Assembly (NCBI GenBank): GCA_030248225.1
Contig: JASANE010005309.1
Span: 1 to 64,000 of the forward strand
Length of the DNA: 64,000 nucleotides
Direction: 5' to 3'
From: Trileptium ribeirensis
Lineage: Eukaryota; Nematoda; Enoplea; Enoplida; Thoracostomopsidae
Below are positions 1 through 64,000 of this stretch, one piece after another. Each line of letters begins with the position of its first letter. Position 1 is the first letter of the stretch. The translations under genes were made by a program, and so were the position numbers. Below the pieces are notes generated by a model, which saw nothing but the letters and a program-made list of their open reading frames with translations, was not told where the DNA came from and did not search any database.

Positions 1-590
1 ATTTGCTTGAATCTTTTCATCGCCGTAGAAATAAGAGGTTCTATGCGCCATAAAGTTAATTTTGAGAAAAGTGAAAAAACTGTTTCATTTGTTTATCATC
101 TGACAATTGCCGAAAAGTATACTATACGCTATTAAACTTTAGCGAATGTGCATGTAAATCATTTTCGCTGTGTTGAAATTTGTGGATATGTGTATTTTTT
201 ACATAGCGCATTTTATCTCAATACCACAAATGCATTGTTACATTATATGACCTTTTAACGAAAAGACATCAAGTATTATAAATGAGCTATATATATATAC
301 AGGTCCCAATGCCACTATATTGCCGTGATTACACTTTACATTTTCTGGTCTTGAACTAGCGTCATCTTCACGCATGCATCATCAGCGTCAATTAGCGGGA
401 CACAAAAGTTTCATTTTCTGGAGTGAATTGTTGAGCCATACCCACAACTCGAAGCACTCGAACGGTGGCGGTACACGGGACAATAACCCCAACTTTACCC
501 GGCAATGCGCCACACTTTGTTAGGGCACGTATTGGCCGTAGTGCCCAACTACCAGAAATTGATTTCCGTCCAACCCTTTGAGAAATTAAA
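1..590. other. Left edge, no gene recognised
   Basis: AT-rich sequence with no convincing coding frame. Since a 28S-like fragment starts just to the right, part of this stretch could be more of the same divergent rRNA, but I could not align it. Confidence 0.3.
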
Positions 591-619
591 TGCGATAATA
601 GAATTTTAGCTTCGTCAGT

Positions 620-790
620 TTCCTTCTAAGCGGTTTCGCGTCCTTTTAAACTCTGTTTTCAATGCAACTTTCCCTCACGGTATTTTTTTCTATCTGACTC
701 GTGTTAACATTACCCTTTCGAGGAGTTTACCTTGAGTTAGAGCTGCGCTCTCAACCAACCCAACTCGATGAAAGCCGTAAACGATAAAGA
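620..790 (-). pseudogene. 28S rRNA 5'-region fragment, divergent
   Basis: Read on the minus strand, this matches the conserved 5' part of eukaryotic large-subunit rRNA. On the plus strand the reverse complement shows the hallmark CAACTTTCCCTCACGGTA at about 664-681, then GGAGTTTACC and the CAACCCAACTCGA block in the usual order. Spacing and many bases are off, so it is probably a decayed copy. It abuts 18S-like sequence directly: no 5.8S or ITS is visible between them, although the order is what a minus-strand rDNA unit would give after a deletion. Confidence 0.65.
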
Positions 791-794
791 TGTC

Positions 795-1412
795 TTTCAA
801 TGGCCTTGTAGCCGCAGTGGGCTCCAGAATCCTGCGAAGCCACAATGTCTTGCCGGTCCAGTCTGACAGCCTCACTAAATCAACCACAGTAGTAAAGACT
901 GGCTGTATGTATAAAGGGCGAGGACGTAGTTTGCCAGAATTGACGACCCACATTTACTAAGAATTATTCATCGCTCAACAGAAATAAGTGCAAGTCTCTG
1001 TAACAAGCATGAAGGAGTTTCTACGGGTTACCCAATCCTTCCAGCTAAGACTTTCAAGCACGTTGATTCCTTCAGTGTGGTGCCTAGCATCGAAGGGCAC
1101 CATAAGTGAGTTATTGCTCGATCTGGCAGGACTAAATGCACTGTGTCTATCCAAGAAGTTCAATCAACAAAGAATTAGTAAGCTAGATTCTCGTTCGTTA
1201 TAGTAATTAACAAGACAAATCGCTCTACCAACTAACAACGGCCATGCAACTTCAATCACCGAATCAAGAAAGAACGCACGAATTGTCAGTCATTATGGTG
1301 TCATGGCCGGATTAATTTCCCCACGTTAAAACGAACTAAGCAGAAGGCTTTACTCGTGGTAGCACCCTTCCATTAATTCTTTGATTGTCAGAGCTGATCG
1401 AACGTATTTCCC
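795..1412 (-). pseudogene. 18S rRNA 3' portion, divergent
   Basis: Conserved small-subunit rRNA blocks appear in the right order on the minus strand: the CCTCACTAAATCA block near 870, the GGGCGAGGACGTA block near 917, the GGGTTACCC block near 1026, the TTATTGCTCGATCT block near 1110, the TCTCGTTCGTTAT block near 1189, ACCGAATCAAGAAAGA near 1258 and the TTCCATTAATTCTTT block near 1368 (the universal 'ATTGACGG' region, here mutated). Overall similarity looks far below that of a normal animal 18S gene. The alignment breaks at about 1412 and resumes at about 2340. This is either a pseudogene or an extremely fast-evolving rRNA; the changes at universally conserved positions favour a pseudogene. 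Confidence 0.75.
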
Positions 1413-2339
1413 TGGTCTTATCGTCCTGGGATAACCCAGACATCATGTTAAGTACGGGTTCTTTACAGTTTCACATATTTTCGCTATGCGGTCCAGCGCA
1501 TATTACCTTCTAACCCGTGGAATGCCTAAATCACAGCAAACTGGTCTGTCCACAGTAGGGGATGGGAGGATCCCCACTTTCCACATCTTCCATGTCCCTT
1601 CCTCCCCACTCGGCCGAAACCACCTATCATGTACAACAAAATAAGACGGTTAAATGGGATAATGTGTAATCATTAGTAATAATATTAATTGTATTAAGCT
1701 TACTATCAGTTGTATTTCGTTTAGACGTCCTAGGAGTAAAACCATCGAAGCGGGTCAAACCAATTTTTATGGCTCAAAATTTATGTTTTTGTTTGTAAAA
1801 TGTTTTTAAACATTAATTACCACTATTTCTAACGCTAAAACGTCGTTTTGTAGCTTTGCATGCACGGCATAAAACTACATGAAAACACGGAAATATTTAG
1901 TATTTTTAAGCAAAATTTATCTCCTCCCCACCTTGAAATTTCCCCCTAGTATGAACACGGGGCCACCTTTCGGAAGGCTGTGGACAGGCCAGGCAAATAC
2001 AACGTCGTAAAACATGTTGCAGACCAGGCAGAACAGAAAGGACTGACACCGAAGCAAAGCTAAACTAACTCAATTTTCAACATTTATATAATTACCTTAA
2101 TACACTCTACATAATGTGTTTTTTCTTGGTATAGCAAATCTGTAAAAGATCCTGCTCGTTACCGACAATGTTACACCGAAGTGTACAACACCATATCTGT
2201 AGAACAGGGTACCAGGCCATATAGTCTTCGGAAATGGTACAAATATTTCCCCGGGCTTAGCGTCTTGGGACAACCACACGCTAGGATAAGTGCTGGTCCC
2301 GAACAATTTTATCTATTGTGGGTACGCGGTTCATGCGAT
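1413..2339. other. Insert splitting the 18S-like sequence
   Basis: About 930 bp of sequence not aligning to 18S separates two adjacent 18S blocks. Its two ends share a roughly 60-bp imperfect direct repeat (about 1395-1460 and 2238-2310; shared core CTTA.CGTC.TGGGA). No long coding frame was seen. A self-splicing intron, a mobile insertion or an internal partial duplication are all possible; I found no decisive group I or II core. Confidence 0.4.
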
Positions 2340-2640
2340 TTGCAACAATACGTTCCCCGGAACCTAGCAGCTTCTCCGGAAGCTACCCACGGGTTACAAG
2401 CTGTCACTGTTTACGGATAGATCTAGGGCGGTATGTGATTCTTCGAACCACTACCTTTAGTTCATGATTAATGAAAAGATTCAAGCAAATGCTTTCACAG
2501 TGATTCACTTCAAGTCAAGTATATCACTTCCAAAGTTGTAATACGAATGCCCCCGTTTGTTCTCTTACTGATTTCTTCGAGTATCGGAACGCAAGAGAAT
2601 AGAACCGAGGTCTAATTTCATTATTCCATCCAACACTCTT
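2340..2640 (-). pseudogene. 18S rRNA central portion, divergent
   Basis: The minus-strand 18S match resumes here: the CGTTCCCCGGAACC block at about 2352, AGGGCGGTATGTGATT at about 2426, TTCATGATTAATGAAAAGA at about 2460, AATACGAATGCCCCCG at about 2540 and GAACCGAGGTCTAATTTCA at about 2602. Sequence similarity stops at the non-LTR retrotransposon fragment, which seems to have inserted here. Confidence 0.7.
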
Positions 2641-2649
2641 CAGCCAAAC

Positions 2650-3446
2650 AGTGGTGGTTGGAATAATTGTGGCAAGGGCGTAGGGACAAACGCCTTACTG
2701 TGCAATCGCTGTGGAAAGTGGGTGCACTTTCGATGTTCCGGCCTCAGAGCGCCCCCTCGTTCAAACGCCAACTTTACATGTCGTGAATGCCAACATCCTA
2801 CTCATCCTGACACTGAACTCCACGTTGACGACAAAAAGTTCGATATTGTGGACAGGTTCACTTATCTTGGAGACACAGTCGACTACAGGGCCGATGTTAA
2901 GCGAGCCGCCAGGGCTCGAAGTCAGGCAGCTTGGATGAAATGGAAAGAGCTCGCCAGTTTGCTAACTGACAAGCGACTGCCGGCCAAAGTACGTGGAAAG
3001 GTATACCATGCGTATATCCGGCCAGTGCTTGCCTATGCATCCGAATGTTGGGCACTCACGAAGGAAGTTACCGTCCCTCTACTCACAACCGACAGAAAGA
3101 TGATGCGGTGGATGACCGGTGTGCGATGGGAAGACAGGAAACTTAGTGAGCAGGTGCAGCCACACTCGGCCTTATTTATGCCGCTGGAAATAGAGCTGCA
3201 AATTCGAAGGCTACGGTGGTACGGTCATGTGCAGCGGAGGACGACTGGAATAACGAAAATGGTTGCAGGTGTCAAATTCCGAGGGATAGCACCACGTGGA
3301 ACACCCAAGAAGAGGTGGTGGAAGAAGATATGCGATTGATGGGTCTGCGAAAAGAGGACATCCAACACAGGGATAAATGGAGAAACGCGCTGAAATCATG
3401 GTACAGTCGAACCCGTTGCGCAAGCGATGGAACCAATCGACTCTAA
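2650..3446 (+). pseudogene. Non-LTR retrotransposon fragment (zinc finger + RT C-terminal region), frameshifted
   Basis: The reading frame opens with a PHD-like zinc-binding segment (CNRCGKWVHFRCSGL about 2701-2745, then CREC) and runs into the typical region after the polymerase core of metazoan LINE-type reverse transcriptases: FTYLGDTVD, then VYHAYIRPVLAYASECWAL, MMRWMTGVRWEDRKL, RRLRWYGHVQRR and PRGTPKKRWWKK. The frame hits a stop at 3337-3339. The conserved continuation (LMGLRKEDIQHRDKWR) is found in another frame ending at 3446, so there is a frameshift near 3330. No YADD catalytic core is present, so this is a dead 3' fragment. It interrupts the 18S-like sequence. Confidence 0.8.
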
Positions 3447-4080
3447 AGGATGTGGTGGTGGTGGACTGTTCAGCCGAACCTCTGATTTGAGCAGTTTAAC
3501 CCAGAACACTGGAAAAAGAGCGCCGAAGAAAAATCACTAAACAGACCGGGTACTGCAATATTGTGGGATCACCAATCTACGCCGCATATGCCACTACGAC
3601 ATTTATAACAACAGTGACATGAAAACACGCTTTTAGAGCAAAATTACTGGTATCAGACATACCTACAATAGTTGCTCGTTGAAGGATTTAGAGCATAATC
3701 TTTCGATGACGGGTTTCTTAAAGAACCGTCTGATTATTTTTCGTCTTTATCTACCTGTTGGATTGGATCGTTGTGTATCAGATACACGTGACGCTGCTGC
3801 ATTACGCACTTCCAAAACGTAATGCCCATACGACCCGGCTACCGTAACCTCGAGGGCGAACCTAATGGATTCTAATTTTCTTTTGTGGGTCAATCCCAAG
3901 AGACTACAGAGCTTAGCAAGCTGCAGGAGCGCTTCACAGGATGTGTTCTGATCCTGCCGGACGGGTTGCGCATGTAAGCTATGCTGCACTACCCTTGAGG
4001 TCCCTAGGGAGGTTGGCTCCGTCACCTGCTCTCAGACCAAAGAGTCCATACCACTATTCCCTATCATCATTCCACCGGGA
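3447..4080. other. No gene recognised
   Basis: Nothing codes convincingly here. It lies between two 18S-like blocks and may be decayed variable-region rRNA or more insert. Confidence 0.25.
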
Positions 4081-4084
4081 AGTG

Positions 4085-4280
4085 TGCTGAAGTATTCATA
4101 TCAATTAATTTGATACTTTCCTGAACGGTTAATTTATTTAGCCAGCTGCTAGGGTCCGTAGACGTTTAACGTCGGTTCGCGTGTGGTTTCTTGTTTTGGA
4201 CGTTCAGGAAAGCTTGTGTTCGGATAAAAAGTTCTTTCCGCACGTCGCACGAGTCGTACTCACTCAATACTAATAATAAA
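4085..4280 (-). pseudogene. Possible 18S rRNA 5'-half remnant
   Basis: A weak minus-strand match to the universal 530-loop neighbourhood: CAATTAATTTGATACTTTCC, then ATTTAGCCAGCTGCTAGGG (expected ATTACCGCGGCTGCTGGCACC) and further along CGTACTCACTCAATAC. Order and spacing fit the missing 5' half of the 18S above, but identity is low. Confidence 0.3.
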
Positions 4281-7200
4281 TACAAATAGGAATCGGCGAG
4301 TCACGCCAATGTTTGCTTCTTCCGTGCGTGTGTCAAACGTGAATGTGGGTCGTCGATAGGGGTGACGGATTTCAAACCCCTTCAATACGTATCGCTACCA
4401 TTGGTCAGTAAAATGCATGGACACATTTGGGTTTCGATGGAGTATTTATTGATAAGCTAAAATTGTATACGGACATGGGATACGGGAAAAATACAACAGA
4501 TACAATGTCAACGGAATAGCACGCTATTGAGAAAAATTGGAGGGGTAACAAATGGGCTTGTCGGAGTCATCGCCTTTTTCATGGGACACTCACAGCTGGT
4601 GGTTCAAATCACGGCGTGAACTACTAAACCTTCCGAATGACAGATGCACTTACCTTACTCGAAAACGGGAAGAACAATATGAAAGATAATGCAATGGGGT
4701 CAGCTACTTATCAAGGCGCCATTCGAGTAACTACTGCTACTCCGGTTAATGAATAGATTAAAGTAAGCTAAAGGCCGCAAAACAACGGGCCGATTCAAAC
4801 ATACGGGTCAAAGCGTACACAATGGGATTTTAGGGTTTCGATTTTCTTTATCTTAACAACTATGGTACACGATAAGTGAACATTGATAGGTATGGTAAAA
4901 CGACGAATGGATTAAGATACGACAAGTTATGGCAAATCTGCAAAGGTTACAATTGAACAATCAACATGAGTGCAATATAAGCAACAATACACGTTAATAT
5001 GGGTGCAAGTTTGTGCGCTTGCAATGGGTACGACTCCTACTTTCGAGTGCGACGGCGTAACAATTTCCTACACGCATACATATTTATTCATGAACGGTAA
5101 CCGCGGGTACAGCAAATTTCCCTTAGTACAGGGTACAAAAGGCTAATCGTGATTCCAGGTTCCTATGAAATTGTCTTTCAAATATGGTAACACAGATGCA
5201 GAATTTTGAGTTTAAGTGTATACTCATTTGCAACCTAAATAAATACGATACGGAAAGCGGACTTTTCCTTGTCCATGATCATGGGCCAGAATAGATTCAC
5301 AATGGGCAGGGTAAAATCTTTCCTGAGCGGCTTAGAGGTCACGTTAGAAAGAGATTGAGATCGAATTTTCTAACTTTTCAAACATTCCTAACACAAAATC
5401 TACAGCTAAAATTTAATATGTGTTGTGTACATTAATGGTGCTTTATCAACACTAGGAATATTGAGATTTCAATTTGACGGTCAGATTTTACGCTTTAAGA
5501 AGACGCTGGATTCAGCCGGATCCAGGGAAAAGTACTAAATGATCGATCTTGAGTCTAAATCGGGGTTTACGAAGGGCCTTCGTTCGCGCTCGGCTCGGCG
5601 GAACGATACTCTAAATTCCTATGAAAAAGTACGGTCGAAAAAGTATTTAGGAAAAGATATCCTAAACATGACGCTTGGAAATACTAATTCGGGAATTCCG
5701 TGTCATAATCTCAGTTTGCTGGGTGGCATTCGAATCGTTTACGGCGCATATTGATCTAGTCTATTAAAGGGTTCCAAATGGAGTCTTCCTACACTTACGG
5801 AAGGGTTGAAGACGTCTCAGCCTTTAATTTTCATTATTTAAAACGATCGTATGAACATAACTCAGTGTTGTTAGGCAACTTGATTGATTTGATGCAGGTC
5901 GAAAGGTTCACAAATATAAATTTTATCATTCAGCTTTGACAAATGAATTGTGATAATTGACGGCTCAGTGTAGAAAGGCTATATACAGGTCGCCAAAAGT
6001 TTAATTAATTTCTTGGTATGTCCTATGTTAAATCTCTTAATCTGGAGAATTAAATACTTGCTTGATCCTTGATCGAAAACGAGAGCCGCTACGCTTAACT
6101 GTGCGGGTAGGCCACTGCCGAAGCAATGAACCGCTCTGGGGTATTCCCAATTTCTTCAAGCTCGATTGGGCCGAAGGAATTAGATTATTTAACTAATTGG
6201 ATGTTTTGACTAGATTTCTTTATGCGAAAATTAGCGTCGGATCGCTCATCGTTGCTACGACGTAACGGTACTGATGTGGGGGCAAGGGATGAGCTCAGAC
6301 GGGTCCCTAATTTACGATGCCACAAGCAAATTCTGTGCGTTGGGTTAGTCTGTATAAGTTGGGTGGCTACACGGTTCAATTGTGCAAATTTGATGCCAAC
6401 TTCTGGGCATGGGGGCAGGGTTTAAAAATGTATTCAGTTACGAGATAAGTTATTTGGGGCTAAACTTATAAGTAGCGATACCTCGTAGGTCATAAACACT
6501 ATACTAAAATACTTGTGCTTTTGGTATTTCAACTTGAAAACGGCTCTCGGACAGAGCTCTATTTGCTATTAAATTTTTATCCAAAGTTTCTACAGTTCCT
6601 ACCGATTAAAACAGATCCGTAATCGCCGGTCCGGTTGTCGGTACAACCGTAACAAATTTACCTACTACATTTCTCTCGGTTAATGTCCCTAAATTGTTCG
6701 GTTTTCTCGGGCTCGGCCGAGATTCTTAGTTTAATCCCTTAAAGATGCATAAAGATTTCCGTCCCAGATGCAACCGTTATTTGCTCAGAAGCTTAAAATT
6801 CGGCTGTCCTACCAGCTTGATTCAAATTTATATGAAACTGACATGAAGTTTCTCTAAACTTGTATCAAAATTTAAACTTTATATAAAACTTATATTAAAG
6901 TACAAAGCCAAAGTTATTTATTGAATAAATATAAATATAGTTTTCTTATTATTTTAATTGAGAAGCATAAAGACAAACGATCTTGGCTGCTAGAATTAAT
7001 ATAAACGGAGCTGTGTGGGCTGGGGGAAAAATCAGCAAACGGTCACACTCCGCTGAAATTGGTACCAATCGACTGATTCAGCTCGGCGAGCTGAGTTCAA
7101 AAATACCGCATACGACCATTTTCCGAAAAAATTTTTTTATTTTTTTCTGTTTTTCCTACCTGTGAAGTATCACCTGAAAATTTTGAAAATTTTTTTTTGC

Positions 7201-7336
7201 AAAATAGACATGATGCACCTAGATTGATCCAACATTATAGAAGAAACTCAATGGTACCATTCATATCGATATATGTGGCCTCCCTCTGAAGTTATCCGTG
7301 TAACAGATCCATACGGATCGTTACGAGGTAGATTAA
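4281..7336. other. AT-rich, no gene recognised
   Basis: Only short random-looking frames. A small GC-rich hairpin-like patch lies at about 5560-5605 (GAAGGGCCTTC inside it). No repeats or conserved domains were recognised. Confidence 0.3.
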
Positions 7337-7680
7337 TCTTGACCATAGCCTAATGGCAAACTTTTATCGAAAACCCATAATCCTGGCCACACTCTAATGG
7401 CCAACATTTACAATAATCCTGGCCACACTCCAATGGCCAACATTTCTAAATTCCCCAATAACCCTGGCCACACTCCAATGGCCAACATTTATAAAAGTTC
7501 TAATATCTCGGCCACAGTCCAATGGCCAACATTTAGTCGAAGACCTTAACAATCCTGGCCACAGTATAATGGCCAACATTTTGTCGAATACCAATAATCT
7601 TGTCCACGGTATAATGGCCAACATTTTGGCGAACACTCTAATAATCCTGATCATAGCGAAATGGTCAACGTTTTCGAATT
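7337..7680. repeat. Degenerate ~45-bp tandem repeat, about 8 copies
   Basis: Units share the core AATCCTGGCCACACTCCAAT followed by GGCCAACATTT. Each unit carries two copies of the palindrome TGGCCA about 14 bp apart. The 149-codon minus-strand frame across it is a by-product of the repeat. Copies are about 75-95% alike, so the array is old. Confidence 0.8.
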
Positions 7681-8060
7681 TGATTGCGAACGTCCCCCAA
7701 CGTAGAACATCCCACGGAAATAACCCAATCAGGTACGAAACCCAATGTAGCACTCGAGTACGTACGTAGATGGGTTTAGAATCAAACTGTAACTCCTCCG
7801 TGCGCAAGCGAACACATAAGCCGAATTTCCCCCGTATATACATACCGACGGTAAAGTTCTGCCGTCACCATTTTGTAAACCGTATATATAGTACAGATCA
7901 GTAAACGTTACGTCCATTAACCTCGCTACGAACCAACGGTTTTTATCACACCTCGGCCCGCACCGCCGACAGTTTTTGTGACCAAAGGGATATCGTTATT
8001 AACGTTTTAGACTGAAGAATCATCGAGATATATTGCCGTATATAGTTAAATGATTGTTGA
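7681..8060. other. AT-rich, no gene recognised
   Basis: No supported coding frame; several TATATA and ACGTACG runs only. Confidence 0.3.
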
Positions 8061-8067
8061 TAGTAGG

Positions 8068-8568
8068 GCCATAAAGGCTCGTTGGCATATTTAGATCGCA
8101 TATATATACGTATATTACCATTGTTTGATGTACTTTGTTGATGGCCATAAGGGCACTTGCTATATAATTTGTTCATATTGTCATGATCGTGTCGCGTATC
8201 TATGTACCATTGGAATTACCATTGTTACGCGTACATGTTTTCAGGTATACGTACACCATCTGGCATTCCAATTCGGATATACTTATATATAAAGTACGTA
8301 TATATTATATATATAATGTACGTATGAAGGATTTGTCGTATCATGTTTATACCATACATTTTGTACCGTAAAGGCCACAAAAGCGCCTGTAACTCATTAT
8401 GATTTCATACCATATGTACCGTATATTGTGCTAGTAGAGGTCGTAAAAGCGCCGAAATCTGCCAGAAGTTAGTACGATTCTTACAGTTATAATGTTATAT
8501 TATACCATTGATCATGAACCTATATATGTTCGTTGTATATTAATCGTTTTATTGGCCATAAAAGCGCC
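8068..8568 (+). repeat. Dispersed motif cluster, GGCCATAAAAGCGCC (5 copies)
   Basis: Near-identical 15-mers at about 8068, 8143, 8373, 8439 and 8554, all in the same orientation, in otherwise unrelated AT-rich sequence. Spacing is irregular (75, 230, 66 and 115 bp), so this is not a simple tandem array. Function unknown. Confidence 0.6.
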
Positions 8569-8847
8569 ACTTTTATTGTCATTTGTATGATAATTGCATA
8601 CGTTATTGTATCCTTGTAATGTATCAGTTTGGAGATATCCTTAATAGGGAATGATTCGTCTTGCTTAGCGTGATTTTTAAGGAGAATTTTAGGGATTTTT
8701 GCGTTTTGTTAAGTAGCGTTTTTGTAGGTTGAAATTGCGAGTATGGTGAGCTCTTGCCATACTCGATTCGAAGAAATTATAGGATGGTACGACTCCCCCG
8801 CTGAACCCAATATATGTATATGGGTGGAAATCTCAGATCATGTTGGG

Positions 8848-11010
8848 GTCGGGAGGGGTACACCTCAATAATATATGGGTGGTTAACAGAAACACCATGT
8901 GGTGGGGGAAGTTTTGATATGCTGAGCAGAAAGCAGTTTTAACTTTGTATGTACACTAAAGAAAACGTCTATCTACTTTCCTGTTTCGTTGTGCTACAGC
9001 ACCTCTTATATAGAAGCCCAAAATGATGCCAAAATATATATCTAAGTTTAGCAGCGCGATCCTCATCGCTGTGTAAGATAACTGCACAAAGGAAGTGTTT
9101 ATCATGTTGCCACATTATTGATATACACTTTATGAAAAATTCATATTGCTGCGTAACGTTGCCCTTATGAGGCTGAGAGGAGCATCTGACTTACTGTAGA
9201 ATGTACCCCTCCCGACTCGGTTTAAATCTAGCAAGATGATTTGGATATATCAAAAGCAGGTATGTAGTTGTCCCTAAAGGGCCTTGTCCGTTGTACTCTA
9301 GAAGTCCGTCACAATTATCTTTGCAAAAATTACTGCCGTTATGTAATGGGTAGGAGCATCGTGTGGCAATTTGTGAAAAAACAGAAAAATTTTGGGTGGT
9401 TGTGTACCCCTCCCCGACCAAGCAGAAATATTGGAGTGATAACAGTCATTTTTTCTTATGTTTGTGGACTATCCAAGTGCATAATTATACTGGATACTGG
9501 AGAATATCCGCTGTTGCCAAAAGGCTTTGTAGTACACATGTACCCCTCCCGACTGCAATATGTACCCCTCCCGACTGCAATATGTACCCCCACCCGACCT
9601 ATAGCAGTCTTGACAAAATTTATAAAAAACATAGTTTCAGTGGCCTTATATGCAATAAGGCACATCTGCAGCGACATTTTATCAGCACGTACAACTGCCC
9701 AACGTCATCATTCTGCTGTGCACTGACGAACAAGTTGAGGTGGTGCGCAGTCGCGTTGGAAATCATAAAGCTCATCGCCTTCCTGGAACTCATTCCTTTC
9801 ACTGTGTCAAACCTGTTGGACAGGACAATCCTACTGCGGTCCGAGCGTGGACCACTTCATGCGCATGCGACATTTGTGTCACAGGTGCATGTTGTCCTAA
9901 TTCACTACAACGAGCCGTTACGTTCGACATAGTCAAAGCAAAGACTGTCAAAACAAAACCACTCGCTCCAACTGTTACTTTGAAACCGGTTTGCACTAAC
10001 ACTGGGGACTTAGTTGCGCTTGTGTATGAGAACGCATGGTATGTGGCTGAAGTGCTTACGCCAAAGGAAGGACAGGGTTTATCTCAAGTATTTATCGAGT
10101 GTTTCCAATGGGGCGATCGTCGCCCCAACCTGAAAAGGGCGGCTAACCCTACTCTTGAGCGGGCTACTGTTCTGGACAGTGACATTCTAATGCTAGTTTC
10201 CAATATAACAACACATGGAACAGGCCGTGCCCTTCGTCTTCCTGACGAGCAATATCAAATGGCCGAAAACCTTTTTAAGCAGTTCACTAAGCAAAACTGA
10301 TTCATACATTTTGATAATGGTTATGCATATATCGTTTGAATTTTAGCAACCATGCATATATTTTGAAACTGAACTATTATTTTCTGAACTTTGAAGTTTG
10401 CAATTGGGTATGCATTTCGAGTTGCGGTTGCGGCCAGAAATATGCTCCAATACACGATCATTGTAACTGTTGAATTTTTAACGCGGAATTACCGTCTAAT
10501 TAACCGAAAATGCGATGGAATGAATTTTCCGATGTTATTTCTGACCGCAACTGCAGAACTTCGCGCTATTAATGGGTTGTTATACCTTCACAATAGCTGA
10601 GAGCGCATAATGTATTCACCGTCAGTGCGCTACGAGAAGTAGTTTAAGAATGTGTACCCCTCCCGACCAACAATGTACCTCCCCCGACCTTGCTGTTCCT
10701 TAGATCCAAATTGCCATATGTTGTTACATTACTACTGGAAACACTCCAGAGTAACCCGAAATTGTTTTAAATCACTAATTAGTGTCTAAAATTCATGTAC
10801 GCTACTCAGTTAAAATGTGTACCCCTCCCGGACTAAGTTGTGCACCCATACAGTCGAGGTGCTTTGAAAACATTGGGCGTTAATTGTTCTAATTGTTAAA
10901 TGCTAAGAACCGGGCAGCAGTTTTATGGTGGTACGGTGCTTTCTAAACGCACGTATCCAACCCTCAACTAAACCTGTACCTCCCCCGTGCAGACATGTAC
11001 CCCACCCGCC
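8848..11010. repeat. Dispersed motif cluster, TGTACCCCTCCCGAC (about 11 copies)
   Basis: Copies at about 8848-8863 (inverted), 9202, 9403, 9539, 9561, 9583, 10653, 10674, 10818, 10975 and 10996. Variants are TGTACCTCCCCCGAC, TGTACCCCACCCGCC and the like. The copies sit on both sides of the transposon-like coding segment at 9659-10300, none inside it. The GC-rich 15-mer stands out sharply from the AT-rich background. Confidence 0.8.
9659..10300 (+). CDS. Transposon-like protein, C-terminal part with Cys cluster and SH3/Tudor-like module
   Basis: An open frame from about 9659 to the stop at 10298-10300 (about 213 codons, no clear start codon; an upstream exon or truncation is likely). In order: a GTHSFHCVKP segment, a compact cysteine cluster (CACDICVTGACCPN), then a beta-barrel-like stretch (GDLVALVYENAWYVAEVL) and a tail ending in GRALRLPDEQYQMAENLF. 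From memory this order resembles the C-terminal part of an uncharacterised, repetitive protein family common in invertebrate genomes and linked to mobile elements. The SH3/Tudor-like fold is an inference. Upstream is a stop at 9656-9658 preceded by AT-rich sequence. No terminal inverted repeats were found, but the TGTACCCCTCCCGAC cluster flanks it on both sides. Confidence 0.5.
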   Translation, partial: GTSAATFYQHVQLPNVIILLCTDEQVEVVRSRVGNHKAHRLPGTHSFHCVKPVGQDNPTAVRAWTTSCACDICVTGACCPNSLQRAVTFDIVKAKTVKTKPLAPTVTLKPVCTNTGDLVALVYENAWYVAEVLTPKEGQGLSQVFIECFQWGDRRPNLKRAANPTLERATVLDSDILMLVSNITTHGTGRALRLPDEQYQMAENLFKQFTKQN

Positions 11011-13060
11011 TTGACCCTTTCGGAAGCAATAACTTTGTTTCTCGTAAGCGCATTCACGTAAGGTTTTGCTCGATAATTTGCTACCATACCGAAATGTTTG
11101 TACCAAAAAAGCAGCGCAAAACTATTAAAATTGTCAATGATACAGAAACTTCCACGATCCTATGTGTATAGAATTAGCAAATTTAGTACTATAATTTGAT
11201 AATATGTCGTTGACAAATCGGTTTGTCCTGACTTTTGGGGTATAACGCGTTGGATATGGTTGCACTCTCTGCAGAAAACTCAATATTCACATATATTTTG
11301 TAACACTCATCTCATTTTGTTGTGTTTTAGTGTTTCAATAAACCCTTTATTCCACGAGACTTTGAGGTAGCAAAGAAGTTTTCACAGAAAAAACTCAATT
11401 TGCAATGTATACTTTTTCAGAAAATTCAGAGATTTTGCTGTCCGATGGTACAGAATACAAACCAGTACTATAATTTTCATTTCTGGCTTCAAAAGAGGCG
11501 CATCAATTGAGATTATGACCCATATATATGTAAGTAGGAATAGCCCTACCCCGTGTGGTAGGACCGCAAAGTTCACTCTGATTTTTGCTAGGAAAGATTT
11601 GCCGTGACGGATAGCCGTCACGATCGTCCTCACGAATGAGGACCACAAAAATATGGCTGCTCGCTCTAAAGCGAACGGCAATTGCGTAAATTCCCCGAAA
11701 AGTATAAGTACAAATCCAAAATATTAAACTCCTCAGTGTTCAATATGTACCACTACACTGGTAACTCGTAAATCTTTATGAAATATCAAATACCAGCGTT
11801 CATTCTCGCTGGTCGAGATAAGAAGTAAAATTTAGAAAATTTGGTATCGAAAGTATCAGTTCCGGTCCATAGCTCCGGAACCGTTGGGAATTCGAAGAAG
11901 GAAATTTTACGATCTATCTAATGAGACCGGTTTGGTGGAAATCCGACCCGGATCAACGGACTTATGAGCAAATAACTATGTACGTGAACCAATAAAATAC
12001 GATTAATTAAATAACTCTACGAAAGTTAGTCACAGAAATATATATATATATAATACCGTTGTAATCCCCAGATCCGAGGCTTTAATTTAAGCCCGAACCG
12101 GTCCCGCTGCGCCCACTTTTGGATACCCCTCATGCGAAGATTTCACGAAGAACGTCCTGACAGGCATATCATAGGCGGAGGCCCAAATATAATATTCGTT
12201 TTGACCACAAAATTTAATTTTTATTCTTTATTTTGTGACAAATCATTTTTGCTTACATTTTGTGCATTATGCAATTGGGCCAAATCATAATAAAGCCATA
12301 TTTAGTATAATATTTTATAACCACACATATGTTCTGTAATGCTTTTGAACGAAGTCGGAAACCAATATCGCAATTTTAGACACTGCTATCATATGAACTC
12401 GTTGCGAGACTTATACATGACACATGAATTTATTTCACAATAAAGCTTATGCAAATACTGCTTAAACTGCAGTCGGCTTATGTATTCCCTAAATATATCA
12501 CAAGCTTACCATAAAATTCAGAAATTCAGGTAATCATTGTTGGCATTATTGTTGTTTCGTAGTCTTGGAAAACATCAAATAATTTTTTGGTACAGTTTTT
12601 AATTCTTGATTACGGCTTATCAAAATGTGGCAGTTGATATTTGTCAACGCGATACGTTACATTTTAAAGCCATAATCGTTACATTATTTAGTCGGTCAAT
12701 AACGTAAGCTGCCAAATCATAGTTTAAGTACGTATTTTATTGAATAGAAAGGCGAAATTTATTTTTTCTGTCACATTTAACGCACAAATTATCAAATTAA
12801 AATTATAATAAACGGGAAAATAACACTTAAATATGTTCACTTAATGAATAGAAGATAAAAAGACAGACATTTGGCAAAAATATATATAAGCTAAAACATG
12901 ATATGCGTCTAAGCTAGAACATAATTTGCGGTCTAGTGCAAAAACATAGCAGTTCTATTTCATCAAACACGAAAATATAGACATTGATTGGTATTCGACT
13001 TTAGACTTTGAACAGTCATGATAACCTTCAGAAGTTTCGCAAGCATTCCCGAATAATTAC
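10301..13060. other. No gene recognised
   Basis: Apart from the motif copies up to 11010 this is AT-rich with no coding signal. The next fatty acid synthase exon (continuing enoyl reductase) should lie downstream of 13061 on the minus strand. I searched for its conserved LGMEFSGR-type segment and did not find it, so either the intron runs off the left edge or the gene is cut short. Confidence 0.4.
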
Positions 13061-13291
13061 CAGGTATAGCATCAGGTACAATTCTTCCTGTCGCCAGCAT
13101 AATATCGCGAAAATTGAGCGATCCGTAGTATACAGCATACATGGCCAACTGATTTGAATCAATTTTGTGCTCTTTTGTACTTTGCTCAAAGTATTGGTTG
13201 CTGGATTCGATCCATGTAATCGATGACAAATTGCCTCGCATCAGCGGATGAATAAATGCATGTTCCGTTTGACGACTTACATGTAATTCTT
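13061..13291 (-). CDS. FASN: FASN exon, start of enoyl reductase domain
   Basis: 231 nt: two bases complete the Glu codon left by the previous exon. The exon ends one base into the Gly codon of IPG at donor GTAATT. It encodes EHAFIHPLMRGNLSSITW and later VYYGSLNFRDIMLATGR then IVPDAIPG. This is the best-conserved FASN signature in the window: the first strands of the NADPH-dependent enoyl reductase, where human has 'YYASLNFRDIMLATGKLSPDAIPG'. Reading through the donor leaves the family, which supports the splice site. Confidence 0.93.
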
Positions 13292-16200
13292 CTAAAAACA
13301 TGAATGTACAAATCTATGTATATTTTTAAAAGATTTCCACTTGTATAAGGCGTGAAATATTTCCATATTATAATTTAGCTTTACTGTCGGAATAAGTCAA
13401 ACATTTTCATAATATATATTTAACGTTTTGTTAAAATTTACAGATTGGTACGTAACAATTTGACTTAATGCGGTTAGATAAGCAAAATTTATACGCGAAT
13501 CGAAAGCGAACAATATTTTATTGTTGCTTTTGGCTGTTTTACGATTGTCATTCATTAAGTACACTTATATCAGATACATTTTTACAAGTTTTACTAATAC
13601 GTCAAACTAGTTGTTTTCCTTTGAAGACTCAACATTTTAGAATTGTTTGGAGTTCTAAAACACTTTAAACGAACTCTACTATTTTTTCTGTGCTAGTAAA
13701 CTTTTTTAACTAATGCATTCCGGAATTACGTTGGCTGACCAGTTTCAATTTGCACAAAATATATGTTAAAAATTCGTATATATACATTAAATCTGGACAG
13801 ATTTTACGATAGACTATATTTGCATTCAAATTTCAACAACACCATTGGTCCGAGTCGGGGTTTTCTGGGCGGGGTGGTGGGGTGGTCGTCGCGTGAGTTC
13901 ATCGATGATGTCATTGGGGGGGGGGGTTGAACTACCTGTCATGCAGGACAGCCGAGGCATCGGAAGGGCCGTCAGAGCATAAGGACGGACAACCCCCACA
14001 TCTCAATTAGCATGTATCACTATAATTTAATCGGTATGATCAAAATTTTATATAATTAATTTGTCGCTGTTATTGACACTTAAATCAGACTATAAATAAC
14101 TCAAATTGCGCATGAGACGTGGCAGGGCAGCAACCAGCCACGCGGTGCGGGTATGAGTTATTGGTGTAAGTCAGATTAATAGAATTTGTAGTTTACGATT
14201 CAATTAGGAACGACACAGATATATTATTTACTAAACCGTTCGAATAACATCAGGACCAAATCAAAAAGTATACGCTGGCGCGCCCACAGTATGGCCAAGG
14301 CATCCCAGGATGGATCAACAAAAACTTATGTAAACTTATGTCCTAAAGCTCAACGAAGCCATGAATAATGCAAACCATTTTGATTTGACATCGGTTTTCT
14401 CCCAAGACGTAATCCCGGGTAAATCGATTTACAATTTCGGGTCTCTGGGATTTAACTATATTTGCTTTTTCTCACTGTGTAAGGTTATTTGTATGTGTGT
14501 CAAGTACAGTTGTGATAAAAAATGGATAAGCAATCAATAGCTCCCGCAGTGGCTAGTTCAATTCAAAAACGTGAAAAGAACCCAGAATTTCTCTTCCAAA
14601 TCCTTGCCATGTAATACCCATCATACAGGAACAATTTACGACACGGATTAAGGGAACTTTGAAAATTCTGCATACAGGGTTCAGCGCAGATTATATATAT
14701 TTATAACCTGATTTGTTCTAACAACCAAAAGACATTATAATATGAGAATTAAGCGAAACCTGACGTCGCTGCAATAGTATTCCCGACTAATGTAGTAGCT
14801 GTATGATAGTCATATCACCGTAGCAAGTAGAAACATCTCTATCACCTCGGATGGCACATGAGTATAATATGATTTGCACAATATTTTTGATTTGTATTTG
14901 AACAAATTGTACATCAGTATAGTATGATAACAATTTGAAAATGGTTTTCAAGATATTAACTTTGTCTTTAGTTTATGTATAATATATTGCCTAGTGTAGT
15001 TACGTTTTATGCAATTTCTTAGTACCTTAAACATTTACCGTTAACGTATTATTAAACAGTTGAATCTGTGGCCTTGGTAAGAAATTGTATCACACAAAGT
15101 TATGTGTTAAATACTGACTATTTTCTCGAGAAGCGTAATAGACTCTTCGAAATCACAGTATAAACTTGCACGATCCAATTCCACCTGTCCTACTGATTAT
15201 AAGGGGGAAATAGGGACGATTACCTTTCACTTTCGGGGCATAGTATCAGGGACAAAAATTTGTTCCAACCCCCAATGTTTTTGGGGGCTCATTTGAAAAA
15301 AATATTTTTCCTCGACCCTCATACTTTTGAGGTGGTTGTTATAGGCCCCTCAAAGCAAGGAGAAGGTCAGAACATTCGTCCATGATACCATGACTTCCCG
15401 TAAAAAGTGAAAGTGTAACCCCCAGAACCAGCCGGTTAAGAGAAAATATATCGTGTCATGCCAGACGCGTTTATATAATGATTTTAAGATTGCCATACTG
15501 TTGTCAAGAAATCGTCATAAACTCTTGGTCATATCATTTCTAATTATGGCATAATGTATCTGTATTAATAAGAGCGGCAAATTTTTTAAATATGCTGTGT
15601 TTACGAGTACTCTTAGTTTAGCCATGTGAATACCATTAGTTTATCACAGAAACACTTTTCTCAAGTAACCGAAGAATTAGATCAATTTACAAAAACAACC
15701 AAAACTTCAACCTAACACATTTAGTTGAAGCTGTCAGCTTTCGTTCCATATTCCAACATCGTGTGCTGATATAACGTAACGGAACGATTTAAACATGGCA
15801 ACTAAAATCTCTGTAACGACCGTTAATATAGATTGATATCTCAAAAACTATACTTAAGATTATGAAGTAACTGGACAATTAGTTCTTTCATTACATTATG
15901 GTTTATTAATCTAAACTGAGTGAGATAACATAGTCGGATAATGGCCTGACTATAGCATGTTTACTGATTGAGATAACATAGTCGTATAATGGCCTGACTA
16001 TAGCGTGTTAACTGATTGAGATAAGATAGTCGTATAATGGCCTGACTATAGCATCTTTAGCCTCAGTGACCCAAAGAAGCGACACATTTATTACAATTTG
16101 CATATAAAAGCAGTCGTATTTCCTATTTTTCACTGATAGGCCAAACACATTTCTTTCCTTCAAGACTTGGCGCATTACAATCCACTCTAACGGTTTCCTT

Positions 16201-19200
16201 TGATCATTTTGTGGCAGCGACCAAATCGCTGGAAATTTCCATAGGTGGCTATACTTAGGTCTAGGGACAATTCTGCTCATTTGTCAAACAGCACCGGTAC
16301 TCTACCATTGTACTCCGCTTCGCTAGTCCACGAATCTTCCAATGTTTGGGGGCCATAGTTTCTACGGCAATTGACTCGGTTTACACTCCGCTTGATTTGT
16401 CAACTCGGACGTCTGAATTCATTTTTGCCGTTATGGCGCGCTCGATGACCTGATTTAATGTTTTGCCACACGAGTCGCTTCTTTCAATATCTTTTTTCTG
16501 GCAAACAAGGGTACATCGGGAAATTTGAAGCACAAACAAAAGTTGAAAAACTAAAAGTATAACAGGGGCTGAAATTGGTGAAGCTAGACCTCCTGAAGGA
16601 AATGTACCAATCCGCGCCCTACAGACAACAGGAAATTTACTAAATCAGGTAGACACCAGCATGAAATTCAAAGTAGATCAGATATTACACAAACGTGAGT
16701 GGTATTTGACATTTGTTGTGCAACATTTTAAGCATCACGATTGATTGACATATATTTTAAATCCATGGGGCATCAAACATTATATATGCCTACAAAACAC
16801 CTTATTTAAACATTATATTCATTCTGTAAACAATTCGTACCCGTTCAGTTTGATACGGAACCGCAAACAAACTAATAACAAAACCAAAAATGCACAAAAC
16901 ATTAAATTACAGGTAATAATAGCCGTAAATTCAGATATAAGTGCCAGGAGGGCGTTAAATTTACCTAGTTCTATGGCAAGCAAAACCTTTAGACCCCATT
17001 TATCATTGCAATAAATATTTTCGAGCAAATTCTGATTTATACGCTCGTTAATTTCAGCTTCGGAGATTGGTTTTAATTTATCTGTAGGATCTTTTTGAAA
17101 ACGAGCATCTTGAATCATTCTGAAAAAAATTATCTCTCGCATATATATGAAAATATTAGTGCCGTTGAAAACTAATCACGCCGGTGTTTACATACATTTA
17201 TGTTGGATTTTAGAGCAGCTAACATTACTTTGACAAAAAAGGTTACGTAAAACTCATATAATATGTCTCTCAATGGGCTACTTGTCACGTATACGTGCTG
17301 ACGTGAACCAGAGTACATCAAAGACCACTCATGGGTGACATAATGGGGTACCGGGACCCCAGCTTCCCCATTTTTTAAACATCGCGGCTGGTCAGCTCAC
17401 GTTTTAGTGTAAAGTGAAGTCCTAAAGCCTGTAAGTTTTTAGTTTTTTAGCGATAATAAAACTAGTGAAGCTCGCTTGCGAGCCAGAATTCGAGTGGTGA
17501 GAACAATCCCCCGAAGTCTGTTGTGGAAAGCACACACAAACAAAGCCTATACACTGTAGGCAGGTGCAGCATTATATAAACCGTGAGTGATGAGTCATAG
17601 TTACGCCCGCCTCTTTTGATAGCCAACGCATGCAGTAGACAAAGCATCATACAACGAGTACAAAAACAATGAACTAACAATTTAATAAATCAATAAAACC
17701 CTAAATTGACCGTGAAAAGAACGTTAAAGAATTCAAACCGACACTTGGGAAAAATCTCATTTTTCATACTAAGTATGAAGCAGAAGTGTGAAAAATATTT
17801 GCCACACAATATTTTTGATATTCGCAATCAGCTTGTTGGCCCAGAAAACCCCATATCCGATACTAAAACAAACAATAAGCACACATTTAGGAGCATTTCC
17901 CACGACTTTTCGCCAAATATGAAATTTGGCGCCAACTATAAGCTTATAGACTCCAGATTGGGAAGTAGTTGAAAAACTTGTTATATATCATTAGAAGGCC
18001 CTGGAAAAGCTACATGAAATAGGCCTATTAGTTTGCGGATACCTAGTTTACTTATTGAGAAAAGTAGCAAAGACTGGAGGGGTGCCCGAAAAATGGGCCA
18101 AAATGACGTCATTTTGCCCCATAACTTTTCCCACGGGAAAAAATTCAAAAATCGGGCTCCGTGGCTACACCTAAATCGACCATTGCGGTTCAAATAGGCT
18201 ATCTTGCATCAAAATCCGCCCAACCGTTATCGAGATCCAGGTGCGACAGACACAAAGACACACACAGACAGGACCTCCTCAACCCACCTCCAGAGCCAAA
18301 ATTGAAAATTCTCGTTCCACTCGATGAGCTCGCTTCGCTCTCTCATTCCACTCGAATTCAACTAATCTTAGCTAGCGCTGGTCTCTCCGCTTTTCGAAGT
18401 AGATCTGCGCCTCTGAGTCCACTTAAATACTATAGCATATTAAGATTAGCTTTATGCTGCTAACTTTAAACTGCTACAGTTATTCAATGTTATACATATG
18501 TCATAGTTGAACATAGGTGGTGCTAGTAGGTTACTCCCTAAAGTTCGGACCTCCTCCAGGCCATATTGACGCCCTGAAGGCACCGCGTAACCCCCTCCCT
18601 ACCTCTCCACGTTCAAGCTGCGCGTAACGTTTTACCGAAAATTGGCAAAAAAATTGAGGTAAAATTGTTTAAAAATAGGGAAAATAAGAATAAATTAATC
18701 ACAAATTGGCTAAAAGCGGGGGAAATTTGCAAAATGCTGCGTCCCAAAAAATTTCAGAAAATTATCAACCCGACCGAGGACCCTTCCCTGTGCCCATCTA
18801 ACCGCACCCCTGAGAGTATTTACCCACATCCCAAGCCGACGGACCTTCGACATCTATGCTACATGTTTACCCAAAGCTGTCCACTAGATTACACTTCGCG
18901 GCGTTATACACAAAATCGAGTTATTGCTTGTTTATTGATAGTAGATATATGTCACGATGGGAGCACTGAAAATTTTCATTGTGTAACTCGTTGTTCCCAA
19001 ATATTTCTGGCCGCATAACATTTTTCTGTTCGATGCTACTTCGCAGCTGTCCATCGACAACACGTTTAGTGAAAAAATGATGAGCATAGAATGATGTGAT
19101 ATTATATACCGAATGGCATATTTTAGCCCTGTTTGGTAGGAGTGAAGCCTTAGTTATTTTTTCACAGCCCCATCAGCGGTGTCCCAGGCCCAGTAAATAG

Positions 19201-22200
19201 CACACGATATACACTGGTTTCCGAGGTCACCAATAGAGCAGTATGGAAAATGGTGTCTGAGCCTCTCCCAACTCCAATTAGCGTTGTAATACATCTATTA
19301 AAATTTTGAATTGTTTCTTTTAAACTCGGCATCAAAAGTTGGGTACAATCATGCCGTTCCAATTCTAAATTTGATGTTTTGTCGGCATCGACATTTTCGG
19401 AAGGTTTGCTTTTGTGATGTTCAGTATTTTAATGCGTTCATGGTTACGGTTGATCACAACCTTACTTTTGCTTACGTATTTATGGTTACAGTTAAACGAA
19501 CAATGTCCAGGTTTGCTATTGAATCTGTACTCCTAAGTTTCAACAATAAAATTTTTGCAGAGCACATGTAATTAAACCAAGAAATTCACTTTTGATTATG
19601 AACTACATATGGTTAATTCGACTATTTCCTTTTAATGGTGTTATGTCCAACCTACATTTCGATAGCATAGTCGGGTTCTCTACTTCAAGAAATTCGCAGG
19701 AATGAATGCGGCCACATCAGACCCGTAGGTTACAGGCGTTCCGGTATTTCAATTATTCTTGTTCTTTTGAAGTGTAAATTTTAAAACGTGTCAGACATTG
19801 ACTTCATAGGCAGAAGCACTCCCAAAACCTCAACTATAGCCTAGCTACATATATTTGAGGCCGACAATTAGCTAATAGCGGTAACAGGCGGCACACAGGG
19901 GAGCAAAGGGGGCACTTGCCACTCAGAAATGAAGTTAGGGAGTCACGTCCTTATGGCTGCCTCCTAATTTTCCTAAATTTTTGTCAGTGTATCCAAAAAT
20001 TTTCTGTGCGCCTTTAGCTCGGGTGGAGGGTTTCGCGGGACAAGGCGGTAACAACCATACACATTATGAGCACGTATACCCTGATACGTTTTACATTACT
20101 TAGAACGCCAGATATTGTTTTGTATGACTTTGCCCTACGGATGTGTCCCATGTTACCTTGCCCGCCCAGATGTTGTTTATCATAGCATGCCCCTCCAGAC
20201 TCAAAATCATTCTCAGATACATTAGCAGTAAAGTAGCTTGTCACCTGATACGCAGCGGCATTTGTGATTCTTCTTTCAAACATAAAATAAGACCGTTGAG
20301 TCCGTTGTCGGGTCTGTCCTTTGATATAAGCCAAATAGTGTTATGCGCAGGTGTCTAAAATGTAGCAAAAATTTACGGTATACCAAGTTTACAGGGTTTT
20401 CAAGCAAACGATGTTACCGACATATTAAATAAAAATGGTCACTTTTATTACAGCATGTGATGCGAATTTTACAACATTTAAAATTATATGAAAGCAGTCA
20501 ATTTCCTGTAAAGCATCACTTTTTGTATTGGTCACATAATCATAGCAACATGTTGCAATGGTTGCTCAAACTCTCAAATTTTCCTCAAATTTCCAGCTAA
20601 CACTCTCGCGAAGAGTTCATGACTACATGCGAGCGTTTGATTGACACATTGTAATGCTGTTGCCATGTGGTTTGGAGTAAAAGTAGCACTGTCAGAGTCA
20701 GGCACCACAGAACACTGTTTGGCTAATACTGCGCACAATCGGTTATTTTGCAATGTTGGTTAGATAATGGTTTATTGGAAAACAGATAGTGTGACATACA
20801 CCGGTTAAATTTAAACATTTGCCAAGGATGTGGTTCACGGTCTATAGGTATAAAATTCTTGATTGATTGTTGAAGACAAACAGTACAGTACGGATATATC
20901 AGACCAAATTGGCACCTATACCAATAACTGCAAGTAAATTATCGCTTAGTTCCTCAGTTTCCACTGGCTCATTTTAAGTGTTTGAATCTCTGATACCAGG
21001 AATTTTTAAGCATGCCAAGAATAGTAAGTAGACTGTAGGGTTACGATGTCAGTGACTCTGCCTGTTCAAAAGCAACGTTCGCAAGCGCACACGAATTTGC
21101 TAGAAGGTGTTAAAAGCACCATCGATTAGAGATATACCGTGCCTGTATTCCACCGTTTGTCCTGTATTGTCTTGGCTACAGGCGGATAAATGTTCCAAAT
21201 GGCGAGGACACTACAACGTGGGCAGCGCATAAACAGAACATTACGTTATCACTTGAACAACAAGGGCACACGAATTTGCTAGAAGGTGTTAAAAGCACCA
21301 TTGATTAGAGCTATACCGTGCCTGTATTCCACCGTTTGTCCTGTATTGTCTTGGCTACAGGCGGATAAATGTTCCAAATGGCGAGGACACTACAACGTGG
21401 GCAGCGCATAAACAGAACATTACGTTATCACTTGAACAACAAGGGCACACGAATTTGCTAGAAGGTGTTAAAAGCACCATTAATTAGAGCTATCCCGTGC
21501 CTGTATTCCACCGTTTGTCCTGTATTATCTTGGCTACAGGCGGATAAATGTTCCAAATGGCGAGGACACTACAACGTGGGCAGCGCATAAACAGAACATT
21601 ACGTTATCACTTGAACAACAAGGGCACACGAATTTGCTAGAAGGTGTTAAAAGCACCATTAATTAGAGCTATCCCGTGCCTGTATTCCACCGTTTGTCCT
21701 GTATTGCCTTGGCTACAGGCGGATAAATGTTCCAAATGGCGAGGACACTACAACGTGGGCAGCGCTTAAACAGAACATTACGTTATCACTTGAACAACAA
21801 GGGCACACGAATTTGCTAGAAGGTGTTAAAAGCACCATTGATTAGAGCTATCCCGTGCCTGTATTTCACCGTTTGTCCAGTATTGTCTTGGCTACAGGTA
21901 GACAAATGTACCAAATGGCGAGGACATTACAACGTGGGCAGCCCATAAACAGAACATTATGTTAACCCTTGAACAATAATTTATATGTAATTTACATTCG
22001 TAGAAAGTTTGGGTACAATGGTTCATCTGTAGAAATGTTTACATTTGAAAATAGTTTGTCTTGCAGCACTATTAACTCGCCCAGTGCAATAAAATGATAT
22101 GCAGATATTCTATCAAGAAGATAACTGATCCAGGTTTAATGATAACTTGCAACTCATTTCAAAAGGGACTTACCTCTTTCAGTCTATTACTATTTTAAAC

Positions 22201-25200
22201 ATGTGCCGAATAATTTATGTGCCGATTGTATTTTGCATAGTCTTCAAGTTTTACACTGTTAGTTCTAGTAAACCATTTGATTTAGCTGCAGACACCACAT
22301 TTGCAGGACCATAGTGTCACAATACATTTCAGGATATAGAAACATTTGGTGTCATCCAGGTTGTGAATGACAACCACGAGATTGTGGTAAATACGGACTA
22401 TATGTAAAAATGTGATTGCTCAATATTTGTTATACAAAAAATGTCCATTAAAGATCAACACGAGATCAGAGTTCTACTGAAACAGTGCGCATGAATCACG
22501 TTGAGTTTCCATTGAGAGCGCTAAGAGGAAAAACCGTGAAATTTTCATTTTTGTTTGTCGCCGTGACTCATGTTCGGGTAGATGGATTTTAATAAAAATT
22601 TGTAAGGAGAAAAAATAATGACGTGTACTTTTTAAACGAACGCAAACAGCTTCGACCCCATGTGTCGGGTTAAAATAGCAGAAAACATGTTTTTAAAGAT
22701 CCTTTACCAAATCTAGCTATACAGGTAGCAATGTATCGCAACCGGTACGTCGCGACACAGGTTTCGCTACGAAATACGCTCAACCATCAGAATCAGCTCA
22801 TCGAGATCTAGAACTTTGCTGACATTGTGAGACCTGAACTTCGTGGGACCACTCCCTGTGCCGCTGTGGGCCACAATGTAGATCCTTGACCCTTTGCCAG
22901 AAATATCAATTTCTAGAATTTCGGCGTGTTATTGCCTGTTTTTCCTTTGTAACGAACGTGTATTAGACTATAAACCATGCTGAATACGATGACTTTGTTA
23001 TATAGGGTCCAACATGGCTAAATTATACCGTTTAAAGGGAGACATATGCTAAGTCAAACCTGAGGCTAAGCTTAGGTCTGTATATGAGACATATATTAAG
23101 CCTAAACCTTAAGCCTAAGCTTATGTGCTTACATGAGACATATATTAAACAAATCCTTATCCTACGCTTAGGACCTTTTATACTAAGCCTAAGCCTTAGC
23201 CTAAGCTTAGGCCCTTATATGAGACATATGCTACACCTAAGCCTAAGGTTAGGTGCTTATATGAGACATATACTAAGCCTTAGCCTTAGTCGAAGCTTAG
23301 GTCCTCATATGAGGCAAATAGTAAGCCTAAGCATAAGTCTAAGCTTTTCTTTTTTGCTAAAGTTATAATATAATACCCCCAGATGAACTAATAGATGGAC
23401 CCCAATAATTAGCAAGATCTGTTTAAACTCGTGTAAATCATTGAACTGACAATTATAGCAACCTTAGCCCGTTGGGGACGCATCAGCAAATCTAAAGTAT
23501 GTGATTGCGGACACCAGATGTATCTTGCAGATCCTCGTGACATCTACAGTCAGGATAATTAAAAATGGCGAAGTAAACAACGAAATCATAAATGTTCGAT
23601 TCGCCAGGCATCATTTTTCCAAGACCAGCAACTTTCACTAATGAGCATGTTCAAAATTCCTACAACGTCTAGATGTAATGTAAGTGCTGTGTTTGTAATT
23701 GTTTACAAATTTTTTTCCGATTTGTATCCTTTGCAGCCTTGGACGAAATATGAGGCGATTCTGCGAACACCTCATTAAGATCATACCACCAGATTTTAAA
23801 GTTACGGTTGTTTGAACAAAATGACCCACATCTGGAAATTGCACTTTAATAATTTTTTCACATCTTTACCTTTTTCCTATTTCTCTTATCTTAACAATCT
23901 TTGAATAGATATTGATTATTTGATTTATGAAACCGCTATCGATTCTAAGTCGTAAAATGAAGATGGCAGCCAAATCCAACCACTGCTTACTAGTTATTCC
24001 ACTTTGAATAAAATTTGTTGTTTTAGGAAACTCACCTTTGAGATTTTTCAAATTTCAAAGAGGATCTGTCGACCTAGGTATTTGTTATATGGTTTCGAAC
24101 CTAAGTTCATTGGAAACAGCATTAAAAATAGGTACATGTTGGGTTGTGGGATTGGTGAATCTTAAAGAGCGACATGACAAAAAAGCGAGATATACCCATA
24201 CAAAATTCACAACTAAAATCAACGATAATGAATAGCCAGGTAGCACTGAAAACTGCAATCCTGATTGCGCAGCAATCGCTTTTGAGGTAGGAGACGATTA
24301 GGATTCAGAGACTAAGAGGCATCACTGAAAATATGGTGGAAACCTTCTCTGATTCAACACCCAGCCAAAAGAGCCTGGTTGTCTCAATGCTCAATGCAAT
24401 GATTTGGTTATCCAAAGTCCATCAATTGTACTCAATGCCTTCACATCGGTGTTTTCAAACGGTTTACGATCGAAGCCCCGGCAACGGCCTGTCCCCTTTG
24501 TGAGGCCCTAGGCCTCCCCAAAGGACCTGGTTACCGCTGTGATCCGGGACGTAGGACCTCGAGCAGTTATTTTTAGGGTCAATATGCCTGATTTCATGAA
24601 TATAGTCTGTATTCAGTGGTTTGGTAAGGGATTAACGCGGTACCAAGAATGGTCTATACATAATTTTTTCGGATCGTCAAATACCGTGGTTTCTTTATCT
24701 ATAGCCCAACGGCAATACTTAATAAGTTTGAGGAGCTGTTTTCGAAGTTTTAGAGTCGACGAGGTTTATATGGTTTTCAATGAGTTCAGGGCTCCAGAGT
24801 TTTTTGGGTGGTATATACATCAAACGCAGCTTGTTGCATGCCACTACACAAAATGGCAACTCATGAATGAGACCACGCTAGCGCCGTTTCACCTTCGCAT
24901 GCAAGATACTAGTTTGGCTGGTATGAATAATCACCCAAGTAAAAAGATTATTAAATAATCAAGATCTTTGTGCTTCTTCAAAACTGTGATTATAGAGATT
25001 GTGCTGGTTTTCGTGCATCACATACTGCAAAAATAATCTGAACACCAAATATGTATATTTGCGCACATTTACAGCAATATGCAAAATAGCACGAACATAA
25101 TGATGCCTACCTAGAAGTATATTTGTCCGCTCAAAAACTAATATACAACTACTGTAAATAAACTGACACATTACCTTTCTTAAGTTATCAATTGCGTCCT

Positions 25201-28200
25201 GCACTTCGTGTAACCATCCAAACTGTTCCACGTCGTCAACGTTGATAATTGTAGGACAGGGCGAACGTTCGGGTTTGGGTCGTATCAGATAATTAGTCGA
25301 CATTCCATTGATCACCCGATCTCGTTGATAGGCATGAAGCACGAATCCTGCTCGTTCCAGAAGAACGCACCATTGTTCATGACAATATTGAAGGTAGTCG
25401 CAACCGCTCGATGTATCTAGTGGCGTAGTTGACGTTGGCGATTTGTTTGCAGCAGTTGCCGCACTAGAATTTTCGTTATCTGCGGATATTCCACTGTCGT
25501 CGCTTGAAGTATTTTCGTTGAGTTGTTCAGTACAGAGATAGTCAAGTAATTGAACAGCTTCGAAGCAACTTGTCACCTGAAAATAGTTGTGTGTAATAGC
25601 GACCGCATCGACTACAAATTTTCATACCCGATCCGACAATTTGTAGACACGACCCGATAATTCATAGACCTGGCCAGATTTGACCTGGTCCGACTCGACC
25701 TGACCGGACTGCAGTCTTTCTAACTACGCATGCTGTGTGTGCGATACAAAATATCCGAAATAAAAACAGTAAAAGATATTTAAAAATCTGTATTCGCGTC
25801 CCAGTATATTTTGGCTGTACATATAGTTTATAACATATGTATTACACGAGCGTTGTCACTAACCACAGCTGTGTCAATCAAAGCTACGTTGGGATTGTGA
25901 ACAATTCTGCACTGCGCGCACAATGCGTAAACATGGTATGCAATGGCATGCTGGATCCATCGCTAAACCTGAATTTGACCGGCCAAGACCGGAACCGCCC
26001 CGACTCGACCCGAGGCCAGGACTCTACCCGACTCCTCTACTAAATATGCAAAGTTTCCCATAAGTAACTCCAAAGCATTAAAGTGACCCACCACTCCAAA
26101 TAATAAACATATCTAAAAGTGTTTTGGCATGCATGTGCTTTCATATATAACTTAGGCTTCTGATGAATAACGGTTACTCTAAGAGCGAACCTGGGAGCCT
26201 TTAGGAACAATGCATTCTTCCAGTCAAAAACGCACACTTCGGCAGACTTTTCGAACCATGTCCTATTCCAGAAGTGAAAGATTGTTTGCTATAGCCACTC
26301 GCTAGAACAGAAGGGTTTGTGGATTGCGTTTGAAAACTTTCTCTTTAAATACTCCCCACAGGAAAAGCAGGAAGAGTTAGGAGCAGAACAAGAAGACCAT
26401 TCGACTGGGCTTCGGCGCTTCAGTCAACGGTTAGGGAAAGTTTCGTTCAACCAACGGCGCACGGCCATGGCAAAATGATGAGGCGCGCCATCCTGCATGA
26501 AGTAAAGACTGTCAATATGTGGTAACTGTTGAATCATAGGATTAAATGCATTTCACAGCATCATTACATTGATGTCTGCAATCATAGTACCATCGAAAAA
26601 GAACGGCCCAAAAATCCACAAGACCACATGCCGAGATATACTGTCAGGCCAGGTGCTTTCATATGGTGTTCTATAATGTTATGAGGATTTTCGGCATGCC
26701 AATAAACATAATTATGTCGGTTAACGCGGCCCTTCAGTTAAAATTGCTTTCGTGGGCTCAAACGGCTTCATCAGCTGAGTTCAGATCGTTGTCGACACGC
26801 CGTTGCCAAAATTTAACCCTGCGATCATAATCATTCTCATTCAGAACATGAATTAACGTCGTTTTAAATAGTTTTCGGCCCATGCTTTTAACAATTCAAA
26901 AAACGGTAGATTTGCTTGTGCCAGTTTCAACAGCACAATGGCAAATTGACTTTGTCGGACTATTGTCAAAAGTATAGAAAATATCATCTATAGCAGTATC
27001 GCCAGACGCCGCCTGTAGTTTCCCTGTTCCGGACAATTCAGTTACGGAATTTTCTAGATCAAATTTTTTATTAATTGAAGCAGTAGTTCTAAGATATGGA
27101 GCTGCGAAGACGAATGCGTGAACCATATTGTGGCACAATTTCATGATTATAGTGTACAACTGAATACAAACTTACTGCAGTTATTCCATCAGCCAAATTA
27201 AGTTTTGTTATACGTAGATAGTTATTATATGTTCGGGTACAATTCCTGAAAATGTGAGGGTTGTAAGTATGTTATGTCAGTCTCATCAGCAGCTTGAAAT
27301 TAGGACGTTACTTATGACACACCTTATAAACTAACATATAAACTAACAGTGGGAAAATAGCATGAGATATGTATCTAAGTTTCAGTCGAGGAGGAATTTT
27401 CTGTGCAGCCTCAGCCAAGATAAGTAACGACCTTATTTATGTCATGATGATATATGATAGTAAAATTTTATGCTACTGCTAAAGTAGTAATGTTTCTGAA
27501 GGGTACAGACACTGCCAAAATATATAAATATAAATTGTTGTTTTTGCAGTGAAATTGTACGTTTTCGTTTGAAACTAAAGTTTCCTCGTTCACATTCGTG
27601 CCTCCAGGATTTTGAGAGCAAATTGCTACAAATAAATGTAGGCTCATAAACGATATATTTGCTATGTACAATGTCAGGAAAATATTCAATGGCCTTAGAT
27701 TAACTCGGACGTGATATAAGTTTTTAACGAAAATTCTCATGAACAAGATGCACGAGCGATACATACAGATACACACAGATTCATAAACTGCCTGTGTCTT
27801 AAACAACATGCTTAAATGAAAAAACTAGAAATTTGCTCCTATCAGTTATCGACTTTGAAGAAATTGCACAAAATTTAGCAATTTTACGCAACTTACAAAG
27901 ATATTGGCTAGAAATGAGATAATATTAACTAATCATAAACAGACAGAGCAACAAAACATGCTTGGAACTTAGCTCCCATTAAAAGTGAAACATATGTTAC
28001 AAGATGATCAAATAGATGGTACAGGAAGAACATTTTTCAAGTCATATATATCGAAACAAAAAGTTTATCTCAAACCAAATGTATGATTTTAGCGTTAAAA
28101 TTTCGCACTTTTAAGCTACTGAGGAAATCTCAACAAAAGCCAATTTTATAGGTTTCATTGCAGAATTATGGTGATGGACTTGTTGTAAATATTGATCTCC

Positions 28201-31200
28201 CGTTTTTCAAGCTATTTTAATAGATATTGAGCTCACGTTTTTCAAGCCATTTTAATTGTAAATTTGTAAACTGATAACTTATCGTTTTCAAAAATAAATT
28301 TACATTCAATCGCTTAATAGTTAGAACATTCTGGTTCACAACGTCCTATCTCACAAGGCCCCATGAGTGTAACCACAATACCGCCCACCATGTATGACAT
28401 TTTTGATAACTAGAATCAAATAATATCCAAACCGTACGTATTATATTATGTAAGTGCACTATATGTGCGTACGTCAGCGTTGTTTAACTACAGTCAAATT
28501 TACATGAAAGTTTTGATAACGTCAAACGACTTGAAAAGCAGACACTAATATTGATATTAAAATTGCCAGCGTTTATAGTAAAAATATTACCAATACAATA
28601 AGTCTTACGATGATTGCTCACCTGCTTACATTCGATACCTCATACAATTAAAACGTCAATTACAGTAAATCTACGCTCTAGGCTAATAACGTACTTCTGA
28701 TACGATCATAAACCCTTGTTCCGACAGCAGTTCCCGGCATTGCTTAAGGTACGCCTCTGGGTCTGATTTCTTGTATAAAACTCGGTCGAGAATAATGACG
28801 TCTTGCGAATACTTCAATTCGGGTGCAATTTTGAGGTCTGTGTTGTCGAGATCTAGCTCCAGCATTTCGATGGCGTTGTCCAGCTTTCCTGATTTAGTCG
28901 TTATTTTCTGTTGCTACAAGAGAAAGCGAAAGTTAAATACTTTCAATACTGCTTAAGGCACAAAAAAGAATGCGGTTCAAGATATGCGACTAAACATGAA
29001 ATTCGCGGACGACATTACCTTCACCTTAGCTGCATGTGTCCAGTTGTTGAGCCTTGTTCAGATTTTATCCGATCCGATCCATACTCTATTCACATTGCAT
29101 GCGATTCAATTCTATCCGAGACGACTAAATTTTATATGTATATATGTATATGTATTTTTGTACCAGTTCATCTGATTCGGATCCGAAAAATTGTGATAGC
29201 ATCTATTTCGAATCCGATCGGATGCAGTGTGAGCAGGGCCTTCATAAAGTATCACCATGCGCGGAATTCGTTAGAAAATGGTCATGTAAATTAAGTTCTT
29301 GACTTGGCTTTTTACTATTGACACTATTTTGCGACATTACAATATGTAAAGAAAGCATATGCCGTTGTATAGTGTTGTAGATCCAGGTATTTATAAGGCT
29401 CCATATTCACAGGTGTTGAATTCAAAACGAATACTGGGCTCGCCAAATTTTTCAGAGTGAAAAGCACCAAGAATTAACCCGATAGAAAGCTTTTTAGAAT
29501 TTCTATCACATGCATGCCAGGCAAAATTGTCCGACATTATGCAAGGATTTCATAGGATGTGATATCAAATTACAAAATAAGTGAGCCGTATCATTGCGGA
29601 AATAGCGACGAAGCTAAAAAGATATTCGCCAAATGCAGAAGCTAATCTTGTACTAATTTACTGCAAGCTGCAAAGAGTATAAAATATATTTACAGGTGGG
29701 GATTTTCAAAACTCGACCATTATATATTGTGGTTTGGCCGTGTTGGGCATAAAGGAACGGCTGATTAATGTTTGATTAACCCTTTAACGCCCAAGCTAGT
29801 ATGTGTATTATACAATGTTTGACAAATTCAAGCCCGCGCCAAGAATCGAACCCGATCGCATGCGTGAGAACAGCATATGGACACCACTGAGCTATCTGGA
29901 ATATGCTGGTAGGTTGTTAAGGAAGCTCACAAAGAGAACGAATAACATCGCGCATCCAAACACAAGTAACGCTAAGTACTTAGTTTACATAAGGCATTAC
30001 AAATGCGCTAACGCTAAAATAGCTGAGTTGGGCATGAAAGGATAGTGAAGTAACTGACTAATTTTTGATTAATGAAGCGACCGACTGATTTTTGGTTAAT
30101 CCTTTAACGCTGAGCTAGTGTGAGTATTATGCAGTGCCGTGGATGGAACCCCGATCGCATGCGTGAAAACGGCCAACGCAAACCATTGAGCTATCTGGAA
30201 GCTGTTGCACGGGTACTGAAGGAAGCTCAAAAAATGAACGAATAACAACGCGCGTCCGTCCACAGATAAGCAACGCGACGTACTTAGTTTACACATCGCA
30301 TTGCAATATGCGCTAATGCCAATTGGCCAAGTTGGGTATAAAGGGGTTATTGAAGCGGCCGATTAATTTCTGATTAACCCTTTAACGCCCAAGCTAGTAT
30401 GTGTATTATACAATGTTTGACAAATTCAAGCCCGCGCCAAGAATCGAACCCGATCGCATGCGTGAGAACAGCATATGGACACCACTGAGCTATCTGGAAT
30501 ATGCTGGTAGGTTGTTAAGGAAGCTCACAAAGAGAACGAATAACATCGCGCATCCAAACACAAGTAACGCTAAGTACTTAGTTTACATAACGCATTACAA
30601 ATGCGCTAACGCTAAGATAGCTGAGTTGGGCATGAAAGGATAGTGAAGTAACTGACTAATTTTTGATTAATGAAGCGACCGACTGATTTTTGGTTAATCC
30701 TTTAACGCCGAGCTAGTGTGAGTATTATGCAGTGCCGTGGATGGAACCCCGATCGCATGCGTGAAAACGGCCAACGCAAACCATTGAGCTATCTGGAAGA
30801 TGTTGCACGGGTACTGAAGGAAGCTCAAAAAAATGAACGAATAACAACGCGCGTCCGTCCATAGATAAGCAACGCGACGTACTTAGTTTACACATCGCAT
30901 TGCAATATGCGCTAATGCCAATTGGCCAAGTTGGGTATAAACGGGTTATTGAAGCGGCCGATTAATTTCTGATTAACCCTTTAACGTCCAAGCTAGTGTG
31001 TGTATCATACAATGTTTGACGAAATCAATCCCGCGCCAAGAATCTAGCCCGATCGCTCGCGTAAGAACAGCGTACGCAAACCACTGAGCTATATGGAAGG
31101 TACTGCTCGGCTCTTAAGGAAGCTCACAAAGTAAACGAATAAGAATGCGCATCCAAACATACGCAACATTGCAAACTTAGTTTATACAACGCATTGCAAT

Positions 31201-34200
31201 ATGCGGTAATGCCAATTGGCCGAGTCGGGTATAAAAGGGTCAGTGAAGCGGCCGATTAATTTTTGATTAATCCTTTAAGGTCCAAGCTGTGTGTGTATTA
31301 TACAAATGCCTACTGGCCGAGTCGGGTATAAAGGAGTTAGTTAAGTGGCCGATTAAGATTTATAGCCCTTTAACGCCCGAGCTAGTCATATTCAACCTGG
31401 ATCGCATGCGTGAGAACGGCGTACGCACACCACTGAGCTATCTACTAGAAGCTGTTGCTCGGTTCCGTCAGTAAACTCACAAAGTGAAAAAACATCAACG
31501 CGCGTCCAAACATACGCAAAGCGACGTACTTAGTTTACACAACGCATTGCAATATGCACTAATGCCAATTGGACGAGTTGGGAATGGAAGGTTAGTGAAG
31601 CGACCGACTAATTTTTGATTTACTCTGTAGTGCCCAAGCTAGTGTGCGTACTATACAATGTTTGACAAACTCAACCTGCGCCGCGAAACGACACCGACTG
31701 CACGCATGAGTGCTGCGTATGCGAACCCTTTAGCTATCTGGAAGCTGTTACTCGGTTCCTTAAGAACTTCACAAAGTGAACGGATAACAACGCGCGTTCA
31801 AACATACGTACTTATGCATCATTTACCTTAAGATGTGTGCAGCAGGGTCGGATTTTGTGACAGTCTGCCGCGGCTCTAAAGGCATACTTGGCTAGCCGCG
31901 GTCAGCCAGTATGACATCTTTTGGGCCGAGCCAGGCCCTACAAATATATTTCGCTAATAGTAAAGTATGGCTGATAAATTGTCACCACGGCCCGAATGGG
32001 CTCTAAAAGCCAGAAATATATGACAACATTGGAAAATCGCTAAAAACTGGAAATTGATAATAGTTACGATCATATATGGGTAAAAGATCCTCCCAGTTAC
32101 AATAGCACAATTTTCATGTATGAAAAAGCGTGTTTGACATAGCGACTAGGTTGGCTTGTAAAAGGCGCTTAAACAAAAGCTTTGAAAATTTTGAAAATAG
32201 GATATTTACTTTTTTATTTTGCCTGAATTTATGCGATTTGCTTTTAATTACTACTAATCTTACCTTTTTGGGCCTAGAGCTAAATATTTTCGATGTAACA
32301 CAACCTGCTAAACTGAATGTAATAAATATTTTTTCAGTAGCCCGTTCCAGCTATCAAACCCTGAGACATAGCCACTCCCGGCCCGTACAAACATACTAGC
32401 ATAGCTTAGCTATATATTTTATTTATGAAGGGCCGGATGTGGCTGTGCGTTTTTGTCACGAGCCGGAATTGGCTCTGTGACAGAATCCGGTGCTAGGTGC
32501 ACACATATTAAGGTAAATGATGCATTAGTTTAGACAACGCGTTGAAATATGCGCTATGTTAATAAACGTGAGTTCCACATGAAAGAGTTATGCAGAGAAA
32601 ATTCAAGCACGAAAATTTGCAAATTTAAATAATGTGTTAAACATGACCTTGCAAATAAATATATGTAGAGGTAATACGTACTATATAAGCGTAATGAAAA
32701 ACGTTAAAAACTTAATTTCTGAGTTTATAAATTCGTGGTACACTAATTCGTGGTATACTCTAATTTATTCAGCTTCCACCCAATTGGGCCAAAATTGCAA
32801 GGTATTGTAGTAGTTTGTGTGTTATATAACCAATTATAAAACTGTTTTCTGAAAATTTCTGCGCTTATATAATATCAACTTACTGCTGATAAGGTTCACT
32901 TGTTTACGGTTTAGTGATCATAATTATACAGACCTAATAATTAAACGTTTCTGTCGACCATGTCACTGTATGGTTTGATTTGTGCGTTATATAACCAATT
33001 ATAAAACTGTTTTCTGAAAATTTCTGCGCTTATATAATATCAACTTACTGCTGATAAGGTTCACGTGTTTACAGTTTAGTGATCATAATTATACAGACCT
33101 AATAATTAAACGTTTCTGTCGTCAATGTAACTGTATGTTTTGATTTGTTGTCGTTTAAAACTTAGCTTTGCTCTCGTGTTTATTGTATGCTACTGCTAAT
33201 CACAGTCAATCACATCATAAAATAATTATTTTTTTATTAGTTAACTGCGTTGCTAAATTGCAGTAGTTGCTTATGTATTTACATACACAATAAGCATTAA
33301 TGAAGCATTGTTTTAAAGCGAGAAAATGGGTCTTGTATTTGAATACACGCAGAGGCAAGATTATCCAAGGCCCCAACATAGAGGTGTATGCAACGGTGTT
33401 CAAGACCCCTCAATGGAACGGTTAAGGCAACGGTGCCCCACGTCCCGTCCTATAGGGCAGTATAGGCGACAGCTTTCCGAACACTGCTTACAAGTACAGC
33501 ATTATAGACAACAGTGTCTGAGGCCCACCTATAGTCAATATGCAATAGCATTATACGTCAGGCGCCCTTTATGACCGCGGCCCGCAAGGAGGGTTCGGGT
33601 GAGGTTACCTACGCGCACCAGAGATTGACCAAAAATGTATTAGGTATATATTTTTTCGAGTACGCCGATAGAAACCATAAGTCGACACCAGGTATTGTGG
33701 ATAGTATTAACATGTACTACCACATTCTCCCTTGAGTTTAAATAACGTAGGTTGTAATAGTTTATAGACTTAGATATTTTGTTAATGTTAAATTGATTTC
33801 GCAACAAAGCTAAGGCCGCTTTCTAAAGACGACAACCAGGCGGTATTTAAGATATATTCAAAGCGATCAATAATTGACTAGTTCAAAGCTATTATAATTG
33901 TAGCTACTACGAAAATTTACAGCTCAAGTTAATTAGCTATTACGAAAATTGCAGATATTTTTATAAATGGGTTCAGTATGTATTTACGGGCATTACAGGC
34001 ATGAATAGTTGTATTCTTGAATAAAAGCAAAAGACACATTTATTGTTTTGATGGCTAGGCAGAATTATTGGAGTGCCCCTGCAGCCTGATTTCGGCGGCC
34101 TGTCTATTGAAAATCGCGTTGGTCAAGCAGTCATAATATTCGGTGTCATATATTTTATGGTTAGGCACTGAGAATGCTAATTATAAGGCAAATGCACTAA

Positions 34201-37200
34201 TACGATGCGCTCACGCAAAAGACCTTGTAAGCGCTGCGGTCATTGTACAAGGCATGGATTTAATGCATCTCACATTGAAATTCTACAGTGAATTCTAAAA
34301 TTAACATACAGGTTTGTGACTTTATGCGAGAAATTTTAATTCAACAATTCTTTTTTGTATGGAAATTAGGATTTTTTGATATTTAGACCACAGCACAATT
34401 CTGCATTTTCTGTAGTATTACAACAAATCCAGTATATATTTTAGGTGCGCTGAAGCGGTCGGAAATTTTAGCACGCTCACGGCCTCGAAACTGATTACCG
34501 CGCATAAAACACAATTTTGGTTTATATTAGCGGACGTAATTTATGATACACGGACATGTAGATGCAGCTTGTGGCCACTATGCAAATATTTGGCATCGCT
34601 ATTTACTGATTGTATCAACTAGAAACGGGATCATAATCACAGTTCTTCATCGCAGACTTTTATGTGCATATATTACAAGAACTATGGTCGAAAACTAAGC
34701 GCAAATTTTATTGCTGTTACCAAGAGTGCATTAGGGAAGTGTACGATACTTCCCTGCACTCACACATTAGCCCGTGTTTGATGACGCGGGCGTTTTCGGC
34801 CTTACCTCCCAATTTCTGGCAGGGGGAGGGTCGAGATGCCCCGACCTCCCCAGTTACTGGGAGGGGTAGCTCGGACACCACCCAGTTTATTGGGGGGTAG
34901 GTCGGTCCCCCAATTTTTGTGAGGGTCGGTTTACAAACCAACAGCCGCCTACAAACCGTGCAGCTGACTATAAACCGACCCCCTCAGAAATTGAGGGGGT
35001 CCGACCTACCCAAAAACTGCGGGGGATCAGGCCGAAAACGCCCGCGTCATCAAACATGGGCTAATATGTGAGTGTAGGGAAGTATCATACTCTTCCCTAA
35101 TACACTCTTGCTGTTACTAATTATACTACCTTATTTCAAGCAAAACGGGTAATTATTTACCTAGAACAAGAATCAATGCGAAATTCACCAAGACACAGTG
35201 CAATGTTGACACTATGTCTCCAGAAACACTGTACGACCCAAAGATAATGTCAAGAAGACGCAACTGTCAGGCTGAGGTTTTAGTTGCAGCTAAATTTGTA
35301 ATTTTCTGAGACAGATTGCAAATTTGTTCCCACATCTCAAGAGTCACTGTGAAATCCTGAGGAATATCAACGGGTTTAGTTAGGATTCGTTTGCAGCTTG
35401 AGAATGCTATTTAATCACTGTTAATATTTTCATCTAGCTACTCATCTCAAATTCAATCGGAAATTAGCCAAGACGAAGTGCAAACATGTCGGACATCTCA
35501 AAATGCAGTTTAAGACAATAATGTATATAAACAAGCTCACATGGCGGAGGATTTGTTTTTGGAGCTGGACACTGTAAATCAATCACTATTACTGTGGTTT
35601 TCGAGCTAATCATTTCAAACTAAATCTGAAATGTGTAAGTGCGAAGACACAAGACTGAAAATACTCTACAAAGAAATCTGAAAAGACAGTGCAAAGTATG
35701 TCCACACATGTCTAAAATCATTGTAACAATCGCGACATGTCCGGCTGAACGTTTGTTTCCGCTTGATATCGTAGCAGCGTGGTGCCATTGGTACTGCTAT
35801 GCTTCCATTATTATATGAACGAAAAGCTCAAAAGAACCTTATAAGTACACAAGACGCAGTTAAAACATTAATGAATTTTCTATTATTGCCCAAATCAACA
35901 ATCACAGTCGTGGTTCCTTGCAATGCGTTTTTGGAAAACCTTACGACCCGGCACAAAACCATGAGTTATCTCGTATGCAAACAATAGTCGTAACTCTTTT
36001 TGACTCCGTTTTATTCTACGGATATCTAGTCATTTGAATATAAAGTTATCGTCACAATCAAACACTAAAAATAATAACTTTTTTATCTACACAAAAGACC
36101 GCTGTGAAAACTTAAGCTAACCGCGAACGTAATTTCAAGGACCACGAACACCATCTTGTTACTCCTATTTTTATTTTCCTTTATTTCTGCCCCTCAGGGT
36201 TACTTGGACCCTCATAACTTTCTAACCGTGTGGTAGATTTCGATAAATTACACACCAGTCCACTTGTCTCATCAAGCAGAGTCGAATGGTACCCAATATA
36301 GCCATATTCTGAAGAAAATTTTTTGGGTTCCGAAGGGAGGACTATTGGGACCTCAAAAAATCGAAAATTTTTTTGTCGGGGATGTAGGTAAAATGGGTAT
36401 TTTCTGAACCAGCAGAATTGTTTTACAGATATGAATGCTAAGGCTACTTTGCTGCTAATTGCATTGGCAATGAATGTCCAGCTCCTATGATCTGCGTATA
36501 TATTCTTTACAATTAATTGTTTTACAGATATGAAAACTAAGGTCACTTTGCTGCTAATTGCATTGGCAATGAATGTCCAGCTCCTATGATCTGCGTATAT
36601 ATTTTTCTACAATTAATTGTTTTACAGATATGAATGCTAAGGTTACTTTGCTGCTAATTGCATTGAATGTTCAGCTCCTATGATCTGTGTATATATTCTT
36701 TACAATTAATTGTTTTACAGATATGAAAACTAAGGTCACTTTGCTGCTAATTGCATTGGCAGTGAATATCCAGCTCCTATGATCTGCGTATATATTTTTC
36801 GACAATTAATTGTTTTACAGATATGAATGCTAAGGTTACTTTGCTGCTAATTGCATTGAATGTTCAGCTCCTATGATCTGTGTATATATTCTTTACAATT
36901 AATTGTTTTACAGATATGAAAACTAAGGTCACTTTGCTGCTAATTGCATTGGCAATGAATATCCAGCTCCTATGATCTGCGTATATATTTTTCTACAATT
37001 AATTGTTTTACAGATATGAATGCTAAGGTTACTTTGCTGCTAATTGCATTGAATGTTCAGCTCCTATGATCTGTGTATATATTCTTCTACAATTAATTGT
37101 TTTACAGATATGAATGCTAAGGTTACTTTGCTGCTAATTGCATTTGCAATGAATGTCCATAGCCTAAAAATTTCAAACAACAGTAATAAGATACATTTGC

Positions 37201-40200
37201 GCGTAGCGACAATTTCTAAAATGTACGGAGATAACGGTCAAACTGCTTTCATTGAAGACGCAGCGTGTAACTATACGCTTAAAAATGCGACAGCGGAAAC
37301 ATCAAACGTATCAGGTGAACAACAATTTGTGGTGTGTGGACGAAACGTATATGAAGAGTATATTTTGCTTTCGGAAATATTCGACTATGCAATTAGTGCG
37401 GCAAACAGATGGATTGCCTACAACGGTGTCGATGTTGTCTTGACCAATGACAATTATTGGTATTGCAACTCAGAGATGGTAAAAAAATTATCGTTTTCTG
37501 TCAAGAGCAACCTAACAATTATTGCTGCTAAGGTTACAATCTTACCTAAATATATAAATCTTTAAAAATAATGCAACTTATTCGAGTTTTTAGTCGTATA
37601 TTTAGATTATTTAAAGTATATGTGTCGAAAGTTGGTCGGCTGAGGGTAAGTGGTGTTTTCGCTGAGGAAAAGTGGTGTTTTCGCTGAGGAAAAGTGGTGT
37701 TTTCGCTGAGGGGAAGTGGTGTTTTCGCTGATGGGAAGTGGTGTTTTCGCTGCGGGGAAGTGGTGTTTTCGCTGCGGGGAAGTGGTGTTTTCGCTGCGGG
37801 GAAGTGGTGTTTTCGCTGAGTGGAAGTGGTGTTTTCGCTGAGGGGAAGTGGTGTTTTCGCTGAGGAGAAGTGGTGTTTTCGCTGAGGGGAAGTGGTGTTT
37901 TCGCTGCAGGGAAGTGGTGTTTTCGCTGAGGGGAAGTGGTATTTTCGCTGAGGAGAAGTGGTGTTTTCGCTGAGGGGAAGTGGTGTTTTCGCTGAGGGGA
38001 AGTGGTGTTTTCGCTGAGGGGAAGTGGTGTTTTCGCTGAGGGGAATTGGTTTTTTCGCTGAGGGGAAGTGGTGTTTTCGCTGAGGGGAAGTGGTATTTTC
38101 GCTGAGGGGAAGTGGTGTTTTCGCTGAGGGGAAGTGGTGTTTTCGCTGAGGGGAAGTGGTGTTTTCGCTGAGGGGAAGTGGTGTTTTCGCTGAGGGGAAG
38201 TGGTGTTTTCGCTGAGGGGAAGTGGTGTTTTCGTTGACGGGAAGTGGTGTTTTCGTTGACGGGAAGTGGTGTTTTCGTTGACGGGAAGTGGTGTTTTCGT
38301 TGACGGGAAGTGGTGTTTTCGCTGAGGGGAAGTGGTGTTTTCGCTGAGGGGAAGTGGTGTTTTCGCTGAGGAGAAGTGGTGTTTTCGCTGAGGGGAAGTG
38401 GTGTTTTCGCTGAGGGGAAGTGGTGTTTTCGCTGAGGGGAAGTGGTGTTTTTGCTGAGGGGAAGTGGTGTTTTCGGTGAGGGGAAGTGGTGTTTTCGGTG
38501 AGGGGAAGTGGTGTTTTCGCTGAGGGGAAGTGGTGTTTTCGCCGAGGGGAAGTGGTGTTTTCGCTGAGGGGAAGTGGTGTTTTCGTTGACGGGAAGTGGT
38601 GTTTTTGTTGAGGGGAAGTGGTGTTTCCGGACAGAGGACTCATTTAAGTAAACTTTGTGGCAAATTTGGCTTATTGCAACCCTTGTCCAATTTAGATTGT
38701 TGATTAATAATGTGCAGGTATAGCACAGAGTTTTCGATGAGGTAAGTGGTGTTTTCGGACAAAAGACTCATTTAAGCAAATTTTGTGGCAAATTTGGCTT
38801 ATTGCAACGCTTTTCCCATTTATTTTACATTGTTGATTAATAATGTGCAGGTAAAGCATGGCGTCCTCCCAAGCAGAAACCGTTACCGCATCTATGCTAA
38901 CATGCCCAGATTACACACCGTCAGATTATAACGTGCTGTCTGGCAAACGCTGAAAACAATGCGAAAACTGTAAATTACAAAGTAAAGTTCAATTGTGGAG
39001 CATAAATGGCAAAGTATTAATAATATCAATAATAAGCATTCCTTTGGAGTCTAATATTTCAGTGCGGATTTGATATAAGCGCGAATCATGTATCACGTCA
39101 CACAAGCAACATGTGCTCGTCAGCAGAGAACGCACAATCTAGAGGATCGTATGTTGCGGTTTTTGGAACTATGGATTCTGGACTGGCTGTTATGGACGGC
39201 ATGCTATTCGGAAGGTCAGTAAATCTAACCAGCCTTGCATTTGATGTATATAACGCAGTAAAATTTCTGGAATCTTGAAGCCTTATAATGCTGGTCCGAT
39301 AGGATTTAACGTACCATCGTATTCTGGGGGTCACAAATCCTGTAAAGTTAGTTTTTTTGCCAAGAAAACTACCTATATATAACCAAATAAGTGATGACAG
39401 ACTAAATATTATACAGATCTATCTAAATCCCCGGAAAACAACATAGTGTGGAAATTTGGTTGGTGGGCATTATTGCCATTGAAAACCACTCAAAAGCGAC
39501 GGACTCAAGATAATTAAACCGTCGTCACCAAAAAGAAATATATACAGACCATTCTTGATGCAAAACAACATATCAAATAAATGACAGATTATTTTGAAGA
39601 CATGATTCTGTCGACCGCAAAACGGCAAAACCCTTCAAACCCCAATAAAGGTATAATATAGTTAAGTTGGACTCTAGCTTAAAAACCATCGTATTCATCA
39701 TGATTTATAAATTTAGACACATTCGTTTATTGGCAATAACACAATAACATTCTGAGAACTGAAGATGTCCGAAACACAGCGCCCAGGGAAACGCCTACTC
39801 TGCTAAGTTGTAGATTTTTAAGACCAGATTCCTGCGATCGTCATGGTTTTTTGATGTAATGCCTGTTAAGCTAGATATGAATTCAGAAACACAGGCCCTA
39901 TTATATCGGGTTTCGGCAAAGAACCGTAGACAGTGTTTGGCCATTTTGACCTGGAAAATTGGTCGGAGTTTTTAACGTCCAACTAAAGGGCATAGCGTCA
40001 TCGCTTTTGCTATACAACAGATTTTGTTGAAATCCATTCACCTGAAGACGAGTTATGACTGACAGCGAAAAAATTTCACGCTTTTGCTTCATAGCGTTTT
40101 CTATTGAAAACTGCAATCGCTTCACTTGCGCCGTTGGAGGCAGCTTTTTATTGTTTCAGGAACAATTCAAAAATCAAACAATTTGGGAATTTACTTTAAT

Positions 40201-43200
40201 AAGTTGCAGCAATTCCAGCAGTTGAGAAACATATTTAACAAAATTTAGTGCCATTGAATGTTACTTGATAAAACTTGGACCAAGTGAGTACTTTGCGCAA
40301 ATTTAGTGCCATTGAATGTTACTTGATAAAACTTGGACCAAGTGAGTACTTTGCGCAAATTTAGTGCCATTGAATGTTACTTGATAAAACTTGGACCAAG
40401 TGAGTACTTTGCGCAAATTTAGTGCCATTGAATGTTACTTGATAAAACTTGGACCAAGTGAGTACTTTGCGCAAATTTAGTGCCATTGAATGTTACTTGA
40501 TAAAACTTGGACCAAGTGAGTACTTTGCGCAAATTTAGTGCCATTGAATGTTACTTGATAAAACTTGGACCAAGTGAGTACTTTGCACATGTGTAAACTT
40601 AGTATATATACCAATATAATACTGATATGTATCACGATAATTTTTTCGTGTGACACTAATAGAGTCAAAATTCAAACTCTACATGACTGTTTACGGCAGA
40701 CCGTTAACATCTATAATTTGGAAATCTTTCAAAACGATAAATCCACCATTCGTTTATGCTTTTATGATATATAGCTTCAGTCTGGCTGAAAAAAATTGCC
40801 TGGTTAAAATGCCAAATTCACAAATACTGACTTGCGAAAGTGTCATTTCCGATTTGGTGAAATGATGGTTGGTGTAGTGTAGTTAATGATTGTAGATCGT
40901 TTGCCAAATTACTCTCCCAATAGATTATTTGTACATGCTCAAATGGGGACAGGAGAACTATCGCTCTGAGGCTGGGACCCTTCTTCGGGGCGTCGCCGAT
41001 ACTCCGTTGGAAGGTAGCCTGATCCTTCCTGAGGCTCCGCACCCCTCCCGCCCTACGCACTACCCAAACCCCCCCCCCCGACCTTCGGAACTCGTCCATC
41101 CACGATATTATTACTCACTAATTCGATCTTGAGGTTCTGCAGTTAAGTGAGTAAGAACTGTCGCATGCCTTTATGTATTGTTTTAGTTTGTGTGACATTC
41201 GACTAATCCCATTACGTGCGAAAATAATGATGCAAAGTCTATCAAAAGAGCTTAGTCATTCAGCATTTGTAATACGGTTCGTGTAACCTTTAGGGGCCTG
41301 ACATTATAACGTTATAAAAAATAACAGCTTCGAGCGGGGGTTCGGGGGCGGCAGCCCCCGAATAAGGCTTAGGCTTAGTACATGGCTCATATAGAAATTT
41401 AGCTTAGGCTAAGACTAAGGCTTAGGCTTAGTACATCGAGAACGGGATAGCATGCATTTCATTTCCGCCACTAAAGACACATTGGCCTGTAATACTATCG
41501 AACCCCGCAGCAATTGCTTAAATAAAATATGATAATTTATACTTTAACATTAATGTTTTAATTAAAAATTTCTTAGAGAAACTAACGCTAACGCTTAGCT
41601 AAAATTTGGTTTTTAAACGTAAGCCTTTTATGGTAGGTCACTGACTGAGGAGACCTAAAGCATCTGGGTTTGTTCTACGCCATATCCTCATATCACAATA
41701 TGTATACACAATCTAATAAAGAAAAGACTGTTAATGTTATCTGAACAGTTGTAATTATGCGAAATGGCTTTTAGTTAATACGTTGAATTCTGTTTTTAGC
41801 AAATGCATTCCGTTTTTTTCCTGTTGTTGCAAGCACAGCCCAGCTAAACTACAGTGACTACACAAGTCGTAGTATACCGTCCGATGAAAATCAAGTGAAC
41901 GTAATTCTGCAACTACTTTATCAAATTAAAGTAAACTTCGTATCTGTTGTTTATGATAAGTCATTTTATGGCTCTGGCCTGTTCTACGAGTTCCAAAAAT
42001 CTGTCACCGATCGAAAAAGAAATATTGGTGGCGTCTGTATTGATGCTGCAATTCAGCTTCCGACAACACGAGACGTGAGTTTTAAAACTATGGTTTCAGG
42101 TAATTTTGTGAATAGAGATTTATATAACTTTTGCCTTACAGTGAAATGGTAGCTAATTTTGTGTACTCACACGAAATCAGTTCTATGATTGTACGTATTA
42201 ACAGTTATACGATGAAATTTTCGAAATAACGAAAGTATTTGGTGCATGATATCAACGTTCATCTACCGACACAGATTGGGCTTCGCTCTTTCGTTGCCAA
42301 CTGGGCAGTGAATTTATTTTGCTTTAAAGCAATATTTTGAACTATTTTTGAGTTTCCTGTGATATTATTCTCGTATTGATCGAAAGCTTTTGTTCAAGTG
42401 GCTCTAACACAAATGTTTACTGTTTAAGGAATAAAAAGTGTTTTCCACGCTATAACTAAGCAATTACTACTAAAATTAACTAAACCACACGGAAACAAGA
42501 ATGGCTTTATACGTAGTGCAAGTTTCCTCTATTAGCTAGCATACATTTCCTGTAGTTTTTTTAGTTAGTAAATTTTTGCATAGTAGTAACTACAGGAAAT
42601 TTATAGTTCTGGGAATTTATAGTACTGGGAATCTATTTATAAATATTTGTATTTAGCAGTACAAGGAATTTATAATAGCTAGTTGAGGAAATTTGCACTA
42701 CGTATAGAACTTTTTGGTTCCACGGTGTTTAGTAGATTTTATGATCGATTAGCATCGCGTTGAACTTGTGATGCTTCTACATGATAACAATTTTGCACGT
42801 TTGAGCCTTGGTCACAGTGTTTTTGTAGGCGTCTATCAGGAAAATTGCAGGTATAATCACTGTAGCGATTAACGAGTTAATAACTAGTTGCGCAATTATA
42901 AACATAATTTATTGCGGGTAATTTAAGGTTAGTTTGCTGTTTATAGCTACAATCTCAGTTGGATAAATACGAAGATTTTCGATGCACCTAACACTACAGT
43001 TTACTGCAAGCGCATTAATAGTTTCAAGCAAAACTTTAAAGTTTGACAAAAACCCTAAAATTCGTTATTCTTGAAACACATTCCTTAATAAATTTAGTTT
43101 CCAGCATGATAAGCCATCTCGTGAACTGGTAGCTTACTAAAGCAGAATTGCACTACAGCGATGGTTATAACCAAAAATGACAGTTCTCTCCAATTTCTTT

Positions 43201-46200
43201 ATTTATATATGATGCGTTTCAGGACTAATACAATCCAATTAATAAATTTGTCTGTAATGTCTCCCGTTCACGAAAACCGATTAAAAATAATAGACATATT
43301 TAAGAAAAAATAATTTCGTAACTTGGTGTCATCTTCATAAATAATTAAAGAATGACTTTGCTCAAATTTTCAATGTAATGAAAAAGACGAAGATGCTACA
43401 GAATACTACTGCATGGGCAACATCAGTTAATGTACAATAAGTGCACAAGAACGGACAATTTGGCACAAAATACGAACGATGCCTGCATTTCATGTATTAC
43501 GATCGAGTATTTCCGACATATTGCTCTTCAACTAAGTATTGCTAACATCCTAACCGGTTACATTTCTAAATTCAATGGTTTCCGCGAAACATCTAGTACC
43601 GAATATGGACAATAGTTGAAATAAGTAAGATAATAACGAGTTAACGAAGAAGTGCTACCGAATGGCTAGTTCAAAATAAATTCTTCGATAACCGATAGCT
43701 GTTATTACAACGAAGGTTGCTGCCATATGCCTTCGACAAATGACAAAACTGTACGCAACTATAGCGAACAGAATCACAACATATACTTCGAGAAGACATC
43801 ACAGGCCTGATAAAATAAGAAATTAGATCTAACTTTTGATATATTTCCCAAGTATTCTTTACTTTATAGGCTGCTTCGTATCTGACAATATTTGAAGCTT
43901 TGGCCAATCGCTCTCGAGCTTTGGTAGTGTTTATGAATGAAGACAGTATAGCCAAATTGTTCACTGTAGTGCAACAACACCATTACTGGCGACATATAGC
44001 TCAGCAGTACTTGGAAAGTTTCCTAATTATTACTGCTGACAATGTGTATCGTGAAAATTTTGGTCAATTCGATGTATCGAATAGTATAATATCGATCCAA
44101 CCGGACGTGGAATACAGATTCTTTGACAATGCAAACTATCTCGAATATATTAGACATATTAGTTTGGAAATGGCATTGAAATATCGTAAAAACAACTTTG
44201 TACAGCTTATTGCTGAACAAAATCACTGCCAGATAACCAGTGATCTAACAAGACAATATTACTATAGTCAATATTATTCAAGGCGTCTCGATATGTCATA
44301 TAAGGAAAACGGTGAAGCTAATGAAACTCAGTATCAATTGCGTAAATGTACGAACGAAATGCGACTCATTGATCGTAATAAAATTCACGATATATCGCTA
44401 ACAGCAGCGAAATTTGCAGCAAGCACAATACACAATTATGCAAATACAATCATCGAAATTTGGAAGAAGTCACAGTCGAATAAACACGAGTTTTTAAAAT
44501 ATTTTACTGGAGCATCAGTTGTGGATCACATGAAACAAAAGCATGAAAACAGCGATCATTACTATTCAATTTTCCAATTTGAACAGTGCAAGTGTAGCGA
44601 TAGTGGTGTGTGTTTTACTAAAATTGCAAATACCACACTGAATATTTTTGACAACTTAATGTTTACTCCAGGCTATAATATAAATGAGACAATCCCACAA
44701 ATGAAATATGTTTACGAGACACAGGCCAAGCTGTGCAAGCGGCGTAAATGTTTGAAAGACGACAACCATCGATACTCAGTTAGTTTAAACTGTCGTCGAT
44801 GTATTAGTTGTCCAAGTGTCTTCTATATGGTCGAGGACAATCTATATTGTAAAAAATGCCCTCAAGGAACAATACCAGATGATTCGAGCAACGGTACGAG
44901 GTGTACTGATTCGAATGCTGTCGATCGAAATTACATTGTGCATTATTTGAAGTACCCCGTTATTGTACTTCTAACCAATTCGATTATTGGTATTTTAGCA
45001 TCGCTTGGTTCTTGTTTTATTCTGGTTGCCTATAGAAAATCGCCAATAGCTGTCGTTTCAAATCCCGCAGTTCTTTGTATCAATGCAATTGGCGCAGCAA
45101 TGTTGTATATGCTCAGTTTTAGTGCTTTACACATATCCAACGCTGGATGCACATCAGCATGGATTCTGCTTCCTATGTGTCTCTGTGTTATTGCATCGGC
45201 GCTTTTTGTTAAAATTTCTGGTTATACGTCATTGCGGTTTCCACCAGCCGCTAATTCCACACTTAATAATACCAAACGTATTACAATTATTGCGATATGC
45301 TGTATTTGCGCTATTCAAACAATCATTTCGTTCGGTGAGTAGACTATTTAACTTTGACTACGAACTAGCCTAGTATCAGTCAATATCTTCTAATACAAAC
45401 ATTAGACACTTTACTAGTTTTACTGGTTTAGTGCGATATTCTATCTTTGTGCTATTCAAACAATCATTTCATTCAGTGAGTAGACTATTTAACTATGACT
45501 ACGATCTAGCCTAGTATCAGTCAATATCTTCTAATACAAACATTAGGCACTTTATTAGTTTTACTGATTAAGGCGATATTCTATCTTTGTGCTATTCAAA
45601 CAATCATTTCGGTCCATCAGTAAACTATTTAACTATGAGTACAAACTAGCCTACTATCCGTCAATATCTTCTAATACAAACATTAGGCACCTTACTAGTT
45701 TTACTGGTTTAGTGCGATATTCTATCTTTGTGCTATTCAAACAATCATTTCATTCAGTGAGCAGGCTATTTAACTATGACTACGAACTAGCCTAGTATCG
45801 GTCAATATCTTCTAATACAAACATTAGGCACTTTACTAGTTTTACTGATTAAGGCGATATTCTATCTTTGTGCTATTCAAACAGTCGTTTCGGTCGGTGA
45901 GTAAACTATTTAACTATGAGTACAAACTAGCCTACTATCCGTCAATATCTTCTAATACAAACATTGGGCACCTTACTAGTTTTACTGGTTTAGTGCGATA
46001 TTCTACCTTTGTGCTATTCAAACAATCATTTCGTTCAGTGAGTAGACTATTTAACTTTGACTACGAACTAGCCTAGTATCAGTCAATATCTTCTAATACA
46101 AACATTAGGCACTTTACTAGTTTTACTGATTTAGGCGTATTCTATCTCTGTGCTATTCAAACAATCATTTCGTTCGATGAGTAAACTAACCATCAGTACA

Positions 46201-49200
46201 AACTAGCAAACTATCCGTCAATATTTTCTAATACAAACATTAGACACTTTACTAGTTTTACTGGTTTAGTGCGATATTCTATCTTTGTGCTATTCAAACA
46301 GTCGTTTCGGTCGGTGAGTAAACTATTTAACTATGAGTACAAACTAGCCTAGTATCAGTCAATATCTTCTAATACAAACATTAGGCACTTTACTAGTTTT
46401 ACTGGTTTACTGCGATATTCTATCTTTGTGCTATTCAAACAATCATTTCGGTCGATGAGTAAACTATTTAACTATGAGTACGAACTAGCCTAGTATCAGT
46501 CAATATCTTCTAATACAAACATTAGACACTTTACTAGTTTTACTGATTTAACCGATATTCTATCTTTGTGCAATTCAAACAATCATTTCATTCGGTGAGT
46601 AGACTAACTATGACTACGAATTAGCCTACTATCAGTCAATATCTTCTAATACAAACATTAGGCACTTTACTAGTTTTACTGCGATATTCTATCTTTGTGC
46701 TATTCAAACAATCATTTCGGTCGGTGGATGAGTAAGTAGAAATGCAAGCAACACAACTATCTGTCTATAATAATCAATCAACATGTCCTAACGCAAGCTT
46801 TAAGCGTTTCATCAGTTTTCCCAGTTTATTGTGATATGCTGTCTTTGTTTGGTGAGTAATTAGGAATGTCAACAACTCATTTAGATTTCTATGATTATCA
46901 ATCAATAACTTGTAATCAAAACCTTAGGCATTTTTCAGTTTTCCTGACTCATTTTATTGGTGCGAGTCATAAATTCAGCAATAACAATGTTCCTTCCACT
47001 ATTGCCAGAAATCAAAGTTATTTAACTGTACTACGTATGGTAATCAAATTCTTGACTTGCTGAGTTTGAAAAACTGACAACTACACTTTATCGTAAGGAA
47101 GAAAACAAATAAATGGGTCAATTTTTCACTAAATTTTCGATTTTAAAATGTGCGTGTAAAGTATCATAATTTTAATTGTGACTTATGATAAATAATATAA
47201 AACTGTGCATCAACTATGTCCCACGTTAGTCGTATTACTTTTACCGCGCATTCATAGAATTGCATGCACGGTTCTGCAGGTTTTGTGCTTAAATTCACGT
47301 AGCTGCATTCGTTTGAGCTAATCACAACAAGTAGAACTCTCTGCATGCACTTCAAGCTATGCTGTTAATTAAAAATCACTGGTAACCAAATGTAGCCATG
47401 GGATATCCCTACATATTTTCGAAGTTTTAAACCGGAGTCTAAGCATCATTGCCTATGATAAAAAATTGTATTCAATTGTGATATTTTTATTTATAGTTTT
47501 GCTATTTACGGTTCCTGTTGGCGTAGATTTTGTCGAAGACGAATATCGTCCGAAATATTATGCCGAGTGCAAATGGTTTCAATCTAAATCTTTGCCAAAA
47601 TTATTGCCGTCAGCAATGCTATGTCCTTCAATTTCACTCGCATCTGCAGCTTTATTCGGATACCGTAGGCCGAAAGTTTATTTTAAGTTTATACAACGCG
47701 AAATCAGATGCGTAATTGCAGGCTCGTTTGGCTGTTTTGGAACGTTGACGTGCATTATGCCGTTGGTACTGTTTATCGAAACATCACGATATGTAATTTT
47801 TTGGTTTTGTATTGTTATTATCATTGATGCAAATATTGTTCTTATACTATTGGTACTGCCGACTACAGTGACACTTGTTCTCAAACGTGGAACGAATACA
47901 TGGAAATACGTAATGAAACAAGTAACCGATATTGGGCCTGGAGATGTCCTTTGGAATTCGACTGTTGCAAAGCACTAACATATTCAGGATTAAATCCGTA
48001 AGTTTCTATAGGAAGTAGGTAGTTACCCACTCTAACCCATGCTTACATCCCTTCCGCTAGCACCACCTAGTTGCCCGCTAACAGTGTTGGATTATTCGCC
48101 GCACCACGACCCCCCACGCCTCCCCGCGCCCCCGGCGCCGGCTTTAAAAATTGCAGCAATTTTGAGCAATTTCGATATTTTATTTTTATTAATGAGAAAT
48201 TTATATATTTTCCAAAACTGACCTTCCCCCGCGCCACCATCTACACTCAAAGTCGACGGACCTATGACTCACTGTGGATAATACATTTGTAAGTGTAACC
48301 GAAGTAACAAAGAAAACCACCAGGTAAAAACCAGATAACAAAACACTTCAGTTAATACCAGAACTTTATTAACAAACGAGGTAAGTGAGTACGAATTTAC
48401 CAAGTGAAAATAACAGTGAATAAGTGAAGCCAACTGACTGACGAGCTGACGAACTGACTAACGAACTGACTTTTGAAATGAAAGATCATCAGTTATATAT
48501 TGTCGGAGACTCGTCCAGATCTGATGCAAATCAGATGTAAAACGTATGCAAATCAGATGTCATACGTTTCGCCATTGTTTACGCGACGTGTTCGCATTAC
48601 AGAACCCCCTTCGTATTAAGCGGAGCGCCGACGTCCGGAACGGGTGTCCAGGGCAAAACGCACCGTCTTCTTTGTGGGAGTCGTGAGATCCGGAAAACCG
48701 TCGACATGGCGATGAGCGAGTTCCAGCGCCTGACGAAGATCGCGACGTTTGATCGGCCGCTTTGCTTGATCGAGTGACCGCATGGTGGAGCGAGGGACGT
48801 ACGCCAGTCGATTTGTCCCAAAAAACTTGACCGCTACGGCGTTAGGCGGCCTTCGACGGTCCGCGAGCTCGGTGTCGTCGGGCGAGATGACTAGCGCGGG
48901 CCAGTGTGGCCAGTTCGGGAACTTCGCGAGGATGACGTCGCCGATTGCGGGTCGTTGGATTGCGTTGTCATCGCGAGGTTGTGGAGCGGTTGGTGTTGCA
49001 TCTGTGGCGTCGTCGTGAATGAAAGCCGGCTTGACCCGATCGAGGCTGATCGTGTCCTCAGTACCTCCGATCTTCACGACCATGACTTTGTCGTCACGGC
49101 TCTTGACTTCGAACGGCCCGCGGAAGCGTGGCTGGAGAGCGCCTTTGACCGCATCGTCCCGTACCCACACGTGAGTGGCGGTGAGAAGATCCTTCGGGAC

Positions 49201-52200
49201 GTGCCATGGGGTTAAATGTCGACGATCGGGAGCGTTGAGGCGGCTGACGGTAGTCTGCAGTGTTCGCACGAAGTCGGAAACGCTCGTGTCGTTAGGCGTG
49301 GACGTTGGTGCGAAGTAGCAATGAGGTAAGTCAACGTTCGCGCCAAAAACCATCTGACACGGTGTGAAACCCTTGTCGTTGAGCGCCGACCGGATGCCGA
49401 GCAGGACCAGTGGTAGCGATTGCGTCCAGGTCCGGCTGTTGCAATGGGCGCGAAGACCGGTCTTGAGCGTCCGGTGAAAACGTTCGACCGCGCCGTTACA
49501 TGCCGGATGATAGGCAGTGGTGCGCCGACGCTCGATTCCAAGCTGTTCCATGAGTGTTGACCAGAGAGCGGACTCGAATTGTGCACCGCGGTCGGAGATG
49601 ATGACGCGTGGAACGCCGAAGCGACTGACCCAGCCGGAGATGAGGGCGGAGGCGACAGAGTCGGTGGTGATGTCCGGGACCGGGATGGCTTCGGGCCACC
49701 GGGTAAACCGATCGATCACCGTGACGAGGTATCGATTGCCGAGGGAAAGTGGGAACGGCCCGACGATGTCGATATGGATCGTGTGGAACCGCCCCGGCGT
49801 CGGAATTGTTTTGACCGGAGTCTTCGTGTGGCGACTGACCTTGTTCCTTTGACACTCGAGGCATTCGCGGCACCATTGTTTGACCTCGCGGTTCATGCCA
49901 GGCCAAACGTAGCTGCTGGCGACTTGGTAGAGGGTTGCCCGGGAACCCGCGTGGCTGAGGTTGTGCGCGGCGTCAAAGATTTTTCGTCGCATGCTGGACG
50001 GGACGTAAGGTCGGAGTTGCATCTTTGAAGCATCGCAATGAATTGTCCCACCGTTGACCGTCAGCTGCTTGATGGGTAGGGTCGTACCTTCGAGGAAACG
50101 CATAAGGTCGTCGTCGGCTGCTTGGGCTGCCGCCAGTTCGTCGTCGAACGTGGCGGTGATAGCGCACACTGGACGGGATAGGGCGTCTGCCACGACATTG
50201 TCGGCGCCTGCAACGTGCTCGATGTCGCAATCGAACTCTGAGATGAAGGACAACCATCGAGACTGCTGTGCGGAAGGATTCGCCATCGAGAGAGCGTTGA
50301 CGAGTGGCTTGTGGTCGGTGCGCACGGTGAAATCGGAGCCGAGAAGCCACGGGAAGTGCTTCAGGGCTTTGTAGATTGCCAGAAGCTCCCGGTCGAACGC
50401 GGATTTGCGGGATTCCAGCGGTGTTAGCTTCTCCGAGTAGAATGCTAACGGCTCCGCGTTGCCATCGACCACTTGGTTGAGGACAGCGCCCACGGCGGCG
50501 CCGGACGCATCAGTAACGAGTTGAAGTCGACCTGCGGGGTTGGGGAACGAGAGCTTCACCGCGGCAGCAACGGCCGATTTGAGTGCATCGAATGCCTGGC
50601 GGCTGTCGTCCGACCAGGTTAAACTAAAGTTGCCTTTACCAGCTTTACCCCGTATCAGGTCGGTGAGAGGAGCGGCGATCCTTGAAAATCCCGGAATGAA
50701 TCGGTGGTAGAAGCCGGCCATACCCAGGAAACCGCGCAGGAGCTTCGTTGTTTCCGGGCACGGATAGTCGAGGATGACCTTGACCTTGGACGGTATGGGC
50801 CGGACGCCGTTTGCATCGACCTCAACCCCGACGAAGTTGACTTTGGGGCTGAACAAAACGCACTTGTCCGGGCGAAGGCGGAGACCATGGTCGTTGAGGC
50901 GGGTGAGGACCGTCTTGAGGTGCTGCAGATGCTCGTCGTTTGAGCGGCTGGCCACCAGGATGTCGTCCAGATAGACCTTGACAAACGGTAACTCACCCAG
51001 GACCGAGTCCATAAGCCGCTGGAAGGTTTGAGCGGCGTTGCGAAAACCGAAAAACATCCGCCTGAACAGGAACAGGCCGAACGGAGTTGTGACGGCCGTC
51101 TTAGGTTGGTCCTGAACCGCCACAGGAATCTGCGTATAGGCGCAGACGAGGTCCAGCTTCGAGAAGACAGTCGCCCCGTGAAAATCGCCGGAGAGGTCCG
51201 TGAGGTTGGGCATCGGGTAACGATCGGGAACCGTTTGACGGTTGAGCTTTCGGTAGTCACCAGTCGGGCGGTAGGGAGTCTTGGGGTCCGCCTTTGGGGC
51301 CATGTGTAAAGGTGACGCGTAAGGGGACTCACCACGATAAACGATGCCTTGCTGCTCCCACTCGGAGAAAACCCGCTTTGCGATCGCCAGCTTTTGTCCA
51401 TCAAGGCGACGTGGGCGGTCGAAGCACGGCGGTCCCGTGGTAACGATGTGGTGTTCGATGCCGTGGAGAGCCGGCGAGAAGGCATCGATCGGCTCGAAGA
51501 TGCTCGGGAATCCGCGGAGGAGCTGCTTGATCCTGGTTGTCTCAGCAGGTATTTCGACTCGAACGCCCGATGGTATCGATTCGGGCTTCGTGGTTGTCGC
51601 GCAACAGGCCGCAGGAGGCTTTGCGGCTGCTGCCGGGACCAGGCGGTTGTTGACGCAGTCGACCGCGAAACCGTAGTGCCGGAGGAAATCCCGGCCGAGG
51701 ATCGGATGGGCGACGTTGGCGACGTAGAAAGTCCAGCTGAATTGCTGATCAAAGCCCGCGAGCCGGAAAGTTAAGTCGACCGGCTTACCGTGGCGTTGGT
51801 GGAAGGTAGTGGTGTTCGGCGCTTGTAAGGGGTGCAGGAAGGAAAGCGAACTCCCGCTATCGGCGATGAAGCGCCCGACTGAAGTTGCATCGACGAACAC
51901 AGCGTTGACAGCCCCACCGCTTGCTGGCACGGCGGTGGGGGCTACTCGTTTCCCGGACCGCTGGCGGGGCCGGACTCCGCGTTGAATGAGCAGAATTGGG
52001 GCCCTTGGCATCGTTGTGCATTGGCCCCGAACTTCCCATGATACCAGCACACCCCCGGCGTTCGTTGACGTGATTGAGACCGTGGCCGGCGTCGTTGATC
52101 ACCGTGGCGGCCACCGCGATAGTTGCCGTTCGCTCGTTCTGGCGACCTCCGATTGCTTGAGCCGCTGCGGTAGGACAGCCTGCGGACAGCTGCTGCCAGG

Positions 52201-55200
52201 TCGCTGATTTGCTGCTGGATCGAGGCCTGCCAGGGATCTGTCGTCGTCGGTGTTGAGCCTGAACGGGGAGCTCGATTGACCTGGCTGACCAACGCCGGAT
52301 CGGCCATCTCCATCATGGTGTCGGCGATGCGGGCCAACTGCTCGAGGGAGACGTTGTCCATTGAAACCAGCGTCAGCCGGATTTGCTCGGGGAGGATCTC
52401 GAGGAAGCGCAGGCGGACGAGATCCTGACTATTCGGAGCCAGCTCGAGGAGTTCGCGGAGGGCGCTCGATGGTTTGCGCCCCTTGAGGTCCTTCTCGGCG
52501 AGGAGCTTGCGGAGCCGCCGGTTGTCGCTGTCGGCGTAGTAGTTGATCAGCGTCCGCTTGAGCTCGCCATAGCCCGCGTTGAGGTCGACCCCCGACTCGT
52601 GGACGAGCGCGTTGTCGATCACCCGAAGGACGTTTCGCTTCTTGAGGTCGTCGTCGATTGAACCGAGGATTTGTTCGACCTGGTTGAACCACGACTGCGG
52701 TGTCTTCGGGTTGAACTGCGGCAACTGATAGAATTGACCTGCGGTAGCGCTCGGCTGTGGTCGTTCGATTTGACTTGGTCCAGCGGTGGTTTGAAACTGA
52801 ACAATGGCCAGCTGGCTGTGTGCCAGTTGCAGGACATCAGGCCCGAATGGCGTGAGCTCCGTGATCATCTCGTCCCGCGTCGGTGGCATAACGAACGCCT
52901 TGTCACTTGCCTTGAGGAGTTGTAGCATCCCGGCCAGCGTGTCCTTGGTTTGTTGCGACAGATTGACCGGCCCGGGATTGCGCTCAACGCCGCCGATGAC
53001 CAGCAGGACCCGCAGGCTGGTTGCCTGTCGTCGACCGAGACCTTGACCCGAGCAACCAGGGAGATGAAAACCGATGAAACTGGGGAACCCCGGATTGACT
53101 GTACCTGTGACCAGCATTCTCGACCGTCGCCACTTGCTTTGACCGGAGCCCTTGAATCGACCATTTGACCCGGAAACAACAGCGACCGTTGACCAGGGGG
53201 CTTCGACTTGAGGGACCCGGGGTACCGCGACCGTGTCCAGGACCGTCGAGGTCCGGACCACAGGAGACCTGAGAACCGCCAGTGCCAGCCCAAAAAGAAC
53301 CGGCAGGACCCGAAAGAGGGAAGGCCGGCGTGCCCGCGTCGGCGTGTCGGCGTGCTGGCGTGCTCGCGTCGGCGTCGACATCAGAAGATTTCGTTATTAC
53401 TAGTCGGGTTCACCATTGTAAATGTAACCGAAGTAACAGAGAAAACCACCAGGTAAAAACCAGATGAGAAAACACTTGGGTTAATAACAGAACTTTATTC
53501 ACGAACGAGGCAAGTGAGTACAAATTCACCAAGTGAAAATAACAGTGAATAAGTAAAACGAACTGACTGACAAACTGACGAACTGACTTTCAAACTGACG
53601 AACTGACTGACAAACTGACGAAGGGACTTTTGAAATGAAAGATCATCAGTTATATATTGTCGGAGACTCGTCCAGATCGGATGCAAATCAGATGTAAAAC
53701 GTATGCAAATCAGATGTCATACGTTTCGCCATTGTTTACGCGACGTGTTCGCATTACACCCCCGTATTATTTAATCGAAATTCTGCCAGCGTTATTTGTT
53801 ACAATTAGAGATCTGTTTGGTTAAACGATATCTCTCCGACCCGACCAATATGCGTTCATATATTCAAACACTTGATAATGGTATAAACATTTCTTGGCCG
53901 TGGTACACCCATACCCATACATGTTCAAGGTTCGCAGTCCCAGGGGTAGCCGGGTTCCCAAGAAGGGGAGGACTTCGGCCTCTCAGTCGGATTTCGGCGA
54001 GCCGGGGTGTGCAGTGCCTGCGGCGCCGCGAAAAGCACATATTGGTTCGGCGTCTGCGGCCACAACCATGGGGGTCGGACCTCGGGGGGACGGGAGGTTA
54101 ACCCTACCACGACGAGGATGCATGCCTTACCCCACCAATATTGACAAACTACGATAAATTAAAAACATGGGTAAACAAACCTAATTCGTAGTCGCTTACC
54201 TCTGCGGTTGCAAAAAGCGTGCATTTAGGTTCGCGTTGTGGATGCTGACTAACAAGCTTGTGACACACGTTAATCATTCCGGGCCAAATTGTATCGATCT
54301 GAAGTAAAAAATACACATCTCACCCTTTAAAAATTTAAAGCACATGAACGACGTGCAGAACTGACGAGATGACCACAATTAATTACGATTAAGTTGACAA
54401 TGGGATGCAAGGCAGTGCAGTATCTTGTCGAATGACGCAAAACCTTCTTGAGGAGTGGTATACAACGGGCTTGTGATTTCGTATCGGACCATCTTTTCTG
54501 ACGTATTTTCTAATTACTGATGTGGTGGGAGTGAAGTAATAGCAAGTATAGGTCTATCAACAACGTGAAAATTAGCTCATACAAACAAAATCTAATAGGA
54601 ATCACGACATTCCGCTATTGAATACAGAATGTAGCTTGTAGAGGCAGAAGGTAAACTGCTGCTAACCAAAATGAATAGAAATAACTGGTAATATTTTATG
54701 GCTTGTTTTCGAACAACATGATACGCGTCTAGCATCGTTTTCATTCAATTCAAAATAGCCGAAGAGTAAGTATCGCGAATCTTAGCTGTGACATAAACAA
54801 CACTAGTATCCCCTTACCCTATCGTGAAACAGAGCGAGCGTGGCCCAGAATGAGTGTAATCTGTAAGTGTCCGTACGCTTCGACAGCAGCAAAACTGCAT
54901 ACCTATATGGAACATCGGGTCGACAGACCCGTGAACAGTTGAAGATAAGAAGATCAAGTTGGTGTGTAGACAGCAATACCCTTGCACTTTATCGGAAACC
55001 TCTACGGATAATTAGTATCGCCCTGAAGGCAATACTTGACCAAATAGAAGACAGACGATATTTGGAAAATTCCTACAGTTCGAGCCTAAAGACTTCAAAC
55101 TCCTGAAACTGGGATAGTTTTGGTGAACATTCTGTAACACAATCACCTAAGTCAGCGTGCTCGAGATCCTATATAGACCATTCTAAGTGCACTGAAAGCA

Positions 55201-58200
55201 ATACATAATTGAACAACCTACCAAATGAAAAATTTTGGAAATATTCGCCGAGTGTAAAAGCCATACATGCACAAGGTCCGAAACCCCATAGGGCTTATAG
55301 GGCTTAGCGGTTGCTTTAAGGATAGGGGCTTTGGCCTTTCTAGAGGGATCTTCCCGTCGGCGGGAGGGGAGGGGAGGTCGTCACGGGGTAGATAAATTTT
55401 CGAAATTTTTCGCGACAATTTTTTTTAAATTTAGCAATTTTCGACGATGTTTGATATTTTTTGTCGAATTTTCTCATTTTTCCTCCAGTTCTTGGCACTG
55501 TTTGCTTAATTTGCCCAAAATTTTTTTGATTATTTCGGCGTGTGGGAGGGATACGAGTCTTCAGGGGAGATAATCCCCCTCTCGACTTTATGACGATGTA
55601 TGCTAAAACTGTAGAAATCCCGAGAAACGAAAGTTATAACCATGCTACATTCCAGAACACAAACCCATCGTTTTGAACGTGCGTAATGGCTTACTACACA
55701 CTCGTTGTTAAATAAAACATGCGGCCAAACTAACGTTGAGGGGGCCAAAGTGTAATGAATGCCATGCCGTTTTCGATATACTAATCCTAAGTGTTAGCCT
55801 TAGGCTAAACTCAGGTCCTTATACTAAGTCTGGAGCTCCCGCCCCAGACCCCCCCCCTCACTCTAAGCTGTTTGCTTTTCTAACGATATAGCGTATTGCC
55901 ACTCCGGGTTACCTGGGCCAAGCATGCAACGAAACATGCCAAAATTTAAAAATCGATATTTACTGTAGACGATAGACTCGGGCGACCAGTCGCTCAAGAA
56001 CTGGTCCCACAAAAAGAGATGTTAGGCAAGTTGTATCTCTCGATAGGTGGTTCCGTCTGAGGTCACCATTTTTGGGTGCAGGGAGATACGGTGCACAAAC
56101 AGTGGCGACAGTATAGCCGCATTTCATGGAGAACCCTTAAAAGCTAGTTGCCATTTTGATCCAAAAAATGAGGCCGTAGCTCAATGCTTCTATTAAAGAG
56201 CACATTGTCATCACTTTTTTGTTTCCAAAGTCCTTGCTCCCAACCCTCGAAGCCGAGTTATGAGTTATAATAAACAAGAAATTGTCACTATGCCCGTTTC
56301 TAGCACGCTCAGTGAAAACGTTGCTCACTCGCTCAATAAATTTCAATTAGCAGCGTATTAAAAAGTATGTGCTGTTAAGAAAACAATCGTCCGCTGGAAT
56401 TATGAAATGGTTTAATTCTTCCGTAATGTTTACGACTTCGTAACGTTTCTCTAGAAAGTATGCCGCTAGTTCGATAATTCAAATTTTATATAAGAGTACA
56501 AATTCAACTCAATTTTGCCATTATTTTGCTATTAAAAACTATGCAAAAATTTGCCAATTTGTCTGACCGATTGATCAGAACGGTGTATGACTGGAGCACT
56601 ATATGAAATATAAATATTATGTCCATGTGGTATAAATCCCTGACTAGAAACTGTAATTTGAAATACTTTTCGGGATTACTCTTGTGTGAGGACATTTTTG
56701 CCCACAAATGTGTTAAATATGATACTAACGTAATTAAAAGTATGTGTAGTGGAAATATGTCTACAAAACTGCACCCATCGATGAAACGTTATGCAAATAA
56801 AATACATGCCGAAGCAATGCCATTTAATTTAACTAAGCATTTTTAAATACATCCCCAAGATTGAGTAAAGACACAGTGGAACGATATGCTATATACGTTA
56901 CAACAAAGGATCCGAAATCAAAGGTATATTCCAAGCGGGTGCTTACCGCCTTATCGGGACCGGGGAGGGGAGGGGGCAGGAAGATGAGGTAATTCCACTG
57001 AAAGCTCTGCCGGTGAAAGGCAGCATTTCAAAGCCGGTCTTTGACCTGATCAGTATGAGCAGTTTATTTTTTTTACAAAAAGAAGTGGACCTTTTTAATT
57101 AAAAAACAGTAGTTAATTTGGTCTTACCTGACAACATTTCACAGTTTTTCCTATAATGTTTTGCAATGCAGTATCTAGCAGCGGTTTCAATGCTCTGGGA
57201 TGCCACATTGCAGTCCATAAAGGATCATCGTCTAGCCGTGGAACCAATTCTTTTGCGACTGCTTGCATTTCGGCTATAATATTAATTGAACGAAATTTGT
57301 GAAAAAATGTAAACCTGATTCGATTTTTAATGTATATAAATACTATATATTAATATAGCAGTGCTCCATCGAGCTGTATATGCATTTACCGATCAAATAT
57401 GACTTAAAAACCTTCAGACAGTATTGAATGGATAAGGCCACACATACTGACGCTCTAAGAGCTAAGCCTGTAGCCGCGGTCTAGCGAGTAGGGGGAGGGG
57501 TGGGTAAAGGCCCTCGGGGGGGGGGCTGGAGTAGGGGAGGTTGTCAGAGTTGGTGACAGAAAGTAACGCGATTTTTGGTCCCCTTCAGAATCCGACACGA
57601 GCCTTTTGGAGGGAATATGTTAGAATTGTGTTTCTTGCCTAACTAAATGTCACAAATAGAGATTTCAAACGCCAAAATGAGCTATTGCTCGAGTCCATCC
57701 GCTCAGCCAAAGTTGTGTTATGCGTTTCACCCTAAAATCCAATAACGGGCATAGTCAAATTTCACCACTATCACGGCCAAAAGAATTCTTCGGTTGGCTC
57801 GTTTCACTCACTACACTCAAAATTCAAAAACTTGCCAATACCGATTTGAAGCTCAAATATATTTAATTACTGAAAAACAACATTTTTTGTCGAATTACGA
57901 TTATTCCAACCGACGAAAATATTGCTAAAAAGAAAGTATGCTGTAATAATTAAGGTTCCTACCGTTTCTCCAACTTAGTAATAGTAAAAATGCGAAAGAA
58001 ATGACAAAAATGTATCAATTTATGCTGTACTGTGTCAAGTTTTTTCCTGTGACATGGGAGGGCGGGAACCTATCACGAGTGCCTTAGGCGCAAATTTTGG
58101 TACCTATTGTGGGAATTACAATAAGATGTGTGCAGCGATATTTTGAAAAATAAAAGATTCCATTTGAAAATAAAAATCAATTCCACTTCTCGTTTAAAAT

Positions 58201-61200
58201 CACTTTTATATATACTCGATTCTCGACTAAATCTAGTCAACTAATCGACTCAAATTGATTTCGTTTTCTTAAGCAAAACCGATTTTTAATTTACAAACGT
58301 AGATTTAGTTTCAGTAGATTTGATTCTACTTAAGCGAAACGTATTTTAATGAGGTTGCCACTGTCATGCTATCAGCTATATGAAGTTAAAACAAACTGTT
58401 TACATCAACGAGATTAGCAACAAGTGTATATAACATAAAACGGCTTCTAAAATTCCCGCTAAAAGCCAACTTAATAAGAGCCGTTTTAAAACTAGTCTTT
58501 TTTAAACAAATCGATTTAAAAACAGTAGTTTTAAAACGAGTGAACTTAATTTCAACTTTCTGTAACTGAATTTAAAACGAGCTAATTTTTAATCGAGAAC
58601 CAAAATTGAAATCATTTCTAGTTTTAACACATCTGTGCACACGTCTTATCATAGTTCCCGCATAATTTCGAACCTAAGTAGACAAATTTGATGTTGGACG
58701 GTGAAAAACTTGACATGATCTCCCAATAGACTACGCGAGCCACGATTCGTTAGGGGAAACTTAAAATATTCATTTATGCGCTTTCAATGTATACGCCAAA
58801 AAATTATGGACAAGAAGAACTCCGCTAATACAACAAAGCGCAATTAATTATATATACTTAAATACTTTTGTATAATATATTCTGCTGATTGCATTTTGCA
58901 GTAAATATTGAAACTATGGGTATTGGAAGTTCTCAGGGCAGTAGAAGCAAATGCCATCGAACCAATTAAGATTTCCATGTTTCTGCTAGAAATGGTGCAT
59001 GCTGCTGTAAATATTAAAAGAATAGTTTTGGTGAATGAATTTCTGCGCACAATCCGAACGAATTTTTGCAAAAGATATTTCACGAGTTCACGTCATTTTT
59101 ACTAAAACACCGAATTATAGCGATTCTTTGTTTATGTCGCCCTGTTTGCAGGTGTATCGACTGAAATCAATGCAATTGAAACAATAACAACTATTTCAGT
59201 TTCATAATGATCAGATATATCTACGATACGAAATTATAAGTTTCCATTAATTTCACCAAACCGATCCAAGTTTAATATGAAAAGCTTAATATTTCCTCGG
59301 TAAAACAAAGTTGGATTACATATCACCTCACCTGGCATATATCTACGATACGAAATTATAAGTTTCCATTAATTTCACCAAACCGATCCAAGTTTAATAT
59401 GAAAGCTAAAACTTCCCCCGGAAAACAAAGGTACCACCACCTCACCTGCATATATCTACGATACGAAATTATAAGTTTCCATTAATATTCACCAAACCAA
59501 TCCGTTTGAAACCAAATTCCTCGGTAAAACAAAGTTGGATTACCTATCACCTCACCTGGCATATATCTACGATACGAAATTATAAGTTTCCATTAATTTC
59601 ACCAAACCAATCCAAGTTTAATATGAAAAGCTTAAATTCCAAAAACCCTCACCCCCCCCCGCCATTAATTTCACCAAACCATCCAGGTTAATATGAAAAC
59701 CGAAAACAAAGTTGGATTACCTATCACCTCACTTAGCATTATTTAATTTAACCTAAAAAGGTGCTATAAAATAACACTGTCACAGTGGGCCGATTTACAT
59801 ATTGTTGGTGATAAAACAGATAGCTGATCCTAAATAAATCAATAAATATCAATCCTGATGAATAAATACAATCCTGATTTTTCTAAGCGACTTTCAGTTG
59901 TAGTCACATTGTATCTGCAGATTGCATTATTTTCTCGCATTTTAATATTATATGCATGCTATTAATACATTATAGTTAATGCTTTATTTCAGTTAATAAA
60001 AATTTGATTTTTATATCATTGTGACACATTTTAGTTAATTACTGGGCAAAACTGCATAAAATTCTACAATTAGCATACAAAGAACGTTCAGTATGCAAGA
60101 CGAACTTACTATCTGTTTCTGCCGAATACATGTGCGACAAAATTTTGCCAATAATGTATTCATTGCCTTGTTCACCATCGGGAACTAATCCTGACAGCAA
60201 TGTGTCGAGTTGACTGCGATTCTGAAGCTGTAAAATATATTGACAATTAACGGAGAAAATGTATATGCATATATACCATGCATGCCGAAGCATGGATTAA
60301 GTAGGGGATAGCCCGTTCCCGCCCCTAGGTTACCACCTAGCGCCCCGTGGAATCGCCGCAGGCGCCCAACCCATAGATGCTTTATGCAGCACTTAAAATG
60401 TGCATTCCTCCTTACGCCAAGATGACACTCCCAGAGCATGAGCATGTATGATATATGCATCCGAAACAATCTTATATACATTGAGAAAAAGTTTTATAAC
60501 GACCGTAATTTATTTTGGCTCAGTAACAAAACCATGTATATGCGGCTATAAAAAAGACATCGTATATGAGACAACATCAAGGTGAAACTATGGTGTTTAC
60601 GACACTTTACAATGGTGGAATTCGAACACTGGTAAATACTGTGCTTATGGCCACAGCATTTTTAGAAAATATAGGATTGTTATATTCTTAAATATTCTTC
60701 ATAGCACCATTTCAAAATTATTTCGCGCTTCTTCAACATTTTGTAAAATTTCGACGATATCCCAGACACCGCACAAGAAGGTGATAGTGTCTAGGATAAA
60801 ACGTAAAATAACTTTAAAATTTGTGATAATGTCTTGACCGTTATATCGTTGATATACGTATTGTGCGCATGCTATGAGTGGACAAAGCATCCACATGGTG
60901 CGTCCTTCAGAACGTAAACTCTGCATTATTGGGATAAATATGGTCGTATGACAATTAAAGGTTAAATGACTATACAGGACACTTCTCAAAATGCGTAAAC
61001 TAAACAACAAAAATTGTAGTTGTAGCAACATTTGTAGATCCACATCATAATCATTTCCGAAATCGATGTTTGATTGGCCACTATGTTTCATAAATTAATT
61101 TACTATTTAAAGATCGCAAGCTGAGATGTTTCATAATATAGCACATTTTAATGAATGATTTAATAAAGACCGCAACCGGATAGGCTTATGTCCAGCCGGT

Positions 61201-62278
61201 TGATTTAAAATTTGTCGGGTTTCGCATCGCGTGGACGGGTCGCATTCAGATATGTCTTCCGAACTGGTCTAGTTTTCACCGTTATTTTGACTTTTTTTCC
61301 TGATTATGGTAGCTGGTTGAAATAGGGGAGGTAAGCTGCGATGTGGGCCACGCTGACTTCACGCAGCTCGGCAGCGTCCGATTAAACGCTGCCAAATACC
61401 CACATTAACCCTAGCTACAAACCAAAGTTACAATTTATTGACAACTAGCTATCGGGTTATTTTCGAATCCATCTAGCCGTGTCAGGTTACAGTCTCGACG
61501 GATCGTTTCGAATTAGTATTTTTCAGCTCAACGCTGTGTGCTGATATTATTGGATCGAAAAACATATCCCTCGGTAATCAGACATATTCCTATAACTTTT
61601 TTATAAGCAGTAAAGAATATCACAATAACGTTGTTTGACATTTTAAAATACCGTTTAAAAAAAGTTGCAAGAATAGATTTTGTTAGCAGCGAACATGCAC
61701 GACAACAAGAAATTAATTTCGGTAATTGTTTTAACGCCTTTTTTCCGACACCTGCTCTGTTCACAGCCAAAATGTGTTTAGCCCCTCCCCCGATGGATAA
61801 AACTAGCTGAAGGATAGGTAATTTTTGGGTGTTGTTAAGTATTAAAAGATCACCATAGCGCCTGGAAGCCACCCCTAAAGGTTCTTCTATTACGATGAAT
61901 GTCTATACCGAGATGTCTTTTTGTGTACCAAAATCAAAAACCAAACAATGAAATAGGGCACAATTATTATACTCAGAGTCAAGCGAGTACCGATACAAAA
62001 CTGCTGAAAGCAATAAACTCGAGTAGTAATCACACGCCTCTTGTAATTTTCGTTACCGATTGTGACAAAATAACTGAAAAAACATAAAAAACAACCCGTA
62101 CCGATATAGCTCCACAGCCATGTCGAAGTGGATAATTTTGCATGCATTTAGCAAATGCATTGCGTGCAAAATCATCAACGTTAATTTGATATGTTGTTAG
62201 TTTGTGCTGAAGAACAGGCCATTGACCAAAACAAGCATTGTCAAAGTACGGAATGAAGTATTTCTTTTCAAGCGACAC
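13061..62278 (-). CDS. FASN: Animal-type type I fatty acid synthase, internal part, nine exons found
   Basis: Cytosolic multifunctional enzyme building palmitate from acetyl-CoA and malonyl-CoA. Exons at 62278-62102, 60227-60110, 57273-57128, 54298-54200, 28913-28695, 25576-25175, 17119-16965 and 13291-13061 (listed separately) read in the order of animal FASN from just after the dehydratase to the start of the enoyl reductase. One further pseudo-ketoreductase exon should lie between 25175 and 17119. All splice sites are AG/GT and phases match at every junction between located neighbours: 0/0, 1/2, 0/0, 0/0, 0/0 and, for the last pair, 1/2. Introns range from 1.9 to 25.3 kb. KS, MAT and most of DH are expected beyond 64 kb. 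No internal stop was seen in any exon, so the gene may be functional. The count of nine includes the unlocated exon. Confidence 0.85.
13292..16964 (-). other. FASN intron
   Basis: AT-rich. It holds a GC-rich patch with a poly-G run at about 13845-13995 and the 48-bp repeat at 15921-16063. No other gene seen. Confidence 0.6.
15921..16063. repeat. 48-bp tandem repeat, 3 copies
   Basis: Unit TGAGATAACATAGTCGTATA then ATGGCCTGACTATAGC plus about 12 bp. The copies start at about 15921, 15969 and 16017 and are over 90% identical. Confidence 0.85.
16965..17119 (-). CDS. FASN: FASN exon, pseudo-ketoreductase end
   Basis: 155 nt. It begins with the third base of a codon after TTTTTTCAG and ends one base into a codon at GTAAAT. 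It encodes MIQDARFQKDPTDKLKPISE and ends LLENIYCNDKWGLKVLLAIEL. The last part matches the family signature 'DLVMNVYRDG.WG..RH.LLE' before the enoyl reductase. The phase requires that the preceding, unlocated exon ends two bases into a codon. Confidence 0.8.
17120..21087 (-). other. FASN intron, mostly featureless
   Basis: No supported exon. At about 17990-18470 lies a stretch (core AAATCCGCCCAACCGTTATC then GCGACAGACACAAAGACACA) of the style often found at ends of repeated elements in invertebrates. The missing pseudo-ketoreductase exon should be in this intron or in the part to 25175. Confidence 0.4.
21088..21985. repeat. 179-bp tandem repeat, 5 copies
   Basis: Units start CACACGAATTTGCTAGAAGG at 21088, 21267, 21446, 21625 and 21804. 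Copies 2-4 are nearly identical; the first and last are more diverged at their outer edges, as expected for a recently homogenised array. No coding frame or RNA fold was recognised. Confidence 0.93.
21986..25174 (-). other. FASN intron with degenerate repeats
   Basis: Holds the degenerate repeat at 23038-23345. A 53-codon minus-strand frame at 22767-22928 looks coding in composition (contains ISGKGSRIYIVAHSGTGSG) but is bounded by stops and not recognised. No splice-compatible pseudo-ketoreductase exon could be found. Confidence 0.4.
23038..23345. repeat. Degenerate ~46-bp repeat with AAGCCTAAGCCTTAGCC runs
   Basis: About six or seven units, each with ATGAGACATAT and a run of CCTAAG/CTTAGG words. 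Related single copies occur at about 41365-41440 and 55790-55830, so it belongs to a dispersed family. Confidence 0.65.
25175..25576 (-). CDS. FASN: FASN exon, end of ME and start of pseudo-KR
   Basis: 134 codons, phase 0 at both ends, acceptor TTTTCAG and donor GTAATG. After VTSCFEAVQLLDYLCTEQLN there is a low-complexity Ser/Asn/Thr insertion of about 40 residues not usual in the family. Then come EQWCVLLERAGFVLHAYQRD and STNYLIRPKP, matching the 'W..L...GF.LV......STLFL.R+P' segment that closes the methyltransferase-like domain. PTIINVDDVEQFGWLHEVQD, matching the 'PVDD..F.WVE.LK' start of the pseudo-ketoreductase, ends the exon. This is one of the clearest exons. Confidence 0.88.
25577..28694 (-). 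other. FASN intron holding a dead transposase
   Basis: Apart from the mariner-type remnant at 26370-27135 there are only imperfect runs of CCCGACTCGACC-type words at about 25620-25735 and 25970-26040. Confidence 0.5.
26370..27135 (-). pseudogene. Mariner/Tc1-type transposase, decayed
   Basis: Minus-strand pieces in several frames add up to a DDE-family transposase. An N-terminal helix-turn-helix piece (AVETGTSKSTVF, near 26896-26935) is followed by LIHVLNEND..RR, then VLWIFGPFFFDGTMIADINV near 26580-26640 and MQDGAPHHFAMAVRRWLNE near 26440-26502. The last includes the second catalytic Asp in the usual QDGAPxH setting. Multiple stops and frameshifts mean it is dead. The terminal inverted repeats were not identified. 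Confidence 0.8.
28695..28913 (-). CDS. FASN: FASN exon, pseudo-methyltransferase C-terminal half
   Basis: 73 codons, phase 0 at both ends, acceptor CTTGTAG and donor GTACGT. It contains SQDVIILDRVLYKKSDPEAY and LKQCRELLSEQGFMIVSE, the pattern of the last methyltransferase-like strands and helices ('D.V+..+.L....+....L...+.LL..GGF+++'). The final glycine pair is reduced to QG. A 20-residue acidic stretch rich in Leu-Asp repeats precedes it. Confidence 0.8.
29760..31811 (-). repeat. Tandem array of tRNA-derived SINE monomers, 7 heads
   Basis: On the minus strand each ~299-bp monomer has a Pol III A box (TAGCTCAGTGG, e.g. complement at 29884-29894) and a B box (GGGTTCGATTC, complement at 29843-29853) spaced as in a tRNA. 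Heads recur near 29888, 30186, 30485, 30784, 31083, 31435 and 31730. Monomers 1+2 and 3+4 form a near-identical ~598-bp higher-order dimer; monomers 5-7 are more diverged. Each monomer also carries the TTAACCCTTTAACGCCCAAG segment. Head-to-tail tandem SINEs in this number are unusual. Confidence 0.85.
31815..32524. mobile_element. Harbinger-like MITE with TTA target duplication
   Basis: A 710-bp element with terminal inverted repeats beginning TGCATCATTTACCTTAA (mirror at 32508-32524) and staying similar for about 50 bp to TGTGACAG. It is flanked by TTA on both sides (31812-31814 and 32525-32527). It interrupts a SINE monomer: sister monomers read GTACTTAGTTTA without interruption, so the empty site can be read directly. 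A 3-bp TTA duplication fits the PIF/Harbinger superfamily. No transposase inside, hence non-autonomous. Confidence 0.88.
32528..34720. other. AT-rich with a 165-bp tandem duplication
   Basis: Starts with the rest of the interrupted SINE monomer (to about 32580). A 165-bp duplication (about 32819-33148, units starting GTTATATAACCAATTATAAA, over 95% identical) follows. A Gln/Arg-rich 82-codon plus-strand frame at 33326-33574 is not recognised and not supported further. Confidence 0.6.
34721..35108. mobile_element. hAT-like MITE with long palindromic inverted repeats
   Basis: A 388-bp foldback element. The ~75-bp inverted repeats start CAAGAGTG(C/T)ATTAGGGAAG. Each contains its own palindrome (AGGGAAGTAT..ATACTTCCCT) and continues to GACGCGGGCGTTTTCGGCC. 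CTGTTAC follows both ends as a 7-8 bp target duplication (34714-34720 and 35109-35115). The CA-starting tips and duplication length suggest hAT. The interior is GC-rich with poly-G/poly-C hairpins and has no transposase. Confidence 0.8.
35116..36410. other. Degenerate ~160-bp repeats, no gene recognised
   Basis: Three loosely similar stretches (near 35160, 35450 and 35600) share AAATTCACCAAGACACAGTG-like and CAATCACTATTA-like words. No coding region seen. The 5' non-coding exon and promoter of the receptor gene should lie here or further left, but I could not locate them. Confidence 0.35.
36411..37109 (+). repeat. Array of 8 splice-acceptor + start-codon + signal-peptide units
   Basis: Units of 93-100 bp, each with AATTAATTGTTTTACAG directly followed by ATATGA. 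The acceptor AGs end at 36428, 36527, 36627, 36720, 36820, 36913, 37013 and 37107. Seven upstream copies encode a start and a short hydrophobic peptide (MKTKVTLLLIALAMNVQLL or the MNAKVTLLLIALNVQLL form), then TGA. Only the eighth runs on into the receptor. The two copy types alternate, giving a ~193-bp higher-order unit. Confidence 0.9.
37110..37478 (+). CDS. Receptor exon 1: signal peptide and start of ligand-binding domain
   Basis: 123 codons from ATG at 37110, three bases after the acceptor AG, to donor GTAAAA. The signal peptide MNAKVTLLLIAFAMNVHS is followed by KISNNSNKIHLRVATISKMY and several N-glycosylation sites (NYT, NAT, NVS). EYILLSEIFDYAISAANRW fits the first helix of a Venus-flytrap lobe. 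The frame remains open to 37565, so the donor at 37479 is a choice: it keeps phase 0 into the next exon. An in-frame upstream ATG at 37053 belongs to the decoy array. Confidence 0.7.
37110..47978 (+). CDS. Class C G-protein-coupled receptor (metabotropic glutamate / GABA-B-like)
   Basis: Predicted multi-exon gene for a cell-surface receptor with a signal peptide, an extracellular Venus-flytrap ligand-binding domain, a cysteine-rich segment and seven membrane helices. Exons: 37110-37478, 39063-39214, one 35-nt micro-exon out of 40249-40573, 41800-42074, 43870-45334 and 47497-47978. With exactly one micro-exon the sum is 2778 nt, a multiple of three (925 residues plus stop). All other junction phases also match. 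The ligand is unknown. The gene lies wholly inside an intron of the opposite-strand fatty acid synthase gene. Four of its five introns carry tandem arrays or a MITE. The 5' untranslated exon was not found. Confidence 0.82.
37640..38638. repeat. 22-bp minisatellite, about 45 copies
   Basis: Unit GGTGTTTTCGCTGAGGGGAA plus GT. It starts at CTGAGGGTAAGTGGTG (about 37641-37656), a perfect GTAAGT 5' splice motif; later units read GGGGAAGTGG instead. Because 22 is not a multiple of three, the minus strand shows a 365-codon open frame with a 22-residue repeat (SENTTSPQRKHHFPSAKTPL). This follows from the array and is not evidence of a protein. Confidence 0.95.
38610..38870. repeat. Diverged ~150-bp duplication after the minisatellite
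   Basis: Two copies of GACTCATTTAAG.AAA.TTTGTGGCAAATTTGGC and on to TAATAATGTGCAGGTA (about 38635-38720 and 38765-38852). Between them is GATGAGGTAAGTGGTGTTTTC, another GTAAGT copy like the minisatellite's founder. Each copy ends in an acceptor-like TGTGCAG. Confidence 0.75.
39063..39214 (+). CDS. Receptor exon 2: ligand-binding domain
   Basis: 152 nt, phase 0 start after AATATTTCAG, ending two bases into a codon at GTCAGT. It encodes CGFDISANHVSRHTSNMC, then GSYVAVFGTMDSGLAVMDGM ending LFG. This matches the 'V.GVIG...SS.A..VA.LL' strand-helix of class C flytrap domains, including the Cys that pairs across the lobe. Confidence 0.8.
40243..40590 (+). repeat. 58-bp tandem array, six identical units (putative micro-exon cassettes)
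   Basis: Six units, essentially identical, each with an acceptor-like AAATTTAG, 35 nt, and a strong donor GTGAGTAC. The 35-nt cores lie at 40249-40283, 40307-40341, 40365-40399, 40423-40457, 40481-40515 and 40539-40573. Read in the phase set by exon 2, a core encodes SAIECYLIKLGP plus one base and restores the frame of the next exon. Including none breaks the frame; 1 or 4 keep it. The acceptor is weaker than others in the gene, so exon status is inferred. Confidence 0.75.
41800..42074 (+). CDS. Receptor exon: ligand-binding domain lobe 1-2 hinge
   Basis: 275 nt after CTGTTTTTAG, starting with the last two bases of a codon and ending in phase 0 at GTGAGT. It encodes AFRFFPVVASTAQLNYSDYT then SRSIPSDENQVNVILQLLYQ and VNFVSVVYDKSFYGSGLFYE. 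This is the highly typical class C run 'IP.IS..ST...LS....Y..F.RT.PSD..Q...+..++....W.YVS.+Y.D..YG'. Confidence 0.92.
42484..42731. mobile_element. MITE-like inverted-repeat element
   Basis: About 245 bp with imperfect inverted repeats over roughly 50 bp. The left arm has CACACGGAAACAAGAA, then TACGTAGTGCAAGTTTCCTC. The right arm, read on the minus strand, has CACCGTGGAACCAAAAA, then TACGTAGTGCAAATTTCCTC. The target duplication is unclear. It lies in the receptor intron 42075-43869. Confidence 0.6.
43870..45334 (+). CDS. Receptor exon: second lobe, cysteine-rich domain, TM1-TM4
   Basis: 488 codons plus one base, phase 0 start after TACTTTATAG, donor GTGAGT. AASYLTIFEALANRSRALVV opens the second lobe. 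A cysteine-rich segment follows (CRRCISCPSVFYMVEDNLYC then KKCPQGTIPDDSSNGTRC), like the nine-cysteine domain that couples ligand lobe to membrane in class C receptors. Helices: TM1 YPVIVLLTNSIIGILASLG, TM2 NPAVLCINAIGAAMLYMLSF, TM3 ending ALFVKISGY, and the first half of TM4. Lobe 2 has an Asn/His/Tyr-rich insertion of about 60 residues. Confidence 0.93.
45290..46860 (+). repeat. ~140-bp tandem array copying the exon end and 5' splice site
   Basis: About 11 units, each containing a copy of the last ~40 nt of the preceding exon (GTGCTATTCAAACAATCATTTCG) plus the donor GGTGAGTA and the first ~90 bp of intron. Donor copies lie near 45476, 45757, 45897, 46037, 46177, 46313, 46452, 46592, 46724 and 46853; some have mutated (GATGAGT, CATCAGT). 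Units also hold TTTTACTGGTTTAG, an acceptor-like string just before the exon-end copy, so each resembles a small cassette exon. Confidence 0.92.
46861..47496 (+). other. End of receptor intron
   Basis: Unique AT-rich sequence between the array and the last exon; no other feature recognised. Confidence 0.5.
47497..47978 (+). CDS. Receptor last exon: TM4-TM7 and C-terminus
   Basis: After TTTATTTATAG, two bases complete the codon left by the previous exon, then 159 codons and TAA at 47976-47978. It encodes the rest of TM4 (LLFTVPVGVDF), a short loop with the conserved extracellular Cys (YYAECKW), TM5 near LPSAMLCPSISLASAALFG, TM6 near AGSFGCFGTLTCIMPLVLF and TM7 near IVIIIDANIVLILLVLPTTV. The cytoplasmic tail is short (about 35 residues) without the long signalling tail of metabotropic glutamate receptors. 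An alternative upstream GTG-like start is unnecessary since phases agree. Confidence 0.88.
47979..48287. other. Receptor 3' flank
   Basis: Contains a C-rich patch (about 48045-48135) then AT-rich sequence up to the retroelement. No clear AATAAA directly downstream of the stop was seen. Confidence 0.3.
48288..48601 (-). repeat. 3' LTR
   Basis: 314 bp, ends TGTAA...TTACA. It contains AATAAA on the minus strand (complement at 48365-48370) and a run of ACTGACGA-type short repeats shorter than in the other LTR. Confidence 0.93.
48602..48613 (-). promoter_or_regulatory. Polypurine tract
   Basis: Read on the minus strand: CGAAGGGGGTTC directly before the 3' LTR, the expected plus-strand primer position. 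It is short and ends in TTC. Confidence 0.6.
48616..52050 (-). CDS. pol: Pol polyprotein: protease, RT, RNase H, integrase, PWWP
   Basis: 1144 codons, made as Gag-Pol by -1 frameshifting; residues 1-32 of this open frame overlap gag and are not translated from a start of their own. Protease IADSGSS (Asp64); reverse transcriptase with YLDD at 360-363; RNase H TDASGAA (Asp514). Integrase has the zinc-binding residues H696, H700, C730 and C733, a perfect D761-D820-E856 triad (D,D35E), and the GPY/F-type module around RFRGPF (975-980). After a linker comes a PWWP domain at about 1035-1093 (GDVILAKFPNWPHWPA, then VKFFGTNRLAYVP), then a basic tail. All catalytic residues are present. Such a C-terminal PWWP is not a usual part of Ty3 pol. 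Confidence 0.95.
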   Translation of the reverse strand: MLVSWEVRGQCTTMPRAPILLIQRGVRPRQRSGKRVAPTAVPASGGAVNAVFVDATSVGRFIADSGSSLSFLHPLQAPNTTTFHQRHGKPVDLTFRLAGFDQQFSWTFYVANVAHPILGRDFLRHYGFAVDCVNNRLVPAAAAKPPAACCATTTKPESIPSGVRVEIPAETTRIKQLLRGFPSIFEPIDAFSPALHGIEHHIVTTGPPCFDRPRRLDGQKLAIAKRVFSEWEQQGIVYRGESPYASPLHMAPKADPKTPYRPTGDYRKLNRQTVPDRYPMPNLTDLSGDFHGATVFSKLDLVCAYTQIPVAVQDQPKTAVTTPFGLFLFRRMFFGFRNAAQTFQRLMDSVLGELPFVKVYLDDILVASRSNDEHLQHLKTVLTRLNDHGLRLRPDKCVLFSPKVNFVGVEVDANGVRPIPSKVKVILDYPCPETTKLLRGFLGMAGFYHRFIPGFSRIAAPLTDLIRGKAGKGNFSLTWSDDSRQAFDALKSAVAAAVKLSFPNPAGRLQLVTDASGAAVGAVLNQVVDGNAEPLAFYSEKLTPLESRKSAFDRELLAIYKALKHFPWLLGSDFTVRTDHKPLVNALSMANPSAQQSRWLSFISEFDCDIEHVAGADNVVADALSRPVCAITATFDDELAAAQAADDDLMRFLEGTTLPIKQLTVNGGTIHCDASKMQLRPYVPSSMRRKIFDAAHNLSHAGSRATLYQVASSYVWPGMNREVKQWCRECLECQRNKVSRHTKTPVKTIPTPGRFHTIHIDIVGPFPLSLGNRYLVTVIDRFTRWPEAIPVPDITTDSVASALISGWVSRFGVPRVIISDRGAQFESALWSTLMEQLGIERRRTTAYHPACNGAVERFHRTLKTGLRAHCNSRTWTQSLPLVLLGIRSALNDKGFTPCQMVFGANVDLPHCYFAPTSTPNDTSVSDFVRTLQTTVSRLNAPDRRHLTPWHVPKDLLTATHVWVRDDAVKGALQPRFRGPFEVKSRDDKVMVVKIGGTEDTISLDRVKPAFIHDDATDATPTAPQPRDDNAIQRPAIGDVILAKFPNWPHWPALVISPDDTELADRRRPPNAVAVKFFGTNRLAYVPRSTMRSLDQAKRPIKRRDLRQALELAHRHVDGFPDLTTPTKKTVRFALDTRSGRRRSA
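48766..48945 (-). other. PWWP domain coding segment of pol
   Basis: Encodes about residues 1036-1095. The motif WPHWPA matches the PHWPA version typical of HDGF/LEDGF-family PWWP domains, and KFFGTNRLAYVP matches their 'FFGT.E.A.+' strand. These are a structural Trp and aromatic-cage positions. PWWP domains bind methylated histone H3 Lys36 nucleosomes and DNA. Here the domain would tether the integrase to chromatin (inference). Confidence 0.87.
51910..51943 (-). promoter_or_regulatory. Frameshift-stimulating stem-loop
   Basis: On the RNA strand AGCCCCCACCGC (51943-51932) pairs with GCGGTGGGGCT (51920-51910), 11 G/C-rich pairs with one bulged C and an 11-nt loop. It starts 4 nt after the slippery heptamer. 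Confidence 0.85.
51942..53381 (-). CDS. gag: Gag with 2A-like motif and CHCC finger
   Basis: 479 codons from ATG at 53381, 36 nt after the 5' LTR. The N-terminal ~135 residues are basic and hydrophobic and end in LLVIGGVERNPGPV, a 2A-like ribosome-skipping motif (break expected between Gly137 and Pro138). The capsid-like region follows (about 195-400), with a helix-rich stretch around QFNPKTPQSWFNQVEQIL. A basic Arg/Ser-rich part leads to the finger CWYHGKFGANAQRC..C at 445-464, spaced CX2HX9CX5C, a CHCC finger as in CsRn1 elements instead of the usual CCHC. Gag stops at TAG, seven bases after the start of the slippery site's last codon pair. Confidence 0.93.
   Translation of the reverse strand: MSTPTRARQHADTPTRARRPSLFRVLPVLFGLALAVLRSPVVRTSTVLDTVAVPRVPQVEAPWSTVAVVSGSNGRFKGSGQSKWRRSRMLVTGTVNPGFPSFIGFHLPGCSGQGLGRRQATSLRVLLVIGGVERNPGPVNLSQQTKDTLAGMLQLLKASDKAFVMPPTRDEMITELTPFGPDVLQLAHSQLAIVQFQTTAGPSQIERPQPSATAGQFYQLPQFNPKTPQSWFNQVEQILGSIDDDLKKRNVLRVIDNALVHESGVDLNAGYGELKRTLINYYADSDNRRLRKLLAEKDLKGRKPSSALRELLELAPNSQDLVRLRFLEILPEQIRLTLVSMDNVSLEQLARIADTMMEMADPALVSQVNRAPRSGSTPTTTDPWQASIQQQISDLAAAVRRLSYRSGSSNRRSPERANGNYRGGRHGDQRRRPRSQSRQRTPGVCWYHGKFGANAQRCQGPQFCSFNAESGPASGPGNE
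51948..51954 (-). promoter_or_regulatory. -1 ribosomal frameshift slippery site GGGAAAC
   Basis: In the gag frame the codons are G GGA AAC, followed by GAG and the TAG stop. Slipping back one base gives GGG AAA CGA and enters pol in frame (Gly-Lys-Arg-Val-Ala). The X XXY YYZ pattern is exact. Confidence 0.92.
52968..53012 (-). other. 2A-like ribosome-skipping sequence in gag
   Basis: Encodes RVLLVIGGVERNPGP, matching the 2A consensus (hydrophobic run, then D/G-[VI]-E-x-N-P-G-P) with Gly in place of the usual Asp. The skip would release an N-terminal 137-residue product. Confidence 0.8.
53400..53416 (-). promoter_or_regulatory. Primer-binding site, tRNA-Trp-like
   Basis: Minus-strand TGGTGAACCCGACTAGT, one base after the 5' LTR. 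It differs by a few bases from TGGTGACCCCGACGTGA, the complement of tRNA-Trp used by CsRn1-type elements. Confidence 0.75.
53417..53758 (-). repeat. 5' LTR
   Basis: 342 bp, TGTAA...TTACA. It is nearly identical to the other LTR except for a ~28-bp expansion of ACTGACGA-type repeats and scattered substitutions. AATAAA on the minus strand (complement at 53494-53499). Confidence 0.93.
53759..54199 (-). other. FASN intron with GC-rich patch
   Basis: A GC-rich stretch (about 53930-54115) stands out from the AT-rich intron; no coding homology recognised. Confidence 0.4.
54200..54298 (-). CDS. FASN: FASN exon, pseudo-methyltransferase core
   Basis: 33 codons, phase 0 at both ends, acceptor ACTTCAG and donor GTAAGC. 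It encodes IDTIWPGMINVCHKLVSQHP followed by QREPKCTLFATAE. It fits the short stretch after the first beta-strand of the FASN methyltransferase-like domain (the 'YSRIPGLLS...L.YTATD' region). The classical SAM-binding glycine motif is not present, as expected for the inactive fold. The intron on its 3' side is 25.3 kb and holds another gene. Confidence 0.65.
54299..57127 (-). other. FASN intron
   Basis: AT-rich with GC/purine-rich patches near 55330-55400, 55540-55590 and 56950-56990. A short CTTAGG-rich copy of the 23-kb repeat lies near 55790. No gene seen. Confidence 0.5.
57128..57273 (-). CDS. FASN: FASN exon, start of pseudo-methyltransferase domain
   Basis: 146 nt: two bases complete the codon left by the previous exon, then 48 codons, ending in phase 0 at GTAAGA. 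It encodes VPRLDDDPLWTAMWHPRALK and then PLLDTALQNIIGKTVKCC. This is the conserved helical lead-in of the inactive methyltransferase-like fold of animal FASN, where a 'DPLL...L..P.LKACLDTA.EN' pattern is normal. Confidence 0.8.
58083..58678. mobile_element. Foldback / MITE-like element
   Basis: About 596 bp with imperfect inverted ends: left CTTAGGCGCAAATTTTGG... with ATAAGATGTGTGCAG, and right (minus strand) CTTAGGTTCGAAATTATGCG... with ATAAGACGTGTGCAC. The interior is rich in TTTAAAACGAG-like words repeated in both orientations. No target duplication is clear. Confidence 0.5.
59214..59745. repeat. ~115-bp tandem repeat, about 4.5 copies
   Basis: Units start ATATATCTACGATACGAAAT near 59214, 59337, 59452 and 59564, with a partial copy near 59665. 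They contain CACCAAACCGATCCAAGTTT. Lengths vary (112-121 bp), with indels. Confidence 0.88.
60110..60227 (-). CDS. FASN: FASN exon, DH-ME linker
   Basis: 118 nt starting in phase 0 after TTTTACAG and ending one base into a codon at a perfect GTAAGT donor. It encodes LQNRSQLDTLLSGLVPDGEQ and about 19 more residues. Similarity to the family is weak (variable linker before the methyltransferase-like domain), but the leftover base joins the next exon in frame. Confidence 0.6.
60228..62101 (-). other. FASN intron
   Basis: A GC-rich patch at 60295-60375 in otherwise AT-rich sequence. A 130-codon minus-strand frame at 60699-61091 is hydrophobic but matches nothing I know and is not needed for exon phases. 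No other feature. Confidence 0.45.
62102..62278 (-). CDS. FASN: FASN exon, end of DH / start of linker
   Basis: 59 codons, phase 0 at both ends, between acceptor TTTCAG and donor GTACGG. It starts VSLEKKYFIPYFDNAC, which fits the segment just after the animal FASN dehydratase, where the human protein has a Leu-Glu-Lys block followed by an aromatic-Thr-Pro motif and a cysteine. The rest (about 40 residues) is poorly conserved linker with a helical look. The previous exon must lie beyond the 104-bp satellite to the right. Confidence 0.65.
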
Positions 62279-62880
62279 CTGAAACTAGAAGACACCGCAA
62301 TTCAATTATAAACATATCGTGCAAGAATACTAATATAAAACTCGCTGTTCACGAAGACGAAGACAAGAACGAAGGATCTTTTTTGGTATGCAAAAATGGG
62401 CACAAGAACAGTTGATAATATCGGTTTGACATTTAGCGTTATATCTATCTGGTGCATTATGAGTTGTGATAAATGTATCCATATTTTCAGTCCCGTATAT
62501 TAAGACCGTGTGGCGCGGGAAGACTATCGTTAAACCAATGTATTGTGTGATAAGCCGATGTTTAAATCTACATAAAATAAGATAAATTGAACAACTCTAC
62601 TAGAGTTTAAGAAATGCTCCGTTGACCAAAATATTCAATGGGATATGGATATCACAAACATGTTCTCATCTAGCGCGTCGTAAAAGGGGGTTAGGGGTCG
62701 TCCCCTTGCACTTTTTGCTGACGAACGTGAAAATTTACCTTATGGAGTTAACTAACATGAATGAAATCAACCGGCCCCTCAACATATTTGTAGCACCTCC
62801 ACTATTGAACAGTTTGCGACCCCCGTGCTCGCATCGTACAATCTGCTTTAGTTTATTTGGAATCACTGAATGGATATCTT
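62279..62880 (-). other. FASN intron before the satellite
   Basis: AT-rich; no feature recognised. Confidence 0.4.
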
Positions 62881-64000
62881 CTAGGTGTAGTATCATAAGC
62901 ATCAAACCATAGATATTACGAAAACAATAGATATAACGAAGCTATCACGTATCTATTAGCTGTGCAAGATTATATTGATTATACTGTATTGTCTAATATC
63001 TACTAGGTGTAGTATCATAAGCATCAAACCATAGATATTACGAAGCTCTCACGTATCTATTAGCCGTGCAAGATTATATTGATTATACTGTATTGTCTAA
63101 TATCTACTAGGTGGAGTATCATAAGTATCAAACAATAGATATAACGAAGCTCTCATGTATCTATTAGCTGTGCAAGATTATATTGATTATACTGTATTGT
63201 CTAATATCTACTAGGTGGAGTATCATAAGTATCAAACAATAGATATAACGAAGCTCTCACGTATCTATTAGCTGTGCAAGATTATATTGATTATACTGTA
63301 TTGTCTAATATTTATTAGGTGGAGTATCATAAGTATCAAACCATATAACGAAGCTCTCACGTATCTATTAGCTGTGCAAGATTATATTGATTATACTGTA
63401 TTGTCTAATATCTACTAGGTGGAGTATCATAAGTATCAAACCATAGATATAACGAAGCTCTCACGTATCTATTAGCTGTGCAAGATTATATTGATTATAC
63501 TGTAATGTCTAATATTTACTAGGTGGAGTATCATAAGTATCAAACAATAGATATAACGAAGCTCTCACGTATCTATTAGCTGTGCAAGATTATATTGATT
63601 ATACTGTATTGTGTAATATCTACTAGGTGGAGTATCATAAGTATCAAACAATAGATATAACGAAGCTCTCACGTATCTATTAGCTGTGCAAGATTATATT
63701 GATTATACTGTATTGTCTAATATTTACTAGGTGGAGTATCATAAGTATCAAACAATAGATATAACGAAGCTCTCACGTATCTATTAGCTGTGCAAGATTA
63801 TATTGATTATACTGTATTGTCTAATATCTACTAGGTGGAGTATCATAAGTATCAAACAATAGATATAACGAAGCTCTCATGTATCTATTAGCTGTGCAAG
63901 ATTATATTGATTATACTGTATTGTCTAATATCTACTAGGTGGAGTATCATAAGTATCAAACAATAGATATAACGAAGCTCTCACGTATCTATTAGCTGTG
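62881..64000. repeat. 104-bp satellite array, at least 11 copies, running off the edge
   Basis: Units start CTAGGTG(T/G)AGTATCATAA near 62881, 63003, 63107, 63211, then about every 104 bp to the window end. They hold AAGCTCTCACGTATCTATTA and GATTATACTGTATTGTCTAA. The first unit has an 18-bp internal duplication; later copies are over 95% identical. Each unit has TCTACTAGGTG, an AG/GT-like string. Confidence 0.95.

Follow-up and report, generated by a model that had tools for sequence, protein, structure and literature searches.

A Ty3/gypsy clade with a PWWP domain in its integrase

The stretch of Trileptium ribeirensis DNA analysed here (64,000 nucleotides, hereafter the window) carries on its minus strand, at 48288-53758, an LTR retrotransposon assigned to Ty3/gypsy by the RT-RH-IN order of its pol, its D,D35E residues, GPY/F module and LTRs. 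Its integrase continues beyond the GPY/F module into a PWWP domain, and elements of this kind are a large LTR retrotransposon family, not one copy. The reading that we favour, with a probability of about 0.65, is that they represent a Ty3/gypsy clade with an integrase PWWP of its own, predicted to bind H3K36me2/3 nucleosomes and likely steering insertions into transcribed chromatin. Integrated elements are known to choose their targets by way of tethering host proteins (LEDGF, BET proteins), of Pol III factors or of built-in chromodomains; an element-encoded PWWP would give self-contained, independent access to active chromatin, and it raises the question of how a host copes with an element that is directed at its own genes.

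Architecture of the element and its PWWP domain

The two LTRs, both read on the minus strand, were delimited by LTR-LTR alignment and repeat pairs: the 5′ LTR (TGTAATG...TTACA) spans 342 bp at 53417-53758 and the 3′ LTR 314 bp at 48288-48601. They were identical at 308 of 326 ungapped positions, with 18/326 differing and 34 gap columns, the identity being counted over the whole of an alignment that extends about 11-17 bp beyond the LTR ends. The pol ORF (48616-52098, minus strand, 1160 aa), identified from the ORF list and Pfam, is open with no stop, and matched RVT_1, both RNase H models, H2C2, rve and PWWP; a protease DSG motif was found in the element, and no protease Pfam family was among the pol matches. 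On the same strand, Pfam and motif reading placed the reverse transcriptase YLDD region at 50953-50973, followed by the core of the integrase H2C2 zinc domain match at 49852-49965 (PF17921, E=1.1e-18), the catalytic core at 49474-49776 (PF00665, E=5.6e-13) and the GPY/F module at 49021-49119, which runs from GPFEV (aa 994-998) to DRVKPAF (aa 1020-1026). With D836 and E872 separated by 35 residues and both GPY/F motifs in place, the complete D,D35E integrase and GPY/F module that the original prediction had put before the PWWP were confirmed.

The flanks of this one copy (checked at 48240-48300 and 53740-53800) do not match as a 4-bp target site duplication. The pol frame is intact despite these unmatched flanks and the 18/326 LTR differences, and window residues 1000-1160 are identical to those of the copy on contig C11086. 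Recombination between copies would explain the LTR differences, the unmatched flanks and this identity.

The gag ORF (51942-53393, minus strand, 483 aa from stop to stop) presented a weak match to DUF7041 (PF23055; 25.2 bits, below the cut-off of 28). Motif reading revealed near its N-terminus a 2A-like peptide, VLLVIGGVERNPGP, at 52968-53009 on the minus strand; such peptides are ribosome-skipping peptides. An NPGP peptide was present in the gag-side stretches of 19 of 20 relatives (L071-L090), 11 of the 19 carrying the fuller GD[VI]ExNPGP. At 51990-52049 (minus strand), gag contains CX2HX9CX5C, a zinc motif that varies the CHCC of CsRn1-type elements, and among gag-side stretches of 20 relatives the strict CHCC form, CX2HX9CX3C, was found in six, the CX5C variant in three and no zinc motif in 11. 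Directly after the 5′ LTR, TGGTGAACCCGAC resembles a tRNA-Trp primer site with one mismatch in 13 to the presumed tRNA-Trp end; no tRNA gene was found within the 64-kb window.

The PWWP domain occupies aa 1053-1130 (48709-48942, minus strand) and matched PF00855 at E=1e-10 with 42.4 bits, above the cut-off of 25.6, and at E=9e-13 as an isolated piece. A phmmer search of PDB with the window copy placed the HDGFL2 PWWP on top (E=2.8e-7), followed by LEDGF and HDGF, so that a PWWP after the GPY/F module, with the HDGF/LEDGF family as its closest PDB chains, bears out what had been predicted, including the PHWPA and FFGT motifs, which were both found. The interval first proposed for it, 48766-48945, holds most of the domain, and only its lower limit had to be moved, the C-terminal helices reaching down to about 48709. 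The AF2 model and the Foldseek/VIA matches predicted a five-strand barrel plus helices, and the PWWP fold is a confident prediction; a separate, single-sequence AlphaFold run was uninformative (mean pLDDT 47). Neither a missing PWWP match nor another fold, the outcomes that would have counted against the domain, was encountered, as the Pfam match, the AF2 model and the Foldseek matches agree. A chance PWWP match was ruled out by the predicted fold together with conservation.

All 27 copies examined from the T. ribeirensis genome matched PF00855 at E up to 0.01. An aromatic cage for methyl-lysine is predicted in the window PWWP, its three positions on the minus strand being F1060 (48919-48921), W1066 (48901-48903) and F1092 (48823-48825), which we take to correspond by numbering to LEDGF M15, W21 and F44, respectively. 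Its columns appear mostly kept. The tryptophan and the second phenylalanine were invariant in 27/27 own-genome copies and the first position was aromatic in 25/27 (F in 24, Y, M and V in one each); over 21 rows that include nine from other contigs, the counts were F 17, W 21 and F 19. In these 21 rows, position 1 lacked an aromatic residue in P0008 and P0010 and was V and M in L033 and L036, and position 3 was leucine in both P0010 and P0011. In a profile comparison, the HDGF family led the chains that had a single matched stretch, and two other chains, one of NSD2 and one of DNMT3B, scored higher, each by way of two such stretches.

Copies, relatives and conservation

A search of the genome (687 Mb, 20,229 contigs) with window residues 1000-1160 returned at least 150 matches of 100% to 35% identity, several of them fragments of one copy, the best 150 of 631 candidates having been scored. 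Since this query selects for the domain itself, the search was repeated with the integrase core and GPY/F module only (aa 731-1029), independently of the PWWP, and the best 131 of 5508 candidates, those nearest the query, were considered. All 42 rows with open frames of at least 1000 aa carried a PWWP (two with one stop inside the match), shorter-frame rows being checked only in part. Twenty-two of the 42 were already among the matches to aa 1000-1160, with alignments reaching into the PWWP, and a profile from 21 earlier rows recovered the domain in 20/20 of the remainder at E from 2.7e-8 to 9e-37, three of these (L053, L054 and L058) having the frame broken inside it. A genome search with PF00855 gave 150/150 rows above the cut-off among the best 150 of 777 candidates; this tally is not a count of the PWWP-integrase clade, because only seven of 12 inspected rows were the same integrase tail and in the other five the PWWP was N-terminal in a different ORF.

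Such further ORFs with an N-terminal PWWP in the same genome include L096/L103 (C8546), L097/L104 (C448), L098, L099 and L100. In L096 the PWWP stands directly after a 2A-like peptide, and the remainder of the ORF has a DUF7869 match (E=9.8e-12). No Pfam family was matched by the remainder of the L097 ORF, and the equal PF00855 scores of C448, C2882 and C5865 point to this ORF being repeated. These ORFs possibly form a second mobile family with an acquired PWWP. Elsewhere in the window, a plus-strand ORF at 2572-3339 contains a PHD finger (E=1.6e-6) followed, by eye, by the apparent end of a non-LTR reverse transcriptase, and an array of 58-bp direct repeats lies at 40183-40646, with copies 99-100% identical in the inner register.

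Outside this genome, a profile comprising 11 pol parts (A1) was scored against 7979 candidates, 5480 of which were proteins matching with an E of at most 1e-10. In the best 120 of these 5480, PF00855 and rve occurred together in nine proteins, all in the top ten (P0002-P0008, P0010 and P0011); P0009, ranked among them, is without PWWP, and PF00855 was absent from all 110 proteins ranked from P0012 downward. The PWWP-free relatives in the best 120 that have an organism in the name were all animal, and those among the 110 include proteins from flatworms, a nematode and a pseudoscorpion, and one that is presumably from a sponge, given its name prefix. Protein searches with only the PWWP end of the window copy or of L050 gave no match at the E limits used; word-based tail-only searches overlook real relatives, since the whole-profile search retrieved PWWP-bearing proteins. 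Scans of viral and prokaryote contigs yielded no relative of the element, and no PWWP-named entry was among the best 50 of a BFVD structure search.

The trees were built from the end of RT, RNase H and integrase (window aa 450-1028), excluding the PWWP, with 69 of 132 aligned rows in a quick tree and 37 rows in a careful one, the own-genome rows having been picked via a PWWP-based search. In both, the 21 PWWP rows and P0009 fell on one branch (SH-aLRT 91 in the quick tree, 83/84 in the careful tree), so that the PWWP elements appear, with moderate support, as one branch of the tree. The PWWP-free P0013, P0014 and P0017 branched next to this group, and the whole assemblage was split at 100/100 from 12 other PWWP-free, CsRn1-like relatives. 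Within the branch, the PWWP-bearing P0008 paired with P0009 at 97/97. Two changes on the tree suffice, which may be read as one PWWP gain and one loss; two gains are also possible, because the branch support is moderate (83/84) and an AU test keeping the 21 bearers together without P0009 gave p=0.062.

Across the related elements the PWWP evolves under purifying selection. Nei-Gojobori estimates were obtained for 22 pairs, which share sequences and hence are not independent: for the 10 pairs whose PWWP dS lay between 0.5 and 3, dN/dS was 0.08-0.34 for the PWWP, 0.25-0.76 for the linker before it (six measurable) and 0.32-0.80 for the tail after it (eight measurable). The integrase core, at 0.04-0.15, was tighter than the PWWP wherever both were measurable in a pair. 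Seven of the 22 pairs were saturated, and five near-identical ones gave uninformative values of 0.36-3.35 from very few changes. Mean pairwise identity was 0.47 for the PWWP, 0.46 for GPY/F and 0.19 for the linker in 21 own-genome rows, a set containing near-copies and two broken tails. L022, L023 and L027, with short frames, are probably decaying copies.

The arrangement of the C-terminus hints at how the domain was acquired. The window pol ends in an RVxF-like motif, KKTVRF (48655-48672, minus strand), and such a motif was present in 32/40 tails, against a mean of 3.6 and a maximum of 11 in shuffles. In the PWWP-free P0009, P0013, P0014 and P0017 a short linker separates the GPY/F module from an RxVxF-like peptide at the C-terminus; TRSGRxVxF or W is seen in many of the CsRn1-like relatives, and some have neither. 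The idea that the RVxF tail is peculiar to PWWP elements was dropped, as PWWP-free relatives carry it too. PWWP elements have the GPY/F and C-terminal peptide of their PWWP-free neighbours with the domain in between, and because the PWWP-free relatives keep both, the PWWP seems inserted between an older GPY/F and an older RxVxF peptide. One insertion of a host-type PWWP into the linker would be the simplest reading.

Insertion site and possible functions of the domain

In the proposed mechanism, the PWWP between GPY/F and the C-terminus would bind H3K36-methylated nucleosomes together with DNA, as the LEDGF and HDGFL2 PWWPs do, and would tether the intasome to them directly, in cis; the outcome would be insertion in or near gene bodies. 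Against such steering count the erosion of the cage in a few relatives, the lack of a PWWP in P0009 and the position of the window copy outside any visible intron.

The original prediction had located this copy inside a gene's intron, which was not borne out: the element lies downstream of a seemingly complete receptor gene. This plus-strand neighbour resembles a class C GPCR (7tm_3 at 31.0 bits, just below the cut-off of 33.5; ANF_receptor at 27.3 bits, above the cut-off of 25.4). Its last exon-like ORF, which itself matched no Pfam family, appears on visual inspection to encode the rest of the membrane helices and terminates in TAA at 47976-47978; the element lies 309 bp past this stop codon in the opposite orientation, with its 3′ LTR beginning at 48288. 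The copy is near a gene and outside any visible intron, a single case from which nothing can be concluded. The GPCR-like gene spans 43870-45342 and 47373-47978, and its last visible intron is filled by a tandem repeat of about 141 bp, whose copies (45287-46681) contain, by eye, exon-end-like sequence.

An extension of the favoured reading, tentative and at slightly less than even odds, is that the clade's cis H3K36-methyl reader sends copies into gene bodies while the RVxF motif, joined in several subfamilies by a SILK-like one, may dock PP1 at the insertion site. RVxF and SILK are a docking-motif pair of PP1 partners, and no description of the pair in such elements was found among the literature matches listed. 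A loose SILK-like peptide occurred in 9/40 linkers (L040, L047, L051, L052, L055, L056, L059, L069 and L070), with a mean of 0.8 and a maximum of 7 in shuffles, the rows being related. By eye, it also stands beside RVxF in P0013, P0014, L091 and L092, for example KGILKIDAGSRTPLRRVAFMV of L091.

It is also conceivable, though in our judgement less likely, that the PWWP is real and selected and chiefly serves to bind DNA or nucleosomes, or to read another mark, without gene-body targeting, aiding nuclear retention, intasome assembly or strand transfer. PWWP domains can bind DNA or marks other than H3K36 methylation; the domain is strongly basic in 21/21 rows (pI 9.0-11.8), and the cage differs at position 1 in 4/21 and at position 3 in 2/21. 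Titles in two reference lists point the same way, one stating that nucleosomal DNA binding drives PSIP1 PWWP recognition (listed in PMC8149907) and the other that the Tf1 chromodomain modulates integrase activities (listed in PMC11054761). However, the cage W and F, invariant in 27/27 own-genome copies, are not obviously needed for such a role, although they may also be structural.

Far less probable is that the PWWP directs insertions to other sites, such as intergenic or silenced chromatin rich in H3K36me2, a target choice that would limit harm: some PWWPs prefer H3K36me2, and those of NSD2/NSD3 and DNMT3B were also matched by the family profile, but the closest PDB chains for the window copy belong to the HDGF/LEDGF family. 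The notion of a functionless host gene fragment taken up once by this copy or subfamily, for which speaks only that PWWP is a common host domain, can be dismissed, since the 42/42 long-frame integrase matches and the nine proteins from other contigs, which also settle the earlier concern that the domain might exist in this copy only, rule out a single capture by one copy, and dN/dS was 0.08-0.34 in 10 informative pairs.

For the favoured reading of an H3K36-methyl reader acting in cis, the diverged subfamilies, the PWWP-free P0009 inside the branch and the PWWP-free neighbours constitute a natural experiment on insertion preference, asking if a reader domain suffices to set it.

Comparison with known elements and targeting systems

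The original prediction knew of no described Ty3 clade with a PWWP, and none was found among the open-access literature matches listed. The search for a PWWP-bearing LTR element covered the full texts of 5.39 million open-access papers, with Repbase, Dfam, preprints and most subscription papers outside its scope, and an unpublished or database-only description is possible. No such element appeared in passages of PMC12460157, PMC2871265, PMC2836005, PMC2582038, PMC8149907, PMC12846837, PMC5009743 and PMC11054761, and no 2A-like peptide in gypsy/LTR elements in those of PMC12846837 or PMC5009743. Ginger1 transposases resemble the present elements in having a gypsy-like integrase with domains added C-terminally, including a PHD finger in at least one (PMC2836005), but they are DNA transposons with OTU or Ulp1 protease domains, and that paper does not mention PWWP.

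The CsRn1 clade (CsRn1, PwRn1, AgCR) is another of the closest known systems. Its hallmarks are a tRNA-Trp primer site, a gag CHCC and a 4-bp target duplication, PwRn1 and AgCRs being reported to have neither chromodomain nor envelope, and this source does not mention PWWP (PMC2582038). The pol domains, GPY/F and the strict gag CHCC of 6/20 relatives are shared, whereas the PWWP after GPY/F and the 2A-like peptide in gag are features of the present elements. Because the window copy has the CX5C variant of CHCC, a near tRNA-Trp site and no visible 4-bp duplication, the PWWP clade is called CsRn1-like and is not assigned to the CsRn1 clade, the trees containing CsRn1-like relatives and not CsRn1 itself.

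Chromoviruses likewise end their integrase, behind GPY/F, with a fold that reads histone marks, presumably to choose their targets. Chromodomains of chromoviruses read H3K9me2/3, and chromodomain elements go to heterochromatin; here the PWWP replaces the chromodomain, and the predicted mark is H3K36me2/3. The window pol matched no chromodomain family even with E values as high as 1 admitted, and ten relatives matched none with an E limit of 0.1; a chromodomain or other known tail at the integrase C-terminus was ruled out, no such Pfam family being there. On its domain content, the element is chromovirus-like in layout, yet, because no chromodomain was found, not a chromovirus, and we presume that the PWWP clade is distant from chromoviruses on the Ty3 tree, the present trees containing none.

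In lentiviruses, the bridge is LEDGF, which is reported to bind H3K36me3 with its PWWP and HIV integrase with its opposite end, and HIV-1 inserts preferentially into active genes (PMC8149907). As in that system, a PWWP links chromatin and integrase, and among solved structures the window copy is nearest to the PWWPs of HDGFL2 and LEDGF; LEDGF, however, is a host protein acting in trans, whereas the present PWWP is element-encoded, in one open frame with the integrase. Artificial reader fusions have been made to retarget retroviral vectors (PMC8149907), and the element PWWP would be their natural counterpart. If the favoured reading is true, these elements are the mirror image of chromodomain elements, and reach their targets with no borrowed host protein of the kind that HIV uses.
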